The notes under the pieces are model-generated. The model did no database searches and was not told the origin of the DNA. It worked only from the letters and a program-made list of their open reading frames with translations. Shown in pieces: positions 1 to 64,000 of a DNA stretch of 64,000 bases. The stretch is from Phyllobacterium myrsinacearum (lineage in GTDB: Bacteria; Pseudomonadota; Alphaproteobacteria; Rhizobiales; Rhizobiaceae), in the NCBI RefSeq assembly GCF_014138285.1, contig NZ_JACGXN010000009.1, positions 62,001 to 126,000 on the forward strand, written 5' to 3'. How positions within the stretch are numbered: the stretch's first letter is position 1; the number at the start of each line of letters is the position of its first letter. A program made the translations under genes and the position numbers.

Positions 1-19
1 CTCCCTGCAATCCTCACTC

Positions 20-55
20 TCCCTCATGCTGAGCTTGTCGAACCACGCATGATGA
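20..55. repeat. Fragment of a dispersed palindromic (REP-like) element
   Basis: The stretch carries CTCATGCTGAGCTTGTCGAA, a core I recognise from short palindromic repeats scattered in intergenic regions of Rhizobiales. Only one arm is intact here and the second arm (ACCACGCATGATG) is degenerate. It lies just past the stop of the Y-family polymerase gene, where such repeats often sit. Copy number cannot be judged from one window. Confidence 0.4.
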
Positions 56-82
56 TACTGCAAATATAATCTGCACTTTTCC

Positions 83-1327
83 TCAAAAATCTTCCGGTTC
101 CGGAATCCGCCCAAAGGCGATCTTCGAGCCGATGTAATTGCCGGGGCCCGTGGTCAGCCCGAGATTGAGCGCCTTGGAGCCGTGGCGCACGCGTACCTTG
201 TCGAGCACATCAGAGACGCGCTCCCACTGGCCACGCTGTTCGGTCACCAAATGGTTATCGAACAGATCGCGGCTTGCTTCCGTCTCGCTGGAAAGATTGT
301 GCAGCACGACCGTCACCGTGCTGACGTTCCGCATTTCACCTGCTTTGACCAATTTTCCATGCAAATCATTGAGACAATTGAGAAAACTGTGATCATCTCG
401 CGCCGGACGAAACTGCCCGTCCACCGTTACGCGACTATCCCGGCGCGCGCCCACGGTATAGCTGAGAGCACCGGCACGGTAATGCGATCGGCGCAAACGC
501 CGCGCGGCGCTGAGGCAGAGCAGCCGCGCGCATTGCAGCACCTTGTCCGGTGCCCGCCAATCCGGCGGCAAATTGCGACCATGGCCGAACATGCGCTTGA
601 CGGTTTCCGGCTTTTCCACCGCATAACCGTGCAGCGCCGTGACAAAACGCTCACCTTCGACACTGTTCCAGATCGCGCGGGCATGTTTGGGCGCCAGCGC
701 CCAGAGGCCCTGTACATCCTGCACGCTGGCCTGGCCCAGTCGTTGTTCCATTCCCTTGGAAATACCGGGCAAATCCTTCAGCTTGAGATCGAACAACCTC
801 CCCGGCAGATCGTCATGATCCAGCACGACACAGCCATCGGGCTTGTCCATCTCAGCAGCAATCTTGGCCAGAAGCTCGTTCAGTGAAATCCCGATTGAAC
901 AGGTCAGAACCGCGCCCATTTCATCGTGCAAAGCGCGTTTGATCCGCGCTGCCAGCCCCTGCGGGTCTTTGGCTTCGGACGCCAGCAGCGTGCACGCCAC
1001 TTCATCAATCGAACGCACCGCCGCAATCGGCACACAGGTCTCGATGGTGGAAAGAATCTGATTATGCAACTTCACATAGACATCGGGCCGCGCCTCCAGA
1101 AAGACGATATCCGGGCAAAGTTCGCGTGCATCCCGCACGGATGTGCCCGTCTTGATCCCGAAAGGTTTCGCCTCGCGGCTGGCAGCAATGACGCTTGTAT
1201 GCGGCGAATCCAGTGGCACCACCGCAATTGGCCGGTTGCGCAGCGCCGGATTCAACTGCTGCTCGGCGCTGGCAAAGAAGCTGTCGAAATCCAGATAGAG
1301 CTTTTCCAGATGGGTCGGTTTACGCAT
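83..1327 (-). CDS. Y-family DNA polymerase (DinB/ImpB-MucB-SamB type), SOS-controlled
   Basis: This is a translesion DNA polymerase of 414 aa. The catalytic carboxylates are visible as D13-F14-D15 near the N-terminus and as S106-I107-D108-E109. F18 sits at the steric-gate position that excludes ribonucleotides. The rest of the palm, thumb and little-finger regions is complete. A possible beta-clamp contact (SRDLF) lies inside the C-terminal third rather than at the very end, where canonical Pol IV carries it. The gene is 104 bp downstream of recJ on the same strand but has its own LexA-type box 33 bp before the ATG. It could be a diverged DinB paralogue; annotators often call this family ImpB/MucB/SamB. 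It is not the ImuB form, which lacks the catalytic residues. Confidence 0.85.
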   Translation of the reverse strand: MRKPTHLEKLYLDFDSFFASAEQQLNPALRNRPIAVVPLDSPHTSVIAASREAKPFGIKTGTSVRDARELCPDIVFLEARPDVYVKLHNQILSTIETCVPIAAVRSIDEVACTLLASEAKDPQGLAARIKRALHDEMGAVLTCSIGISLNELLAKIAAEMDKPDGCVVLDHDDLPGRLFDLKLKDLPGISKGMEQRLGQASVQDVQGLWALAPKHARAIWNSVEGERFVTALHGYAVEKPETVKRMFGHGRNLPPDWRAPDKVLQCARLLCLSAARRLRRSHYRAGALSYTVGARRDSRVTVDGQFRPARDDHSFLNCLNDLHGKLVKAGEMRNVSTVTVVLHNLSSETEASRDLFDNHLVTEQRGQWERVSDVLDKVRVRHGSKALNLGLTTGPGNYIGSKIAFGRIPEPEDF

Positions 1328-1359
1328 GGGCCACAGGTTCTATTCTCGTTTCGGAATGA

Positions 1360-1374
1360 GAACAAAAATAGAAC
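1360..1374 (-). promoter_or_regulatory. LexA (SOS) box GTTC-N7-GTTC
   Basis: Read on the minus strand the bases are GTTCTATTTTTGTTC, an exact match to the alphaproteobacterial LexA operator GTTC-N7-GTTC. It lies 33 bp upstream of the Y-family polymerase ATG, in the right place to block its promoter. A weaker plus-strand copy, GTTC-N7-GTTT, lies at 1337-1351. Confidence 0.8.
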
Positions 1375-1431
1375 ATAGGCCGATTGAATGCAATCTGAAT
1401 CAGAAAAACCACCGTTCCTGCTGACAGATGG

Positions 1432-3222
1432 TCAGGCCCGCGCGGCGTCCATGATGCGGAACTGGGTGGTTGTCGAGCCGTTCCAGTGGTTCAATGCCAG
1501 ATTGCCCGCCACGTGCATGGACTGGCCGAGATTACCGAACAGGAAATCACCCAGCGGCGCCCCTGTTGCTCGAAAGGCAATCGCATTGATGCGCTTTCCA
1601 TCTGCGCCCGCCAGCGTCGCCTTGACATGGTTTGTCCCGACAGTACGCGCATCGACAAGTCGGTGATGCGGCAGCACCAGCACAGGCTGCGGATGACCGG
1701 AACCAAATGGTCCGGCCCGTTCCATGGTCTCATAGAGAGAAACCGTCGCGCCGGAAGCGCTGAGGGCTCCATCAATGGCCAGCGACTGGTTTTCACGCAG
1801 TTGCCCCACCATTTCAGCCGCCTGCTCTTCAAAGAATGCCCGCAATGCGCCCATTTTTTCGCGTTCGACTGTGATGCCTGCGGCCATGGCATGCCCGCCG
1901 CCTTTAACCAGCAACCCCGCATCGACAGCACTTCGAACCAGTTTTCCCAGATCAAATCCACTGATCGAACGTCCCGAACCGCTGCCCGTTCCATTGGCGT
2001 TGAAGGCGATGGCAAAAACCGGACGTCGAGCCCGTTCCTTCAGTCGCGCGGCGATCAGGCCGACAATACCCGGATGCCAGTCATCATTGGCGGTCACCAG
2101 GACAGCCGGCCCGCCACCGCTCGACATTTCCAGCATGGCCTCGGCTTCGGCCTGCTCGAGCATCACGGTCTCCATCGCCTGGCGTTCCGTGTTGAGCCGG
2201 TCGAGTTCGGTGGCAATCCGCGCCGCTTCATTGGGATCATCCAGTGTCAGCAGACGTGAGCCGAGCCCGGCATCGCCGATACGGCCGCCCGCATTGATGC
2301 GCGGACCGATCAGATAGCCGAAATGAAACGCACTGAGCGGCTCGCCGATGCGCGAAACACGCGCCAGCGCGGCCAACCCGGCATTTTGCTGCGCCCGCGC
2401 GACGAGCAGGCCCTTGACCACGAAAGCGCGGTTCAACTCTTTCAGCGGCACCACATCACAAACGGTGGCAAGCGCCACGAGATCGAGCATCGACAAAAGA
2501 TCGGGTGCCAACGTGCCTGTCGCGATGCGCTGCTCGCGCAAAGCGCGCAGTATCTGTACCAGGGTGAGAAATACCACACCTGCCGCGCAGAGATGGCCCT
2601 GACCTGAGAGATCATCCTCGCGGTTAGGATTGACCACGGCCGTTGCGGCAGCGGGCAATGCGCCGCCAACCTGATGGTGATCGAGCACAACCACGTCGGC
2701 ACCTGCTTCGCGGGCAGCCTCGATAGCCAGAGCGCTGTTGGTGCCGCAATCCACGGTGACAATCAGTGATGCACCATTTTGCACCAGTTCACGCATCGCT
2801 AGCGGATTTGGCCCATACCCCTCAAAAATCCGGTCAGGAATATAAATGTGGTTGGCAACGCCGTAATGGGTAAGAAATCGCGAGAGAATAGCGGATGAAC
2901 AGGCGCCATCCACGTCATAATCGCCGAAAATTGCCACCTTCTCGCGCTTGCCAATGGCTTGCGCGATGCGATCGGCTGCTTTTTCCATATCGGTCAGCGA
3001 CGCGGGATCGGGCATCAGACCTTTGATGGTCGGATCCATGAACGCGGGACCATCGTCAACACCCACGCCGCGCCCGGCAAGAACGCGGGCAACGAGATCG
3101 GGGAAACCATGGTTCTGCGCCATGGCGAGAGCGATGTTTGCCTCACGGGTCCCCAACCGATCAATCCATTTGAGACCGGTTGCCGAATGTTCAACGCCGA
3201 GGAAAAGCCGTTCTGGTGCCAT
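1432..3222 (-). CDS. recJ: Single-stranded-DNA-specific exonuclease RecJ
   Basis: RecJ is a 5'-3' exonuclease acting on single-stranded DNA in RecFOR recombination and mismatch repair. The DHH phosphoesterase motifs are present: DYDVDG at 101-106, DCGT at 158-161 and DHH at 181-183, followed by GPRINAGGRIGDA. A DHHA1 domain with GGGHAMAAG and the C-terminal OB-like part follow. The 596 aa length fits the family. I start it at the ATG at 3222; an in-frame TTG at 3234 would add only four residues, and neither has a strong ribosome site. It lies downstream of glpX and a periplasmic-protein gene on the same strand, and upstream of the SOS-controlled polymerase. Confidence 0.93.
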   Translation of the reverse strand: MAPERLFLGVEHSATGLKWIDRLGTREANIALAMAQNHGFPDLVARVLAGRGVGVDDGPAFMDPTIKGLMPDPASLTDMEKAADRIAQAIGKREKVAIFGDYDVDGACSSAILSRFLTHYGVANHIYIPDRIFEGYGPNPLAMRELVQNGASLIVTVDCGTNSALAIEAAREAGADVVVLDHHQVGGALPAAATAVVNPNREDDLSGQGHLCAAGVVFLTLVQILRALREQRIATGTLAPDLLSMLDLVALATVCDVVPLKELNRAFVVKGLLVARAQQNAGLAALARVSRIGEPLSAFHFGYLIGPRINAGGRIGDAGLGSRLLTLDDPNEAARIATELDRLNTERQAMETVMLEQAEAEAMLEMSSGGGPAVLVTANDDWHPGIVGLIAARLKERARRPVFAIAFNANGTGSGSGRSISGFDLGKLVRSAVDAGLLVKGGGHAMAAGITVEREKMGALRAFFEEQAAEMVGQLRENQSLAIDGALSASGATVSLYETMERAGPFGSGHPQPVLVLPHHRLVDARTVGTNHVKATLAGADGKRINAIAFRATGAPLGDFLFGNLGQSMHVAGNLALNHWNGSTTTQFRIMDAARA

Positions 3223-3292
3223 GCAAGGGTTCAATCATTCGCCAGACCCGAATGCAATGCTCCGAATGACGTATCCAGTGAACAAACGGCAA

Positions 3293-3937
3293 TTACTGAG
3301 GAGCGGCAGCCGGCGCAGCAGGATCATTCAACGGTGGTGGTGCCCCTATATCATTCATCGTCATCGCAATGGAGGTCGCGAAATCTGCAAGGGTACGCTC
3401 GGCCGCTTCCTTGGTACCATTGCTGTAGGTGGCTGCGGGCTGGATCAGCAGATAACGGCTGTGCATGCCGATCACGCACACCAGAAAGGCGTGCTTGTCC
3501 TGCGCCGCATCCGCGGTCACGCAGGGCATCGCCTGGCCAGCGCTGTAGGGCAGCGTTGTCTGCACGGCAATCTCGCCCGGTTGGGTTGAATGATATTGGG
3601 TGGCCTTTTCGAAGAGATCGCGGACAACAGGATCATCTGCCCCATCCTTTATCGGATAGGCCGCCTCCTTGTTGCTGGCCTTGACACCCGCCATGGTCAC
3701 GCTTGCCCTGGCATCAACAGCCTCATATTCAGCCGTAACACTGAAGTCCTGCGGATTGACACTGTGCTTGACCAGTGTGAATGGCCCGACGGTCTGCGGA
3801 AAACGATCGGCAATCGAATTGGACCGATAACCCTGAATAAGATCGAGGTACGGATCCTGTGCAAAAGCAGAATTGACCGGCCCGGCCAACGCGAGCGTCG
3901 AAACAATGCAAGCAGTTATTTTCGTTCGGATATTCAT
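3293..3937 (-). CDS. Hypothetical periplasmic protein
   Basis: The 214 aa product begins with a clear Sec signal peptide (positive MNIRTK, hydrophobic core, AFA-Q cleavage near residue 26). The mature part has no membrane segment and ends in a low-complexity Pro/Ala tail (PPPLNDPAAPAAAPQ). Two cysteines near residues 140-155 (MPCVTADAAQ, FLVCVIG) could form a disulfide in the periplasm. I do not recognise a named family. It sits between glpX and recJ on the same strand and may be cotranscribed with either. No function is assigned. Confidence 0.7.
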   Translation of the reverse strand: MNIRTKITACIVSTLALAGPVNSAFAQDPYLDLIQGYRSNSIADRFPQTVGPFTLVKHSVNPQDFSVTAEYEAVDARASVTMAGVKASNKEAAYPIKDGADDPVVRDLFEKATQYHSTQPGEIAVQTTLPYSAGQAMPCVTADAAQDKHAFLVCVIGMHSRYLLIQPAATYSNGTKEAAERTLADFATSIAMTMNDIGAPPPLNDPAAPAAAPQ

Positions 3938-4029
3938 GGCTGTACCACCGATCTGAACTCCCGCACTGAAAATACCTCAAAAAGCATGGCCTCAATAGGG
4001 CATTTCCTATTGAGCCATGAACGCAGTTA

Positions 4030-4070
4030 ATAAAATGCCCTGCAGCTCAGGTGAACGGCAGGGCAAAAAA
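4030..4070 (-). terminator. Putative terminator after glpX
   Basis: The arms GCCCTGC (4037-4043) and GCAGGGC (4058-4064) pair perfectly over a 14-nt loop. On the minus strand the stem is followed by ATTTTATTAA. It lies 19 bp beyond the glpX stop. The large loop lowers confidence. Confidence 0.5.
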
Positions 4071-4088
4071 TGTTTCAATAACCGGTTC

Positions 4089-5078
4089 TTACTGGAACTT
4101 GGACATATCCTGATGCTTCGCCTTGATCTCGCGTACGGTCTGAGAATGCGAGCGCATGACGATGGTATGGGTCTGGATATAGTCGCGGGCAAACTTGACA
4201 CCGGACAGCATGTTGCCGTCAGTCACACCCGTTGCAGCGAAGAGCACGTCACCCTTGGCCATTTCTTCCATGGTGTAGATCTTCTTGGGATCGCTGATGC
4301 CCATCTTGGCGGCACGCGCAATCTTGTCGTCGCTGTTGAGCTGCAAACGGCCCTGCATCTGACCGCCGATGCAGCGCAACGCGGCTGCGGCGAGAACGCC
4401 TTCCGGCGCACCGCCAATACCAATGTAGATATCAATGCCAGTTTCATCAGGGTCGGTCGTGTGGATCACACCGGCGACATCACCGTCACCGATCAGGCGG
4501 ATGGAAGCTCCGGTCGCACGCACTTCTTCGATCAGGCGCGCATGGCGCGGACGGTCCATGATGCAGGCGGTGATCTCGTTGACTGGCACGCCCTTGGCTT
4601 TTGCGACGGCAGCGATGTTTTCGGCTGCAGGTGCATCGAGCTGGATAATGCCGGCGGGATAGCCCGGTCCAACGGCAATTTTTTCCATGTAAACGTCAGG
4701 CGCGTAGAGCAGATTGCCCTTTTCGGCAATGGCGATAACTGCCAGTGAATTGGGCAAATTCTTGGCGCAGATGGTCGTTCCCTCGAGCGGGTCAAGCGCA
4801 ATATCGACTTCCGGACCAGTCCGTGTGCCGACCTCCTCACCAATGTAGAGCATTGGTGCTTCGTCGCGCTCGCCCTCACCGATTACCACGGTACCACTTA
4901 TCGGTAGACGATTGAGTTCCTGACGCATGGCGTCGACGGCGGCCTGATCAGCGGCCATCTCATCGCCGCGTCCGCGCAGACGTGCAGCGGCAACAGCGGC
5001 ACGCTCGGTCACGCGGACGAGCTCAAGGGTCAAAATACGGTCGAGGCCCATCGAAGTCTGGTCGGGAGTTTTCGGCAT
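4089..5078 (-). CDS. glpX: Class II fructose-1,6-bisphosphatase GlpX
   Basis: GlpX hydrolyses fructose 1,6-bisphosphate to fructose 6-phosphate and inorganic phosphate in gluconeogenesis. The 329 aa protein has the metal and substrate motifs of the class: VIGEGERDEAPMLYIGE from residue 65 and DIALDPLEGTT at 92-102. The length is normal. The ATG at 5078 follows a fair ribosome site (CAGGAT). In related genomes glpX travels with hom and recJ, as here, although a VOC-fold gene separates it from hom. A candidate promoter lies about 60-85 bp upstream and a stem-loop follows the stop. Confidence 0.95.
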   Translation of the reverse strand: MPKTPDQTSMGLDRILTLELVRVTERAAVAAARLRGRGDEMAADQAAVDAMRQELNRLPISGTVVIGEGERDEAPMLYIGEEVGTRTGPEVDIALDPLEGTTICAKNLPNSLAVIAIAEKGNLLYAPDVYMEKIAVGPGYPAGIIQLDAPAAENIAAVAKAKGVPVNEITACIMDRPRHARLIEEVRATGASIRLIGDGDVAGVIHTTDPDETGIDIYIGIGGAPEGVLAAAALRCIGGQMQGRLQLNSDDKIARAAKMGISDPKKIYTMEEMAKGDVLFAATGVTDGNMLSGVKFARDYIQTHTIVMRSHSQTVREIKAKHQDMSKFQ

Positions 5079-5133
5079 AATCTATCCTGCGTTCGTGTGG
5101 GAGATACCCTTTTGCGGATCAACAGGGTACTTC

Positions 5134-5162
5134 CTAGCATTGCTGTGCAAACCTTTTGTCAA
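5134..5162 (-). promoter_or_regulatory. Candidate sigma-70 promoter for glpX
   Basis: On the minus strand a perfect -35 hexamer TTGACA (5157-5162) stands 17 bp from a weak -10, TGCTAG (5134-5139). It is about 56 bp upstream of the glpX ATG. The spacing and the -35 support it; the poor -10 keeps it tentative. Confidence 0.35.
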
Positions 5163-5293
5163 AGTCGTGCAGCAGCGGCAAGACCCTATTGCCCGGAAAG
5201 CGCCCTCACCGAAAAAGCTAATCGATTAAACGGGGTAGCGATCGTTCACGAAGCAATACAAGCCTTTTACAAACGGTCATGAATCGATGAAAA

Positions 5294-5956
5294 CTAGAGG
5301 GAAACCAACGTGGTCCATTCAGAAAGCGAATGTGTCCGGGCACGCACGGGAGCGTCGATCTCGATCATCAACGGTGACCGTGCAGCATGAATATCGAGCG
5401 TTGGAAACCACAGGCGGTTCCCGTCGACAATAATCAGCAATCCATCCGGACTGCCCACGGGTGCGAAGGTGTCCGTCTGAGGCGGGAATGGCGGCAGGCC
5501 AAAATCTGCCGCCAGCACTTCAACGGTGGCTTTGACATCCTCGACCGCAAAGCCGACCTCGGCGATGGAAAAGGGCTGCGGCCCCACAAGCGGCAGCCCG
5601 CTATACTCATCGTGGGCGATGTACTCCAGAATGATGCCTTCCGGGCCGATGAAATAAAGCGAACGTGAGTGCCAGCCTTCCGGGCCACCGACAACATTGG
5701 AATCACCAACTGATATCAGCGTGACACGCTTGCTCAGCCAATCCCTGATCCGGTCGAACTTCGCCGGTGCAATGCCGAACGCCAGGTGATGCACTCCGCT
5801 GAACGCCGAGCCCTTTTCCACAATAAGACGGCTGTAACCGATGGTCACAACGATATACTCGGCACGTTCGTCGACTGGCAGCTGCAGTACATCCCGATAG
5901 AAGGTTGCAGCAGCAACCAGATCCTGCACGGTGATGCGCGCGGAGAAGATTTTCAT
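5294..5956 (-). CDS. VOC-fold (glyoxalase/bleomycin-resistance/dioxygenase superfamily) protein
   Basis: The 220 aa protein has two vicinal-oxygen-chelate modules. The first spans about 1-120, with candidate metal ligands H56/H57 (VHHLAF) and E111 (IILEY). The second spans about 125-220 and lacks an obvious ligand set. The pattern fits the superfamily but does not name a substrate; glyoxalase I, fosfomycin-resistance-like and dioxygenase-like members all look like this. It lies between hom and glpX on the same strand with its own spacers of 163 and 215 bp, so it is probably an independent unit inserted into the conserved hom-glpX-recJ order. Confidence 0.75.
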   Translation of the reverse strand: MKIFSARITVQDLVAAATFYRDVLQLPVDERAEYIVVTIGYSRLIVEKGSAFSGVHHLAFGIAPAKFDRIRDWLSKRVTLISVGDSNVVGGPEGWHSRSLYFIGPEGIILEYIAHDEYSGLPLVGPQPFSIAEVGFAVEDVKATVEVLAADFGLPPFPPQTDTFAPVGSPDGLLIIVDGNRLWFPTLDIHAARSPLMIEIDAPVRARTHSLSEWTTLVSL

Positions 5957-6060
5957 GTCATATGTCCCTGGAAATCATGCGATCCAGTGAGAATAATTCC
6001 TCAACTATGGTTGAGGTCAACAGGGACAAGCATTTGTTTTAAAGTTATTTTGTTGGCAGA

Positions 6061-6098
6061 CAGCAAAACGCCGTTCCCTGAGATTCAGGAAACGGCGC
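6061..6098 (-). terminator. Intrinsic terminator of hom
   Basis: The arms CGCCGTT (6069-6075) and AACGGCG (6091-6097) are extended inward by CCTGA/TCAGG. On the minus strand the stem runs into TTTTGCTG. It begins 23 bp beyond the hom stop codon. Confidence 0.75.
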
Positions 6099-6119
6099 AG
6101 TTCATAAGGTCTGGCGCAT

Positions 6120-7436
6120 TCAGCCGGCGCGTTCGATGCGGATCATCTGCGGTTTGTCGGTGGAATGACCATCCTTGACGATGCCCTCGAGCGCTTTCTT
6201 CACCGCTGCCTCGGTGGTTTCGTGCGTCACGAGGATGACTGTCTTGGTAGCCTCCGGATGGTTTTCCGGCGTCTGGCGCTGGACAATGGATTCCAGTGAA
6301 ATGTCATTGTCGGCCATACGCTTGGCAATCGCCGCAAAGACGCCCGCGCGGTCATGCACAGTCAAGCGAATGAAATATCCACCTTCGTGCGAACGCATTT
6401 TGGCACGCTTGTAAGGTGCCAGTGATTTTGCAGGCGTACCGAAGACTGGACCATGCTGGAAGCCCGGACGGCTCTTGGCAATGTCGGCAAGGTCGCCGAT
6501 AACCGCCGATGCCGTTGCGGCGCCACCGGCCCCCGGACCTGACAACAACAATTCGCCGAGAAGATCGGTTTCGATGGCAACCGCATTGGTCACGCCATGG
6601 ACCTGCGCGATCACCGATTCCACCGGTACCATGGTCGGATGAACACGCTGTTCGATGCCGCTGTCGGTCTTCAACGCGACACCAAGCAGCTTGATGCGGT
6701 AGCCAAGTTCATCGGCTGCCTTGATATCGGCCAGCGAGATATTGCTGATCCCTTCGAGATAGATATCGTCGGCAGCAATCTGCGTGCCAAAGGCAAGGCT
6801 GGTCAGGATCGCCAGCTTGTGCGCCGTATCATTTCCCTCGATATCGAATGTCGGATCGGCTTCCGCATAGCCGAGACGCTGTGCGTCGGCGAGGCAATCT
6901 TCGAACGAAATGCCTTCGTCCCACATCCGCGTCAGGATATAGTTGCACGTCCCGTTCATGATGCCATAGACGCGCGACACCGTGTTGCCGGTCAAAGATT
7001 CGCGCAGGGCCTTGATGACGGGAATGCCGCCAGCCACTGCCGCTTCGAAGTTGAGCAGGACGCCCTTCTCTTCCGCAATCTTGGCGAGAGACACGCCATG
7101 CTTGGCCAGAAGCGCCTTGTTGGCGGTTACCACATGGCGGCCGGACTTGAGCGCAGCCTCGACTGCGGCGCGCGCCGGACCTTCGTCGCCACCGATCAAT
7201 TCGATGAACACGTCGATATTGTTCGACTTGGCAAGGGCAACGGGATCGTCGAACCATGTGGCCGACGAGAAGTCCACGCCGCGATCCCGCTTCGCATCAC
7301 GGGCGGAAACGGCGGTCACAATGATTTCCTTGCCGCACTGGCGGGTGAGCATGTCACCCTTGTCCCGCAAAATTTTCAGAACCGAGGCACCAACAGTACC
7401 CAGTCCGGCGATTCCCACGCGCAGCGCATCACTCAT
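6120..7436 (-). CDS. hom: Homoserine dehydrogenase
   Basis: It reduces L-aspartate 4-semialdehyde to L-homoserine, the branch point to threonine and methionine. The 438 aa sequence shows the dinucleotide-binding loop GLGTVG (11-16), ANKAL (105-109), NGTCNYILT (161-169) and the catalytic region around D203 and K207 (EADPTFDIEGNDTAHK). A C-terminal ACT domain from about 357 onward (YFIRLTVHDRAGVFAAIAKR) is the usual site of threonine feedback inhibition. The gene lies 69 bp downstream of alaC on the same strand, with a perfect UUCG hairpin between them and a terminator after it, so the two are probably one operon with a control point between. Confidence 0.96.
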   Translation of the reverse strand: MSDALRVGIAGLGTVGASVLKILRDKGDMLTRQCGKEIIVTAVSARDAKRDRGVDFSSATWFDDPVALAKSNNIDVFIELIGGDEGPARAAVEAALKSGRHVVTANKALLAKHGVSLAKIAEEKGVLLNFEAAVAGGIPVIKALRESLTGNTVSRVYGIMNGTCNYILTRMWDEGISFEDCLADAQRLGYAEADPTFDIEGNDTAHKLAILTSLAFGTQIAADDIYLEGISNISLADIKAADELGYRIKLLGVALKTDSGIEQRVHPTMVPVESVIAQVHGVTNAVAIETDLLGELLLSGPGAGGAATASAVIGDLADIAKSRPGFQHGPVFGTPAKSLAPYKRAKMRSHEGGYFIRLTVHDRAGVFAAIAKRMADNDISLESIVQRQTPENHPEATKTVILVTHETTEAAVKKALEGIVKDGHSTDKPQMIRIERAG

Positions 7437-7465
7437 CGTTCATTTCCCTGAAAGGTTAGCCTGAA

Positions 7466-7485
7466 GCGGCGCCCGAAGGCGCCGC
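7466..7485 (-). promoter_or_regulatory. Perfect UUCG-tetraloop hairpin between alaC and hom
   Basis: On the minus strand GCGGCGCC and GGCGCCGC pair over eight bases around the tetraloop TTCG, closed by a C-G pair. This is the hyperstable C(UUCG)G RNA form. No T-run follows, so it is not a standard terminator. It lies 20 nt past the alaC stop and about 30 nt before the hom ATG, where it could set differential expression or protect the upstream mRNA. Confidence 0.6.
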
Positions 7486-7505
7486 GAATTCCGGTTTCGG
7501 CAGGC

Positions 7506-8723
7506 CTAGCGGCGCGCGTTCAACGGAATGACGTTGTGCAGCTTTTCATCCGCCGTTGCAAGGAACCGCTTGAGGTTGCGGGCCGCCTGACGAATACGAT
7601 GTTCATTCTCGACCAGTGCAATGCGGATATAGTCATCGCCGTGCTCGCCGAATCCGATACCCGGAGCAACGGCCACATCCGCATGCTCGATCAGAAGCTT
7701 GGAAAACTCCAGCGAGCCGAGGCTGCGGAACTTCTCAGGGATCGGAGCCCAGGCAAACATCGTCGCAGCGGGCGAAGGTATATCCCATCCGGCACGGCCA
7801 AAGCTGTCGACCAGCACGTCACGGCGATGCTTGTAGATCGCACGAACCTCGGCAATGTCGGAACCATCACCATTCAGAGCGGCCGCAGCGGCAACCTGAA
7901 TCGGGGTGAACGCGCCATAGTCGAGATAGGACTTGACCCGGGTGAGCGCCGAGATCAGGCGTTCATTGCCCACGGCAAAGCCCATGCGCCAACCTGGCAT
8001 CGAGAATGTCTTCGACATGGAGGTGAATTCCACAGCGACATCGATCGCGCCCGGCACCTGCAGAACGGAGGGCGGCGGTGCATCATCGAAATAGATTTCC
8101 GAATAGGCCAGATCCGACAGAATGATGATTTCATTCTTGCGGGCGAAGGCAACCACATCCTTGTAGAAATCCAGTGACGCCACATGGGCGGTGGGATTGG
8201 ATGGATAGTTGAGGATCAAGGCCAATGGCTTCGGAATGGAATGGCGAATACCGCGTTCCAGCGCCGGAATGAACTGGTCATCAGGCATGGCCGGGATCGA
8301 GCGGATCACGCCGCCGGACATGATAAAGCCGAAAGCATGAATCGGATAGGTCGGATCGGGACAGAGCACGACGTCACCGGGCGCGGTGATCGCCTGGGCC
8401 ATGTTGGCAAAGCCCTCTTTCGAGCCAAGGGTTGCTACGACCTGCGTATCCGGATTGAGCTTTACGCCGAAACGCCGCTCATAATAGGCGGCCTGCGCGC
8501 GGCGCAAACCGGGAATGCCCTTGGACGATGAATAGCGATGGGTGCGCGGATCCTGAACGGCCTCGCACAGCTTGTCGACGATGCCCTGAGGGGTTGGAAG
8601 ATCGGGATTGCCCATACCCAGATCAATAATGTCCGCACCCGCCGCTCGCGCGCTCGCCTTCAGGCGATTGACCTGTTCAAAAACGTAAGGTGGCAGGCGG
8701 CGAACTTTATGAAATTCTTCCAT
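7506..8723 (-). CDS. alaC: PLP-dependent aminotransferase, AlaC type
   Basis: This is a class I/II aminotransferase closely resembling E. coli AlaC (glutamate-pyruvate transaminase); similar rhizobial proteins are also annotated as LL-diaminopimelate aminotransferase, so the substrate is open. The characteristic start RRLPPYVF, IIDLGMGNPD (32-41), YSSSKGIPGLRRA, PSNPT (174-178), SDLAY (203-207) and the PLP lysine K238 in SMSKTFSMPGWRMGF are all visible. I use the ATG at 8723 (405 aa); an upstream in-frame start would add 30 residues with no family counterpart. It leads the likely alaC-hom operon. Confidence 0.9.
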   Translation of the reverse strand: MEEFHKVRRLPPYVFEQVNRLKASARAAGADIIDLGMGNPDLPTPQGIVDKLCEAVQDPRTHRYSSSKGIPGLRRAQAAYYERRFGVKLNPDTQVVATLGSKEGFANMAQAITAPGDVVLCPDPTYPIHAFGFIMSGGVIRSIPAMPDDQFIPALERGIRHSIPKPLALILNYPSNPTAHVASLDFYKDVVAFARKNEIIILSDLAYSEIYFDDAPPPSVLQVPGAIDVAVEFTSMSKTFSMPGWRMGFAVGNERLISALTRVKSYLDYGAFTPIQVAAAAALNGDGSDIAEVRAIYKHRRDVLVDSFGRAGWDIPSPAATMFAWAPIPEKFRSLGSLEFSKLLIEHADVAVAPGIGFGEHGDDYIRIALVENEHRIRQAARNLKRFLATADEKLHNVIPLNARR

Positions 8724-8908
8724 AGGTTTGGGTCCGGTAAAAATGGGTTCAATGTGCGGGTGCGCTATACACCCAAACGTTACAGCGGTCGAGCGATCAT
8801 TGACCTTTTGCATTCAGCTGCGGGTCAATCACTCTCAAGCTATCCCGTTTGGGATCTTTGATGAAAACACTGCGAATGCGGTGTCTTCGTGACCGTATCG
8901 GCCGCTTG

Positions 8909-9253
8909 TTACTGCGTGCCTTCGATGGCTTTCAGATCGTCCTGCTGCTGCTGGACCAGCTTCTTCATTTCGGCCTGTCGCCGGGCAACGGCTGCCGGAT
9001 CGGCAGTGGCGTTGCCCTGCCCGCTTTTGGCGGCGACAAGCCTCTTCTGCAAGGCATCCTTTTCCTGAGGCGTAAACTGCGCGGTTTCACCCTTCGGATC
9101 GGGCGTGAACACGGGATAGGTTCCGGTATTGACCGGGCCGGTCAGTGGCGAGTTGGACATCGGCTCCGGTGGCGTGTTCGCACAGGCGCTCAAACCGGCA
9201 ATCAGAACGGCGCCAACCGAAAAGCGGATAATGGTTTTGACCGAGATATTCAT
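8909..9253 (-). CDS. Small lipoprotein, function unknown
   Basis: The 114 aa product has an N-terminal hydrophobic stretch ending in the lipobox LSAC, with C24 as the lipidated cysteine. The mature part is short and polar. Its C-terminal half is a Gln/Lys-rich probable helix (ARRQAEMKKLVQQQQDDLK) that may form a coiled coil. An in-frame start 87 bp upstream has no signal-peptide logic and is rejected. It lies 185 bp upstream of alaC on the same strand and is divergent from phaC, with a 250-bp spacer that must hold both promoters. No named family is recognised. Confidence 0.72.
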   Translation of the reverse strand: MNISVKTIIRFSVGAVLIAGLSACANTPPEPMSNSPLTGPVNTGTYPVFTPDPKGETAQFTPQEKDALQKRLVAAKSGQGNATADPAAVARRQAEMKKLVQQQQDDLKAIEGTQ

Positions 9254-9468
9254 TGTGTGTCCTGACTGCCGGAATCGATATTCATCATGGTGATAAGAAT
9301 TGCAGGTTAGAGGGATAGCATTAGAGCCCTGCACATTCAAATAGGTTCAATTCTGTTTTCTTCAGTGGAAATGCAATCCGCGGGCAAGGTGGCAATGCCG
9401 TTATCTTTCCTGCAGAATGGCTGCAATTGAATGTCCGTTGCCCTGACTTGTGGTATCATGTCTATTAT

Positions 9469-9494
9469 GCTGATCGGGAGGATCAGCGGGAGGA
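9469..9494 (+). promoter_or_regulatory. Hairpin plus duplicated Shine-Dalgarno before phaC
   Basis: GCTGATC (9469-9475) and GATCAGC (9481-9487) form a 7-bp stem with GGGAG in the loop. The real ribosome site GGGAGGA (9488-9494) follows immediately, 9 nt before the ATG. CGGGAGGA therefore occurs twice, once across the hairpin loop and once free. Confidence 0.45.
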
Positions 9495-9503
9495 AGCGAA
9501 TAT

Positions 9504-11324
9504 ATGGATAATCAAGGCGACAAGAGCGGAAAAACGCCGAACCTCGATAATTACGTGATCAAGGATCCGGAAGCCTTTGCGCGCAACGTCGCCCATATGA
9601 TCGAGCAGGCCGGCAAGGCTGCTTCAGCCTGGGTGGAACCGCGAGAAAAGGGCCTGAAACGTGACACGATCGCCGATCCCGTCACGGATGTGGTGAAAAC
9701 ACTCTCGCGCGTGTCCGAATACTGGCTGTCCGAGCCGGGCCGCGCGCTCGAAGCGCAAACCAAGCTTTTCGCCAGCTACATGACCATCTGGTCCAATTCC
9801 ATCCGCCGCATGAGCGGCGAAGAGGTGGAAGACATCGTCAAGCCTGAGAAAGGCGACAAACGCTTCGCTGACGAAGACTGGGGCAAGAACGCGTTTTTTG
9901 ATTTTCTCAAGCAAGCCTATCTCGTAACCGCAAACTGGGCCGGAGAACTCGTCACCCATGCGGAAGGTCTTGACGACCATACGCGCCACAAGGCTGCGTT
10001 TTATGTCAAGCAGTTGACATCAGCGATATCCCCGAGCAATTTTCTGCTGACCAATCCGGAACTTTACAAGGAAACAGTCGCCAGCAACGGCGAGAACCTG
10101 GTCAAGGGCATGAAGATGCTGGCGGAAGATATCGTCGCCGGTGGCGGGGACCTGCGCCTGCGGCAATCGGATATGACCAAGTTCACCCTGGGTGAAAATG
10201 TTGCGACAACCCCCGGCAAGGTCATCGCGCGCAGCGAAGTCGCCGAAATCATCCAGTATGAGCCCTCAACCAAGGACGTGCTGAAACGCCCGCTGCTGAT
10301 TTGCCCACCGTGGATCAACAAGTTCTATATCCTTGATCTGAACGCCGAAAAATCATTCGTCAAATGGGCCATCGACCAGGGTCATACCGTCTTCGTGATC
10401 TCGTGGGTCAATCCCGACCATCGCCACGCATTGAAGGACTGGACAGCCTATATCAATGAGGGCCTGCGTTTTGGTCTCGATACTATCGAGGGTGCAACGG
10501 GCGAAAAGGCTGTCAATGCGATCGGTTATTGCGTCGGCGGAACCCTTTTGAGTGCCGCCCTCGCCCTTTTCGCTCGGGAAGGTGAAAACCGGATCAGGAG
10601 TGCCACGCTCTTCACCACACAGGTGGATTTCACCTATGCCGGTGATCTCAAGGTCTTTGTCGATGAGGACCAGATTCGTGCGCTGGAAACAGCAATGTCG
10701 GCCGAGGGTTATCTGGATGGCACGCGTATGGCCACGGCCTTCAATATGCTGCGTTCAGGCGATCTGATCTGGCCCTACGTCGTCAACAACTATATGCGCG
10801 GCCGAGATCCGGTGCCGTTTGATCTCCTGTACTGGAATGCCGACGCGACACGCATGAGTGCCGCCAATCATTCCTATTATCTGCGCAACTGCTATCTCGA
10901 CAACAATCTGGTGCGCGGGATGATGAAGCTCGCAGGCGAAAACCTGTCGCTGGGTGATATCAAAATTCCAATCTACAATCTCGCCGCCAAGGAAGACCAC
11001 ATCGCGCCCGCACTGTCTGTATTCACCGGCTGCAAGTATTTTGGCGGCGATGTGACTTACGTGCTTGCGGGCTCGGGTCACATTGCCGGGGTTGTCAACC
11101 CACCTGCCAAGAACAAGTATCAGTACTGGACCGGTGATTCACCCCTTGGGGCGTTCGATGAATGGCTCACCAAGACAACAGAACATCCCGGTTCCTGGTG
11201 GAATCATTGGCATACATGGATCGAATCACAGGACGACAAGCGCGTTCCGGCCCGTATACCGGGCGAAAATGGCGCGGAAATTCTCGCCGAAGCGCCTGGA
11301 ACCTATGTCCGCATCCGCGTCTGA
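9504..11324 (+). CDS. phaC: Class I poly(3-hydroxyalkanoate) synthase PhaC
   Basis: PhaC polymerises (R)-3-hydroxyacyl-CoA into the storage polyester PHA at the granule surface. The 606 aa length is typical for class I. The lipase-box-like GYCVGG gives the nucleophile C343, and the other triad members are D498 (KEDHIAP) and H526 (GSGHIAG). The PhaC N-terminal domain occupies roughly the first 270 residues and the alpha/beta-hydrolase fold the rest. The ATG has an excellent ribosome site (GGGAGGA). No phaA, phaB or phasin gene is beside it, which is common in rhizobia, where the pathway is dispersed. Confidence 0.96.
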   Translation: MDNQGDKSGKTPNLDNYVIKDPEAFARNVAHMIEQAGKAASAWVEPREKGLKRDTIADPVTDVVKTLSRVSEYWLSEPGRALEAQTKLFASYMTIWSNSIRRMSGEEVEDIVKPEKGDKRFADEDWGKNAFFDFLKQAYLVTANWAGELVTHAEGLDDHTRHKAAFYVKQLTSAISPSNFLLTNPELYKETVASNGENLVKGMKMLAEDIVAGGGDLRLRQSDMTKFTLGENVATTPGKVIARSEVAEIIQYEPSTKDVLKRPLLICPPWINKFYILDLNAEKSFVKWAIDQGHTVFVISWVNPDHRHALKDWTAYINEGLRFGLDTIEGATGEKAVNAIGYCVGGTLLSAALALFAREGENRIRSATLFTTQVDFTYAGDLKVFVDEDQIRALETAMSAEGYLDGTRMATAFNMLRSGDLIWPYVVNNYMRGRDPVPFDLLYWNADATRMSAANHSYYLRNCYLDNNLVRGMMKLAGENLSLGDIKIPIYNLAAKEDHIAPALSVFTGCKYFGGDVTYVLAGSGHIAGVVNPPAKNKYQYWTGDSPLGAFDEWLTKTTEHPGSWWNHWHTWIESQDDKRVPARIPGENGAEILAEAPGTYVRIRV

Positions 11325-11374
11325 AAACCCTCTATTTTGCTGGTTTTCAAGTTTCTCCAAGAGTTCGCGACCAT

Positions 11375-11404
11375 GGCAGGAAAGTGGCTAATCACTTTTT
11401 TGCC
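11375..11404 (+). terminator. Terminator after phaC
   Basis: AAAGTG (11381-11386) pairs with CACTTT around a 6-nt loop, and the T-run of the distal arm follows directly. An outer GGCA/TGCC pair can extend the stem. It lies about 50 bp after the phaC stop. Confidence 0.55.
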
Positions 11405-11576
11405 TCATTCTCACTATAGCCCAACGCTTGTGGAGACGTTTAAAAACCGTTAACTTTACATACTCTCTGCCGGTGTTTTTTGCACTTCAGCTAAACTTCG
11501 CGAGCATCCTGCTCCTATAAAAAGCGGATTGGACCGAACCTTTGCAAGAGCCGGAAAAGACGAGACGGGGGAATCG

Positions 11577-12881
11577 TTGAACAAGCTGTCAGCCTCAGTA
11601 GCGGCCTTCCGGGCAAGCACCGTCATATGTGTTGTTACGCTTTTTGCGATGGCAACCGTGTCGTGCACCTCGACAGGCTCGTCACCGACAGCAGGGTCCG
11701 TTCTTAGTGTAACGCCAACCACGACGACAACATCCACGGCCACGGCTGACGCCCATGCCATGCCGGTGACCGGATCAGAAAATGTATCCCCGGAAGCCCT
11801 TGCGCTCGCCGGAAGTTCCGAAACGAACGCCTTGAAGGCGGCCACCGAAGCCGAGGCCCATCCCGGACAGGGCAAGGTCGCCGCGACCGCTACTCCGATC
11901 CAGACAGGTAAGGATGCCGCAACAGGCAAGATACCAGGCAAAACAGCGCTTTTTGGATCCAGCACGCCACAACCGGAGGCCCAGCAGCAATTTGCTGCCC
12001 TGGCACCAGCCACCGCGAAACCACCCGTGAAGACATCGCTGTTTGGCGGCTCTTCCAAGGCTGAGGAATCAGCTTCGGAGCAGCCCCAGCAGGTGGAGGT
12101 ACCTGCGGCGCCGGAAACCACCGGCAAGACTGCCAAAGGTGCACAGGCCGCCGCGGACGATCAACCGGCAGCGGCCGAAATCAAGCCGGGTGCACATGCA
12201 CCCGCTCCCGGCAAGGATAACGGGCTGCTTGTGCGGCTCTTTGCCAACAATGCAGGTGCTTCATCAGCAAAACGGCAGCAAGCAGTTATTCAGCCGAAGG
12301 CACAGGCCCAGCTCAAGGCCATTAGCAGCGACACACCCGTACAAACAGCCGGATTGCCGTCACCATCGGATTATAAACCGACCGAGCATCTTTCGTCCCT
12401 TCCCGGCGTGCGCCCCAACGGCGGTATCCAGATTATGCAGCGCGACAGCCTCTATCAGGATGACGATGTTGAATCGGCTGCAGCACCAGTGATTCTTGCT
12501 TCCGCAGCCGGATTGGCGCGGCTGGCGCCCAACGGCCTTCGGGTCCAGCGCGAAAGTGTCGATGTCGCCTGCCTGAAGCCGCAACTGGTCGGCATGCTGA
12601 AGTCCATCGAACGGCGCTACGGCAAATCTGTCATCGTCACGTCAGGATATCGCAGCCCGCCGTACAACCGGCTGGTGAACGGGGCAAAGGCCTCTTTGCA
12701 TATGTCCTGCGCCGCAGCGGACATTCAGGTTCCCGGTATTTCCAAGTGGGAATTGGCCAACTTTGCCCGTTCCATGCCGGGTCGCGGCGGCGTCGGCACC
12801 TACTGCCACACCGAATCAGTTCATGTGGATATTGGCCCGACTCGCGACTGGAACTGGCGCTGCGGCAGCCGCCGCGGATAA
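11577..12881 (+). CDS. Secreted or lipid-anchored peptidase M15-type (D-Ala-D-Ala carboxypeptidase-like) protein
   Basis: The C-terminal 120 residues are an M15-type metallopeptidase domain: VTSGYRSPPYNR, then SLHMSCAAADIQV giving His and Asp ligands, and SVHVDIG giving the second His. Such proteins trim peptidoglycan peptides in the periplasm. Before it lies a long Ala/Pro/Thr-rich linker (about residues 30-310), and the N-terminus is a signal segment ending TVSC, a non-canonical lipobox, so lipidation is uncertain. I choose the TTG at 11577, preceded by GGGGGAA, giving 434 aa; another TTG at 11529 would extend it by 16 residues. It follows phaC after a terminator and is probably separately transcribed. 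Confidence 0.8.
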   Translation: MNKLSASVAAFRASTVICVVTLFAMATVSCTSTGSSPTAGSVLSVTPTTTTTSTATADAHAMPVTGSENVSPEALALAGSSETNALKAATEAEAHPGQGKVAATATPIQTGKDAATGKIPGKTALFGSSTPQPEAQQQFAALAPATAKPPVKTSLFGGSSKAEESASEQPQQVEVPAAPETTGKTAKGAQAAADDQPAAAEIKPGAHAPAPGKDNGLLVRLFANNAGASSAKRQQAVIQPKAQAQLKAISSDTPVQTAGLPSPSDYKPTEHLSSLPGVRPNGGIQIMQRDSLYQDDDVESAAAPVILASAAGLARLAPNGLRVQRESVDVACLKPQLVGMLKSIERRYGKSVIVTSGYRSPPYNRLVNGAKASLHMSCAAADIQVPGISKWELANFARSMPGRGGVGTYCHTESVHVDIGPTRDWNWRCGSRRG

Positions 12882-13028
12882 GCCAAATCAGCAGAGGCAG
12901 CATCCGGGCAGCCTGATACGAACTGAATTTTCTCACGACCCCCTCAACAATTTTCACTTTTCCCAAAAAAGAATGAAATATGGGGTTGCAGTCGAAAAAC
13001 TGTTTCACTATAAGCCGCTTACCTGCAG

Positions 13029-13103
13029 GCGCCCATCGTCTAGCGGTTAGGACGGCGCCCTTTCACGGCGCAAACAGGGGTTCGATTCCCCTTGGGCGTA
13101 CCA
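13029..13103 (+). tRNA. tRNA-Glu (anticodon TTC)
   Basis: A full cloverleaf can be drawn. The acceptor stem GCGCCCA pairs with TGGGCGT (one G-T pair). The anticodon stem GCGCC/GGCGC encloses loop CTTTCAC with anticodon TTC. The T stem AGGGG/CCCCT encloses TTCGATT. The discriminator A is followed by an encoded CCA. Confidence 0.97.
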
Positions 13104-13172
13104 GGTTTTCTCCTTAGAAAATCAATGATTTATCACAGTCAGCTAACAGGCCTGTCTGCTGATATCCATGTA

Positions 13173-13203
13173 AACGGCCAGCCCTCTGGGAGAGCCGGCC
13201 GTT
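13173..13203 (-). terminator. Stable stem-loop between tRNA-Glu and a convergent lipoprotein gene
   Basis: AACGGCC (13173-13179) pairs with GGCCGTT (13197-13203), and internal bases GCCCTCT/AGAGCC can extend the stem. It lies 20 bp past the stop of the minus-strand lipoprotein gene and 70 bp past the tRNA. The T-run is short on both strands, so termination strength is uncertain. Confidence 0.5.
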
Positions 13204-13223
13204 CTGTCATTTGGTCAGTACAG

Positions 13224-13403
13224 CTAGTTTGCAGGTGCCGGTTTTGCCGGATCTGCTGCCGGAGCGCTCGGAGCGGCATCGGGTTTTGCCGGCTCCTGAG
13301 TGGTCGCGGGTGGCGTCGTGCTGCCCCCGGATTGTTTGTTGTCACAAGCTGCTAATGTGAACGCAGCGACCGCTAGAATCGGTACAAGAAACTTATAGTT
13401 CAT
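13224..13403 (-). CDS. Small proline/alanine-rich lipoprotein
   Basis: The 59 aa product starts at an ATG with an excellent ribosome site (AGGAGG). It has a textbook lipoprotein signal: MNYKF, a hydrophobic core, then LAAC with C20 lipidated. The mature 40 residues are almost entirely Pro, Ala, Thr and Asp (KPDAAPSAPAADPAKPAPAN), so it is probably an unstructured surface tether. An in-frame start 90 bp upstream is rejected because it would bury the signal peptide. No named family is recognised. Confidence 0.7.
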   Translation of the reverse strand: MNYKFLVPILAVAAFTLAACDNKQSGGSTTPPATTQEPAKPDAAPSAPAADPAKPAPAN

Positions 13404-13557
13404 CGTGTCTCCTCCTATGCGTTTCACCCGCCTTAGGCAGGCACTACACAGGATGTGACAGTCAAAGCGGCGAGAACACCCCATGACGTTCAAGCTTTGT
13501 CACCGACTGTTAAACAAAGTTATGAGGTTGTATTCCTGACCTGACCTATCATGAATC

Positions 13558-13668
13558 ACTGCTGAGATTCCGATCTTTGGCAGTAGGGTTCGGTTTAACC
13601 TCCAAACGAACCCGAATTCTCCCACCCCAGAGCAAATTTGCCTGCCCTTCAAAAGGCAGGCTTTTTTT
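13558..13668 (+). ncRNA. Candidate trans-acting sRNA with anti-Shine-Dalgarno loop
   Basis: Three consecutive stem-loops end in a strong intrinsic terminator with no credible ORF before it. Hairpin 1 is CTGC...GCAG (13559-13583). Hairpin 2 is GGGTTCG/CGAACCC (13586-13613) and presents AACCTCC in its loop. A C-rich single strand CTCCCACCCC (13619-13628) follows. Hairpin 3 is GCCTGCC/GGCAGGC with seven T. A good -10 TATCAT (13547-13552) predicts a start near 13558; no clear -35 is seen. The ~110-nt size, three hairpins and exposed anti-SD motifs match the AbcR/alpha-r15 style of Hfq-dependent sRNA, but family membership is inference. Confidence 0.6.
13640..13668 (+). terminator. Rho-independent terminator of the candidate sRNA
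   Basis: GCCTGCC (13640-13646) and GGCAGGC (13655-13661) form a perfect 7-bp stem followed by seven T (13662-13668). It points away from any coding region on the plus strand, which is what reveals the non-coding unit before it. Confidence 0.85.
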
Positions 13669-13777
13669 CGCAATTGATTCATTACGCAGCGGTTTCAATG
13701 CCTGCGAATGAGCACAGGTGGGACACAATCTCAGCATGTTTTTCCGGCCCCATAGACGCATGCAGGAAAACACATTC

Positions 13778-13900
13778 ATGAGCAAACAAGCAAAAACAAC
13801 AGCGACTTTCTTTCTGGCGGGCCTTTTGGCTGTCGCCGCTGTGCTCATGGCAGATATGTCCCTCGCGGATGTGATCAGGACAGTGCAAAATCTGTCTTGA
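13778..13900 (+). CDS. Possible 40-residue single-membrane-span peptide
   Basis: An ATG with an upstream GGAAAA site opens a 40-codon frame. The product has a basic N-terminus (MSKQAKTT), one hydrophobic span (about residues 10-28) and a short amphipathic tail. It sits between the sRNA terminator and sfsA. Length and topology resemble bacterial small membrane proteins, but a signal-like stretch can occur by chance, so this is tentative. Confidence 0.33.
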   Translation: MSKQAKTTATFFLAGLLAVAAVLMADMSLADVIRTVQNLS

Positions 13901-13953
13901 TGCCAGGAGCGATTACTGTTGTTCCACCATTCGCCGTCGGGTAAATCTCGCGG

Positions 13954-14655
13954 ATGATTTTCTCAACGCCCCTCGTCACCGGCCAACTCGTCCAGCGCTA
14001 TAAACGGTTTCTTGCCGACATTATTCTGGATGACGGCAGCCCGATCACCAGTTCGGTTCCCAACACCGGCTCCATGCTTGGGCTTACTGACCCCGGCATC
14101 CGGGTCTGGTTGTCACTGTCGGACGGTATAAAGCGTAAATATGCACATACACTGCAAATCGTCGAAGCGCAGGGCACGCTGGTGGGCATCAATACGGGCT
14201 TGCCAAATCGCATTGCCGAAGAAGCCATTCTGTCTGGCCTGGTGCCTTCCCTTTCCGGCTATCGCGACCTCAGGCGGGAGCAGAAATACGGCGTCAACTC
14301 CCGGATTGACATCCTGTTGACGGACCCCGATCGGGCAGATGCCTATGTCGAGGTGAAGAATGTGCATTTTTCCCGCACGGAAAATCTGGCAGAATTTCCC
14401 GATTCTCCTACTGCCCGTGGCGCAAAACATCTGGACGAGCTTGGCAACATGGTTGAGAATGGTCACCGTGGTGTCATGCTTTATGTCATCCAGCGCGATG
14501 ATTGCGATCGTTTGAGAATCTGCGGCGACCTGGACCCGGTGTACGCAAGGGCATTCGAGCGGGCAATGAGTCGTGGGGTTGAAGCTTACGCAATAAGATG
14601 CCACATCAGACCTTCGGGTATCGCAGCAACAGGCGCGATACCCATTATTGATTGA
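13954..14655 (+). CDS. sfsA: SfsA family DNA/RNA nuclease-like protein (sugar fermentation stimulation protein)
   Basis: The 233 aa protein matches SfsA throughout: an N-terminal OB-like part ([18 protein letters not shown]), then a PD-(D/E)XK-like core with the RIDILLTD and YVEVKNVHF motifs, and the C-terminal [10 protein letters not shown] region. SfsA was first linked to maltose metabolism in E. coli; its fold suggests a nuclease, and its biological role is unsettled. It is followed at 18 bp by map and then radC on the same strand, a conserved rhizobial order, so these three probably form one operon. Confidence 0.93.
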
Positions 14656-14673
14656 CGCCAAGCGGAAAGCACC

Positions 14674-15504
14674 ATGGTTACCTATCTCGATGCGCAGACT
14701 GCGCCCCTGAAGAACACCGGACAGATCAGGCTTCACAGTCCTGAAGGTTTTGCGGCCATGCGCAAGGCATGCCAGCTGACTGCGCGCTGTCTCGATGAGC
14801 TTGTCAGCATTGTTGAACCAGGTGTAACCACCAATACTATCGACCGCTTCGTTTTCGAATTTGGTGCCGATCATGGCGCCCTGCCCGCAACGCTGAACTA
14901 TCGCGGTTATACAAAATCCTCGTGCACCTCCATCAATCACGTGGTTTGCCACGGTATTCCGGATGACAAGCCGCTGCGTGAAGGTGATATCGTCAACATC
15001 GACGTGACCTATATTCTCGACGGTTGGCACGGCGATTCAAGCCGGATGTATCCGGTGGGCGAGATCAAGCGTGCTGCGGAACGTTTGATGGAAGTAACCC
15101 ATGAAAGCCTGATGCGCGGTATCGCGGCGGTTCGCCCCGGTGCCCGTACCGGCGCCATCGGCGCGGCAATTCAGAACTATGCCGAGGCGGAGCGCTGTTC
15201 GGTTGTTCGCGATTTCTGCGGCCATGGCGTCGGCCAGCTGTTTCACGACGCGCCGAACATCCTTCACTACGGCACGCCCAACGAAGGGGTGGAATTGCGC
15301 GAAGGCATGATCTTCACCATCGAGCCGATGATCAATCTCGGACGCCCGCATGTGAAAGTGTTGGCCGACGGCTGGACGGCGGTCACCCGTGACCGTTCGC
15401 TGACAGCACAGTACGAGCACACGGTTGGCGTCACCAAGGATGGTTGTGAAGTATTTACAGTGTCACCGGCAGGGCAGTTTGCACCTGGTCTGAAACTCGA
15501 TTAG
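14674..15504 (+). CDS. map: Type I methionine aminopeptidase
   Basis: It removes the initiator methionine from nascent proteins. The 276 aa sequence keeps every expected active-site residue: H93 (VCHGIP), metal ligands D110 (NIDV), D121 (HGDSS), H184 (CGHGVG), E217 (TIEPM) and E248 (YEHT). There is no N-terminal zinc-finger extension, as usual for bacterial type I enzymes. It is the middle gene of sfsA-map-radC, with 18- and 13-bp spacers. Confidence 0.97.
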   Translation: MVTYLDAQTAPLKNTGQIRLHSPEGFAAMRKACQLTARCLDELVSIVEPGVTTNTIDRFVFEFGADHGALPATLNYRGYTKSSCTSINHVVCHGIPDDKPLREGDIVNIDVTYILDGWHGDSSRMYPVGEIKRAAERLMEVTHESLMRGIAAVRPGARTGAIGAAIQNYAEAERCSVVRDFCGHGVGQLFHDAPNILHYGTPNEGVELREGMIFTIEPMINLGRPHVKVLADGWTAVTRDRSLTAQYEHTVGVTKDGCEVFTVSPAGQFAPGLKLD

Positions 15505-15517
15505 CGACTGAGAGGCC

Positions 15518-16309
15518 ATGAGCGAAGACGAGACACAAAAGACCTTCTTCCTCAACGAGCCTTCCCAGAAACCCTTGCAGAAACAACCTGGTGTTGAGAA
15601 AACTGCCGATACACCAAACACGGACAGCCAGCCTGCGGAGCCGCATTATACCGGCCATCGCGAACGTATGAAGGAACGTTTCCAGAAAGTCGGCCACGAG
15701 GGCTTTGCGGATTACGAGATGCTGGAAGTGCTGCTGTATCGCTCCATACGGCAGGGAGACACCAAACCACTGGCCAAGGCACTGCTGGCCCGCTTTGGCA
15801 GTCTGGCTCAAGTCCTGGGTGCTCCGGACCATCTGCTGCAGGAAGTGAAAGGCTGCGGGCCAACCGTCGCCTTTGATTTCAAGTTCATCACAGCCTTCGC
15901 ACACCGGTTCATACGCAGCGACATGAACGAGCGCGCAGTGCTCAGTTCATGGGGCAAGCTGATCGACTATTGCACAGCGGCCATGGCACATGAGTCTCGG
16001 GAACAGTTGCGCATTCTTTTTCTCGACAAGAAGAACACCCTCATCGCCGATGAGGTGCAGCAAGTGGGTACCATTGACCACCTCCCCGTCTATCCGCGCG
16101 AGGTCATAGCACGCGCACTACAGCTGTCAGCAAGTGCGATCATCCTCGTCCACAATCACCCCTCCGGCGACCCGACACCGTCCAGAGCCGATATAGAGAT
16201 GACCAAGACCATTGCCGGCATTGGTGGTCAGATGGGTATCGTGGTGCACGATCACATCATCATCGGGCGCAACGGCCATGCCAGCCTCAAAGGCATGAAA
16301 CTTTTCTAA
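15518..16309 (+). CDS. radC: RadC/JAB-domain protein
   Basis: The 263 aa protein has the N-terminal helix-hairpin-helix-like part ([19 protein letters not shown]) and the MPN/JAB1 metal-binding domain with [14 protein letters not shown] (H212, H214, D225). The original link to DNA repair in E. coli was later traced to another gene, so the function remains uncertain; the fold suggests a metal-dependent hydrolase. The first 45 residues are poorly conserved and probably flexible. It is the last gene of the sfsA-map-radC unit. Confidence 0.93.
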
Positions 16310-16401
16310 TACGGCGGGAAATTGCGTTCGAACCGCAATCGCGATCAAATGCCGTGTCATCCAGGCGTGTAGTTGGTTGTCTTGCTTTGGTGGAGAACTC
16401 C

Positions 16402-17235
16402 ATGAATTCGGTTGAGAAAGCGATCTGGTACGTTGAAGGGCATTTCGCCGAGGAAATAACCCTCGACGATATTGCTGACGTCGCTGGTCTGTCACGTTTC
16501 CATATGTCCCGCGCGTTTGGCATTTTTGCCGGACGCTCGGTCAGCAGCCATATAAGGGGACGCAGGCTTACTCAGGCAGCAAAGTCGCTGTGCGATGGTG
16601 CTCCTGATATTCTCAGCGTCGCGCTTGACGCCGGATATGGTTCCCACGAGGCATTCACGCGGGCGTTCCGTGATCAGTTCGGGCTCACGCCTGAACAGGT
16701 TCGTGCCCAACGCCACACTCAAAACATCCCATTGGTGGAGCCGATGAAAATGGACGAGAAATTCATCATCAATTTGGAAGAGCCGCGCATCGAAAATGGC
16801 AAGCCGATGCTGATGGCAGGCATAAGCGAGCGATACAGTTGCGAAACCAGCATTGGCATTCCGGCACAATGGCAGCGTTTCAATCCCTATTTCGGTCATA
16901 TCAATGGCCAGATCGGCAATGTAGCCTACGGCATCTGCTGCAACAGTGACGACGCCCAGAATTTCGATTATATCGCGGGTGCCGAAGTTGCCGATTTCTC
17001 CGATATCCCGCAGGAGTTCGCTCGGCTGCGCATCCCAGCGCAGACCTATCTGGTATTTTCCCATCGCGAGCATATTTCGACCATTCGCAGCACGATCATG
17101 ACGATCTGGGGCAAATGGTTGCCTGAATCCCGCCACGAGGTGACCGACGGGCCGAATCTTGAGCGTTATGGGCCGGAGTTTGACCCGCGAACCGGAAATG
17201 GCGGAATGGAGATCTGGATTCCGATCAAGAATTGA
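16402..17235 (+). CDS. AraC-family regulator with a GyrI-like effector-binding domain
   Basis: The 277 aa protein is a Rob-like fusion. Residues 1-105 hold two helix-turn-helix units of the AraC/XylS type (EEITLDDIADVAGLSRFHMS and VALDAGYGSHEAFTRAFRDQ). Residues about 125-277 form a GyrI-like small-molecule-binding domain, a layout tied to sensing of drugs or hydrophobic compounds. I start at the ATG at 16402, whose N-terminus matches the family; an upstream in-frame start adds 16 unlikely residues. The following BKACE-type gene is 100 bp downstream on the same strand. Confidence 0.85.
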   Translation: MNSVEKAIWYVEGHFAEEITLDDIADVAGLSRFHMSRAFGIFAGRSVSSHIRGRRLTQAAKSLCDGAPDILSVALDAGYGSHEAFTRAFRDQFGLTPEQVRAQRHTQNIPLVEPMKMDEKFIINLEEPRIENGKPMLMAGISERYSCETSIGIPAQWQRFNPYFGHINGQIGNVAYGICCNSDDAQNFDYIAGAEVADFSDIPQEFARLRIPAQTYLVFSHREHISTIRSTIMTIWGKWLPESRHEVTDGPNLERYGPEFDPRTGNGGMEIWIPIKN

Positions 17236-17335
17236 GGCGGAAAATCCGTTATCATTCAAACGAGCCGTTCCATGCTGACAGAGTGCTGTCAGGAGGAAAC
17301 CCGCTAGTATGATTGCGCAAACAGCGGAGGAAACC

Positions 17336-18052
17336 ATGATGTTACAGGCGTGTCTGAACGGCGGGCGCATGCGGGATTTCCATCCCGCTGTGCCCTTTAC
17401 CGCCATGGAACTCGGCGCGGATGCTGCCTTGGCAGTGGCCGCCGGTGCGCGGGAGTTGCATGTCCATCCGCGCGGTCCTGACGGACTTGAAAGTCTCGAT
17501 CCGGATCATGTGGCAGAAACGTTGCAGAGCATTCGCGCAGCCGTTCCGGGAATTCCCGTCGGCCTTTCCACCCACTGGCGTATTCCTCCCGGCGGTCTTG
17601 ACAGACAAGAGCCCATCCGCCGCTGGACGACCATGCCTGACTATGTCTCGATCAATCTGATCGAGGAGGACGCAGAGGATTTGATTGCGCTTGTGCTCGG
17701 CAAAGGCATCGGCGTCGAAGCCGGTCTTTGGTCCGTCAGCGATGCGGAACGATTTGTCGGTTTGAAGAATGCGGAGAAATGTCTGCGGGTCCTGATTGAA
17801 ATCAATGAGCAGGATGTAGCCGAAGGGCTGGCTGTTGCTCAAGGCATAGAGGCCGTTCTGAAGAAGGCGGGCAGCAAACTGCCAATACTCCTGCATGGAG
17901 ACGAAGCGAGCGTGTGGGCCATCTACAGGGAAGCCATGGCCAAGGGCTTTGACAGCCGTATAGGCCTGGAAGACGGCAACCTGCTGCCGTCGGATCAACC
18001 CGCCAGGGACAATGCCGATTTGATCCGCGCTGCGATCAATCTGATATCCTGA
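17336..18052 (+). CDS. BKACE family (DUF849, 3-keto-5-aminohexanoate cleavage-like) protein, short form
   Basis: These zinc enzymes cleave beta-keto acids with acetyl-CoA, releasing acetoacetate and a new CoA ester. The zinc motif HVHPR (H42, H44) is present, followed by later family features (STHWRIP, LLHGDE, IGLEDG). At 238 aa it is shorter than the usual 270-310 aa, so the substrate is unclear. The ATG at 17336 has a strong site (GGAGG); another ATG at 17309 also has AGGAGG but at a wider spacing and would add nine residues. It lies downstream of the AraC/GyrI gene and converges with an HD-domain gene. Confidence 0.8.
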   Translation: MMLQACLNGGRMRDFHPAVPFTAMELGADAALAVAAGARELHVHPRGPDGLESLDPDHVAETLQSIRAAVPGIPVGLSTHWRIPPGGLDRQEPIRRWTTMPDYVSINLIEEDAEDLIALVLGKGIGVEAGLWSVSDAERFVGLKNAEKCLRVLIEINEQDVAEGLAVAQGIEAVLKKAGSKLPILLHGDEASVWAIYREAMAKGFDSRIGLEDGNLLPSDQPARDNADLIRAAINLIS

Positions 18053-18067
18053 TATCCCGCTGAGACG

Positions 18068-18712
18068 TCATATCTCGTCGAGGAACTCATCCAGAAACCG
18101 GCGAAGACGTTCCTGCCGCGCCTGAGCGATCTGCGCGCCCTTGCCCGTGTTGAACCCGGCAGTCAGCTTGAAGAGCTTGACCTCGAAATGATCGATGGCA
18201 AAGTTCTTGTCATCAAGCTCACGGTCGATTGCCGTTGGATCCACGGGATCGTAAAGCCCGCTGCCCATCCGGCCAGCAATATAGAAACATCGTGCCGCGC
18301 CAACCATTCCGATGGCATCCAGACGATCCGCATCCTGAAGTATCTTCGCCTCCAGCGTGCGAGGCGTGATGTTTGCGGAAAAGCTGTGCGCTTCGATGGC
18401 ATGCGCCGCTGCGGCGATGCGCGGCAGTTGCCACCCTGTATCAGCAAGAAGTTTGGATGCTTTCGCTGCAGCCAGTTGCGAGGCCTGAGCGCGATGAGGC
18501 GAGTTCTTTTCCACGGCAACACAGTCGTGCAGGATTGTTGCTGCCGCCAGTATTTCCATGTCGCCGCCCTCCTCGCTTTGGATTGCTCTGGCATTTTTCC
18601 ACACGCGCAGGAGATGGGACAGATCATGGGATCCATCCGTTGAACCATCGGTGACGTGAGGCAGAAGCTGTTCGGCAAGCGCTTCGAATGGCGCAAAGGC
18701 AGCAATGGACAT
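18068..18712 (-). CDS. HD-domain phosphohydrolase
   Basis: The 214 aa protein carries the HD metal-binding set: H33 (DLSHLLRV), H62-D63 (ILHDC) and the distal D127/D129 (QDADRLDAIG). The family hydrolyses phosphate esters, often nucleotides; the YedJ-like subgroup fits best. The ATG at 18712 is preferred over one 39 bp upstream because family alignments start near MSIAAF. It converges on the BKACE gene with only 15 bp between the stops, and no terminator is visible there. Confidence 0.83.
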   Translation of the reverse strand: MSIAAFAPFEALAEQLLPHVTDGSTDGSHDLSHLLRVWKNARAIQSEEGGDMEILAAATILHDCVAVEKNSPHRAQASQLAAAKASKLLADTGWQLPRIAAAAHAIEAHSFSANITPRTLEAKILQDADRLDAIGMVGAARCFYIAGRMGSGLYDPVDPTAIDRELDDKNFAIDHFEVKLFKLTAGFNTGKGAQIAQARQERLRRFLDEFLDEI

Positions 18713-18779
18713 TGGGCAGGATCTCGGCGGAATCAGTTGAACCCGCACCATACTCTGCCCAACCTGCTCGGGACATTGA

Positions 18780-18810
18780 AAATGAAAAAGGCCGCTCGAA
18801 GGCGGCCTTT
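18780..18810 (-). terminator. Intrinsic terminator of tig
   Basis: AAAGGCCGC (18787-18795) pairs with GCGGCCTTT (18802-18810) over nine bases. On the minus strand TTTTTCATTTTC follows. It starts 22 bp beyond the trigger factor stop. Confidence 0.85.
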
Positions 18811-18832
18811 CCCAATCTGAGATGCGAGAAGC

Positions 18833-20257
18833 TTACGCTTCGTCTTCAGTCTTCTTCTTGGCGGCCTTCTTCGGCGCTGCCTTCTTGGCAGGCTTCTTGG
18901 CTTCGCCGGACTTTTCTTCCGACTCGTCTTCAGCCATCAGCTCTTCCTTCGTCACCTTCTTGTCGGTAACGTTGATGGACGATAGAAGGTGATCGACAAC
19001 CTTTTCTTCGAAGATCGGAGCGCGGAGATTGTTGATTGCTTCCGGAGTCTTGCGGAAGAATTCATAGATCTGCTGTTCCTGACCTGGGTACTGACGAACC
19101 TGATCGTAAACGGCGCGCTGCAATTCTTCTTCGGTCACTTCGATACCGGCCTTGTTGCCGATTTCGGAGAGCACGAGGCCGAGACGAACGCGGCGTTCAG
19201 CCAGCTTGCGATACTCTTCGCGTGCTTCTTCTTCCGTTGTCTCTTCGTCTTCGAATGTCTTGCCGGCCTGTGCGAGGTCCTGACCGATCTGGGCCCAGAT
19301 GTTGTTGAACTCGGCGTTGATCAGACGTTCAGGCGATTCGAACTTGTATTCACCGTCCAGCGCATCAAGAATCTGACGCTTGACCTTCTGGCGGGTGAAA
19401 GAACCGTACTGGCTCTCGATCTGCTCGCGGATAACCTGACGCAGACGGTCGGCGCTTTCGATGCCGAGCTTCTTCGCGGTCTCGTCGTTGATTTCGAGTT
19501 CGCCTGGCTTGCCGATTTCCTTGACGGTGATGTCAAAGGTCGCATCCTTGCCAGCAAGGTGCGCTGCACCGTATTCAGCCGGGAAAGTTACCTTGATCTG
19601 CTTTTCGTCGCCAGCCTTAGCGCCGATCAGCTGATCTTCAAAACCGGGAATGAACTGGCCCGAGCCGAGGATCAGCGTTGCGTCGGTATCAGCACCGCCA
19701 TCGAACGGCTCGCCGTCGATCTTGCCGAGATAATCCATGGTAACGCGGTCGCCGGTTTCGGCCTTGCCCTTCTTCGTCTCAAAAGTCTGGGCAGAGCTGG
19801 CAACGCGCTTGACCTGCTCTTCAACTTCCGCGTCGGTTACATCGACAACTTCGCGTGTAACGCTGATCTTGGAAGCGTCTTTGAGTTCGATCACTGGCAG
19901 AACTTCATAGTTCAGTGTGAATTCGAAATCGGCTTCGCCGTTCAGAACCTTATCTGCTTCCTTCTCGTCTTCCGTCATCGCAACTTCCGGCTGGGTAGCC
20001 GACTTTTCGTTGCGATCAGCGAGAATGGTGCGCGAGGAATCGCTGAGGATCTCGTTGACGACTTCGGCCATGAAGGACTTGCCGTACATCTTGCGCAGGT
20101 GATTGAGCGGCACTTTGCCGGGGCGGAAGCCATTGATGCGCGCCTTTGCGCTAGCACCTTGGAGGCGTTCGGAAAGCTTTGCTTCCAGATCCTTGGCCGG
20201 AACAACGACCTTGATCTCGCGCTTCAGCCCTTCATTGAGCGTTTCAGTAACCTGCAT
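18833..20257 (-). CDS. tig: Trigger factor, ribosome-bound chaperone and prolyl isomerase
   Basis: Trigger factor binds near the ribosomal exit tunnel and shields nascent chains. The N-terminal ribosome-binding domain (to about 145) has the signature [14 protein letters not shown]. The FKBP-like PPIase domain (about 150-245) includes [14 protein letters not shown] and [16 protein letters not shown]. The helical C-terminal chaperone arms follow. The last 40 residues are a Lys/Ala/Glu tail ([16 protein letters not shown]), an extension common in alphaproteobacteria. The ATG at 20257 (474 aa) with GAAGG upstream is preferred to the TTG two codons earlier. Confidence 0.96.
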
Positions 20258-20351
20258 GTCCAAACCTTCACTTTTTTAACATTTGTCCCGCCGTCGCCGG
20301 CCTATTAGCCAAATTGCGGGAGAAAAACTGTCTGCCATCGTGGCTTCTGGT

Positions 20352-20384
20352 GCAGATGGGGCGAGCCATGCCCTGACCATCTGC
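20352..20384. repeat. 8-bp inverted repeat upstream of tig
   Basis: GCAGATGG (20352-20359) and CCATCTGC (20377-20384) are perfect arms. A nested GGGC/GCCC pair can form inside. It lies about 100 bp upstream of the tig ATG. On the plus strand it is followed by a T-rich stretch (GATTTTATTGCTTTATTTC). It could be an operator or a terminator-like element. Confidence 0.45.
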
Positions 20385-20674
20385 GTTGATTTTATTGCTT
20401 TATTTCTTTTTCGGCCCGTTATTTGTGTCAGAATTCATATCACAGAATATGCCACAAAGCCGCGGAAGAAATTGCACCCTTACCGATTGGTGGCTCCATT
20501 TACTTGCACTGCGTACAAAAATCAATGGCACAGCCCTATGCGATTTGAAAATGGGCGCCTTCCGGTCTGAACTCTTGCAACACGAGTCCGGCATAATCGT
20601 GATCACAAAAGGAAGTGAAATATTTGTCTGATGACAACAATGTGCAACTGTGCAAATCTTAACGGATGGGGACC

Positions 20675-20760
20675 ATCGATAGCCTGTTGGAAATATGCCT
20701 TGACGGAATTTGGAACTGCCCTTGCGCTGGTCCCTATCGAAACTAAATACTAAATCGATA
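20675..20760. promoter_or_regulatory. Cluster of ATCGATA-type motifs upstream of the RND efflux operon
   Basis: ATCGATA occurs at 20675-20681 and 20754-20760, and TATCGA at 20735-20740. The last two form an inverted pair, TATCGA-N14-TCGATA. All lie 160-250 bp upstream of the efflux start. The arrangement suggests a repressor site, but no regulator gene is adjacent. Confidence 0.3.
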
Positions 20761-20920
20761 CAATCTGAGAAACTGACTTGTTTGTCCGCGGCACCAGCGT
20801 TCCAGCTGTTCTGGTCAGCTCATTATCTGACTCGTAGCCGTGTGATGAACTACCAGAACTGACGGAGATGCACATGCATCCCGATATGCCTGGAAGTCTG
20901 ATCGTCATGGAGGCCTGCCC

Positions 20921-22078
20921 TTGTCACGGAATTCTCTCTCTACATTCAAAATTGGCTTTGCAATCGCGCTTATGAGCACTTCCCCGGTGCTGGCGCAGAA
21001 TGCTCCACCGCCTCCAACCGTCACTGTAGCAAAACCCGTTGTCCGCGATGTCATCGACAGCGATGAATTCATCGGCCGTTTCGAAGCCGTTGATCAGGTT
21101 TCCGTGCGATCGCGCATCGACGGCTATCTCGACAGCGTCCACTTCAAGGATGGTGCCCTGGTCAAAAAAGGTGATCCGTTGTTCACCATCGATCAGCGAC
21201 CCTATGTATCGGCGCTTGCACAGGCTCAGTCCGCTTTGGAAGTGGCCAAGACCACGGAAACCTATGCGGAAGCCCAGTTCAAGCGCACGCAGTCGCTCAC
21301 CGGCAGCGGAACACTCTCCGTATCGACGCTGGATGACCAACGGCGTGCCTATCTCGCCGGTCAGGCCAATGTGGTCGGTGCGCAGGCCGCCGTCGATGCG
21401 GCTCAGCTCAATCTCAACTACACGCAGATCACCGCCCCTCAGGATGGCCGTATTGACCGCAGGCTCATCTCGGTCGGCAATCTGGTTAATGCCAATGACA
21501 CCATCCTCACCACAATCGTTTCGCTCGATCCGATCGATTTCTATTTCGATGTCGACGAACGCAATCTGTTGTCCTATGCGAAGACAGCCCGTGAAAACGG
21601 CGCCAATCTGCAGGAAGGCGGCGGCGGCCTTGAGGTGACGGTACGGCTCACCGATTCGAACGAAGCGCCCTTTAAGGGCAAGCTCGACTTTGCTGAAAAC
21701 CGGCTCGACGATGCAACGGGTACGATGCGCGTGCGTGCGCGCTTCGACAATCCAAAGTTCGTTCTGCAACCGGGCCTTTTTGGCCGCGTTGAGGTGGCGG
21801 CCTCGAACACCTACAAGGGCACCCTCGTCCCTGACGAAGCCGTTGGTTCCGATCAGAACGAACGCGTTGTCTACGTCGTCAACGCCGATGACACAGTCAC
21901 CACCAAGCCCGTCCGCCTTGGACCCAAGCTTTACGGCTATCGTGTTATTCGCAGTGGTCTGAACGGCGATGAAACAATCGTCGTCAATGGCCTGATGCGC
22001 GTACGGCCCGGTATTAAGGTCAAACCTGAGCTTGTCCAGCTTCCGCCGGAGGTTAAGGCGCCGGAGGCGGGCCAATGA
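20921..22078 (+). CDS. RND efflux pump periplasmic adaptor (membrane fusion protein)
   Basis: The 385 aa protein links an inner-membrane RND pump to an outer-membrane channel. A signal peptide ends at VLA-Q (residue 25). The lipoyl half-motifs (IDGYLDSVHFKDGALVKKGD and APQDGRIDRRLISVGNLV), an alpha-hairpin between them and the beta-barrel domain follow. It resembles the MexE/BepF branch. The start is a TTG at 20921 with GGAGG 8 bp before it. The stop overlaps the pump gene by 4 bp, so translation is coupled. The final third is Pro/Glu-rich and probably disordered. Confidence 0.92.
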   Translation: MSRNSLSTFKIGFAIALMSTSPVLAQNAPPPPTVTVAKPVVRDVIDSDEFIGRFEAVDQVSVRSRIDGYLDSVHFKDGALVKKGDPLFTIDQRPYVSALAQAQSALEVAKTTETYAEAQFKRTQSLTGSGTLSVSTLDDQRRAYLAGQANVVGAQAAVDAAQLNLNYTQITAPQDGRIDRRLISVGNLVNANDTILTTIVSLDPIDFYFDVDERNLLSYAKTARENGANLQEGGGGLEVTVRLTDSNEAPFKGKLDFAENRLDDATGTMRVRARFDNPKFVLQPGLFGRVEVAASNTYKGTLVPDEAVGSDQNERVVYVVNADDTVTTKPVRLGPKLYGYRVIRSGLNGDETIVVNGLMRVRPGIKVKPELVQLPPEVKAPEAGQ

Positions 22079-25000
22079 GGTTTGCGCATTTCTTCATCGA
22101 CAGGCCGATCTTTGCGTCGGTCCTGTCCATTGTGCTGCTGATTGTTGGCGGTATCGCCTACACACAGCTTCCCGTAGCCCAGTATCCGGAAATTGCACCG
22201 CCGACCATCGTTGTCCGCACCGCCTACCCGGGTGCTGATGCCGAAACCATTGCCAATACGGTCGCCACTCCTATCGAACAACAGATCAACGGCGTCGAGG
22301 ACATGCTCTATATGTCCTCCTATTCGACCGCCGACGGTTCGATGGCGCTGACGATCACGTTCAAACTGGGCACGGATCTCGACAAGGCACAGGTTCTGGT
22401 ACAGAACCGCGTGGCTATCGCGGTGCCGCAATTGCCGCAGGACGTGCAGCGCAACGGTATCACCACGACGAAAAGCTCGCCCGACCTGATGATGGTCGTG
22501 CACGTCCTTTCGCCCGATAACCGTTATGACCAGCTCTACGCGTCCAATTACGCCAACACCCGTATCCGCGACGTGCTGTTGCGGCTCGACGGTGTCGGTG
22601 AAGTCACCATCTTCGGCGAGCGACAATATTCCATGCGTATCTGGCTCGACCCGCAGAAACTGGCCGCCTACAGCATGACGTCCGCTGACGTGGTTCAGGC
22701 GCTGCGCGACCAGAACGTACAGGTCAATGGCGGTGCCATTGGCGGGCCGCCTACACCCGGCACGAGTGCCTTCCAGTACACGGTCACCATGCAGGGCCGC
22801 TTCAGTGACGCCCGGCAATTCCGGTATGTCATCGTCAAAACAAGCGGTGATGGTCGTCTCGTACAGTTGCAGGACGTTGCGCGCATCGAGCTTGGCGCCA
22901 AGGATTATGTCACCAACAGTTATCTGGACGGCAGTCCCGCTGTGGCGCTCGGCATTTTCAGCCGTCCCGGCACCAATGCTCTTGCCGCGGCGGAATCAAT
23001 CAGATCCACAATGGAGGAGCTCTCCAAGGATTTCCCTCCAGGTCTGAAATATGACATCGTCTACGACCCGACGGAATTCATCGCTGAATCGATCTCCGAT
23101 GTTTACAAGACGATCTTCGAAGCCGTGATCCTCGTCGCGCTGGTTGTTCTCGTCTTCCTGCAATCGTGGCGAACGGCGATCATCCCGATCGTTGCCATCC
23201 CGGTGTCGCTGATCGGTACTTTTGCGATACTCTCGGCATTCGGCTTCTCGCTGAATATGCTGACCCTGTTTGGTCTGGTTCTCGCTATCGGTATTGTCGT
23301 GGACGACGCGATCGTGGTGGTGGAGAACGTTGAACGAAACCTTGCAGCCGGCATGAGCCCGAAACAGGCCTCGCATGTCACCATGGATGAGGTGGGAACC
23401 GCTGTTATCGCCATTTCTCTGGTGCTGATCGCGGTGTTTGCGCCGACAGCCTTCATTCCTGGCATATCCGGCCAGTTCTACATCCAGTTTGCCGTGACAA
23501 TCTCGGCAGCAACCGCCATTTCGGCGCTTAACTCACTGACACTATCCCCCGCTCTGGCAGCGATTGTATTGCGCCCGCATGACCACGCGGTCTCAAATAA
23601 TCCTGCAGCGCGGTTTGGACGAGCCCTGGCCAATGGCTTCAATACGGGCTTCGACAAAATGGCGAATGGCTATTCCTGGGTCGTCCGGCATCTCGTCGGA
23701 TCGACCGTCGGCCTCCTCGCCTCCCTGCTGGTGTTCGTCGGCCTGCTTGGTGCCACCTGGTTTATGGCCGTAACGGTCCCGCGAGGCTTTGTGCCTCCAA
23801 TGGACCAGGGCTATGCAATCGTGGTTGTCCAGTTACCTGACGGGGCATCTCTCGCCCGCACGGACGCGGTGATCGAAAAAGCGTCAAAAATCATCAAAGG
23901 CATTCCGGGCGTCAGAAACGCGATTGCCTTTGCCGGTTTCAACGGCGCCACATTCACCAACGCGTCGAATTCCGGCGTGGTATTCGTCCCATTCCAGCCA
24001 TTCGCGGACCGGATCAAGAATGGACAAACGGCCAATTCCATCATTGGTCAGGTCTATGGCAGTCTGCAAAGCATACAGGAAGCCTTTATCATTGCCGTTC
24101 CTCCACCGCCGATCAGAGGTGTCGGCAATGCCGGCGGCTTCAAGATGCAGCTCCTCGACCGTGACAGTTCCGATATGCGGCGCATATTGGGATTGGCATA
24201 CCAGATGATGGGTGAAGCCAACCAGACACCGGGTCTGACCGGCGTTTACACCACATTTTCTGCCAACAGCCCACAATATTTCCTCGAGATTGACCGCGAC
24301 AAAGCTCAGGCTCTGAACGTGCCCATTCCAAACATCTTTGAAGCACTTTCGACCAACCTCGGTACGTCATATGTCAATGACTTCAATGCCTTCGGCCGCG
24401 TTTATCAGGTGCGGGCGCAGGCGGATCAGCAGTACCGGCTGGATCGAACCGACATCCTTGCTCTGAAAGTGCGCTCGGCCACGGGTGCGCTGGTGCCACT
24501 TGGTACGCTGATAAACATCAGGGATACAAACGGGCCCTCGCTCGTACAGCGATACAACATGTACGTGTCTGTTCCGCTGCAGGGCAATGCCGCACCCGGT
24601 GTTTCCACGGGTACAGCACTCGACAAGATGGAAGCTCTGGCAACCAAGACCCTGCCCGCCGGCACCACTTTCCAGTGGACAGAACTCGCGCTTCAGGAAA
24701 GACAAACGGGTAACACCGCAATCCTGATCTTCGGGCTTTCCGTGGTGTTCGTCTTCCTTGCCTTGGCGGCGCAATATGAAAGTTGGGTCTTGCCGCTGGC
24801 AATTATCCTGATCGTACCTCTGGCGGTTCTGGCCGCGCTGATAGGCGTGTTCCTGCGTGGGATGGACAATAATATCCTGACCCAGATTGGCCTTGTCGTT
24901 CTGATTGGTCTGGCGGCGAAGAACGCGATCCTGATCGTGGAATTCGCCCGCCAGCATCAGGCAGAAGGAGCAACCCCGGTTGAAGCCGCTATCGAAGCCA

Positions 25001-25245
25001 GCCGGCTGCGTCTTCGCCCCATCCTGATGACAGCCTTTGCCTTTATCTTCGGCGTTGTTCCGCTGATGATTGCCCAGGGTCCCGGCGCGGAAATGCGTCA
25101 GTCACTCGGTACGGCGGTGTTCTCCGGCATGCTCGGCGTGACATTCTTCGGCCTGTTCCTGACACCGGTGTTCTACGTCGCCCTTCGCTCCTTCGGGCGC
25201 AAGAAAGCGCCGGCAGAGACCCCTACCGAAGCCCCGGCCCACTAG
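22075..25245 (+). CDS. RND multidrug efflux transporter, HAE-1 family
   Basis: This 1056 aa inner-membrane pump exchanges protons for drugs or other hydrophobic compounds. The opening MRFAHFFIDRPIFASVLSI, the proton-relay aspartates D410-D411 (VVDDAIVVVEN, TM4) and K949 (AAKNAILIVEF, TM10) are all present. Two large periplasmic loops follow TM1 and TM7, as expected. It resembles MexF/BepG-type transporters. ATGA overlap with the adaptor gene and a terminator right after make a two-gene operon. No outer-membrane channel is encoded beside it; the TolC-type gene at the right edge of this window is a candidate partner. Confidence 0.95.
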   Translation: MRFAHFFIDRPIFASVLSIVLLIVGGIAYTQLPVAQYPEIAPPTIVVRTAYPGADAETIANTVATPIEQQINGVEDMLYMSSYSTADGSMALTITFKLGTDLDKAQVLVQNRVAIAVPQLPQDVQRNGITTTKSSPDLMMVVHVLSPDNRYDQLYASNYANTRIRDVLLRLDGVGEVTIFGERQYSMRIWLDPQKLAAYSMTSADVVQALRDQNVQVNGGAIGGPPTPGTSAFQYTVTMQGRFSDARQFRYVIVKTSGDGRLVQLQDVARIELGAKDYVTNSYLDGSPAVALGIFSRPGTNALAAAESIRSTMEELSKDFPPGLKYDIVYDPTEFIAESISDVYKTIFEAVILVALVVLVFLQSWRTAIIPIVAIPVSLIGTFAILSAFGFSLNMLTLFGLVLAIGIVVDDAIVVVENVERNLAAGMSPKQASHVTMDEVGTAVIAISLVLIAVFAPTAFIPGISGQFYIQFAVTISAATAISALNSLTLSPALAAIVLRPHDHAVSNNPAARFGRALANGFNTGFDKMANGYSWVVRHLVGSTVGLLASLLVFVGLLGATWFMAVTVPRGFVPPMDQGYAIVVVQLPDGASLARTDAVIEKASKIIKGIPGVRNAIAFAGFNGATFTNASNSGVVFVPFQPFADRIKNGQTANSIIGQVYGSLQSIQEAFIIAVPPPPIRGVGNAGGFKMQLLDRDSSDMRRILGLAYQMMGEANQTPGLTGVYTTFSANSPQYFLEIDRDKAQALNVPIPNIFEALSTNLGTSYVNDFNAFGRVYQVRAQADQQYRLDRTDILALKVRSATGALVPLGTLINIRDTNGPSLVQRYNMYVSVPLQGNAAPGVSTGTALDKMEALATKTLPAGTTFQWTELALQERQTGNTAILIFGLSVVFVFLALAAQYESWVLPLAIILIVPLAVLAALIGVFLRGMDNNILTQIGLVVLIGLAAKNAILIVEFARQHQAEGATPVEAAIEASRLRLRPILMTAFAFIFGVVPLMIAQGPGAEMRQSLGTAVFSGMLGVTFFGLFLTPVFYVALRSFGRKKAPAETPTEAPAH

Positions 25246-25270
25246 ACCAAAGGCTTCCGGACACAAACAG

Positions 25271-25303
25271 ATCGCGCCGGGCTCAACCCCGGCGCGATTT
25301 TTC
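25271..25303 (+). terminator. Intrinsic terminator of the efflux operon
   Basis: ATCGCGCCGGG (25271-25281) and CCCGGCGCGAT (25288-25298) form an 11-bp perfect stem with a 6-nt loop. A T-run ends at 25302. It lies 25 bp after the transporter stop. Confidence 0.9.
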
Positions 25304-25391
25304 ATTGGCATGCAAATTGATGCTTCGAGGCATTGCAAAACGCGCCGCTTTCACCAGACTGCCCGGCAGATTCTGCAGGAAAGTGACGCTC

Positions 25392-27476
25392 ATGACCGTT
25401 CAAGACATCCGCCCGACCGTCGAGGCCCCCGATGACGATCCGCACATCTGGCTCGAAGAAATTGACGGTTCCAAGCCTCTCGAATGGGTTGAGAAACAAT
25501 CCGCCGCAACCTTGCAGCGGTTTGGCGGCCAGCAGTTTGAGCATGACCGCGATACCCTGACGGACATTCTCAACCGGCCTGACAAGATTCCCATGGTCGG
25601 ACGGCGCGGTGATTATCTCTACAATGTCTGGCAGGATGCACAGAACCCGCGTGGTCTGTGGCGCCGCACAAAAATGGCATCCTACAAAACAGCAGCGCCG
25701 GAATGGGAGCTTCTCCTCGATATCGATGCGTTGGCCAAATCGGAGAATGACGACTGGATCTGGGCCGGTGCCCAGATTGAGCCGGAAAAGCGCCAGCGGG
25801 CGATCATCGGACTGTCGCGCGGTGGCAGTGACGCGGTGGTTAATCGCGAGTTTGATCTGGAAACCCTTTGTTTCATCGACAATGGTTTCAACCTGCCCGA
25901 AGCGAAGGGCGGACTTGGCTGGCTTGATCTGGACACGGTTCTGATATCGAGCGCCTTGGGCGAAGGCATGGCCACGCAATCCGGCTATGCCCGCACTGTG
26001 CGCCTGTGGCAACGCGGGACTGATCCACTTGCAGCACCCGTCATCTTTGAATGCGGGCCCGAATCCATGGCCGTCGGCGTTGATATCGATCATAGCAGCG
26101 GCAATGAACGGCTTTGGTTTGTCGAACGGCATGCCTTCTTCGAAACAACGGGATGGCTGGGAGATCGCAGCGGACCCAAACAGCGCGTTGAAGTGCCGGC
26201 AACGGCTTGGTGGAATTCCTATAATCTCTGGTTTACGGTCAAACCGAGAGAAGACTGGACAATCGCCGGCGTGACCTATCCTGCCGACACACTGCTCGGT
26301 ATTTCGCTTCAGGCATTTCTTGCCGGAGATCGCGATTTTCAGGTTCTTTTCGAGCCAGCCGCCCGCCGCGCCCTGCAAGGCTTCTTCTGGAACGATCAAA
26401 AGCTGGTGATCTCCTATCTCGATAATCTTGCGCCGCGCTTCGAGATTTTCGAGCCAACGGAAGGTGAATGGGTAAAAACACCGATTTCCGCACTGCCAAC
26501 CGAAGGTATTGTTCACATCTGGTCGCTGGATGTCGAGCACAATCACACAAACGGAGAATTGCTGGTAGCAGCACAGGATCCGATAACGCCACCACAGGTG
26601 CTTCTACTGGACATTGCCAGGCCCAAGGCCATCGCCGCACCCAAATTGCTGAAACAAAGCCCGGCTCTGTTCGACGTCACCAGTCTTGTTGTTACGCGGC
26701 ACGAGGCAATCTCCAGCGATGGCGAGTCGATCCCCTACACGCAGATCGGACCGAAGCGTGAAACAGGCGATGCCCCGGTGTACATGACCGGCTACGGCGG
26801 GTTCGGCCTGTCGATGGAGCCTTACTACAGCGCATCCATCGGCAAACTGTGGCTGGAGCGCGGAGGCACCAGTGTGGTTGCCAATCTGCGGGGCGGCGGC
26901 GAGTTCGGCACCGCATGGCACGAGGCTGGACGCCGGGCGGGCAAGAAACTTTCGCATGATGATTTTGCCGCCGTCGCAGCCGATCTGGTCCGCCGCGGTG
27001 TTACAAGGGCAGATCGCATCGGGGCAGAGGGTGGTTCAAATGGCGGTCTTTTGATTTCCAATATGCTGACACGCTATCCCGAGCGCTTCGGCGCCCTGTT
27101 CTGTACCATTCCGCTGATCGACATGCGCCGCTACAGCAAACTTCTCGCCGGCGCGAGCTGGATCGACGAGTATGGCGATCCTGATAAAGTCGAAGACTGG
27201 GCCTTTCTCAAAGAACTGTCCGCTTATCACAACGCGCTACCCGGTCGTCCCTACCCGCCGATCTTAATCGCAACGACCCGCAGGGATGACCGCGTTCATC
27301 CCGGACATGCCCGCAAGATGGCGGAAAAACTTCAAGGGCTTGGCTACAACGCCTATTTCTACGAACCCGAGGCGGGCGGGCATGGCTACGGCAAGGACAA
27401 CAAGGAACGGGCAAGCTTCATTGCGCTGGGATACGCGTTTCTGCGCGACGCTATCGGTTGGGAGCCTGCCCTGTAG
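25392..27476 (+). CDS. Prolyl oligopeptidase-family serine peptidase
   Basis: The 694 aa protein has the family layout: an N-terminal stretch (DDDPHIWLEEIDG), a seven-bladed beta-propeller of about 400 residues and a C-terminal alpha/beta hydrolase. The triad is visible as S549 (GGSNGG), D632/D633 (RRDDRVHPGHA) and H664 (GGHGYG). Such enzymes cut short peptides after proline or basic residues. It could be a POP- or oligopeptidase B-type enzyme; I cannot tell from motifs. The ATG at 25392 has AGGAAAG upstream, and an earlier in-frame start adds 29 unlikely residues. It follows the efflux terminator and precedes tRNA-Leu. Confidence 0.88.
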   Translation: MTVQDIRPTVEAPDDDPHIWLEEIDGSKPLEWVEKQSAATLQRFGGQQFEHDRDTLTDILNRPDKIPMVGRRGDYLYNVWQDAQNPRGLWRRTKMASYKTAAPEWELLLDIDALAKSENDDWIWAGAQIEPEKRQRAIIGLSRGGSDAVVNREFDLETLCFIDNGFNLPEAKGGLGWLDLDTVLISSALGEGMATQSGYARTVRLWQRGTDPLAAPVIFECGPESMAVGVDIDHSSGNERLWFVERHAFFETTGWLGDRSGPKQRVEVPATAWWNSYNLWFTVKPREDWTIAGVTYPADTLLGISLQAFLAGDRDFQVLFEPAARRALQGFFWNDQKLVISYLDNLAPRFEIFEPTEGEWVKTPISALPTEGIVHIWSLDVEHNHTNGELLVAAQDPITPPQVLLLDIARPKAIAAPKLLKQSPALFDVTSLVVTRHEAISSDGESIPYTQIGPKRETGDAPVYMTGYGGFGLSMEPYYSASIGKLWLERGGTSVVANLRGGGEFGTAWHEAGRRAGKKLSHDDFAAVAADLVRRGVTRADRIGAEGGSNGGLLISNMLTRYPERFGALFCTIPLIDMRRYSKLLAGASWIDEYGDPDKVEDWAFLKELSAYHNALPGRPYPPILIATTRRDDRVHPGHARKMAEKLQGLGYNAYFYEPEAGGHGYGKDNKERASFIALGYAFLRDAIGWEPAL

Positions 27477-27568
27477 TAATACTGTTCAAACAGCGGCTTT
27501 TTCCTTTGACCCCTGTGAAGAGGGTGATATAGAGACCGGCGCTTGGGGGCCGAATGTGGTCCCCATCT

Positions 27569-27651
27569 GCGGATATGGCGAAATTGGTAGACGCACCAGA
27601 TTTAGGTTCTGGCGGGAGACCGTGGGGGTTCGAGTCCCTCTATCCGCACCA
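27569..27651 (+). tRNA. tRNA-Leu (anticodon TAG)
   Basis: The acceptor arms GCGGATA/TATCCGC pair perfectly, the discriminator is A and CCA is encoded. The anticodon arm CCAGA/TCTGG holds loop TTTAGGT with anticodon TAG. A long variable arm (CGGGAGACCG) is typical of tRNA-Leu. The T loop is TTCGAGT. Confidence 0.97.
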
Positions 27652-27669
27652 CTCCTTCTTAAAACATGG

Positions 27670-28557
27670 CTATTTTATTGGGTTTTTGACCATCACCTGA
27701 GGTAGCTTTGAGGGATGCCATGCACCTGTATGAGCGCCGATGGCCGAAATGATTTCAACCCAATCCTGGGGATGAATTTCATGGCCTCCGCCCTCAAGAC
27801 GGAGAAGCTCAGCACCTTCAACGGTTTCTGCCAGTAATTCGCCGTGCTCGACCGGGAAGATCGGGTCTGCCGTACCATGAACGATGAGAAGAGGCGCGGC
27901 CAACTCGCCCGGCTTGCTCGCATCGCCCCTTTTCAGCATGAAATGGTTGGTAGCACTGACGAAGTTTTTTGTGCGTTTGACGTCGCGCTCCACAAGTTCA
28001 CGGGCATGCACCTCGTCGTAGGGGTGCGCCGTGCCAGCTATCATCCGCGTATCCTTGACGATGAAGTTGATGACCTGAGTGTTGTCGGCCCAATCGATGT
28101 TCTCGCCCGCCGCCGCGTGCTCCATATAGGCATCGCTGGTCTGAGGTAGAGCAGAAGTATCAACGCCGATCGGGGTGGTTGAGATCAGCGTCAACGTTCT
28201 CACCCGCGCTGGATGGGCGAGAACGGCGATCTGTGCGATCATCCCGCCCAGTGACATACCGACCAGATGGGCGCTGTCGATGTCGTAAGCATCGAGCACG
28301 CGCATTGCGTCCTCCGCCATATCGTCCATCGTATAAGGCGGGCTGCCCGGCTCATAGAAGGTTGAAAGGCCGGTGTCGCGGTTGTCGTAACGGATGACAT
28401 AGAGGTCCTGGGCGGCGAGCTGCTGGCAAAACGCCTCCGGCCACCACAACATTGAGGCCATGGCACCCATAATGAGCAGGATAGGCTCATGGGTCGGGTC
28501 GCCAAAAACCTGCGTGGCAATTTCCACACCGTCAGCCACGATGATACGTTCATTCAT
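27670..28557 (-). CDS. Alpha/beta hydrolase
   Basis: The 295 aa protein has the alpha/beta-hydrolase triad: nucleophile S102 in GMSLGG, an acid in HGTADPIFP and a His in GGGHEIH. Oxyanion residues lie near LLIMGAMAS. The sequence is close to the esterase/RdmC-like group, but the substrate is unknown. The ATG at 28557 has a strong GGAGG site; an upstream in-frame start adds eight residues. It is divergent from the methyltransferase gene across a 327-bp palindrome-rich spacer and ends just after tRNA-Leu on the opposite strand. Confidence 0.82.
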   Translation of the reverse strand: MNERIIVADGVEIATQVFGDPTHEPILLIMGAMASMLWWPEAFCQQLAAQDLYVIRYDNRDTGLSTFYEPGSPPYTMDDMAEDAMRVLDAYDIDSAHLVGMSLGGMIAQIAVLAHPARVRTLTLISTTPIGVDTSALPQTSDAYMEHAAAGENIDWADNTQVINFIVKDTRMIAGTAHPYDEVHARELVERDVKRTKNFVSATNHFMLKRGDASKPGELAAPLLIVHGTADPIFPVEHGELLAETVEGAELLRLEGGGHEIHPQDWVEIISAIGAHTGAWHPSKLPQVMVKNPIK

Positions 28558-28698
28558 TTCAGTGATTCCTCCCCGTTGCAAAGGATGAAATGCAAAAGCT
28601 GAGATGAAAGTGTTGTCACCCGTGGCACCGCAGTAGAGCCCGGCAGGTAAGACTTATGGGTCCGGGTGCGATGCAGTGGTCAATCAGGCTTCTTCCAT

Positions 28699-28740
28699 CC
28701 GATTGCATTTTGCAATCGGTTGTGTTATCGCACAACCGAT
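28699..28740. promoter_or_regulatory. Two overlapping palindromes in a divergent spacer
   Basis: CCGATTGCA-TTT-TGCAATCGG (28699-28719) is perfect. ATCGGTTGTG-TTATCG-CACAACCGAT (28715-28740) is also perfect, with 10-bp arms, and shares ATCGG with the first. TGCAATCGGTT (28711-28721) recurs, slightly altered, as TGCAACCGGTT from about 28748. The rest of the 28558-28884 spacer shows nothing else clear. Confidence 0.55.
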
Positions 28741-28884
28741 CCTATTCTGCAACCGGTTTACCCAGAACAATGGATATACTTGAACAATCGCGCAGGCTGC
28801 CCCATCAACCCATGAAGCCGCCATGGAAGTGACGAAGAACGAACGTCCGTCAAATGACCGGGACAAAACCAAGTGAGGGTGGAG

Positions 28885-29661
28885 ATGTGGGATCGTGCTG
28901 ACTTCTATGATGCAGAGTTAAAACGGCACAATGCACATTTGCGCACCGCCGCCAGCGTTGGAGTACGTGACCGTGTGCTCGATATCGGTTGCGGGGCTGG
29001 GCAATCGACTCGTGAGGCCGCCCGCGCTGCGGTTGAAGGCCACGTGATCGGCGTAGATACGTCCTCTGAGATGCTTGAGGTTGCCCGACAACGTTCCCGC
29101 GAAGCGGGGCTGCAAAATGTTGCGTTTGAGCAGGGCGACGCCCAGAACCATGCATTTCCCACTGCCAGTTTCGATATTTGCATCAGCCGGTTTGGCGTAA
29201 TGTTCTTTGCTGATCCGGCGGCGGCGTTTGCCAATGTCGCCCGCGCAATGCGTCCGGACGCGCGCCTTGCATGGATGGTGTGGCAGGGCCAGGAGCGCAA
29301 CGAATGGTCTGGTGCCATTCGGCAAGCATTGGCGCCGGGAACCGCAGTTTCCGCAGATGCTCCCAATCCGTTTTCACTGGGTGATCCCGCCACTGCTGCA
29401 AAACTTCTGAGCGCAGCCGGCTTTGTCTCGATCGATTTTATCGACGTGCGAGAACCGGTCTTCTATGGGCGCGACGTCGACGGGGCGTTTGACGCGCTCA
29501 TCCACCTCTATCTTGTAAAGGATGCGCTCGACCGAACCGATGCAGCGCCTGACAAGGCAATGCATCGACTGCGCGATTTACTGGAAGCGCATATGACCAC
29601 GGAGGGCGTACTCTTTGACTCGCGCGCGTGGATTATTACCGCTCAGTATGCGGGTTCCTGA
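28885..29661 (+). CDS. Class I SAM-dependent methyltransferase
   Basis: The 258 aa protein has the Rossmann-type SAM motifs VLDIGCGAGQS (motif I), VIGVDTSSEML (motif II) and a third around FPTASFDICISRFGVMFF. It resembles the UbiE/Methyltransf_11 group; the substrate is unknown. I choose the ATG at 28885 because GAGGGTGGAG lies just upstream; a GTG at 28873 is also possible and would add four residues. Its 3' end overlaps the last 19 bp of the convergent GDYXXLXY gene. It is divergent from the alpha/beta hydrolase gene. Confidence 0.82.
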   Translation: MWDRADFYDAELKRHNAHLRTAASVGVRDRVLDIGCGAGQSTREAARAAVEGHVIGVDTSSEMLEVARQRSREAGLQNVAFEQGDAQNHAFPTASFDICISRFGVMFFADPAAAFANVARAMRPDARLAWMVWQGQERNEWSGAIRQALAPGTAVSADAPNPFSLGDPATAAKLLSAAGFVSIDFIDVREPVFYGRDVDGAFDALIHLYLVKDALDRTDAAPDKAMHRLRDLLEAHMTTEGVLFDSRAWIITAQYAGS

Positions 29662-30211
29662 TACAGCAGGTGGCCATTGTCCTTGAGGGCGCGAATTTGC
29701 GCATCACCTGATGGCGAGACGGCAATCACCGCATCAATCTTGCGCTCCCTCTGCACATCTTCAATCGCATGACCCCAGCCCTCCGGAAGATAATAGCGTT
29801 CGACGCCATATCGAACCCCGTAAGAGCCATTTGCGCCCGCATAGGAATGATTGAATGTCCGGCCATGAAGCTCGACTTCACCGGTAGAGAGATCCGTGCG
29901 CTTCTGCCAGGAAGCACTGGCGAAACCCCATCGGCCGTCCGCCCCTTCTCTGACAACCACATAGACGTCGATGAGGCCTTTCGTATCCGGTTTCTGTCCG
30001 GTTATCTTGTCCGCTGCTAAGGATGAAATGCCATAGCCGAGCCGCACATATTCGCCGCGAAGGAGATCCCGAGGTCAACTGGTTCTGTCTCCAGCATAAT
30101 CGATGTGCCGTGGCGCAAAACCATCGCGTGCTTTTCCACCATGGCATAAAGCGTACCGGTCTGCAGAAGGGCAATGAGAGCTCCGGACAGCAGAAAACGA
30201 TTTATTTTCAT
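29643..30211 (-). pseudogene. GDYXXLXY-domain protein, disrupted by a frameshift
   Basis: An intact gene would give a membrane-anchored protein of about 189 aa. The upstream frame (30211 down) encodes a signal anchor and VLRHGTSIMLETEPVD, then goes out of frame. The correct continuation, RD-L-L-RGEYVRLGYGISSL, appears in the neighbouring frame and runs to 29643. The break is near 30073-30076, where GACCTCGG would need one more C to read as D-P-R-D. GEY replaces GDY in the signature. The start codon overlaps the DUF2157 stop as ATGA, so the two normally form a coupled pair. A sequencing error is possible. Confidence 0.72.
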
Positions 30212-31320
30212 GGTTCTACCTCCTTCAGCAGACTCTTTTTCTGAAGACGCCGTTCCATGCGGATGACGAACACCGCGAGCAGCAGCACCAGCACACCGAC
30301 AGTGAGGAAGAAGCCCGCCGTGCCAATCAGAGAGCCGATGGTTTCAAAGGCGAGGTAGAGAACTTCAACACAGAACACGCCGTAGGCGCTCCACCGTACG
30401 GCTAGATTGCGATGACCGGATAGAGCCAGTCCCGCAATTGCCAGCACAAGAATGGCAAAGCCGATCACCACTTCACGGGAATGGCCGATCACGTGATCAT
30501 CAAACTGGAAGAGCATCAGCGCCAGGTGGGCAGCAAGAAAGCCATATGCGCCAAGAGCAATACTCCATCCGGTAACACGGTCCAGCATTGGGGATTTCAG
30601 CGCATCGACGAGAAACAGGCCAAGTCCAACCACAAGTGCCAGCCACACCATGCCGCTGGAACTGAGGTCGAAATGAACGACAGCGACAAAGACGAGCAGC
30701 AATACTGCCAGAAAATGCCGTGCCACATCTGCTTTGGTGTACCAGATCAGGCCCGCCACCACTACGGCAAGGATCGGAACAATCCAGAGATAGCTCAGAC
30801 GCCACGCTGTTTCCGGTTCCAGACTTGCCACAAGATAGAATGCTGTGATGACAACGCTCGCAGCCACAAGCGCAGGTGAGCGCAACAGCAACGCGGCCAC
30901 GACCGTTCCGCCAGTCCACAGAAGAGCAGCAGACGTCACATCGCCGGATAGGTGATACATCTGCCCGATAAGTGCGATGCCGGCACCAAAGCCTATTGCA
31001 GCTATCAGATAGAGCGCTTCGCTGAAAACCTTGTCACCCCGGCTCGCCCGCCAGGCGCCACCGAGATAGCCACCCCATAAAACAACGAAGATCAATCCAA
31101 CGCGAACCAGCCTCGGCATTGCCTCCCAGTTGGCAGCGATCAGGGAGAGCAGCGCGGTACCGAGCAGAATGGCACCGAGGATGGCCAGCACATTGCCCAG
31201 ACCGAAACTGAAGCCTTGCCCGGCAATATCTTTGCGTAAGCGCTCCGCCGTGGCTTCGTCGATCAGCCCGTCATGCTGCCACCGTGCAATGTGCTTGCGC
31301 AGTGTGAAGCCGATTATCAT
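30208..31320 (-). CDS. DUF2157 multi-pass membrane protein
   Basis: The 370 aa protein starts with a short cytosolic helix region (MIIGFTLRKHIARWQHDGLIDEATAERL), the DUF2157 hallmark, followed by about eleven hydrophobic spans. Its role is not established. It is typically paired with a GDYXXLXY gene, as here. I use the ATG at 31320, preceded by AGGAG; an upstream in-frame start adds 31 residues without family support. If the downstream partner is truly broken, this gene may be drifting too, but its own frame is intact. Confidence 0.83.
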   Translation of the reverse strand: MIIGFTLRKHIARWQHDGLIDEATAERLRKDIAGQGFSFGLGNVLAILGAILLGTALLSLIAANWEAMPRLVRVGLIFVVLWGGYLGGAWRASRGDKVFSEALYLIAAIGFGAGIALIGQMYHLSGDVTSAALLWTGGTVVAALLLRSPALVAASVVITAFYLVASLEPETAWRLSYLWIVPILAVVVAGLIWYTKADVARHFLAVLLLVFVAVVHFDLSSSGMVWLALVVGLGLFLVDALKSPMLDRVTGWSIALGAYGFLAAHLALMLFQFDDHVIGHSREVVIGFAILVLAIAGLALSGHRNLAVRWSAYGVFCVEVLYLAFETIGSLIGTAGFFLTVGVLVLLLAVFVIRMERRLQKKSLLKEVEP

Positions 31321-31588
31321 GCATTCCGCTCCTGATTCGAGATCTAAGACTAGGGTCCTGCCCCTCTTAACGCCAGCCGTAATGAGAACGCAATTACAGC
31401 CGTATTCGGGCAAAAATCATAAAGATGACAATTGTGCGGCGCAGCAAATCAAATCGATTAATGATGCAATGCAACATCTGCATAGCTGACCTGCAAACTT
31501 GGCTCTGCACATTCGACGAGGCATCCACTATCTTCAGCTCAACGATCAAGAGTGATCAACGAAACAAACGAACCGAATGGTGATTGAA

Positions 31589-31735
31589 ATGAACCTTATC
31601 CGCTCTTACAGCAACTGGCGCCGTTATCGTGACACGGTTTCCGAGCTGAACCGTCTGTCGACCCGCGAACTGAACGACCTGGGCATTTCCCGCTCGGACA
31701 TCCCGTTCGTCGCCAAGAAGTCCGCAGTACGCTAA
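31589..31735 (+). CDS. DUF1127 small Arg-rich protein
   Basis: The 48 aa product MNLIRSYSNWRRYRDTV... contains the DUF1127 pattern: SYSNWRRYRDTVSELNRLSTRELNDLGISRSDIPFVAKK. These small basic proteins act in RNA turnover or in phosphate, carbon and stress control in alphaproteobacteria (for example CcaF1 of Rhodobacter, which binds RNA). An in-frame ATG at 31577 would add four residues. It is followed at 20 bp by three CCTCCTCCC hairpins, the same gene-RNA arrangement as CcaF1-CcsR, so the gene and hairpins are probably one transcript. Confidence 0.85.
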   Translation: MNLIRSYSNWRRYRDTVSELNRLSTRELNDLGISRSDIPFVAKKSAVR

Positions 31736-31754
31736 TCGCATAACAGAATATCGC

Positions 31755-31783
31755 CGGGGCTCATCCTCCTCCCAGAGCCTCCG
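31755..31783 (+). ncRNA. Cuckoo/CcsR-type hairpin RNA, copy 1
   Basis: The stem GGCTC/GAGCC (31758-31762, 31775-31779) can be extended outward by a G-T and a G-C pair. Its 12-nt loop carries CCTCCTCCC at 31765-31773. It begins 20 bp after the DUF1127 stop. The motif matches the 3' anti-Shine-Dalgarno-like element of the alpha-r14/cuckoo sRNA family. This copy has the weakest stem of the three. Confidence 0.72.
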
Positions 31784-31788
31784 CGATC

Positions 31789-31821
31789 AAAGACCGGCAC
31801 TCCTCCTCCCAGCCGGTCTTT
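31789..31821 (+). ncRNA. Cuckoo/CcsR-type hairpin RNA, copy 2
   Basis: AAAGACCGGC (31789-31798) and GCCGGTCTTT (31812-31821) form a perfect 10-bp stem. The 13-nt loop shows CCTCCTCCC at 31802-31810. It is separated from copy 1 by about 9 nt and from copy 3 by 9 nt, so the copies are probably processed from one precursor. Confidence 0.8.
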
Positions 31822-31830
31822 ACAAAACGG

Positions 31831-31869
31831 CACCCACCGCACCTCCTCCCGCGGTGGGTGTTGTTGTTT
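31831..31869 (+). ncRNA. Cuckoo/CcsR-type hairpin RNA, copy 3 with terminator tail
   Basis: CACCCACCGC (31831-31840) and GCGGTGGGTG (31851-31860) form a perfect 10-bp stem. The 10-nt loop is A plus CCTCCTCCC (31842-31850). TTGTTGTTT follows, so this last hairpin doubles as the intrinsic terminator of the DUF1127 transcript. It ends six bases before the stop of the convergent gene at 31875. Confidence 0.8.
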
Positions 31870-31874
31870 CCGGC

Positions 31875-32453
31875 CTATCTCTGGCTGTTGAAACCCCGCT
31901 CTTTCCATTCTGCTAAACGCATGACATCGGGCTTTCCGCCCGCAGGTTCGTACCAGGAATCGACTGCCCAAAGCGTCCCTGATGCGTCGCGGAGCACCGC
32001 TGCAAAATGCGGATAACGACCGTCAAAGAAGCTCCCGCGCGATTCACGGCGGCCGACGCTGTGATGCCGGAGCATGCCTGCACTTTGCAGATAGCGCAGA
32101 AAATGATCCGTATTGGTGGATTCATCCACACAGTCCATCTGACCTTTTTCACGTGCGGCGCCGAACGCCATCTTTGGCCGGTCTGCCACCCCAATGACCT
32201 GTGTCGAACGCAGTTCGAATACCTGCACGGCGCGCCGGATCGCGGCGCGTTCCGCTTCCGCCGATTTGCGTCCACTTGCCATGATACCGGCAATCCGGCT
32301 GCGATCGCCTGATGTCAACGTCACCGGTGTCTGGAAATAGCAGCCATAGCCATGGCAGACGCGGAAGCTCTGCGCCCCGGCGGAAGAAGTCCATCCCAAC
32401 AGTGCTGCAAAAACCAGCAGCGGCAGATAAAGCCTTGAGCCGGATATTTTCAT
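31875..32453 (-). CDS. Hypothetical periplasmic protein
   Basis: The 192 aa product has a Sec signal peptide ending SAGA-Q (about residue 27). The mature part contains RVCHGYGCYFQTPVTLTSGD, MDCVDESTNTDHFLRYLQ and WAVDSWYEPAGGKPDV, blocks conserved in an uncharacterised rhizobial family as far as I can recall. Cysteines C33, C38 and one near 106 may pair. No function is assigned. It is convergent with the cuckoo RNA array, so its mRNA 3' end may overlap that transcript. Confidence 0.72.
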   Translation of the reverse strand: MKISGSRLYLPLLVFAALLGWTSSAGAQSFRVCHGYGCYFQTPVTLTSGDRSRIAGIMASGRKSAEAERAAIRRAVQVFELRSTQVIGVADRPKMAFGAAREKGQMDCVDESTNTDHFLRYLQSAGMLRHHSVGRRESRGSFFDGRYPHFAAVLRDASGTLWAVDSWYEPAGGKPDVMRLAEWKERGFNSQR

Positions 32454-32593
32454 GCACGCATTATAGCAGGGTGGCCGTTTAAACCTACCAGACTCGTGGC
32501 ATTTGGTTACCGCACGGCGTCGATTGCGGGTGGAAACATGGGCTAAGGCGCCCTACATTCGAAATCCCCACACATCCTCCCGGGAGATCAATC

Positions 32594-33541
32594 ATGCAAA
32601 AACGCCCTCTTGGCCGCACCGGCCTTTCCATTGCCCCGCTGGTTTTCGGTGGTAATGTCTTCGGCTGGACCGCCGACAAGAAGACTTCCTTCGATCTGCT
32701 CGACCGTTTCGTCGATGCGGGGCTCAATGCTATCGATACAGCCGATGTCTATTCACGCTGGGTTCCCGGAAACAGCGGTGGCGAATCCGAAACGATCATT
32801 GGCGAATGGATGAAAGCCCGAAATGCACGCGACAAGGTGACGATCATCACCAAGGTCGGCGGCGACATGGGTCAGGGCAAGAAGGATCTTTCATCAACCT
32901 ACATCGCCAAGGCGGTCGAGGCATCACTGAAACGCCTGCAGGTGGAGGCCATCGACGTTTATCTGTCCCATTGGCCCGATTCTGAAACGCCCTATGAGGA
33001 AACGCTTGCTGCCTATGACACATTGCTGAAAGCCGGCAAGGTCAAGTCCATCGGTGCTTCCAACCTCGATGCGAGCCAGTTGCGCGCGGCTCTTGACGTA
33101 GCAAAGACCAATGGCCTGCCCCGTTACGACGTGCTTCAGCCGGAATACAATCTCTACGATCGGGGCAGTTTCGATGGCCAGTTGCGCGATCTCTGCATTG
33201 CTGAAGATATCGGCGTCATCACCTATTTCAGCCTCGCGCGCGGGTTTCTCTCCGGAAAATACCGCAGCGAAGCCGATCTGGGCCAGAGCCAGCGCGGCGA
33301 AGGCGTCAAAACCTATCTCAATCCGCGCGGCTACCGCATTCTGGAGGCACTGGATGCCGTTGCAGCCAAACACGGGGCAAAACAGGCAGAGGTTGCAGTA
33401 GCGTGGGTCATCGCGCGTGCAGGCGTAACGGCACCCATTGCCAGCGCCACATCATTGCAGCAGCTGGAAAGCCTGATCAATGCTGCCGCGCTCAATCTGG
33501 ATGCGGGCGATATCGCTGAACTTGACAAGGCAAGTGCCTGA
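32594..33541 (+). CDS. Aldo/keto reductase
   Basis: The 315 aa protein is an NADPH-dependent TIM-barrel reductase. The catalytic tetrad is complete: D48 (NAIDTA), Y53 (DVYS), K87 (IITKVGG) and H126 (LSHWPD). The cofactor-binding end includes GASNL and the later SATSLQQLESL. The subgroup is close to YajO/Tas-like and general stress AKRs; the substrate is unknown. The ribosome site GGGAGATC precedes the ATG. A terminator follows and trmFO starts about 80 bp later. Confidence 0.93.
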   Translation: MQKRPLGRTGLSIAPLVFGGNVFGWTADKKTSFDLLDRFVDAGLNAIDTADVYSRWVPGNSGGESETIIGEWMKARNARDKVTIITKVGGDMGQGKKDLSSTYIAKAVEASLKRLQVEAIDVYLSHWPDSETPYEETLAAYDTLLKAGKVKSIGASNLDASQLRAALDVAKTNGLPRYDVLQPEYNLYDRGSFDGQLRDLCIAEDIGVITYFSLARGFLSGKYRSEADLGQSQRGEGVKTYLNPRGYRILEALDAVAAKHGAKQAEVAVAWVIARAGVTAPIASATSLQQLESLINAAALNLDAGDIAELDKASA

Positions 33542-33550
33542 AACTTCAAC

Positions 33551-33582
33551 AAGCCGCTGCGGATAGCCTGCAGCGGCTTTTG
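33551..33582 (+). terminator. Intrinsic terminator after the aldo/keto reductase gene
   Basis: AAGCCGCTGC (33551-33560) pairs with GCAGCGGCTT (33570-33579), and TTTT spans 33578-33581. It lies 10 bp past the stop and separates this gene from trmFO. Confidence 0.85.
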
Positions 33583-33622
33583 CACCATTGAAGCCTGACG
33601 CCAAACGGTTTATTGGGGTGCT

Positions 33623-35050
33623 ATGTCAAACACACCCGTACATATCATTGGCGGCGGTCTCGCCGGTTCCGAAGCTGCATGGCAACTTGCCGAGGCAGGC
33701 ATTCCCGTCATTCTGCACGAGATGCGGCCTATTCGCGGCACTGACGCGCACAAGACGCAGGACCTTGCGGAACTTGTCTGCTCCAACTCCTTTCGCTCCG
33801 ATGATGCCGAAACCAACGCGGTCGGCGTACTGCATGCGGAAATGCGCCTCGCCAATTCGTTGATCATGGCATCAGCCGATTCCCATCAGGTTCCTGCGGG
33901 CGGCGCTCTCGCCGTGGACCGCGACGGTTTTGCCCAGGCGGTCACAGCGAAGCTGGAAGCTCATCCGCTCATCACCATCGAGCGCGAAGAGATCACCGGC
34001 CTACCCCCGGCAGAATGGGACAAGGTCATCATCGCCACCGGGCCGTTGACGGCTCCCTCTCTGGCCGAAGCCATCGGCAAACAAACCGGCGCCGATGCCC
34101 TCGCCTTTTTCGATGCCATTGCACCAATTGTGCATTTTGACAGCATCGACATGAACACATGCTGGTTCCAGTCGCGCTACGACAAGGTCGGACCCGGCGG
34201 CACCGGCAAGGATTATATCAACTGCCCCATGACCAAGGAGCAGTATGAGGGATTCGTGCAGGCACTCATCGGCGGCGACAAGACCGAGTTCAAGCAATGG
34301 GAAGGTACGCCTTATTTCGACGGTTGCCTGCCGATTGAGGTCATGGCGGAACGCGGTGTCGAAACCCTGCGCCACGGCCCGATGAAGCCGATGGGCCTGA
34401 CCAATGAACACAACCCCACGGTCAAGGCCTATGCCGTTGTGCAGCTGCGGCAGGACAATGCGCTTGGCACGCTCTACAACATGGTCGGCTTCCAGACGAA
34501 GCTGAAATACGGGGCGCAGACCGATATTTTCCGGATGATCCCCGGCCTTGAGAATGCGGAATTTGCACGTCTGGGTGGTCTGCATCGCAATACATACCTG
34601 AATTCTCCCATCCTGCTCGATCCAACGCTCCAGCTGAAATCACGGCCCGGCCTGCGTTTCGCGGGCCAGATCACCGGTTGCGAGGGTTATGTTGAATCAG
34701 CAGCCATTGGCTTGCTCGCCGGACGTTTCGCCGCCGCCGAACGTTTGGGCCAGACTTTGACCCCGCCCCCCGTTACAACAGCCTTTGGTGCACTGCTCGG
34801 GCACATCACCGGCGGACACATCGTCAGCGATGAAGAGCCCGGCAAACGCTCTTTCCAGCCGATGAATGTCAATTTCGGCCTGTTCCCGCCGATTGAGGTA
34901 CCGAAAACGGAAGGCAAACGGTTGCGCGGCAAGGAAAAAACCAACGCCAAGAAACGCGCCATGAGCGCACGCGCTCTTGCCGATTGCCGTGCGTGGCTGG
35001 GTCTACCTGCTGTGGTTGAGGCTCAAGCTGAGGTTGAGGCTGCAGAATAA
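33623..35050 (+). CDS. trmFO: Methylenetetrahydrofolate-tRNA-(uracil-5-)-methyltransferase TrmFO
   Basis: TrmFO makes 5-methyluridine at position 54 of tRNA, using methylene-THF and FAD instead of SAM. The 475 aa sequence starts with the FAD-binding loop [13 protein letters not shown] (G10-G15). It continues with [48 protein letters not shown] and [16 protein letters not shown], all typical. The last 25 residues are a Glu/Ala-rich extension ([11 protein letters not shown]) of no obvious role. It converges on the NDUFAF6-like gene. Confidence 0.96.
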
Positions 35051-35088
35051 GGCGCCAAGCCTGTTGCACAACGCCAATGCTACGCTGG

Positions 35089-35925
35089 CTAACGCATGGA
35101 TGCCCGGAGCATGACCCACTGACGCTTCAGGGGTGAAACAACTGGCGTCTCATTGGCTGCGTCTGACCCGATGGCCTTGAGTTTCTTCAGATAGGTTCTG
35201 GTGAGGGCAACCGGCAAATAGGCAGGACGCAACGATGCGGGCAGCGATTTTGCAGCTGCTTCATATTTCCCAAGATGATCTTCAGCCAAGGCAATCATCG
35301 CATCGATGGCCCGCTTGATTGCCTGCTTGTCCGCACCTTGAAGCAGTGTTTCGTTGCTGCAACCGACGGCTGACAGAATATCGGCTGGCACGTATATCTG
35401 CCCGCGCCGCCGGTGCAGCGGCAACAGGCGTAAGAGCCCGGCAATCGCCTGCGCCACGCCCGCATGCCCTGCCACATCCGCATGGGCAGGCGCCTTGTCT
35501 GGGTCAAGCACAAGGGAGGCAAGCTGGATCAAGGCAGAGGCCGTCTCGCCACAGTAACCTTCCAGGTCGTTGCGGCTCGGCATAGGATCGTCATAGAGAT
35601 CGAAAATACGGGCTTCGCAGTAGTTATCGAAAGCACCACGCGGCAGATTGTAAGCCTTGATCGCATCCAGCAAAGCCGCAGCTACCGGGTTGCCTGACAC
35701 CTCACCATGCTCCGTGCCGCCGATCAGGTCACGCCACCATTGCAACCGTACTTCACCCGGCAGCGGATCGTGGATCAGGTCACGGATACGTGCGATCTCG
35801 ACATTGAATGCATAGAGCGCAGCCAATGCACCACGTTTACCCTCCGGCGCATAGAGCACGGAGAGGTAACGGTCAGGATCGGCATCCCGCAGTAATTGCA
35901 AGCAGTGGGTTTCGTTCTCGTTCAT
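35089..35925 (-). CDS. Squalene/phytoene synthase-like protein of the NDUFAF6 type
   Basis: The 278 aa protein has the all-alpha phytoene/squalene synthase fold, but both Asp-rich catalytic motifs are lost: the first site reads EIARIRD (43-49) where synthases have DDxxD, and the second reads GLLRLLPLH (163-171) where they have LRDVxxD. RRGQIYVP (173-180) remains. LYAFNVEIARIRD closely resembles human NDUFAF6, a complex I assembly factor. It is therefore more likely a non-catalytic assembly protein than a carotenoid enzyme. The neighbouring gene is an NDUFAF3-like gene in the same orientation, 27 bp upstream. Confidence 0.85.
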   Translation of the reverse strand: MNENETHCLQLLRDADPDRYLSVLYAPEGKRGALAALYAFNVEIARIRDLIHDPLPGEVRLQWWRDLIGGTEHGEVSGNPVAAALLDAIKAYNLPRGAFDNYCEARIFDLYDDPMPSRNDLEGYCGETASALIQLASLVLDPDKAPAHADVAGHAGVAQAIAGLLRLLPLHRRRGQIYVPADILSAVGCSNETLLQGADKQAIKRAIDAMIALAEDHLGKYEAAAKSLPASLRPAYLPVALTRTYLKKLKAIGSDAANETPVVSPLKRQWVMLRASMR

Positions 35926-35952
35926 GGGGCTGGGATACAGAGAAGTACCGGT

Positions 35953-36342
35953 TTAATCTACTGCAATCAGTGCCGCAGCGACGGCCCGGTCTTCCGCCAG
36001 GAGAACATTATAGGTGCGAACAGCCGCGCCGGTACTCATGGGGTCGGAGGAAATGCGGTGTTCGCGCAGCACATCACGCAAAGCCTGCGGCAAACGCCGC
36101 AGTTCGGTTCCAGTCCCCACCAGCAGAATTTCGATATCCGCAGCCCGTTCGAGCACAAGCGCCAGATCGTCTGCTGTCAGAGCTGTTTCGATCTTCGGCG
36201 CCCAGCCGTGAATGCCCGATGGCAGGCACAGGATCGATCCCCGATGTGACATGTCCGCAAACCGGAACCCGCCATTGCCATAGGCATCGATGGGCGCACG
36301 ACCGGGAAAATGGGCGTCGCGGATTTCAATACCTTTGACCAC
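35953..36342 (-). CDS. Mth938-like (DUF498) protein, NDUFAF3 family
   Basis: The 129 aa protein has the Mth938 fold pattern: IDAYGNGGFRF, GSILCLPSGIHGW, then IEILLVGTG and MSTGAAVRTYNVLLAEDRAVAAALI. Human NDUFAF3, needed for complex I assembly, belongs to this family, and a link to secDF in alphaproteobacteria has been noted. It starts 5 bp after the secDF stop, so the two are surely cotranscribed. An NDUFAF6-like gene follows. No enzymatic motif is visible. Confidence 0.87.
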   Translation of the reverse strand: MVKGIEIRDAHFPGRAPIDAYGNGGFRFADMSHRGSILCLPSGIHGWAPKIETALTADDLALVLERAADIEILLVGTGTELRRLPQALRDVLREHRISSDPMSTGAAVRTYNVLLAEDRAVAAALIAVD

Positions 36343-36347
36343 GGCGT

Positions 36348-38606
36348 CTATGCTCCGATGTTGGCCGGGCGAGCATCGTCGACCACATCGCGGCCTTTCA
36401 GGCCGAACAGCATCAGCAATGGACCGGCGACAAAGATCGACGAATAGGTCGCAACGACGATACCAACGGCGATCGTCAGGGCAAATGAACGCATATCGTC
36501 GCCGCCATAGGCATAAAGAACGATCAGCGCCAAAAATGTGGCCAGAGACGTCAGGATTGTACGCGACAGGGTCTGGTTGATAGAGGCATCGAGAACCGCC
36601 GACAAGGAAACACTGTTTCCGTGCCGCCGCAGGTTTTCGCGCACACGGTCATAGATAACCACGGTATCGTTGAGCGAATAGCCGACAATGGCCAAAAGCG
36701 CCGCGATGCTCCACAGATTGAACTCCATCTGGAAGATAATGAACATGCCAAGCAGCAGCACCACATCGTGGATAGTCGCGATGATCGCGCCAAGGGCAAA
36801 GTGCCACTCGAAGCGGAACCAGACATAAACAAAGATTGCCAGGAGAGAGAGCGCAACAGCCAGTCCGCCCGCCTTGGCAAGCTCACCCGATACAGTCGGA
36901 CCAATCACATCCACCCGTCGGAATTCATAATCCTGATCAAGCTCGCCACGGATTTTAACGCCAACGGTCTGCTCGGCATTTTCGCCCTCGCCTTGACTGC
37001 CAACTGTGATGAGCGCGCGATTATCCGATTTGAACGGTTCGATCTTCACATCGCCGATGTTCAGGTCATCCAACCGGCTGTACACATCGTCCAGATCGAT
37101 CGGCCCTTCACTGGAGGCAATCTCCACCATCGTCCCGCCCTTGAAATCGATGCCGAAATTCATGCCGACGACAATGAACAGGACAATGACCGCAACGCTG
37201 GACAGCGCCGAGAAACCGAGCGTCAGCCCGCGCAGGCGCATGAAGGGTATTCTGGTGTTGTAGGGAACAAGCTTGAGCGGTGCCCGCGGCACTTCCTTGG
37301 GCTTCGACCACTGTACCCATGCGGATACCATCCAGCGCGTGAGCGTGAACGTCGTGAACAGCGTTGTCACGATACCTATGGTGACCGTCACGGCAAAGCC
37401 ATGCACAGGCCCGGTGCCCAGAATGAAAAGCACCAGGGCAGCGATCAAAGTGGTGACATTGGCATCAACGATCGTGGCCTGTGCCCGGGCAAATCCGGAA
37501 TCAATGGCCTGAATGACTGAAAAGCCTGCACGTCTGTCTTCACGAATACGCTCATAGATCAGAACGTTGGAGTCCACAGCCATACCAATGGTCAGGACAA
37601 TACCCGCAACACCCGCAAGGCTGAGCGGAACGCCGAATATGGTCAAAACAGCCAGGATCAGGACGATGTTCACGATCAGCGCGATATTCGCAATCACGCC
37701 AAGCAGGCCGTAGGTCAGAAGCATGAACAGAATAACAAGACCGGCGCCGATAAGCGCGGCAATCTTACCGGCGGAAACGGCAGCCGCGCCCAGATCGGTC
37801 CCAACCGAACGCTCTTCAATGACGGTTACAGGCGCAGGCAAGGCACCGGCGCGCATGACGATGGCAAGGTTGCTGGCACCGGACAGGTCGAAATTGCCGG
37901 CAATCTGACCAGTATCACCGGGAATGGCTTCGCTTATAACCGGCGCAGACAACACCTGATCATCAAGAACAATGGCAAAAGACTTTCCGATATTCTCTTT
38001 TGTTGCCTTGGAGAACCGTTCTGCACCAGCACTGTCCAGCTTGAATGTGATGACCGGCTGCTGTGTGGCAGTGTCGACACCCGCCTGTGCGCCAACAAAA
38101 TTCGCGTTGGTGACAATGGGATCTTTCTTGACCAGATAGGCCACGGGAGGATCATCAAAGGAATAGACGACATCAGTTCCGTCAGGCGGCGTGCCGTCAA
38201 CAGCCTGCTGCACCGGCATTGACGTATCGATCATGCGAAAGCTGAGCTGACCTGTGAGGCTCAGAATATCCTTGAGCAACTGCGAGTCATAAAGACCCGA
38301 TACTTCAACAAGAACGCGGCCGCTTCTCTGACTTTCCACGTTGGGGTTGGTATAGCCAAGCTCGCTCAGACGGCGGCCCATGACTTCAATCGCAGCGTCG
38401 GTCTGTGCCAGCTTGTCCTTGTCGACCTGCAGCCGGATACGGGAGCCGCCTTCCAGATCAAGGCCGAGCGCGAGTTGCTTTTTCGGCAGCCAGTTGGGCA
38501 GGTTTGCCAGCTGGATCGGGGTAAACAGATTTGGCAGAGCCAGGATCACGCCTACAAGAACAACGGCCCAGATGAGAAGAGTCTTCCAGCGGCTAAAGTA
38601 GAGCAT
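36348..38606 (-). CDS. secDF: Fused protein translocase subunit SecDF
   Basis: SecDF uses the proton gradient to help SecYEG complete protein export. The 752 aa fusion has the SecD half (about 1-440: LGLDLEGGSRIRLQVD, DSNVLIYERIREDRRAG) and the SecF half (about 450-752: FGIDFKGGTMVEIASSEG, YSLNDTVVIYDRVREN). Each half contributes six membrane spans. The periplasmic P1 part is shorter than in E. coli SecD. It lies downstream of yajC with a strong hairpin between them, and upstream of the NDUFAF3-like gene. Confidence 0.96.
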   Translation of the reverse strand: MLYFSRWKTLLIWAVVLVGVILALPNLFTPIQLANLPNWLPKKQLALGLDLEGGSRIRLQVDKDKLAQTDAAIEVMGRRLSELGYTNPNVESQRSGRVLVEVSGLYDSQLLKDILSLTGQLSFRMIDTSMPVQQAVDGTPPDGTDVVYSFDDPPVAYLVKKDPIVTNANFVGAQAGVDTATQQPVITFKLDSAGAERFSKATKENIGKSFAIVLDDQVLSAPVISEAIPGDTGQIAGNFDLSGASNLAIVMRAGALPAPVTVIEERSVGTDLGAAAVSAGKIAALIGAGLVILFMLLTYGLLGVIANIALIVNIVLILAVLTIFGVPLSLAGVAGIVLTIGMAVDSNVLIYERIREDRRAGFSVIQAIDSGFARAQATIVDANVTTLIAALVLFILGTGPVHGFAVTVTIGIVTTLFTTFTLTRWMVSAWVQWSKPKEVPRAPLKLVPYNTRIPFMRLRGLTLGFSALSSVAVIVLFIVVGMNFGIDFKGGTMVEIASSEGPIDLDDVYSRLDDLNIGDVKIEPFKSDNRALITVGSQGEGENAEQTVGVKIRGELDQDYEFRRVDVIGPTVSGELAKAGGLAVALSLLAIFVYVWFRFEWHFALGAIIATIHDVVLLLGMFIIFQMEFNLWSIAALLAIVGYSLNDTVVIYDRVRENLRRHGNSVSLSAVLDASINQTLSRTILTSLATFLALIVLYAYGGDDMRSFALTIAVGIVVATYSSIFVAGPLLMLFGLKGRDVVDDARPANIGA

Positions 38607-38628
38607 GCAGTCGCGACCTCAAGAATCA

Positions 38629-38653
38629 ACAGGGCGGCCTGATGCCGCCCTGT
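38629..38653 (-). promoter_or_regulatory. Strong hairpin between yajC and secDF
   Basis: ACAGGGCGGC (38629-38638) and GCCGCCCTGT (38644-38653) pair perfectly over ten bases with a 5-nt loop. On the minus strand only TTGATTCTT follows, a weak T-run. It lies just past the yajC stop and 23 nt before the secDF ATG, so it may partly terminate or set the yajC:secDF ratio. Confidence 0.6.
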
Positions 38654-38662
38654 CACTATGAC

Positions 38663-39001
38663 TCATTTCTTGTTATCGGCAACCGGTTCGCCTTTGACGC
38701 GCACATCGGACACCAAAGCACGGATCACGCGAGCCTTGACGCCCTCGCCGATTTCAACTTCGAGTTCACCGGTCTCTTCGTACACTTTCGTTACCTTGGC
38801 GACGAAACCGCCGGTAACGATGGTGTCGCCGCGACGGATGTTTTTGAGCTGCTCTTCGCGCTTCTTCATCTGCGTGCGTTGAGGACGGATGATCAGGAAA
38901 TACATGATCACGAAAATCAGGATGAATGGCAGGATGCTCATCAGCATTTCCGGCGCACCACCGATACCCGTTGTCTGTGCATATGCGGGAGTTACGAACA
39001 T
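38663..39001 (-). CDS. yajC: Preprotein translocase subunit YajC
   Basis: YajC is the small accessory subunit of the SecDF-YajC complex. The 112 aa product starts MFVTPAYAQ and has one membrane span (MLMSILPFILIFVIMYFLII) followed by RPQRTQMKKREEQL, a hallmark. The cytosolic beta-rich domain contains GDTIVTGGFVAKVTKV. The ATG at 39001 with GGAG upstream is preferred; the open frame extends 50 codons further but without family support. secDF follows. Confidence 0.95.
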   Translation of the reverse strand: MFVTPAYAQTTGIGGAPEMLMSILPFILIFVIMYFLIIRPQRTQMKKREEQLKNIRRGDTIVTGGFVAKVTKVYEETGELEVEIGEGVKARVIRALVSDVRVKGEPVADNKK

Positions 39002-39164
39002 AGAGACAATCTCCAGAGTAATACGTGTTTGAATGTTTATAGAGCCTGCGCAATACAATGTTTGGAATGGGAAAAGCAACCGTGCAAAATCCCGCACCCC
39101 GCTTTTCGATTTTCCATCAACATGATAGTGGCTTGAAAGCAGAAAAAACAAAGGCTTGAGAAGA

Positions 39165-40028
39165 ATGTCCGAGGAATTGCTGGCAGATAAACTTGATCGT
39201 CTGATTGCAGTGCTGGAGCGAATGGCACCGCCAAAAGCGCAACCAGCCAGTCTTGACGGCGCCGATTGCTTCGTCTGGAACCCTGATCACCTTGCATTTG
39301 ACCCTGTTCACAAGGTCAACCGCGTCGATATTTCGCTCATTCGTGGCGTTGATCGGGTCCGCGACATCCTCTTCGACAACACCAAGCGCTTTGCTGACGG
39401 ATTGCAGGCAAACAACGTGCTGCTTTGGGGCGCGCGCGGCATGGGCAAGTCATCCCTGGTCAAGGCAGTTCATGCTTCTGTGAACGCCGCGGCCCCCGGC
39501 AACGACAATACGCTCAAGCTGGTTGAGATCCATCGCGAGGATATCGACAGCCTCCCTGCCCTCATGGCTGCCATCAAGGACACAAAATATCGTTTCATCC
39601 TGTTTTGCGATGACCTCTCCTTCGATCATGACGACACCTCGTACAAGTCATTGAAGGCAGCACTGGAAGGCGGTGTCGAAGGCCGCCCGGACAATGTAAT
39701 CTTCTACGCCACCTCGAACCGCCGGCATCTCCTGCCGCGCGATATGATCGAGAATGAACGTTCAACAGCCATAAACCCATCGGAAGCCGTTGAAGAAAAG
39801 GTCTCCCTGTCGGACCGCTTTGGCTTGTGGCTCGGTTTCCACAAGTGCAGTCAGGACGACTATCTCTCAATGATTGACGGCTATGCCGCACATTTCGACT
39901 TGCCAATGCCGAAGGAAGAATTGCACGCGGAAGCGCTGGAATGGTCGACGACCCGCGGTTCACGCTCCGGGCGTGTCGCCTGGCAGTTTACGCAGGACCT
40001 TGCCGGACGGCTGGGCAAAAAGCTCTGA
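39165..40028 (+). CDS. DUF815 AAA-type ATPase
   Basis: The 287 aa protein has Walker A GARGMGKSS (89-97) and Walker B RFILFCDDLSF (143-153, acidic D149-D150), then a sensor-like ATSNRRHLLPRDM. It is a conserved AAA-type ATPase with no settled function. I start at the ATG at 39165; a TTG nine bases upstream is possible. It is divergent from yajC and converges on the NlpD-like gene, with a shared terminator at 40033-40062. Confidence 0.9.
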   Translation: MSEELLADKLDRLIAVLERMAPPKAQPASLDGADCFVWNPDHLAFDPVHKVNRVDISLIRGVDRVRDILFDNTKRFADGLQANNVLLWGARGMGKSSLVKAVHASVNAAAPGNDNTLKLVEIHREDIDSLPALMAAIKDTKYRFILFCDDLSFDHDDTSYKSLKAALEGGVEGRPDNVIFYATSNRRHLLPRDMIENERSTAINPSEAVEEKVSLSDRFGLWLGFHKCSQDDYLSMIDGYAAHFDLPMPKEELHAEALEWSTTRGSRSGRVAWQFTQDLAGRLGKKL

Positions 40029-40032
40029 CAAA

Positions 40033-40062
40033 CAAAAAGACCCGCGTATCGCTACGCGGGTC
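40033..40062 (-). terminator. Bidirectional terminator between DUF815 and NlpD-like genes
   Basis: GACCCGCGTA (40039-40048) and TACGCGGGTC (40053-40062) form a 10-bp perfect stem with loop TCGC. On the minus strand TTTTTGTTTG follows, a good T-run for the NlpD-like gene; on the plus strand CTTTG follows for DUF815. Confidence 0.88.
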
Positions 40063-40084
40063 CTTTGATTCAAACCTGATTTGA

Positions 40085-41431
40085 TCAGGATTCCAGGTAC
40101 TTCGAAGGATCGACTGGCGTCGAATTCTTCCGGACCTCGAAGTGCAGCTTCGGCGAGGTGGCGTTACCGCTCATGCCGGAGCGGCCGAGTTCTTCGCCGC
40201 GCTTGACCTTCTGTCCACGCTGCACGTTCAGCTTGCTCGCATTGCCGTAAACCGTGACCAGACCGTTGTCATGACGAACGAGAACCGTGTTGCCGAATTC
40301 CTTCAGGCCATCGCCGGAATAGATGACCACGCCGTTTTCAGCGGCCTTGATCGGTGTACCCTCCGGAACCGAAATATCGATACCATCATTGCCCTTGCCG
40401 TAATTGGCGACCACACGGCCGCGCACCGGCCAGCGCATCTGCGAGGCACCCGTGGCGGATGGTGCCGAGGCAACATCCTTCTCCGCATCATCGATCACCT
40501 TTTCGCTCGCCTGTGGCGGCGTGTAAGGCTTAGCCTGACCGTCTGCCTGCGGCGCGGCCGGGGCAGTCGTCGCTGCATTCGGTGCCGTGCTTGCAACAAC
40601 CTTGGGCTGTTCAACCGGAGGCGTCGCGGCAGTCTTGACCTGATCGATCGAGCCCTTCGCCTTCATGTTGGCAGCAACATTCTGCGCCATCGAGGCACTT
40701 GACGCCGGAATGACCAGAGACTGCCCGACACGGACAGTACCGTCCTTCATGTTGTTGGCCTGCTTGATGGCCTCGACATTGGCGCCTGTCTTGCGAGAGA
40801 TCGCATGCAGTGTATCACCGCTCTGGACGGTGTAAGCACCACCATGGCTCGCCGGCGTAGCCGAAGCGGCACCGTTCCTGTCCTTGACCTGCGGGGTCTG
40901 TGGAAGGATGGCAGCCGTATTGGCAGGCACCTGTCCTTGCGATGGATTTGTCGGCATGCGCGCTTCGCGGCCATCGGGTGTCTTCAGCGAACCGGTTGAC
41001 GATGCAAGCGGCGGTGCCTGAACGTTACCCATGGGCTGTGCCGAGGCGACCTGCTGGCGGACGGGAGCCGTGTGGGTTGCTGCGGGTGCCAATGCCGGGC
41101 GCATCGGCTGCGAGGAGACCGGCGGAAGCGCCGAAGCACTTGCAGCACCCACTGGCGGCAGGCTGCCGCGCTGGACACCCCCTGCTGGTGGAACCGCGTT
41201 GCGGTTGACCGACGCCGTGTAGGTTGAATCAACCGGGGGCGTGTAGCCTCGCGAACCAGAATTCGGAGACTGAATGATCGAACGCTGGTTATCGCTGTAG
41301 CCGGAGCTGAAGTCAGCGCTGGTGAAGCGCGACACTCCGGAGCTGCAACCGGCAGCCAAACCGGCAATCATGAGAATGCTGGCATTCAGTGCCAGCCGCC
41401 GTGACGCTTTGTCTAGTACACTCAAACGCAT
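40085..41431 (-). CDS. NlpD-like lipoprotein: LysM plus degenerate M23 (LytM) domain
   Basis: The 448 aa protein has a lipoprotein signal ending LAAGC (C29), a Pro/Ala/Gln-rich linker, a LysM peptidoglycan-binding domain (YTVQSGDTLHAISRKTGANV) and a C-terminal M23/LytM domain. The catalytic His before GIDI is replaced (GKGNDGIDIS), and the HxH-type site reads VYGNASKL with N where catalytic enzymes have H; only LHFEVR keeps its His. The domain is therefore likely inactive and acts, like E. coli NlpD/EnvC, by activating a cell-wall amidase. It is the last gene of the long minus-strand block, with a terminator after it. Confidence 0.88.
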   Translation of the reverse strand: MRLSVLDKASRRLALNASILMIAGLAAGCSSGVSRFTSADFSSGYSDNQRSIIQSPNSGSRGYTPPVDSTYTASVNRNAVPPAGGVQRGSLPPVGAASASALPPVSSQPMRPALAPAATHTAPVRQQVASAQPMGNVQAPPLASSTGSLKTPDGREARMPTNPSQGQVPANTAAILPQTPQVKDRNGAASATPASHGGAYTVQSGDTLHAISRKTGANVEAIKQANNMKDGTVRVGQSLVIPASSASMAQNVAANMKAKGSIDQVKTAATPPVEQPKVVASTAPNAATTAPAAPQADGQAKPYTPPQASEKVIDDAEKDVASAPSATGASQMRWPVRGRVVANYGKGNDGIDISVPEGTPIKAAENGVVIYSGDGLKEFGNTVLVRHDNGLVTVYGNASKLNVQRGQKVKRGEELGRSGMSGNATSPKLHFEVRKNSTPVDPSKYLES

Positions 41432-41576
41432 CGCTTATCCCGCCCGTACTCAATACAAGAATATTGAGCCATTAAACCGCGTTAATGTTACCCGACCGTT
41501 AAAACGAGCAAAAAATTTGTAAAAGATTCACCAAACCCGTAAAGGGTTGCGCCAAACCTGTGGCGGAACCTCCCCG

Positions 41577-42230
41577 TTAAAGGGCCGTCGCGACACCATC
41601 AAGCAGAGGGAGGAAGCGCGCGGGCATCATATCCTCACGCTCGAAACGGCTGCCGATTTTGGAGAGACGCGACATCACCTGCTTGCCGTCCACGGGTCCG
41701 ATCGGCGCAATCATCACACCGTTGGAAGAGAGAAGATCAACAAACTGCCGCGGCATGCTTTCAAACGCAGCCCAGACAATAATCCGGTCGAACGGACCAT
41801 CATGAGTAAGACCGAGCTTGCCATCGGCGTGCTTGATGAAGATATTTTCGATCTTCAATGTCTGGTGGCGCTGCTGGGCGAGTTCAATCAACGTGCGATA
41901 GCGTTCAATCGACAGTACACGGCCGGCAAGCCGCGCCATGATCGCGCCGGTGAACCCGGTGCCGGTGCCGATTTCCAGGACCCGGTGCGTCGGCTCGAGA
42001 TCAAGCGCCTTGATCAATCGCGCCTGCAGATCAAGCCCTTCCATGAACTCCCCGCACTCTATGGGCAGCATCCGGTCGCCATAGGCCTGTGTTCCCAGAT
42101 TGCCGGAAACAAAAGCCATGCGAGGCGTCGCTTCAAAAGCCCCCATGAGCCGCTGGTCACTCAGTCCCAAAGACCGCATGCGCAGGACGAAGGCGGCAAA
42201 GCCTTCCCGTTCTGACAACGCAGGCTTCAT
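41577..42230 (-). CDS. pcm: Protein-L-isoaspartate O-methyltransferase
   Basis: Pcm repairs isoaspartyl damage in aged proteins using SAM. The 217 aa sequence has the SAM loop [11 protein letters not shown] (86-96), [12 protein letters not shown] and the C-terminal [13 protein letters not shown] of the family. The start overlaps the end of surE by 4 bp (ATGA), the classical surE-pcm pairing, so translation is coupled. The NlpD-like gene follows after 145 bp. Confidence 0.94.
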
Positions 42231-42985
42231 GCGAACGCATCCTCCAAAGTCTGGCGCATTTCGTGTGCCGTCAGATCGAGCTGAAGCGGCGTTATCGAAA
42301 TGTAATTCTTGCGGATTGCGGCCACATCGCTGTTTTCCGCAGGCTCGTCCTTGCCGCGGCCATAACGCAACCAGTAATAGGGCAATCCGCGTCCGTCCTG
42401 CCGTTCTTCAATAGTCAATCCATGGGAGAGCTTGCCCTGTGCGGTGACGCGAACACCGGCCAGTTCTCCGCCGCTGCAACTCGGGAAATTCACATTGAGC
42501 AGCACGCCCTTGGCGAGTTCAACCTCGAGAAGCTTCTTCAGAAGGGCTGGTGCCCGTTGCTCGACAACTTCCCATGGCAGGATACGTGTGCCGCCGTTGA
42601 GGTTGTATTCCTGCGACAGGGCGATGGAATTGATACCAAGCAAGGTGCCTTCGATTGCCGCAGCGATCGTGCCGGAATAGGTCACATCGTCGGCGGTATT
42701 CGAGCCGGAATTGACCCCGGACAGGATCAGGTCCGGCGCTTCCGGCATCAGGTGCTTGACGCCCATGATCACGCAGTCGGTCGGCGTGCCACGCACGGCA
42801 TAATGACGATCATCAATCTCGCGCAGACGCAACGGCGTTGAAAGTGTCAGCGAATGCGCAAGGCCGCTCTGATCCGTTTCCGGTGCAATTACCCAGACGT
42901 CATCGGAAAGCTGGCGGGCGATGCGTTCTAGAACAGCAAGACCTTCCGCATGAATACCATCATCGTTGGTCAGCAGAATGCGCAT
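42227..42985 (-). CDS. surE: 5'/3'-nucleotidase SurE
   Basis: SurE is a divalent-metal nucleotidase acting on nucleoside monophosphates and short polyphosphate. The metal site is D8-D9 ([10 protein letters not shown]), S40 and N92 (SGVNSGSN). GTPTDCV and YSGTIAAA are also typical. The 252 aa length is normal. It lies 9 bp after serS and overlaps pcm by 4 bp, so serS-surE-pcm is one coupled run. Confidence 0.96.
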
Positions 42986-42994
42986 CGCCCTCTC

Positions 42995-44278
42995 CTATGT
43001 GGCTTTTTCGATTCGTTTCAATCCGCCCATGTAAGGCACAAGTGCTTCAGGAACCGTTACACTGCCGTCTTCATTCTGATAATTTTCAACCACAGCGATC
43101 AGTGCGCGTCCGACAGCCGTGCCCGAACCATTCAACGTGTGAACAAAACGGGTCGATTTCTCGCCCTCAGGACGATAACGCGCATTCATGCGACGCGCCT
43201 GGAAATCACCACAGACGGAGCAGCTAGAGATTTCACGATAGGCCTTCTGACCGGGAAGCCAGACTTCCAGATCGTAGGTCTTCTGCGCGCCAAAGCCCAT
43301 ATCGCCAGTGCACAGGGTCATCGTGCGGAACGACAGATCAAGCCGCTTCAACACTGTTTCGGCGCAGGCAGTCATACGCTCGTGTTCCGCAACGGAGCTT
43401 TCGGCGTCCGTCACGGACACAAGCTCGACTTTCATGAACTGATGCTGGCGCAGCATGCCACGCGTGTCGCGGCCGGCCGACCCAGCCTCAGACCGGAAAC
43501 AGGCGGTCAACGCCGTCATGCGGATCGGCAGATCGCGAATGTCGAGAATTTCTTCCCGCACAAGATTGGTCAGCGGTACTTCGGCTGTCGGGATCAGATA
43601 GCGGCCGTCGGTGGTCTTGAAGAGATCCTCTTCAAATTTCGGCAACTGGCCAGTGCCATACAGCACGTCCGCATTGACCAGAAGCGGCGGATTAACCTCG
43701 GTATAGCCGTGCTCTGTCGTGTGCAGATCAATCATGAACTGACCAAGTGCGCGCTCCAGACGTGCCAGCTGGCTCTTCAGAACGGTAAAGCGGCTACCGG
43801 ATAGTTTGGCCGCGCGCTCGAAATCCATATAGCCAAGATTTTCACCGATCTCGAAATGCTCTTTGGGTTCAAAGGAGAAGTTCTTGAGGTGACCGACGCG
43901 GCGCGTCTCGACATTGCCGCTTTCGTCCTTGCCGACCGGAACACCGTCGAGCGGAAGATTGGGAAGGACAGCAAGCGCATCGTTCAACGCGCGGTCGAGC
44001 TGACGCTCTTCCTCTTCGGCAGACTGCAGGAATACCTTGATCTCGCCCACCTCCGCCTTCAGACGGTCAGCCGTTGCCTGATCCTTGGCACCCATAGCCT
44101 TGCCGATCTCCTTGGACGCCGCATTGCGGCGTTCCTGGGCATCCTGCAGTTTCGCGATGTGCTGGCGACGCTTTTCATCCAGATCGATCAACCGGGACGA
44201 CTGAGGCTCGACGCCCCGTTTTGCCAGAGCTGTGTCAAGCGCTTGCGGATTCTCGCGGATCCATTTGATGTCGAGCAT
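42995..44278 (-). CDS. serS: Serine-tRNA ligase
   Basis: This class II synthetase charges tRNA-Ser. The first 100 residues form the long antiparallel coiled-coil arm that contacts the tRNA long variable arm. Motif 2 is visible as [21 protein letters not shown], and motif 3 as [17 protein letters not shown]. The 427 aa length is normal. It follows tatC with a 69-bp gap and precedes surE by 9 bp. Confidence 0.97.
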
Positions 44279-44347
44279 GGTATTAAAGCCGTCTTGGAGT
44301 GGTCGTTGGAATGAGGACGTGATTGTCCGGCGAAACCGGTAGCTGCG

Positions 44348-45178
44348 TCAGGAAGAGATATCGCTATCGCTGGAGCCTGATTTTGCCTCGGCATCCGCTG
44401 CCTCACGCTTTTTCTCGATCAGACGCGCCATCCAGATGGAAATCTCGTAGAGAAGGATCGTCGGGAGTGCAAGACCGATTTGGCTGAGCGGGTCCGGAGG
44501 TGTAATAACCGCCGCGACAATAAAGGCAATGACAATAGCGTATTTGCGCTTTGACCTCAGGCCCTCGTAACCGACAATCCCGACCCGGGCCAGCAGTGTC
44601 GTTACCACAGGTAACTGAAACACGAGACCGAATGCAAAAATCAGCGTCATGATCAGGCTGAGATATTCGGAAACCTTGGGCAGCAGCGAGATTTGCACTT
44701 CGCCGGCGCCGCCTGTCTGCTGCATGGCAAGGAAGAACCACATGACCATGGGCGTGAAAAAGAAATAAACCAGCGCGCCGCCCATGAGAAACAGGACCGG
44801 TGATGCAATCAGGAATGGCAGGAACGCCATCCGTTCATTCTTGTACAGGCCCGGCGCAACAAACTTGTAGATTTGCGAGGCGATGACCGGAAATGCCAGC
44901 ACAATACCGCCAAACATGGCGATTTTGACCTGAGTGAAGAAAAACTCCTGCGGTGCCGTATAGATCAGCTGCGCCTTGGACGGATCGAAACCGGCCCAGC
45001 CGACAGCCCACTGGTACGGAATAACCAGAAGGTTGAACAACTGCTTGCCGAAGTGGAAGCACACCAGAAACGCTACAAAGAACGCCAGCAATGCCCAGAT
45101 CAGACGGCGGCGCAGTTCTATGAGGTGTTCGATCAGCGGGGCTGAGCTCTTGTCAATTTCGTCTTCGGCCTTGCTCAC
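44348..45178 (-). CDS. tatC: Sec-independent translocase subunit TatC
   Basis: TatC is the receptor for twin-arginine signal peptides. The 276 aa protein has six membrane spans and the conserved start PLIEHLIELRRRLIWAL, including the E and RRR residues that contact the signal peptide. FEFPVV-type motifs read as FQLPVVTTLLARVGIV. The Ser/Asp-rich C-terminal tail (SGSSDSDISS) is variable. It overlaps tatB by 4 bp and completes the tatABC operon. Confidence 0.96.
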   Translation of the reverse strand: MSKAEDEIDKSSAPLIEHLIELRRRLIWALLAFFVAFLVCFHFGKQLFNLLVIPYQWAVGWAGFDPSKAQLIYTAPQEFFFTQVKIAMFGGIVLAFPVIASQIYKFVAPGLYKNERMAFLPFLIASPVLFLMGGALVYFFFTPMVMWFFLAMQQTGGAGEVQISLLPKVSEYLSLIMTLIFAFGLVFQLPVVTTLLARVGIVGYEGLRSKRKYAIVIAFIVAAVITPPDPLSQIGLALPTILLYEISIWMARLIEKKREAADAEAKSGSSDSDISS

Positions 45179-45825
45179 GATTGTGTCCCCGTATCGCCAG
45201 CTTTGGCTTTGGCCTGCGGCTTTGCCGTTCTTTTTGCTGGAGCAGCCTTTACAGATGCTTTTGCCGGTGTCCCGGCTGGAGCAGTTTTGGCTGCAACTTT
45301 GGCAGGAGCTGCTTTTACCGCAGTTTTGGCTGACGCGACTTTCTTGACCACGGCGGCAGCAGCAGGTGCGTTTTCAGCAGCGGCTTTCGGTTTGGCTGTC
45401 CGGCCTGGTTTTTTCGGTGTCGCGGCAGTCATCAACGGCGCAACAGGCTCCATGACCTGTGGCTGCACCGGTGTGGCGCCCGGAGCCGAGGGATCCGGGA
45501 CCGCAATATTGTCTTTCGCCGCCGTGCCACCGTCCTTCAGCGTCGAGCGGATCTCTTCGCCGATGGTGCGCACGGGATCGAAAACTTTGCGGATGTCATT
45601 GCGTGGATCGAGGCTCTTGGCATCGTTGATGATATCCCTGACGTCATCGAGTTCGGCCTCTTTGAGGGCTTCGTCGAACTGTCGCCTGAATTCACCCGCC
45701 GTGGCGCGAAACTTGGCCGTTGCCTTGCCAAAGGCGCGCAGCATTTTAGGCAAATCCTTTGGCCCGACCACCACGATCAAGACGATCACGATCACCAGGA
45801 TTTCCGACCAACCAACTTCAAACAT
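45175..45825 (-). CDS. tatB: Sec-independent translocase subunit TatB
   Basis: TatB forms the receptor complex with TatC. The 216 aa protein has one N-terminal span (MFEVGWSEILVIVIVLIVVV) and the hallmark GPKDLPKMLRAFGK, followed by an amphipathic helix. The rest is a Lys/Ala/Pro-rich tail (repeats like KAAPAKVAAKTAPAG) that lengthens it relative to E. coli TatB and is probably disordered. It is 64 bp downstream of tatA. Confidence 0.95.
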   Translation of the reverse strand: MFEVGWSEILVIVIVLIVVVGPKDLPKMLRAFGKATAKFRATAGEFRRQFDEALKEAELDDVRDIINDAKSLDPRNDIRKVFDPVRTIGEEIRSTLKDGGTAAKDNIAVPDPSAPGATPVQPQVMEPVAPLMTAATPKKPGRTAKPKAAAENAPAAAAVVKKVASAKTAVKAAPAKVAAKTAPAGTPAKASVKAAPAKRTAKPQAKAKAGDTGTQS

Positions 45826-45889
45826 TCATCATGCTCCAGCCACGACGCGGCAGCGAGGCCGCGCGCAGGACAAGGCTATTCTCAGCCAC

Positions 45890-46111
45890 TTAGGACTTTG
45901 TCGTCTTTTCCTTGACGGAATTTACCGGCTGGTTCGGCTGATTGTCGATCGTCTTGGAATTTTCAGCCGTATCGTCGTCGCTCATGCCGCTCTTGAAGTT
46001 CTTGATACCCTTTGCAACATCACCCATCAATTCGGGAATCTTGCCGCGACCAAAAACCAGAAGCACGATCGCCAGAACGATCAGCCAATGCCAAATTGAA
46101 AAACTACCCAT
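45890..46111 (-). CDS. tatA: Sec-independent translocase subunit TatA
   Basis: TatA builds the variable-size pore for folded proteins. The 73 aa product has the short membrane span of [21 protein letters not shown], then [20 protein letters not shown], the family signature with its FG hinge. I use the ATG at 46111, preceded by GAGGG; an in-frame start seven codons upstream is unlikely. It begins the tatABC run and lies 190 bp downstream of scpB. Confidence 0.95.
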
Positions 46112-46300
46112 CTTACCCTCGCATTCGCTCAACAGTTTGAGCTCATCTATGCCTTTTCCCCGTGCTTTTCAAACACAAGTGCATATTGTTGTTTCACATT
46201 CATGTTTGTTCAGCGCAAGTGCGAATTGAAATCTTCGTCACGAATTTCACGAACTGGCATGTCTACGCCACCATTGCGCACAAATATGGCAAATAAAAAT

Positions 46301-47032
46301 TCAATCGTGTTCTACACGCGGCGTCAAAAGTCCAAGCTCTTCAAGATCGATATCCGTCAGTGGATCCTCGTCCTCTGTCAGCTCATCCGGATCATTGACC
46401 GGCACCGGAATGGCGAAATTGGCTGGCATCCGCGCTGACAGAAGTCCCGCTCCGCGCAATTCGTCAATTCCCGGTAGATCACGCACTTCCTGCAACCCGA
46501 AATGATCGAGGAACGAGCCGGTTGTACCATAGGTTATCGGCCGCCCCGGTGTACGCCTGCGCCCGCGAAACTTGATCCAGCCCGTTTCCATCAGCACATC
46601 CAGCGTACCCTTTGACGTTTCCACGCCGCGAATATCTTCAAGCTCCGCGCGGGTGACCGGCTGGTGATAGGCAATCACCGCAAGAACTTCGAGCGCAGCG
46701 CGGGAGAGCTTCTTTTGCTGCACCGCCTCGCGGTTCATCAGGAAGGCAAGATCAGCGGCGGTACGGAAGGCCCAGGCGCCGCCGACCTGCAAGAGATTGA
46801 TGCCGCGCTTGGCATAGATGGATTGCAGTTCTCCCAGGAGAGCCGGCACATCGATCCCGGAAGGAAGACGCTCTTCCAGCGCCCTCACCGTCACCGGTTC
46901 GGCCGAAGCGAACAGAATGGCCTCCGCCATCCGCAACGCCTCAGACACCGGGATAGCCGATGCCCATTCCGATTTCTGCAGATCGCTTTCGTCATTGTCA
47001 TGCTGGATATGCATAGGACCGTTTTCAACCAT
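46301..47032 (-). CDS. scpB: Segregation and condensation protein B
   Basis: ScpB dimers bind ScpA and Smc to condense the chromosome. The 243 aa protein contains two winged-helix units. Diagnostic strings are SEALRMAEAILFASAEPV, LSRAALEVLAVIAYHQPVTRAELEDIRGV and TYGTTGSFLDHFGL. I start at the ATG at 47032 because GAGGG lies 9 bp before it; an ATG at 47041 is also in frame. Either start overlaps the scpA stop, so translation is coupled. Confidence 0.93.
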   Translation of the reverse strand: MVENGPMHIQHDNDESDLQKSEWASAIPVSEALRMAEAILFASAEPVTVRALEERLPSGIDVPALLGELQSIYAKRGINLLQVGGAWAFRTAADLAFLMNREAVQQKKLSRAALEVLAVIAYHQPVTRAELEDIRGVETSKGTLDVLMETGWIKFRGRRRTPGRPITYGTTGSFLDHFGLQEVRDLPGIDELRGAGLLSARMPANFAIPVPVNDPDELTEDEDPLTDIDLEELGLLTPRVEHD

Positions 47033-47900
47033 TGGCCACATCCCTCATGGTTGTGAGCGGAGGTTGTCCGGTCTTTTCCGCTGGCCTTGGTGCACGGTCA
47101 CGCAGGAAAATCGGCTTGAACGCACCCGTCTGCTGAATTTCCACATGCCCTTCCCGAACCATCTCAAGGCTGGCGGCAAAAGAACTGGCAAGCACCGTTG
47201 CGCGCTCGCTGGGCGAAGCGATGAAATCGAGGAGGTATTGATCCAGCGCCGTCCAGTCTTTCATCTCGCCAATGAGACGCATCAGGATCGTTCGCGCTTC
47301 TTTCAGGGACCAAACGCTGCGGCGTGCAATCTGCACGTGGGAAATGGCCTGCTTCTGCCGCTGCGACGCATAGGCCGTCAGAAGTTCATACAGCGTCGCC
47401 GAATAGATGTTGGTTTGATCAACAATGACGGCTTCCGGCATGCCTCGGGCAAATATATCCCTACCGAGACGATTGCGGTTGACCAGCTTGGTCGCCGCAT
47501 CGCGCATTGCTTCCAGACGCTTCAGCCGGAATTGCAGCGTTGCCGCCAGTTCCTCTCCGCTCTCTCCCTCGTCGCCGGGGGCTTTCGGGATCAGCAGCTT
47601 GGATTTGAGATAGGTCAGCCATGCGGCCATGACGAGATAATCGGCGGCAAGTTCGAGCCGCAGGGCCTGCGCCTGACGGATGAAGATCAAATATTGCTCA
47701 ACCAGAGCGAGTACGGAAATACGGGCGAGATCAACCCGTTGGTTGCGCGCCAGATGCAGAAGCAGGTCAAGCGGACCTTCAAAGCCCTTGATATCAATCA
47801 GCAGCGACGGCTCGCTGACACCGCGATCCGATGTGCTTTCCCACAGCGCCTCCATGGGTGCTGCGGTATTGCCATTGGTTTTCTGTTCCGTCGCCGTCAA
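47025..47900 (-). CDS. scpA: Segregation and condensation protein A
   Basis: ScpA is the kleisin that bridges the Smc heads. The core FEGPLDLLLHLARNQRVDLARISVLALVEQYL and the MAAWLTYLKSKLLIP block are typical. I choose a TTG at 47900, 14 bp after the nagZ stop with GAGAGAG before it (291 aa). The frame stays open further upstream, but that part overlaps nagZ and is Ser/Arg-rich without family likeness; an ATG at 47855 has no ribosome site. scpB overlaps its 3' end. Confidence 0.9.
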   Translation of the reverse strand: MTATEQKTNGNTAAPMEALWESTSDRGVSEPSLLIDIKGFEGPLDLLLHLARNQRVDLARISVLALVEQYLIFIRQAQALRLELAADYLVMAAWLTYLKSKLLIPKAPGDEGESGEELAATLQFRLKRLEAMRDAATKLVNRNRLGRDIFARGMPEAVIVDQTNIYSATLYELLTAYASQRQKQAISHVQIARRSVWSLKEARTILMRLIGEMKDWTALDQYLLDFIASPSERATVLASSFAASLEMVREGHVEIQQTGAFKPIFLRDRAPRPAEKTGQPPLTTMRDVANG

Positions 47901-47913
47901 CTCTCTCTCGCTT

Positions 47914-48933
47914 CTATGCCACCGCTTCGAAGAAGCGCTGGAACTCTTCCCGGATTTCCGCCTCGTCCGAAGCATCCGGCTTCTTCGCATATTTGATAGC
48001 CCGTTGCGTCCGCTCCAGTGCCTTGCCGTTCAGCTCAGGAGTACAGGAGGCAACGGCCGTCATTTGCTCCATAATACCGTGGCAGTGAAGCACGATATCG
48101 AGTCCGGCCGCAAAGATTGCTTTGGTCCGGTCAACATAATCCCCAGAAAGTGCGTTCATCGACACGTCGTCGCTCATCAGGAGCCCATCAAAACCGATAT
48201 GGCCGCGAATGATCTCTTCCACAACCTTGCCCGATGTCGTTGCCGGGTTCTTGGGATCGATGGCAGAGAAGATCACATGGGCGCTCATGGCCATCGGCAA
48301 ATGGGCAAGGGTGCGGAATGGCGCGAAGTCATGCTCTGCAAGCTCTTCGAGCGGAGTCGTCACGGTCGGCAACTCATGATGCGTGTCGGCAAATGCACGA
48401 CCATGCCCCGGAATGTGCTTCACGACAGGCAGCATCCCGCCAGCAACAAGCCCTTCTGCCGCAGCCCGGCCCATGGCCGTAACGATTTCCGGATGCTTGC
48501 CATAGGCACGGCTGCCGATGACTTCGTTGGCGCCTTCGACCGGTACATCCAGTACAGGAAGGCAATCAACGTTGATACCAAGCTTCAGAAGGTCAAACGC
48601 ATGAAGGCGTGACAACAGCCATGCAGCCCGCAATCCCGCCTCTTCATCCTGCTTGAAGAGCGCACCCAGTGCAGAACCGGCAGGGTAATTCGGCGCCAAT
48701 GGCGGCCGCAAACGCTGAACCCGCCCGCCTTCCTGATCGATCAGCACAGGGGCTTCCTCACGCCGGACCAGATCGCGCAGATGAGCGGTCAAATCCTCGA
48801 CCTGTGCCACCTCACTGACATTGCGGGCAAACAATATAAAACCCCAGGGACGTTCATCGCGAAAGAATGCGATTTCATCCGGAGTCAGCTTCAAACCGGA
48901 CGTACCGGCAATCCATGCTTTTGATTCGCTCAT
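47914..48933 (-). CDS. nagZ: Beta-N-acetylhexosaminidase NagZ
   Basis: NagZ removes N-acetylglucosamine from muropeptides in the cytoplasm during peptidoglycan recycling. The 339 aa GH3 enzyme has DQEGGRVQRL (66-75), KHIPGHG (172-178), and the nucleophile D255 in MSDDVSMNAL. The length is normal for a single-domain NagZ. It lies after the SPOR gene terminator at 48960-48989 and is followed at once by scpA. Confidence 0.96.
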   Translation of the reverse strand: MSESKAWIAGTSGLKLTPDEIAFFRDERPWGFILFARNVSEVAQVEDLTAHLRDLVRREEAPVLIDQEGGRVQRLRPPLAPNYPAGSALGALFKQDEEAGLRAAWLLSRLHAFDLLKLGINVDCLPVLDVPVEGANEVIGSRAYGKHPEIVTAMGRAAAEGLVAGGMLPVVKHIPGHGRAFADTHHELPTVTTPLEELAEHDFAPFRTLAHLPMAMSAHVIFSAIDPKNPATTSGKVVEEIIRGHIGFDGLLMSDDVSMNALSGDYVDRTKAIFAAGLDIVLHCHGIMEQMTAVASCTPELNGKALERTQRAIKYAKKPDASDEAEIREEFQRFFEAVA

Positions 48934-48959
48934 GCGCAGAGTCTACTGTGTTGATGCAA

Positions 48960-48989
48960 AAAAGGAAAAGGCGGCCAATGGCCGCCTTT
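48960..48989 (-). terminator. Intrinsic terminator of the SPOR-domain gene
   Basis: AAAGGCGGCC (48967-48976) and GGCCGCCTTT (48980-48989) form a 10-bp stem with a 3-nt loop. On the minus strand TTCCTTTTTTG follows. It sits 20 bp past the SPOR gene stop and splits the block before nagZ. Confidence 0.85.
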
Positions 48990-49009
48990 GTCTGTTTATG
49001 CGCTGGAAC

Positions 49010-51697
49010 TTACTGGGTCACAAAGCAGCTGCCACCGGCCGACTTGTACTTGGTGCACAAATTGACCGCATCATCCTTGCTGCCTGCCGGAATGCGGACA
49101 CGGAAGAATGTGCCTTTGCCCGCAATCTCGGCCTGCTTGATGTCTACGCCACGACCACCGATCACACCGGGATAGCGCTGTGACAATGACGCGTAGGTCT
49201 TCTGTGCGCCTTCGACCGTCGGCTGCGAAGCGACCTGGATCAAATAACCGCCTGGTGTAGCAGCCGATGCGACCTGCTGAGTGGGGGCGGCCGCCTTCTG
49301 CGGAGCAACCCGGTCGACTACATTCAAAGGCTGATCCGCCGGACGATCGACGACCGGAACATTCTTTGGCGAGACAGAGGCAACCGTTTCGGAGGTGATC
49401 TTCTTCGTTTCAACTGCTTTGGCTGGAAGCTTGCCGGAAGCCGGAACCTGTGGCTTGGCAACCAATGGTTCGACCGCCGGCCGTGGTGGTGTAGCCGGGT
49501 TGCTTGCAGCAGCGAGCGAACCGATCTGATCGTTACCGTCAGGCATGGCGTTTACGGGAGCCGAAGCTGTGGCCGGTGCCGGGCGTGCAACAGGTGCAGC
49601 AGCCGGACCGGAACTGACAGGGTCCGCTGCCTGCGGAATGGCAGCAACCATTGTACCATCGGGCTTCACGACCATGGTCTGAACCTTGCGCGGCGCAATT
49701 GCGTTGTTCGGTTGTGCCTGCTGATCTGTCGAGGCAACATTCGCGGCAGCAGGATCAACCCGCTCCTCGGCCTTGTTGCTTGCAACATCACTGCCCGTTA
49801 CATCCTCGTCCTCGTCGGCAGCCAGATCAACCGGCTGTTCCTGGGTGGTTACGAGCTGCTGCTGCTTTGGCGGCGAGGTATCGGCCGTCGCGCCCTTTTC
49901 ATAGACGATCTTGTCCTGCGCAGGCGCGGTTGCAGTGGCTGCGGTCTCAGGCTGAACCTTGATCGGAGTCTTGTCCGCCATGATCACAACGGGCGTTCCG
50001 CTCGAACCACTGGTCCACTTATAAGCGACAGCGCCGGAAACAGCGATGAGAACAGCGGCGGCCACAGCGCCCGGCACGACAAAGCTGCGTTTGCGCACCG
50101 CGGGCTGAGCATAGGCTGTGGCAGCCATTCCGACGTCATCGCGCTTTGGATCGTAGCCAAAGTCCATATCGTCTTCGGGACCATTGCTATAGTTGCTGGC
50201 GACCGGGCGCGCCTGATGGCCGGCCGCGGCCAAACCAGCTGCCGCGGCAGCGACTCCAGCGCCGGCAGCAGCATAGTTTGCCGGAGTATAGCCACCCTTC
50301 TCAGCCTCATTGCCAAACACGTCGGCAAAAATATCGGCATATTCATCCTTGGGCGCAGCAGCAGGCTGCGCTTCTTCCTGCGGCGCGGCATGGGCGGCGC
50401 GGGGATCTTCAGCTTCTATGGAGCCGAAAACTTCAGCGAATTCGGTCTCCAATTCACCCAGACCATTGTGCTGCGGAACATCATCCTCGTAATGCACCTC
50501 GGGCAAATCCAGAGTTTCCGTGGGTTCGACACGGTTTTCCGTGACGGCCATCGTATGAACATCCGGTGCAGAAGCAATGGAAGAGGCAGCACGATCAAGT
50601 TCATCCGCGTAACCGCTCAAATCCTGCGGCTCGGGCAAATGATGGGTTTCGGCCACAGGTTCGGGTAGAGCAGCCACGGGAGCTGGCTCATGAAAAGCGT
50701 CATAGGATTGAACAGGGTTTTGGTAACGGGGAAGTTCGATCTCCTCAGCCCGCGCTTCTGCCTGTGGCTCGGCCACAGTGTCCTCGATGTCCATCGGCAC
50801 TTCGAAATCATCAAAAGCTGCCATCAGCTCTTCAGTATCGAAATCGTCAAGCGGATCGTCCTGAACCGGAGCGGTTTCCTGTACCTGTACAGGCTCATAG
50901 GCAGCAGGCGCCTGATAGGCGACTGGTTCCGGTACATAAGCCGGTGGTGCAGCTACGGGAGCCGGCTGGGCCGCAGGCGGCACGTACGCTGTTGCCCGGC
51001 TGATAACAGGAGCAGCTTCCGTGCGGCCGGCAACCGGCGCTTGCGAGCCGTAACCCCAGGACGCATTGCCGGAACGCTGGATCACAGGTTTCGCGGAACC
51101 GGCCAGAAGTGTCTCCAGCTCGTCCTCGAGGCTGAGCGATGGTGCGGCGACAATTGCACGCTCGGGCTGAACATGCTCTTCCGTATAAAGCGCGGCAGGC
51201 TCCGTGCGAGGTGCAGGTGGCTCCGGTGTGAAACTCACCGGCTCGCTGGTATCAACGCCCTCGCCCGCTTCGCTATCCACATAGGCCGTTTCCGCCTCAT
51301 AATCGGCATAATCGGCCTCTTCATAGATCGCAGCCGGTTCGGAAACCACCTGACGAACCGGTTCCGCGACAGGATGTGAATGAGAAGGTTCCTCATTCGA
51401 CATCAATTCCCGTTCTACCGCATCCTGAAGATCGAAATCCGCGAAAGGATCCTGCGCTGCCGCAGGACTGTGATCGTGCACGGTGTCCGCAGTGTGGGCG
51501 ACTGTCTCCGGGTGCTCGTCGAAGTCACCCATGAGCTCGCGCTCCAGATCCATAGCAAGATCCTCACTGGAACCAGTCGCAGAGTTTTCCTCTTCTGCGG
51601 GCGTTCCCATGATGCGGGAAAGCTCCATCAGAGGATCGTCGTTACCGATTCGCGAATCATCCTGCCGGTGAGAACGCTGAAGATAGTTGTCCGCCAT
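49010..51697 (-). CDS. SPOR-domain inner-membrane protein
   Basis: The 895 aa protein has a long acidic, Pro/Ala/Glu-rich cytoplasmic part (about 1-535), one membrane span (about 537-560: VVPGAVAAAVLIAVSGAVAY) and a periplasmic linker rich in Ala, Pro and Gln. It ends in a SPOR domain (about 815-895: GGYLIQVASQPTVEGAQKTY and FRVRIPAGSKDDA). SPOR domains bind septal peptidoglycan lacking stem peptides and target proteins to the division site. The low-complexity parts are unlikely to fold. It lies between argS and nagZ on the same strand; no enzyme motif is seen. Confidence 0.88.
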   Translation of the reverse strand: MADNYLQRSHRQDDSRIGNDDPLMELSRIMGTPAEEENSATGSSEDLAMDLERELMGDFDEHPETVAHTADTVHDHSPAAAQDPFADFDLQDAVERELMSNEEPSHSHPVAEPVRQVVSEPAAIYEEADYADYEAETAYVDSEAGEGVDTSEPVSFTPEPPAPRTEPAALYTEEHVQPERAIVAAPSLSLEDELETLLAGSAKPVIQRSGNASWGYGSQAPVAGRTEAAPVISRATAYVPPAAQPAPVAAPPAYVPEPVAYQAPAAYEPVQVQETAPVQDDPLDDFDTEELMAAFDDFEVPMDIEDTVAEPQAEARAEEIELPRYQNPVQSYDAFHEPAPVAALPEPVAETHHLPEPQDLSGYADELDRAASSIASAPDVHTMAVTENRVEPTETLDLPEVHYEDDVPQHNGLGELETEFAEVFGSIEAEDPRAAHAAPQEEAQPAAAPKDEYADIFADVFGNEAEKGGYTPANYAAAGAGVAAAAAGLAAAGHQARPVASNYSNGPEDDMDFGYDPKRDDVGMAATAYAQPAVRKRSFVVPGAVAAAVLIAVSGAVAYKWTSGSSGTPVVIMADKTPIKVQPETAATATAPAQDKIVYEKGATADTSPPKQQQLVTTQEQPVDLAADEDEDVTGSDVASNKAEERVDPAAANVASTDQQAQPNNAIAPRKVQTMVVKPDGTMVAAIPQAADPVSSGPAAAPVARPAPATASAPVNAMPDGNDQIGSLAAASNPATPPRPAVEPLVAKPQVPASGKLPAKAVETKKITSETVASVSPKNVPVVDRPADQPLNVVDRVAPQKAAAPTQQVASAATPGGYLIQVASQPTVEGAQKTYASLSQRYPGVIGGRGVDIKQAEIAGKGTFFRVRIPAGSKDDAVNLCTKYKSAGGSCFVTQ

Positions 51698-51796
51698 GGC
51701 GTTAATCCTGTACTCTCAACTATGGACGTCAAAAAACGTCACGCATTGGCCATACCAGCGCAATGTGGGCAAAAGTTGACAGGATTTCCACGCCTT

Positions 51797-53554
51797 TCAG
51801 CGCATTTCGGTTGGGGCGTCCGCACCAATGATAGACAATCCGGACGTCAAAACCTTAGAAACAACCTGAACCAGCCCTAGCCTGGCTTGGGACAAGTTTG
51901 GATCGTTAACCTTAATAAAACGTAAGTCCGCATTTTCGGTTCCTTTATTCCACTGCGCATGGAGCGAACTTGCGAGGTCATAAAGGTAGAAAGCCAGCCT
52001 GTGCGGCTCCTGATGGACGGCTGCTGTTTCAATCAAGCGGGGATATTCGGCCACCTTGCGGATAAGCGCGATTTCGCTTTCATCGGTCAATAAACCAAAG
52101 TGCTGGGCACTTGCCGCAAGTGATTCTTCACCCAATCCGAGTTGTTCGATTGCCTGCCGGAATACGGAATGGCACCGGGCGGAAGCATACTGAACATAGA
52201 ATACCGGATTGTCCTTGGAGTGCTCGGTGACCTTCGCGAAGTCGAAATCAAGCGGGGCATCATTCTTCCGGTACAGCATCATGAACCGAACCGGATCGCG
52301 CCCGACTTCCTCAACCACGTCGCGCAAGGTAACGAATTCACCTGAACGCTTGGACATCCGCACCGGTTCGCCATCGCGATAGAGCTTGACGAGTTGGCAT
52401 ATGAGAACGGTCAACTTGGCCGTACCGCCGGAAACGGCGCGAGCCAGCGACTCAAGCCGCTTGACGTATCCTCCATGATCAGCACCCAGCACGTAGATCA
52501 TTTCATCGAAATGCCTGTCGTACTTGTCCTTGAAATAGGCAACATCGGCAGCAAAGTAGGTGAACTGCCCATCGGACTTCACCAATGGCCGGTCGATATC
52601 GTCGCCGACATCCGTCGAACGGAACAGGGTTTGCTCGCGGTCTTCCCAATCCTCGGGCACCTGGCCCTTGGGTGGTGGCAGCTTGCCCTTGTAGACATGG
52701 CCCTTCAGGGTCAGATCGTTGATCGCTGACCTGATCTGCTTGGCATTATCAGCATGCAGCGTCCGCTCGGAGAAAAACACATCATGATGCACGTTGAGCG
52801 ATGCAAGATCGTCCCGGATCATCGCCATCATTGCATCAATGGTCCGGTCTTTGATGATCGCCGTCGCTTCTTCTTCCGGCATCGCCAGAAGCTTTGTGCC
52901 GTAATCCGCGGCAAGTGCCTGCCCTACCGGAACGAGGTAGTCGCCCGGATAAAGCCCGGCCGGAATGTCGCCGATGTGTTCACCAAGCGCTTCGCGGTAA
53001 CGCAGCATCACCGAATTGGCCAGGACATCGATCTGCGCGCCCGCATCGTTAATGTAATATTCCTTGGTAACGTCATAACCCGCAAAAGACAGAAGGTTGG
53101 CCAAAGCATCGCCCACCACAGCACCCCGGCAATGACCCACATGCATCGGACCGGTCGGATTGGCTGAAACAAACTCGACATTGACCCGGTGGCCATAGCC
53201 CAGCTTCGAGCGGCCATAGTCGAGACCGGCACCCAGCATACCTGCCAATTGCCTGTGCCAATAGGTATCCTTGAGACGCAGATTGATAAAACCCGGTCCA
53301 GCAACGTCAACGGAGCCAACATCCGGGTCATTTTTCAGCGCATCTCCGATTTTGACAGCCAGTTCACGCGGATTTTGGCCAACAGCTTTGGAAAGAACCA
53401 TAGCCGCATTCGTCGCGATATCACCGTGGCTGGGATCGCGCGGAGGCTCTACACCAACGCGGGAAAGATCCACATCGGCGCCATCAATTGTTTTCAGTTC
53501 AAGCGCTTGCAGGGCTTTTTTAATCCGCGCGTCGAAATCGGCGAAGATGTTCAT
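51797..53554 (-). CDS. argS: Arginine-tRNA ligase
   Basis: This class I synthetase charges tRNA-Arg. HVGH (138-141) in [13 protein letters not shown] is the HIGH signature, and [12 protein letters not shown] is the KMSKS-like loop. The N-terminal additional domain ([16 protein letters not shown]) and the C-terminal DALR anticodon domain are both present. I use the ATG at 53554 (585 aa); a TTG 27 bp upstream is less likely. It lies 63 bp after dgt. Confidence 0.96.
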
Positions 53555-53617
53555 GACGTTATACTCGATCGGGTTTTTCAAATTGATGCGGTCATTCGAC
53601 CACGATTGGCCCTTCGC

Positions 53618-54826
53618 TTAAGCCAATTCGGGCGTGTGGTCAAACAAGCGACGATGCTCGCGCACAGCATACGTATCGGTCATCCCGGCAAGAAAATCGG
53701 CAACAAGCCGCGCACGCGCGGCCAAATCGTCCTGTTTTTGCCCATCCCGCCAGCCTTCCGGCATCGTCTGCTCATCGGCCATATAGGCATCGAACAGATC
53801 TCTCACGATTTTGTCAGCGGATTTTCTGATACGGATGACGCTCTCGTGAAAATAGAGATTCTTGTAGAGAAATGACTTGAGCAGCTTTTCCTTCGCGCGC
53901 ATGGCGTCGGAAAACCCGATCAGCATGCGACCAGCGTTGTGAATATCATCCACGGATAGCGGTTGAAGTGCGTCCAGATTCATCTGCGCCGTCGCGATAA
54001 CATCCTCGACCATGATTGTGATCTGTCGCCTGACGATCTCGTGCGATGTGCGGACATCATCCAGAACAGGATACTTCTCTCTCACAGCGCGCAGGATGTC
54101 ACCGGTCAGTGCCACATCCTCCAGTGCATCCAGCGACAGAAGCCCCGAGCGCAAGCCATCATCAATATCATGCGCGTTATAGGCAATATCATCCGCAATA
54201 GCTGCGCACTGTGCCTCAAGCGAAGCAAAGCGGCCGAGTTCGAGATCGTATTGGCTGTTATATTCCAAAATAGCCGCAGGTACAGGATGCTTCAGCCCCT
54301 GGCCATCCGGCCCCGTCAGCGGGCCGTTATGCTTCACCAGCCCCTCCAGTGTCTCCCACGTCAGGTTCAGCCCATCGAATTCTGCGTAACGCTTTTCAAG
54401 ATTGGTCACGATACGCAATGACTGGGCATTGTGGTCAAAACCGCCAAAATCCTTCATACGTTCATTCAGGGCGTCCTCGCCCGTATGACCGAACGGCGTA
54501 TGACCGAAATCGTGGACCAGAGCGATGGCTTCCGCCAGATCTTCATCCAGCCGCATGGAGCGGGCCAAGGCGCGGGCAATCTGGGCCACTTCAATCGTAT
54601 GGGTCAGTCGGGTACGATAATGATCGCCCTCGTGCGCGATGAAGACCTGCGTCTTGTGTTTAAGACGCCGGAAGGCCGTGGAATGGATAATCCGGTCGCG
54701 GTCGCGCTGAAAAACCGTGCGCGTCGGACTCTCGCTTTCCGGAACAAGCCGTCCACGACTACGCTGCGGATCGCAGGCATAGGGTGCCCTCTCCCTGTAT
54801 CCGAAGCCAATTCCCTGCATCGACAT
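53618..54826 (-). CDS. dgt: Deoxyguanosinetriphosphate triphosphohydrolase-like protein
   Basis: These HD enzymes split dNTPs into nucleosides and triphosphate. The HD residues are clear: H76 ([14 protein letters not shown]), H105-D106 ([15 protein letters not shown]), H109 and H114, with a later D in [23 protein letters not shown] is also conserved. I start at the ATG at 54826 (402 aa) because the [18 protein letters not shown]-terminus fits the family; an upstream start adds ten residues. It is the first gene of the argS-NlpD block and is divergent from the ErpA-type gene. Confidence 0.93.
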
Positions 54827-54985
54827 GATTGAATTGAGTGCCTTTCCACTTTGCAACCGCTCTGGTCGTTGACTTCGCGGTCGCCAATTCTTAGCTATGG
54901 TGTATGATGAATGGCAAGATGTGACATGACAATGTCAACTTGAGCCGGAGCGCGGCGAACTTGTTCGCATTTGGAGCGTGAAGAA

Positions 54986-55321
54986 ATGAGTGATGCAATG
55001 AATGTTTCCGTATCCGATGCCGCTGCAAAGCGCATTTCGGCAATTCTGAAATCCGACCCGGACAAGACTGCGCTGCGCATTTCTGTCGAGGGTGGTGGCT
55101 GCTCGGGCTTTTCCTACAAGTATGATCTCGTTGATGCACAGGACGCCGACGATATCGTCATAGAGAAGCTGGGTGCAAAGGTTCTGATTGATTCAATATC
55201 ACTTCCGTACATCGGCGGCTCCGAAATCGATTTTATCGACGATCTGATGGGGCAGTCCTTCCAGATCCGCAATCCCAACGCGACCTCGTCCTGCGGTTGC
55301 GGAACCAGTTTTTCCGTCTGA
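54986..55321 (+). CDS. erpA: HesB/IscA-type iron-sulfur carrier (ErpA-like)
   Basis: These A-type carriers deliver [Fe-S] clusters to apoproteins. The three cluster-binding cysteines are C39 (GGGCSGF) and C103, C105 (SSCGCG), with normal spacing. The 111 aa length fits. Domain architecture alone does not separate ErpA from IscA; I lean to ErpA because rhizobia usually carry this form near dgt and xth. The ATG at 54986 has GAAGAA upstream. A strong terminator follows. Confidence 0.85.
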   Translation: MSDAMNVSVSDAAAKRISAILKSDPDKTALRISVEGGGCSGFSYKYDLVDAQDADDIVIEKLGAKVLIDSISLPYIGGSEIDFIDDLMGQSFQIRNPNATSSCGCGTSFSV

Positions 55322-55342
55322 CCTGCCGATTTAATGTTGTGC

Positions 55343-55369
55343 AAAAGCCGCCTCCCGGGCGGCTTTTTG
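55343..55369 (+). terminator. Intrinsic terminator of the ErpA-type gene
   Basis: AAAAGCCGCC (55343-55352) pairs with GGCGGCTTTT (55358-55367), and the T-run continues to 55368. It lies 22 bp past the stop. Confidence 0.88.
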
Positions 55370-55556
55370 TTTGCAGGCGAGTCTTCAGTGGATTTTGCCC
55401 ATGGCATCACCTGTCAGGAACATGTGCAGCGTGGTTTTGATTGCCGCCTCACCGCTTGACCCGCTGCCTGAGGCGCGCGTATCGTTCCGCCCATGATCGG
55501 TAGAGATTGATATCGATTTTCGCGCAATCAAAAACTCAGCAAAGTCGTTGTTTCCC

Positions 55557-56336
55557 ATGAAAATTGTTACCTGGAACATCAATGGTGTGAAAGCGCGGAT
55601 CGAAGTCCTGACGGCGTGGTTGCAGGAGTCAAATCCGGACATCGTCTGCCTGCAGGAAATCAAATCTGTCGACGAGCTGTTCCCGCGGGCCGAGATAGAA
55701 GCACTGGGCTATCACATCGAAACCCACGGCCAGAAAGGCTTCAACGGTGTAGCCATTTTGTCGAAGAAGACGCCTGACGAGGTCACGCGCGGTCTGCCCG
55801 GCGAAGATACCGACGAACAGTCCCGTTTCATCGAAGCGGTATTCTCGACGGAAACAGGCGCTATCCGTGTTGTTTCGCTCTATCTGCCCAACGGCAATCC
55901 CATCGATACGGAGAAATTTCCTTACAAGTTGCGCTGGATGGAACGCCTGGAGCGTTGGGCAGAAAGCCGGCTCGCGCTGGAAGAACCGCTGGTGCTTGCC
56001 GGCGATTATAATGTCATTGCGGAGCCGAAGGATGCCAAGCACCCGGAAGCATGGGTGAATGATGCGCTTTTTCAGCCGGAAACACGCCAGGCTTTTCGTC
56101 GCCTTGAAAATCTCGGCTTTACGGATGCCGTGCGTTCCGTAACCGATGCGGCGGGAATCTATACCTTCTGGGATTATCAGGCTGGCGCATGGCAAAAGAA
56201 CAATGGCATCCGCATCGATCACCTCATGCTCTCGCCGGAAGCGGCCAACAGACTTGAATCTGCGAGCATCGAGAAACATGTCCGCGCCTGGGAAAAACCC
56301 TCGGATCACGTGCCCGTTGCAATTTCCATAGTCTGA
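55557..56336 (+). CDS. xth: Exodeoxyribonuclease III
   Basis: Xth repairs abasic sites and trims 3' ends. The 259 aa protein has N7 (WNINGVKARI), E34 (CLQEIKS), GFNGVAIL, LVLAGDYNVI and the catalytic H251 (SDHVPV), all of the exonuclease III/APE1 family. I use the ATG at 55557 because MKIVTWNIN is the usual start; a TTG three codons upstream is in frame. The 187-bp spacer before it holds no convincing gene. It converges on exoR. Confidence 0.95.
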   Translation: MKIVTWNINGVKARIEVLTAWLQESNPDIVCLQEIKSVDELFPRAEIEALGYHIETHGQKGFNGVAILSKKTPDEVTRGLPGEDTDEQSRFIEAVFSTETGAIRVVSLYLPNGNPIDTEKFPYKLRWMERLERWAESRLALEEPLVLAGDYNVIAEPKDAKHPEAWVNDALFQPETRQAFRRLENLGFTDAVRSVTDAAGIYTFWDYQAGAWQKNNGIRIDHLMLSPEAANRLESASIEKHVRAWEKPSDHVPVAISIV

Positions 56337-56376
56337 TTAGGTGCCGCTTTACGCAGGCAGGATCGAGCCAGGCGCT

Positions 56377-57171
56377 TCAGAAATCGCCTGTTTTGATGAT
56401 GTCTTCGGCAAGGACAATCGCCGTACGCCGGTCCGCCTCATCAGCAATGGAAAATGCCTGTTCCTGAATATCGCCGATCCAGACACGATCCTGTTTGGAC
56501 GCACGCTCAAAAGCGGCTGTCATCATGGCCAAGCCACGCACCGTCTTGCCAGCCTGAAACAGGAGGTTGCCGAGCATGGCTTGTGCCCCTGCATGGCCTT
56601 TCTGGGCCGAAAGACGGAACCACCGCGCCGCCTGATTTGGATTGGGTTGACCGCCCTCGCCCTTCATCAGCATCTTGCCGAGTTCAAACTGGGCATCGGA
56701 GTCACCGAAATTCGATGCAGCCTGCAGATAAAGGTCGCGCGCAGCACCCGGATTGGAGCGGATAGGAGAATTCGGAATGCCGCGCTTTACATATCCGGCG
56801 AGCGCAACAAGGGCATCGGCGACGTAGCTTTCATTTTCAGTGCCCTGCTCAGCACCTTCATGCACCACCTGCTCGAACATCTTGTAGGCTTCGTAGTCAT
56901 CTTCCTTGACGCCATCACCTTCCGCATACATGCGGCCGAGTTTCCAGTTTGCGCCCTGATGCCCCTTTTCCGCAGCAAACCGCAATGCTTTGACCGCTTC
57001 ATCCTTGTGGCCGTTCTTGTAAGCAGAAAAACCAAACTTGAAGAGATCGAACGGACTCGAATCCTGGTTCATCTCATTGCTTGTATCGAAAGCATGACAA
57101 GGCAGGGTCATGGCGCTCAATGCAAGGCCAATCCCGAACATCGGGGCTGCGAAGCGATCAATGATGAACAT
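56377..57171 (-). CDS. exoR: ExoR-type periplasmic Sel1-repeat regulator
   Basis: I recognise this as ExoR, the periplasmic inhibitor that holds the ChvG/ChvI (ExoS/ChvI) two-component system off and so represses succinoglycan and activates motility in rhizobia. The 264 aa protein has a signal peptide ending CHA-F (about residue 27), then FGFSAYKNGHKDEAVKALRF, GANWKLGRMYAEGDGV, AQFELGKMLMKGEGG and later Sel1-like helical pairs. It is cut by periplasmic proteases when the signal is relieved. I use the ATG at 57171 (GGGAAG upstream); an earlier in-frame start adds 19 residues without a signal. It converges on xth. Confidence 0.9.
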   Translation of the reverse strand: MFIIDRFAAPMFGIGLALSAMTLPCHAFDTSNEMNQDSSPFDLFKFGFSAYKNGHKDEAVKALRFAAEKGHQGANWKLGRMYAEGDGVKEDDYEAYKMFEQVVHEGAEQGTENESYVADALVALAGYVKRGIPNSPIRSNPGAARDLYLQAASNFGDSDAQFELGKMLMKGEGGQPNPNQAARWFRLSAQKGHAGAQAMLGNLLFQAGKTVRGLAMMTAAFERASKQDRVWIGDIQEQAFSIADEADRRTAIVLAEDIIKTGDF

Positions 57172-57735
57172 GACAGTGCACTTCCCTTGCCCGGAACGCA
57201 TGCGTCGCGGCATTACCGCGCTCAACACAAATCGTCTGGACCTGATTTACGGCACCGCTCGCTGCTGCGCGGCTTGCCATCCAATTTTTACCGGTCAACG
57301 CCTTTTGCGCCGCCAGTCTCGTTGTTGAGAAATATCGCACGGCATTCCAGCATTCATTTGACCGCATTCCGGCAATAGTACGGCCGGATTTCGATGAATC
57401 TGGTGTACCTGAAAGTGTGGAATCGCACAGGGAGCGCGTCAGTTCCGACATCGCGTAACGGCCATCTCGATAAGCCAGTAAGATCGGTGTTGCGTCCATC
57501 ATTGCCCCGTGCGGGATATCGGCACCATTGCACGACATCTCTTCAACCATTTACCGGTCGCCGCCCTATCGAGGTGCTCCGGGTTTGTGGCGCAAAATGG
57601 GCAAAATTGCCCCTTACCTCCGCCCCGCAAATCATCGCTTAGAAGTGTTGCTGAATCGTCACAAAACGTAATGGAGAAATTCTTACTTTCGCAGAACCAG
57701 CATTGCACTGCACAACAAAGCGCGGTCAAAATACT
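57172..57735. other. Spacer between exoR and the FadL-type gene
   Basis: This 564-bp spacer carries no ORF that I can support; candidates lack ribosome sites and family features. The exoR promoter must lie in its left part, but no clear -35/-10 pair was found. At 57590-57615 the bases GGCGCAAAATGGGCAAAATTGCC look like a weak imperfect stem. The right end is the fadL terminator. Confidence 0.55.
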
Positions 57736-57765
57736 AAAAAGCCCGGTACGAATACCGGGCTTTTC
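57736..57765 (-). terminator. Intrinsic terminator of the FadL-type gene
   Basis: AAAAGCCCGGTA (57737-57748) and TACCGGGCTTTT (57753-57764) form a perfect 12-bp stem. On the minus strand the loop is TTCG, a hyperstable tetraloop, and TTTTTAGT follows. It is 19 bp past the stop. Confidence 0.9.
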
Positions 57766-57783
57766 TGTTCAAAGTTGTATGGA

Positions 57784-59037
57784 TCAGAACTTCAACTTGC
57801 CTGAAAGAGAGACGGCAGTGACGAGATCGTCGCCGAAGTCATAGGTGGCATCCGTTCCGCATTTCTTCGCTGCATTCGGGCAGGCCGTCGGTCCGTAAGA
57901 ACCCGATGTCAGCATGCCGATTGCACCACCAAGACGAATTTCAACATTCTTGTTGGGCGAATATGCAACACCACCGGACAGCAGGTATGTATCTGTCTGG
58001 GTTGTCAGGCCGGTCGACGTGCCACGATCCCAGCTAACCTGCAGCTGACCGCTCCACTGATCATTGAACTTGTGACCAACGCCGCCTGTTACCGTCCAGC
58101 CGTCCTGGAACATCAGATCAAGCGAAGTGGCGCGTGCTGGAGAAGCCGGGCCGCAAGCAATCTTGCCCTGTGTAGCCGTGGGGCAGAACGCGATCACGTT
58201 GAGAACGCTCCAATCGACCCACTTGACGGAGCCATAAGCCAGCCAGCCGGGAGCAAAACCGCTTTGCAGCTTGAATTCAACCGACTGCGGCATCGTCGCT
58301 GTGCCATAGACGTCGGTAATTCTGCCACCGATGCCGGGAGCCAAAGGCGACTGCGTAAGATCGAGTGTTCCTGTTACGGTGCCCAGATCAACTTCGGAGT
58401 TATAGATCAGGCTAGCGCGCAGCGCGATTTCAGGAATTTCGTAGGCAGCACCGATGCGCCAGCCAACACCATTGCCCTCAAGATCAAGACGACCTGTACC
58501 ATCGAAACGGCCGGGGAAACCAGGATGAACCTGACGTTCTTTGAAACCGGACACTTCCTGATAGGAAACGCCGCCGATGATCCGGAAATCACCCTTTTCG
58601 CCAACATTGAACTTGTAGGAGCAGGTCAGGCCCCAATCTTCACTCTTGACCTTGGTTTCGATGTTCTGGTTGACGCCGGCCCAATTGTTGCCGGGCTTGG
58701 TATGAACGCCCCATGGCTGGCTGTAGGTGCCAAGGCAATCGAGATCAGGGGTGATGCCGACTTTGGCGCCAAACTTGTAAACGGAATAGTCCGGCGTTTC
58801 GCTTGCTGTCGACTTCTTGTTGTTGTTGTTGCCGTCGCGTGGATCGGTATCCTTGGCATTCTTGATCTTGCGATCGGGCATAACGTAGATCACGCCACCT
58901 TCGGTCGCAAAGCGCTCTTCACTGAAGAGAAGATCCCAGTTGTAGCCGCCGCGCTCAAGGCCACCCGCCTGAGCTGCAGTCGCAACACCCGTCAAAAGCA
59001 GCGCGCCGCCGATGATTGTGGAAATAGTCTTAGTCAT
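57784..59037 (-). CDS. OmpP1/FadL-family outer-membrane porin
   Basis: The 417 aa protein is an outer-membrane beta-barrel of the family that takes up long-chain fatty acids or aromatic hydrocarbons. A signal peptide ends at AQA-G. Alternating beta strands fill the body, and the C-terminus is GKLKF, with the terminal aromatic required by the BAM machinery. Segments such as PQSVEFKLQSGFAPGWLAYG match the family. The cysteines CGTD and ACPNAAKKC lie in a loop. The ATG has GGAGGA upstream. A 27-bp palindrome lies 55 bp before it. Confidence 0.87.
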   Translation of the reverse strand: MTKTISTIIGGALLLTGVATAAQAGGLERGGYNWDLLFSEERFATEGGVIYVMPDRKIKNAKDTDPRDGNNNNKKSTASETPDYSVYKFGAKVGITPDLDCLGTYSQPWGVHTKPGNNWAGVNQNIETKVKSEDWGLTCSYKFNVGEKGDFRIIGGVSYQEVSGFKERQVHPGFPGRFDGTGRLDLEGNGVGWRIGAAYEIPEIALRASLIYNSEVDLGTVTGTLDLTQSPLAPGIGGRITDVYGTATMPQSVEFKLQSGFAPGWLAYGSVKWVDWSVLNVIAFCPTATQGKIACGPASPARATSLDLMFQDGWTVTGGVGHKFNDQWSGQLQVSWDRGTSTGLTTQTDTYLLSGGVAYSPNKNVEIRLGGAIGMLTSGSYGPTACPNAAKKCGTDATYDFGDDLVTAVSLSGKLKF

Positions 59038-59092
59038 TAAGTCCTCCCCGAGACCTGGAAACCCCTGAACACGCGATCACAGTTCAGCAAAA

Positions 59093-59119
59093 TTGTTACC
59101 AATACGTAATAGGTAACAA
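59093..59119. promoter_or_regulatory. Perfect 8-bp inverted repeat upstream of the FadL-type gene
   Basis: TTGTTACC (59093-59100) and GGTAACAA (59112-59119) are perfect arms around 11 bp, whose centre ATACGTAAT is itself nearly palindromic. It lies 55-82 bp before the porin ATG, where a repressor would overlap the promoter. The rest of the 59038-59434 spacer shows only the hairpin at 59354-59385. Confidence 0.5.
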
Positions 59120-59353
59120 AGCGCGAGAATCGTGCAACTTGTTTGCAGCGGGCATTTTCCGGAGCTTCGAGGCACGAAATTCCAAAATGGGGAACTTTCG
59201 CGTTTTTTCCCTCAAACTTTTCTGATTTTTACAGTGCACGAGCACTCGATGAGGCCAGAAACGGCCTATTTTCAGCCAAAAAGCGTCAATGTTGCTCAAA
59301 TGCAACGGCGTCTAAAAATGACCGAATTGAGGCGGATAACTGTCGAAAGTAGG

Positions 59354-59385
59354 GTGCGCTCCCCATTCATTCAAGGGGAGCACAC
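59354..59385 (-). terminator. Possible terminator after valS
   Basis: GTGCGCTCCCC (59354-59364) pairs with GGGGAGCACAC (59375-59385), with one mismatch and a 10-nt loop. It is about 50 bp past the valS stop. No T-run follows on the minus strand, so termination is uncertain. Confidence 0.45.
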
Positions 59386-59434
59386 ATTAAATCAATCAAA
59401 TTGAGAATCAATTAGCCCAAAATGATTAGTTTGA

Positions 59435-62221
59435 TCACCCGGCCTCGCTCACGCGGCGAATGGCGATTTCGATCTTTTCGATCGATGCCTGGAGTTCGAC
59501 AAGGCGTTCGCGTTCCGCCTCGACAATCTCAGGTTTGGCATTGGCAACGAACTTCTCATTGCCGAGTTTCTTTTCAATCTTGCCAATGTCCTCGTTGATC
59601 TTCCCGGCTTCCTTGCCAAGACGAGCCACCTCAGCTTTCACGTCGATCAGGCTGCCCAGCGGCAGGCAGGCAGTTGCTTCGCCAATAACAAACTGCGCCG
59701 AACCCTTGGGCGCTTCGTCAGCCAGATCAATCGTTTCAACACGGGCACGCCATTTGATTGAGGCTTCATGGCGTACCAGCCGCTCCTTGGTCGCCTCGCT
59801 TGCGCCGACAACGACGAGTGGTGCGGTCGCGGAGGCCGGAACATTCATTTCCGCGCGGACGGAACGGATTCCGGTCACCAGATCAATCAGCCAATTGATA
59901 TCTGCAGCGGCTTCCCCATCCAGGAAATCCGGCGCGGGCCAGCCTGCATGGCAAAGCAAAGTTTCACGCACCTGCCCCTCGCCGGCCGTGTGGGCCCAAA
60001 GCTCTTCGGTCATGAACGGCATGAATGGATGCAGCAGCTTGTAGATTTCATCCAGAACATAGGCAGCGCAGGCCTGGGCTTCCGCCTTGGCGTCCGCATC
60101 GTCGCCATTGAACACCGGCTTCAGCAATTCAATGTACCAATCGCAGAACTGGTTCCAGACGAAACGATAGGCAGCGCCGGCAGCTTCATTGAAGCGATAG
60201 TTCGTAATGCCGTCGGTAACGTCCCGCACTGCATTGGTGAGTTCTGTCAAAATCCAGCGGTTAACAGCCAGCTTGGTGTTTTCCGGACGGAACGATGCGT
60301 TGTGCGCAACACCGTTCATCTCGGCAAAGCGGGTAGAATTCCATAGCTTCGTACCAAAATTCCGGTACCCGGCAATGCGTGCTGGATCGAGCTTAACATC
60401 ACGTCCCTGCGCCGCCATGATGGCGAGCGTGAAGCGCAGGGCATCTGCGCCATACTCGTCAATCAATTCGATCGGATCGATGACGTTGCCCAATGATTTT
60501 GACATCTTGGCGCCATTCTTGTCACGAACGAGCGCATGCAGATAAACGGTATGGAACGGCTCTTCATTCATGAAGTGCAGCCCCATCATCATCATCCGGG
60601 CGACCCAGAAGAAGATAATGTCAAAACCGGTGACCAGCACGTCGGTCTGATAATAAGTGGCGAGCTCCGGTGTCTTGTCCGGCCAGCCTAGCGTCGAGAA
60701 TGGCCATAGCGCTGACGAGAACCACGTATCGAGCACATCCTCGTCGCGTGTGAGGATTTCGCCAGGTTTCAGATTCTCCAGCAGACCCTGAACATGAGCT
60801 TTCATCGGCCCCTCATGCGCCAGATAATGCTGAACCGCAGCGCTGAGTGCCTCCTCTTCGGTCTTCTCGACGAAAACCTGACCATCGGGACCATACCACG
60901 CCGGAATCTGATGTCCCCACCAAAGCTGGCGCGAAATCGTCCAGGGCTGGATATTCTCCATCCATTCGAAATAGGTCTTTTCCCAATTTTTCGGAACGAT
61001 GTTTGTACGGCCCTCACGGACGCTGGCAATCGCCGGCTTTGCGAGTTCACCTGCATTTACGTACCACTGATCGGTGAGATAAGGCTCAATCGGTACGCCT
61101 CCGCGATCCCCGTGCGGAACCATATGCGTGTGATCGTCGATTTTTTCGAGATAACCGCCTTCTTCCATCATGCCGACGATCAGCTTACGGGCGGCAAAAC
61201 GGTCCTTGCCATCCAGCGCGTGCACCAGTTGATCAAGATGACTCGATTTCTCCAAACCTTCGAAGAACTCATTGTTTTCCTTGAGATAGATCGAGGCATC
61301 CGTATTCAGAATATTGATCTGGCGCAGATTGTTGCGTTTGCCAACTTCCGCATCATTGAAATCATGCGCGGGTGTAATTTTTACTGCACCCGATCCGGCT
61401 TCGGGATCGGCGTAATTATCTGCAACAATAGGAATCAACCGGCCAACAAGAGGCAGAACAACATTGCTGTCGAGAACAGCATGATAGCGCTCGTCTTTGG
61501 GATTGACGGCAACACCCGTATCGCCAAGCATGGTTTCGGGGCGCGTTGTGGCAACAACGATATAAGTGTGCGGATTCTCCGGATCAAAAGCGATGTTTTC
61601 GAGTGGATATCGAAAATGCCAGAGATGACCTTTGACTTCACGCTGCTCGACTTCGATGTCGGAAATCGTTGTCAGCAGCTTTGGATCCCAATTAACGAGG
61701 CGCTTGTCCTTGTAGATCAGCCCCTCCTTGTAGAGGGTCACAAAAACCTCAAGAACCGCCCTGGAGAGCCCCTCGTCCATCGTGAAGCGTTCGCGTGACC
61801 AATCACAGGATGCGCCGAGGCGCTTGAGCTGCCCCGCGATGATGCCGCCAGACTCGGATTTCCATTCCCAGACGCGCTCGACGAACTTCTCGCGTCCCAT
61901 GGCGCGGCGTCCCGGCTGCTGGCGCTCCATCAGCTGGCGCTCCACCACCATCTGCGTTGCAATGCCCGCATGGTCCATACCTGGCTGCCACAGCACGTTC
62001 TTGCCGCGCATGCGCTCGAAGCGCACAAGAATGTCCTGGATCGTATTGTTCAGCGCATGGCCCATGTGCAGCGAGCCGGTCACATTGGGCGGAGGAATGA
62101 CGATAGCAAAAGGATCAGCGCCGGGCTTTGATCCGGCTCCAGCCTTGAATGCACCGGCTTCGTCCCAGCGTTCTGCGATCTTCGGCTCTATGGCCGCGGC
62201 GTCATAGGTCTTCTCAAGCAT
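59435..62221 (-). CDS. valS: Valine-tRNA ligase
   Basis: This class I synthetase charges tRNA-Val and edits mischarged threonine. HMGH (52-55) in PPPNVTGSLHMGHALN and KMSKS near residue 570 (GAKMSKSLGN) are intact. The CP1 editing domain, the anticodon domain and the C-terminal coiled coil (EVARLGKEAGKINEDIGKIEKKL) are all present. The 928 aa length is normal. It is divergent from a small lipoprotein gene. Confidence 0.97.
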   Translation of the reverse strand: MLEKTYDAAAIEPKIAERWDEAGAFKAGAGSKPGADPFAIVIPPPNVTGSLHMGHALNNTIQDILVRFERMRGKNVLWQPGMDHAGIATQMVVERQLMERQQPGRRAMGREKFVERVWEWKSESGGIIAGQLKRLGASCDWSRERFTMDEGLSRAVLEVFVTLYKEGLIYKDKRLVNWDPKLLTTISDIEVEQREVKGHLWHFRYPLENIAFDPENPHTYIVVATTRPETMLGDTGVAVNPKDERYHAVLDSNVVLPLVGRLIPIVADNYADPEAGSGAVKITPAHDFNDAEVGKRNNLRQINILNTDASIYLKENNEFFEGLEKSSHLDQLVHALDGKDRFAARKLIVGMMEEGGYLEKIDDHTHMVPHGDRGGVPIEPYLTDQWYVNAGELAKPAIASVREGRTNIVPKNWEKTYFEWMENIQPWTISRQLWWGHQIPAWYGPDGQVFVEKTEEEALSAAVQHYLAHEGPMKAHVQGLLENLKPGEILTRDEDVLDTWFSSALWPFSTLGWPDKTPELATYYQTDVLVTGFDIIFFWVARMMMMGLHFMNEEPFHTVYLHALVRDKNGAKMSKSLGNVIDPIELIDEYGADALRFTLAIMAAQGRDVKLDPARIAGYRNFGTKLWNSTRFAEMNGVAHNASFRPENTKLAVNRWILTELTNAVRDVTDGITNYRFNEAAGAAYRFVWNQFCDWYIELLKPVFNGDDADAKAEAQACAAYVLDEIYKLLHPFMPFMTEELWAHTAGEGQVRETLLCHAGWPAPDFLDGEAAADINWLIDLVTGIRSVRAEMNVPASATAPLVVVGASEATKERLVRHEASIKWRARVETIDLADEAPKGSAQFVIGEATACLPLGSLIDVKAEVARLGKEAGKINEDIGKIEKKLGNEKFVANAKPEIVEAERERLVELQASIEKIEIAIRRVSEAG

Positions 62222-62321
62222 GCGAATAGTCCGTCATTTTTGCGGAAAAGGATTAGCTACGGTGTAAACCGAATGGCTCGGCATAAGTCAATGATGACTT
62301 GGCGAACGTCAACGGTGTGAT

Positions 62322-62349
62322 CTTGACTTAAAAGATGGAGGAACTATCG
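62322..62349 (+). promoter_or_regulatory. Candidate promoter of the small lipoprotein gene
   Basis: CTTGAC (62322-62327) and CTATCG (62344-62349) are separated by 16 bp, close to the alphaproteobacterial consensus CTTGAC-N17-CTATAT. It lies about 40 bp upstream of the ATG at 62390. Confidence 0.5.
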
Positions 62350-62389
62350 AATAAGTGTCGCGCATTGCTGACTATTTTGGGGGAATGGC

Positions 62390-62731
62390 ATGAAATTCCA
62401 TAGGCTTATTGCAGCGGGCGCTGCTGCAACAATTTTGGCTGGATGCGGTGTATCCGAGGGAAGATACAAGGAAGTACAGGGGCAGTTGGCGAAACCGGAG
62501 AAACAAAAGATCGAGGTGGGCAACTGTACGATCATGTTCGGTAATCAGTCAGCAAAAATGCGCCAGAACATGGCCGTCCTAGCCGGAACCAGTGTCGCTG
62601 TCATGCCTACCGTCATTTGCAAGCGCATCATACAGGGTGTTGCAAGCGGAAAGCTTACTCGTGAAGATATCAATTCAGTGACGAACGGCGTCATGACCCC
62701 GAACGCGCTCAAAATCATTCAGGGACGATAA
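62390..62731 (+). CDS. Small lipoprotein, function unknown
   Basis: The 113 aa product has a lipoprotein signal ending LAGC with C19 lipidated. The mature part is short (VSEGRYKEVQGQLAKPEKQ) and contains two further cysteines (NCTI and VICK) that could form a disulfide. The ribosome site GGGGGAAT is good, and a plausible promoter precedes it. It is divergent from valS and converges on popZ with 16 bp between the stops. No named family is recognised. Confidence 0.68.
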   Translation: MKFHRLIAAGAAATILAGCGVSEGRYKEVQGQLAKPEKQKIEVGNCTIMFGNQSAKMRQNMAVLAGTSVAVMPTVICKRIIQGVASGKLTREDINSVTNGVMTPNALKIIQGR

Positions 62732-62747
62732 GTTTCGCAGCCTGATA

Positions 62748-63575
62748 TCAGCGCTTGGCGCCGCGCGCCACGCGCTCGATTTCCTCACGCACGAGCCGTT
62801 CGACCAGATTTGGCAAATTGTTGTCGAGCCAGTCCTGCAACAGTGGCCGCATGATTTCCTGCGCGATCTCGTCAAAAGAGCGCCGTTGTTCATTCTGTAC
62901 GGCGAAAGAAAGATCACCAAAGGCAGCACTGACCTGACGCTCGGTTGCCTCCGAGAGGATTGGCTCCAGCGCGCGCTCCAGATCCAGAGACACCTCTTCC
63001 CCGATGGAAGACTCGGACGCTTCATCAGCAGGCGCTGGCTGCTCCAACTGTGATGCAAGATCTTGCTGTTCTTCCGTCTTGAGCTGTTCCGGCTCAACCT
63101 CCGCTTCAGGCTGTGGCTCGGGCATGGTCACAGGTGGGTCGATAACGGCTTCCGGCGCTTCAAAGGTCTGAAAGTCCTGTACGTGATAGTCCACGGGCTC
63201 ATGAATGACCGGGCCGGGTGCAGCGGGAGCCTCCAGAACCTCTGGCTCTGCGACCGGCGGCACTGCAGCTGGTTCGCGTTCGACCAGTTTTGACTGAAGC
63301 GGCGAGAATGGCCGCCCCAGCGGAGCCTCGTAGGATTGCGGAACCGGATGCGAAACAGCAATACCCTCACGCGGCGGTAATTCCGCCTCATCGTCGACCA
63401 CATCATAAGAGTGTGGCTGCGCCTGGGCTGCTGCGGTCTGCGCCGGAACATCCGAATTGACTGGTGTCGGCACAACATCATCCCGCGTCGTATCACTCTC
63501 TTCAATGATGCGCCGGATCGAGGCGAGAATCTCTTCCATGGAAGGTTCACGCGCCACGCTGGATGATTGTGCCAT
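62748..63575 (-). CDS. popZ: PopZ/DUF2497 polar organising protein
   Basis: PopZ forms a polymeric matrix at the cell pole that anchors chromosome origins and signalling proteins. The 275 aa protein has the conserved N-terminal helix (SMEEILASIRRIIEESD, 12-28), a long acidic Pro/Glu/Ala-rich middle and the C-terminal helical assembly domain (DEIAQEIMRPLLQDWLDNNL, then NLVERLVREEIERVARG). This three-part layout is diagnostic. It lies between valS and the tolC-like gene, a common Rhizobiales order. Confidence 0.92.
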   Translation of the reverse strand: MAQSSSVAREPSMEEILASIRRIIEESDTTRDDVVPTPVNSDVPAQTAAAQAQPHSYDVVDDEAELPPREGIAVSHPVPQSYEAPLGRPFSPLQSKLVEREPAAVPPVAEPEVLEAPAAPGPVIHEPVDYHVQDFQTFEAPEAVIDPPVTMPEPQPEAEVEPEQLKTEEQQDLASQLEQPAPADEASESSIGEEVSLDLERALEPILSEATERQVSAAFGDLSFAVQNEQRRSFDEIAQEIMRPLLQDWLDNNLPNLVERLVREEIERVARGAKR

Positions 63576-63731
63576 GATACTCTCGCCTACTACATCTTGT
63601 TTCGCTGCCGAGCAACGAATCTGTATTCAGTGTAGAGACTTACATGGTCTTTGAGAATCCCTCGGGCGGGCAATACGCTCTAACCCACAGACTTTTCTGA
63701 GTGTGGGAATTCCGCCATCTGATCTGGAAAC

Positions 63732-63764
63732 AGAAATGCCGCCGGGTTGTTTAACCGGCGGCAT
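63732..63764 (-). terminator. Intrinsic terminator of the TolC-type gene
   Basis: ATGCCGCCGG (63736-63745) pairs with CCGGCGGCAT (63755-63764). On the minus strand TTTCTGTTTCC follows. It is 33 bp past the tolC stop and about 156 bp before popZ. Confidence 0.85.
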
Positions 63765-63796
63765 CCCGATATTCACAAACGAGCAGGCTTAAATGC

Positions 63797-64000
63797 CTAG
63801 CGACCGTCCGGGGTACGCAATCCGAACCACTTGTCCTTGACGGCTTCATAATGCTCTTCAGGCTTGTATTCTGCCACCTTCAAGCCAACGCGCTCCGGCG
63901 AAAGCCGTCCAACGGCCAAGAGAACAGCATAACTCGTCACAACGCTGTCGCGCTCTGCCTGCGCCAAGGCAATCTGGCCCGTCAGAACCTGCGCCTGCTG
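63797..64000 (-). CDS. tolC: TolC-family outer-membrane efflux protein, C-terminus only
   Basis: The window cuts this gene; only the last 67 residues are seen. The part from QQAQVLTGQIALAQAERD through AVLLAVGRLSPERVGLK is the last coiled-coil helix pair of a TolC barrel, and YKPEEHYEAVKDKWFGLRTPDGR is a C-terminal tail that I recall from rhizobial and Brucella TolC (BepC). It is the likely outer channel for the RND pump at 20.9-25.2 kb. The start lies outside the window. Confidence 0.85.
   Translation of the reverse strand, partial: QQAQVLTGQIALAQAERDSVVTSYAVLLAVGRLSPERVGLKVAEYKPEEHYEAVKDKWFGLRTPDGR

What the first reader, a model, noticed from the sequence alone, without database searches (positions are those of the whole stretch)
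31589..31869. DUF1127 gene followed by three tandem CCTCCTCCC hairpin RNAs (CcaF1-CcsR-like unit)
Seen directly: a 48-codon DUF1127 gene, then three hairpins whose loops each carry the identical nonamer CCTCCTCCC (31765-31773, 31802-31810, 31842-31850). Two of them have perfect 10-bp stems and the last has a terminator tail. Established knowledge: cuckoo RNAs (alpha-r14, and CcsR1-4 of Rhodobacter) carry CCUCCUCCC in a hairpin loop, and the CcsR RNAs lie downstream of the DUF1127 gene ccaF1. Inference: one precursor is made and cut into the hairpin RNAs, which bind Shine-Dalgarno regions of many mRNAs, possibly under stress. Different stems with an identical loop motif argue for selection on the loop.
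Basis: partly seen in the sequence, partly recalled or inferred. Interest (0 to 1): 0.85.

Follow-up and report, generated by a model that had tools for sequence, protein, structure and literature searches.

The report
DUF1127 gene with cuckoo RNA array
A soil bacterium seems to make a tiny protein and a three-hairpin RNA that probably blocks ribosome binding from one transcript; this pair is a known kind, but it starts at a promoter that resembles those of a known stress and symbiosis regulator, and similar RNA genes with that promoter were also seen in phage DNA.

Summary
Window 31746-31866 (+) is the Rfam sRNA ar14 (114.6 bits, gathering 58.8), 10 nt after a 48-aa DUF1127 gene (60.9 bits). 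This is the known 'CIN1' kind (DUF1127 plus cuckoo RNA), here in Phyllobacterium. It scores as ar14, not CcsR1 (31.3, gathering 65.3), and no RpoH-like promoter was found. What I add: the unit starts at an LsrB/VtlR-type promoter. The published box lies at 31480-31492, with a -10 element exactly 48 nt after its start. Both hold in 20 of 20 Phyllobacterium orthologues and 20 of 20 of a second DUF1127-ar14 locus, and in 40 of 109 family ar14 loci against 0 of 325 control stretches. LsrB activation of one stand-alone ar14 RNA (NfeR1) and a conserved promoter stretch of its homologues are already in print; extension to DUF1127-ar14 units is inference without expression data. Side finding: 40 of 54 viral contigs with the triple motif carry such an array with this promoter geometry beside a phage helicase gene.

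The parts
31480..31494 (+). LsrB/VtlR-type box GCATAGCTGACCTGC; the published consensus GCAT-N3-TG-N3-T matches 31480-31492
   Evidence: kept in 20/20 orthologues. By itself the consensus is weak: 18 in the window, 13.4 expected
31505..31510 (+). weak -35 element CTGCAC
   Evidence: CTTGAC-N17-CTATAT with 3 mismatches in all
31528..31533 (+). -10 element CTATCT, exactly 48 nt after the start of the box; predicted transcription start near 31540
   Evidence: start site inferred, not measured
31589..31735 (+). DUF1127 gene, 48 aa
   Evidence: PF06568 60.9 bits; start codon context conserved
31736..31749 (+). linker between stop codon and hairpin 1; candidate cleavage region (inference); GAATATCG at 31746-31753 is invariant in 19 sequences
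31746..31866 (+). ar14 (cuckoo) sRNA
   Evidence: RF02344, 114.6 bits, gathering 58.8
31750..31787 (+). hairpin 1, loop nonamer 31765-31773
31789..31821 (+). hairpin 2, loop nonamer 31802-31810
31826..31865 (+). hairpin 3, loop nonamer 31842-31850, terminator-like with a weak U-tract to 31872
   Evidence: not listed by the terminator scan

Best explanation
One sigma-70-type transcript starts near 31540 when the LysR-type regulator LsrB (= VtlR) binds the box at about -60 to -48. It encodes the 48-aa DUF1127 protein and carries an ar14 RNA as its 3' UTR. The ar14 part is released as a ~120-nt RNA, probably by one cut in the linker. Its three CCUCCUCCC loops pair with GGAGG-type Shine-Dalgarno regions and lower translation of many mRNAs, transporters among them. 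Shown here: anatomy, family, conservation, stem pairing kept through change, promoter geometry. Shown in relatives by others: LsrB activation of the stand-alone ar14 RNA NfeR1, silencing by its loops, VtlR activation of DUF1127-type genes. Inferred: that LsrB acts at this promoter, that the two parts are co-transcribed and separated, and the targets.
For: Rfam ar14 far above gathering. Box plus YTATNT at exactly +48 in 20/20 orthologues (class A) and 20/20 second DUF1127-ar14 loci (class B) of 20 Phyllobacterium genomes; background 0 of 356 stretches. Family: published box within 400 nt upstream in 47 of 109 ar14 loci (23 of 51 with DUF1127, 24 of 58 without); reversed motif 3/109, region further upstream 2/109. 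A de novo count puts the same words first, GCTGnnnTGCA 48 against 2. Strict box + -10 at +48: 40/109; loose, +47 to +49: 61/109; controls 0/325 for both. A scan of the named-genome collection for half-box + -10 + loop gave 35 loci: in all 35 the gap is 32 (31-33 allowed), the unasked GCA half is present and DUF1127 lies between. The same genome has an LTTR gene between a trxB-like gene end and abcR, the order described for vtlR (PMC7486931, passages). The published box position in PabcR1 is -61 to -49 (PMC8844928, passage), as predicted here.
Against: No expression, start-site or binding data for this organism. The consensus alone is not rare (18 in the window, 13.4 expected). 34 of 109 family loci have no generic box within 450 nt, and 10 of 109 control regions have one. 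In this genus classes C and D pass the -10 test at +46 to +50 in only 5 of 20 and 5 of 14, class E (phasin) in 0 of 15. abcR of this genome has the box at -62, but no YTATNT at +48. In A. tumefaciens a genome search with the VtlR consensus found only one further site (PMC7486931, section 10), and only one of six ar14 copies of S. meliloti was reliably seen on northern blots (PMC7143759, passage). LsrB control of AbcR1 in S. meliloti is disputed: no effect in PMC7486931, clear effect in PMC8844928 (passages). Another LTTR could read the same palindrome. The LTTR here was placed by domains and gene order only; no NCBIfam model shown passes its cut-off.
Confidence: 0.75

Rival explanations
1. A ccaF1-CcsR-type unit: RpoH-driven, cut by RNase E with help of the DUF1127 protein into several single-hairpin RNAs.
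For: DUF1127 followed by CCUCCUCCC hairpins, as in Rhodobacter (PMC10253847, passages); the CcsR1 model matches weakly (31.3 bits); processed forms reported for SmelA075 (PMC3927594, section 2.7).
Against: Below the CcsR1 gathering score of 65.3; no RpoH-like element by a simple pattern; an LsrB-type promoter is conserved instead; NfeR1 of the same family is a 115-nt RNA (PMC8844928, passage).
Confidence: 0.12
2. The hairpins are mainly a 3' stability and termination element of the DUF1127 mRNA, with no action in trans.
For: Hairpin 3 is terminator-like; the array follows the stop codon directly.
Against: Stems drift while nonamers stay; 58 of 109 family ar14 loci have no DUF1127-like frame scoring 80 or more upstream; NfeR1 acts in trans (PMC10746234, passages).
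Confidence: 0.05
3. The promoter box is real, but a LysR-type regulator other than LsrB reads it.
For: The palindrome fits the general LTTR T-N11-A kind; which half matches the consensus differs between classes.
Against: It fits the consensus published for LsrB/VtlR, at the same distance from the start site (PMC7486931, PMC8844928, PMC10746234; passages).
Confidence: 0.12

Closest known systems
NfeR1 (Smr14C2), ar14 family, Sinorhizobium meliloti
   Same: Three hairpins with identical aSD loops; LsrB box upstream of a sigma-70 promoter; an alignment of homologue promoters with a conserved upstream stretch is in print (PMC10746234, passages)
   Different: Described as a stand-alone sRNA; has an NtrC site, not tested here
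CIN1 locus: short DUF1127 gene with CcsR-like cuckoo RNAs (Reinkensmeier and Giegerich 2015; known here only through PMC10253847, passage)
   Same: DUF1127 gene associated with cuckoo RNA
   Different: No LsrB promoter is mentioned in the passage seen; the paper itself is not held
ccaF1-CcsR1-4, Rhodobacter sphaeroides
   Same: DUF1127 gene followed by CCUCCUCCC hairpin RNAs in one transcript
   Different: RpoHI/HII promoter, four RNAs, another Rfam model; protein of 71 aa
Atu1667 / BAB1_0914 / BAB2_0512, VtlR-activated small-protein genes
   Same: VtlR activates them through the same box; the VtlR-activated small proteins of Brucella are DUF1127 proteins (PMC12595884, PMC7486931; passages)
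   Different: Whether an ar14 RNA follows these very genes was not tested: those genomes were not reached
AbcR1 (ar15)
   Same: LsrB-activated aSD sRNA; in this genome ar15 lies next to the LTTR gene, with the box at -62
   Different: Another family and structure; binds Hfq (PMC8844928, passage)

Membership tests
ar14 / cuckoo RNA (RF02344) | Covariance-model score above gathering | tested here: met
   114.6 against 58.8 bits, model 1-123
ar14 / cuckoo RNA (RF02344) | Three hairpins, CCUCCUCCC in each loop, variable stems | tested here: met
ar14 / cuckoo RNA (RF02344) | Silencing of mRNAs through the loops | not testable with these tools
   Shown for NfeR1 by others (PMC10746234, PMC7143759; passages)
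CIN1 locus | Short DUF1127 gene directly upstream on the same strand | tested here: met
   PF06568 60.9 bits, ends 10 nt before ar14
CIN1 locus | Co-transcription of gene and RNA | not testable with these tools
   No RNA data; the conserved promoter lies upstream of the gene
CcsR1 (RF02791) | Score above gathering 65.3 | tested here: not met
   31.3 bits
CcsR1 (RF02791) | RpoHI/RpoHII promoter | tested here: inconclusive
   No match to an RpoH-like pattern, recalled from memory, in 31300-31600
LsrB/VtlR regulon | GCAT-N3-TG-N3-T at about -61 to -49 | tested here: met
   31480-31492, 48 nt before CTATCT; start site predicted
LsrB/VtlR regulon | Binding by LsrB and loss of RNA without lsrB | not testable with these tools
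   No wet data

The most novel reading that the evidence does not exclude
Across Rhizobiaceae many unlinked ar14/cuckoo RNA genes, with or without a DUF1127 gene, form one LsrB/VtlR regulon built on a promoter of fixed geometry. The VtlR-activated 'small protein' genes would then be dual transcripts whose phenotypes may come partly from a 3' anti-SD RNA. Phages have captured such an RNA gene with the host-type promoter intact and keep it at one place beside their helicase gene, so that a host stress regulator would drive a phage-borne translation silencer.
Probability: 0.5. Interest if true: 0.75.

Novelty: new member of a known kind. Interest (0 to 1): 0.45.

Why it matters
The unit itself is a known kind. 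The promoter joins three literatures: cuckoo RNAs, VtlR/LsrB targets and DUF1127 proteins. It makes a question that the VtlR paper left open testable, namely whether Atu1667 acts as protein or as RNA (PMC7486931, passage). If right, phenotypes of DUF1127 mutants need re-reading with the 3' RNA kept. The phage copies would be a case of a phage carrying a host-controlled anti-Shine-Dalgarno RNA.

Tried and rejected
CcsR membership: rejected by score. RpoH-like promoter: not found. The E. coli-type promoter scan found none in 31300-32000. The published box alone as evidence: rejected, too frequent; only conservation and spacing were used. Targets inside the window: three listings, two of them one site; of no use. 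ar14 in six cultured rhizobial phages with a related helicase: no match at E up to 1 in the 5.7-kb stretches searched. Phages collection with the window ar14 and with a phage array: only short weak matches. Plasmid copies of the phage segment: none. Prophages: 19 of 297 family genomes have a related helicase at E up to 1e-100; none of the 19 loci shows two or more loops.

Rows dropped or capped: the match list was cut by the tool. From its listed rows and I took 109 loci, mostly leaving out further ar14 copies in the same tandem array; at least one (L205) is still a second copy. The class lists hold 89 of the 115 loci; they were drawn up by hand, A and B with one locus for each of 20 genomes, C to E incomplete. 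One search had 19 of the 20 class-A sequences (L063 left out). In one search the loci of minus-strand matches were not yet turned round; one search mended that. In one search the -10 test for the Ti plasmid locus was read at a wrong offset and is not used.

Paper searches for a printed link of LsrB/VtlR to DUF1127-cuckoo units or of phages to cuckoo RNAs. They gave NfeR1-LsrB and VtlR with DUF1127 genes; in the passages seen I did not meet the joint claim. Only open-licence papers are held; the cuckoo, CcaF1 and CcsR papers PMC4615179, PMC8034643 and PMC4402390 are not, and I saw no supplements.

Full report
What is there. At 31589-31735 (+) the window encodes a 48-aa DUF1127 protein (PF06568, 60.9 bits). 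It ends 10 nt before an ar14 sRNA at 31746-31866 (RF02344, 114.6 bits, gathering 58.8). The RNA folds into three hairpins. The CcsR1 model scores below its gathering score. The genus is taken as Phyllobacterium: contigs of seven genomes called 'same genus' (G003, G004, G005, G009, G011, G015, G019) have exactly the lengths of named Phyllobacterium records. That is a length match, not a name on the window.

Selection. Across 109 ar14 loci of the family, 290 hairpins pair with their own arm (mean stem 9.62) far better than with arms of others (3.49, sd 0.10 over 200 swaps); 78 of the 109 loci carry three exact nonamers. In 19 orthologues 98.6% of the cells of the structure pair; the covariation score exceeds all 500 shuffles, while two of the five measures do not stand out (4 pairs changed on both sides, reached by 32 of 500; 14 further pair types, reached by 493 of 500) and helix 3 hardly varies.

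Other copies. The genome has five ar14 matches above gathering. The window copy (class A) and that on contig 15 (class B) follow DUF1127 genes; classes C and D stand alone; class E follows a phasin gene (Phasin_2 61.9 bits, TIGR01985 117.2). A sixth, weak ar14 match (30.2 bits) coincides with an ar15/AbcR match (58.7 bits). Of 39 genomes in the relatives sample, the window's own included, 31 have a match at E up to 0.001 and 24 one above gathering. Of 81 genomes of the family sample, 73 have one at E up to 1e-9.

Promoter. The published LsrB/VtlR box is GCAT-N3-TG-N3-T (PMC7486931, passages and section 10). It occurs at 31480-31492. Alone it means little: 18 in the window, 13.4 expected. But box plus YTATNT exactly at +48 is present in 20 of 20 class A and 20 of 20 class B loci; with +46 to +50 allowed, classes C, D and E give 5 of 20, 5 of 14 and 0 of 15; background stretches give 0 of 356. 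A looser box is found in 20 of 20 C, 14 of 14 D and 3 of 15 E loci. In 109 family loci the published box lies within 400 nt upstream in 47, against 3 for the reversed motif and 2 further upstream. An unguided count of gapped words puts GCTGnnnTGCA first, 48 loci against 2. The strict arrangement is found in 40 of 109, the loose one in 61 of 109, both in 0 of 325 control stretches. The generic box occurs in 75 of 109 upstream regions and 10 of 109 controls. Where the DUF1127 gene ends less than 100 nt before ar14, 29 of 36 have the box upstream of the gene and 7 have none; with a longer gap, 7 of 15 have it upstream of the gene, 6 between gene and RNA, 2 nowhere. So some neighbours are separate units. 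A scan of the named-genome collection for half-box, -10 and first loop gave 35 loci, all with gap 32, all with the other GCA half, all with DUF1127 between. By my own rough estimate, with equal base frequencies, one or two would be expected by chance. 34 carry Rhizobiales names; one is labelled Bacillus subtilis, and its DNA is about 93-94% identical to Pseudochrobactrum over 6.3 kb.

Regulator. Next to abcR the genome has a LysR-type regulator gene (HTH_1 88.1, LysR_substrate 120.3 bits) and the end of a trxB-like gene, the order described for vtlR in Agrobacterium (PMC7486931, passages). abcR has the box at -62 but no YTATNT at +48. In S. meliloti LsrB binds and activates the ar14 RNA NfeR1, and an earlier alignment of NfeR1 homologue promoters from Sinorhizobium, Rhizobium, Agrobacterium and Brucella had shown a conserved 29-nt upstream stretch (PMC10746234, passages). 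LsrB also activates AbcR1 with the box at -61 to -49 (PMC8844928, passages), though PMC7486931 saw no such effect in another strain (passage). In Agrobacterium and Brucella, VtlR activates small-protein genes that in Brucella are DUF1127 genes (PMC7486931, PMC12595884; passages). What the DUF1127 protein does is open: RNA binding (CcaF1) or contact with PhoR (PMC12501420, passages).

Reading. The simplest account is an LsrB-activated transcript that carries a small protein and, in its 3' UTR, a three-loop anti-Shine-Dalgarno RNA. LsrB action, co-transcription, processing and targets are inferred for this organism. What I did not meet in print, in the searches named under Tried and rejected, is the LsrB-type promoter upstream of DUF1127-ar14 units, its exact +48 spacing over the family, and the phage copies.

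Side finding in phages. The triple-nonamer pattern hits 54 viral contigs. In 40 of them a box lies 74 nt before the first loop, with a TAT-type -10 at +48. In all 40 the array lies 119-268 nt from the nearest end of a helicase match on the other strand. In the two contigs looked at most closely the neighbours are exonuclease, beta-clamp and methyltransferase genes, with a Cas4-type exonuclease in L364 and a primase in L377. Twelve of the 54 contigs were scanned with Rfam, chosen by hand; all 12 have ar14 above gathering, seven of them among the 40. Of the 14 contigs without that box, five are among those ar14 matches, and several of the rest look like simple or coding repeats. DNA relatives of the two arrays tested, at E up to 1e-20, occur in 7 of 394 family genomes, all of one unnamed genus. 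At the 10 distinct places with an array a box with -10 at +48 precedes it; of two more arrays close by on the other strand, one has it and one has not. One of the 10 places (L422) matches the whole 361-nt phage query, 80% identical, so it is probably a prophage copy. In a related prophage, about 90% identical in DNA, the place holds a 131-aa secreted-protein-like frame instead (no family search made). Six cultured rhizobial phages with a related helicase gave no ar14 match in the stretch searched. Capture from a host is the likely direction, but no tree was built and the hosts were not named.

Noticed in passing
L336-L389 (viral contigs), e.g. L364:4477-4596: ar14 array with LsrB-type promoter geometry beside a phage helicase gene in 40 of 54 viral contigs with the triple motif; a unit on the opposite strand, like a moron.
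   Followed up: partly
   Followed up: partly
L067, between DUF1127 and ar14: One Phyllobacterium relative (G014) has about 265 extra bp between the DUF1127 gene and ar14, with inverted ends, like a small mobile element; the box and +48 spacing upstream are kept.
   Followed up: no
L005:1501-1616: The fifth ar14 copy follows a phasin gene on the same strand and lacks the LsrB-type promoter.
   Followed up: partly
L335 (Agrobacterium fabrum pTiAg57): A Ti plasmid carries a DUF1127 gene, then a terminator-like hairpin, then a box-like sequence and a cuckoo array, so probably separate units.
   Followed up: partly
L310, JAHREI010000005.1: Record labelled Bacillus subtilis holds Pseudochrobactrum-like DNA.
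   Followed up: partly
31432-31447: A second palindromic stretch, TTGTGCG-N-CGCA-N-CAA, upstream of the box is well conserved in the orthologues; a further regulator site is possible.
   Followed up: no
L351 and family genomes such as G075:C10 and G107:C59: Two or three ar14 units in a row, so about six to nine loops in one place.
   Followed up: no
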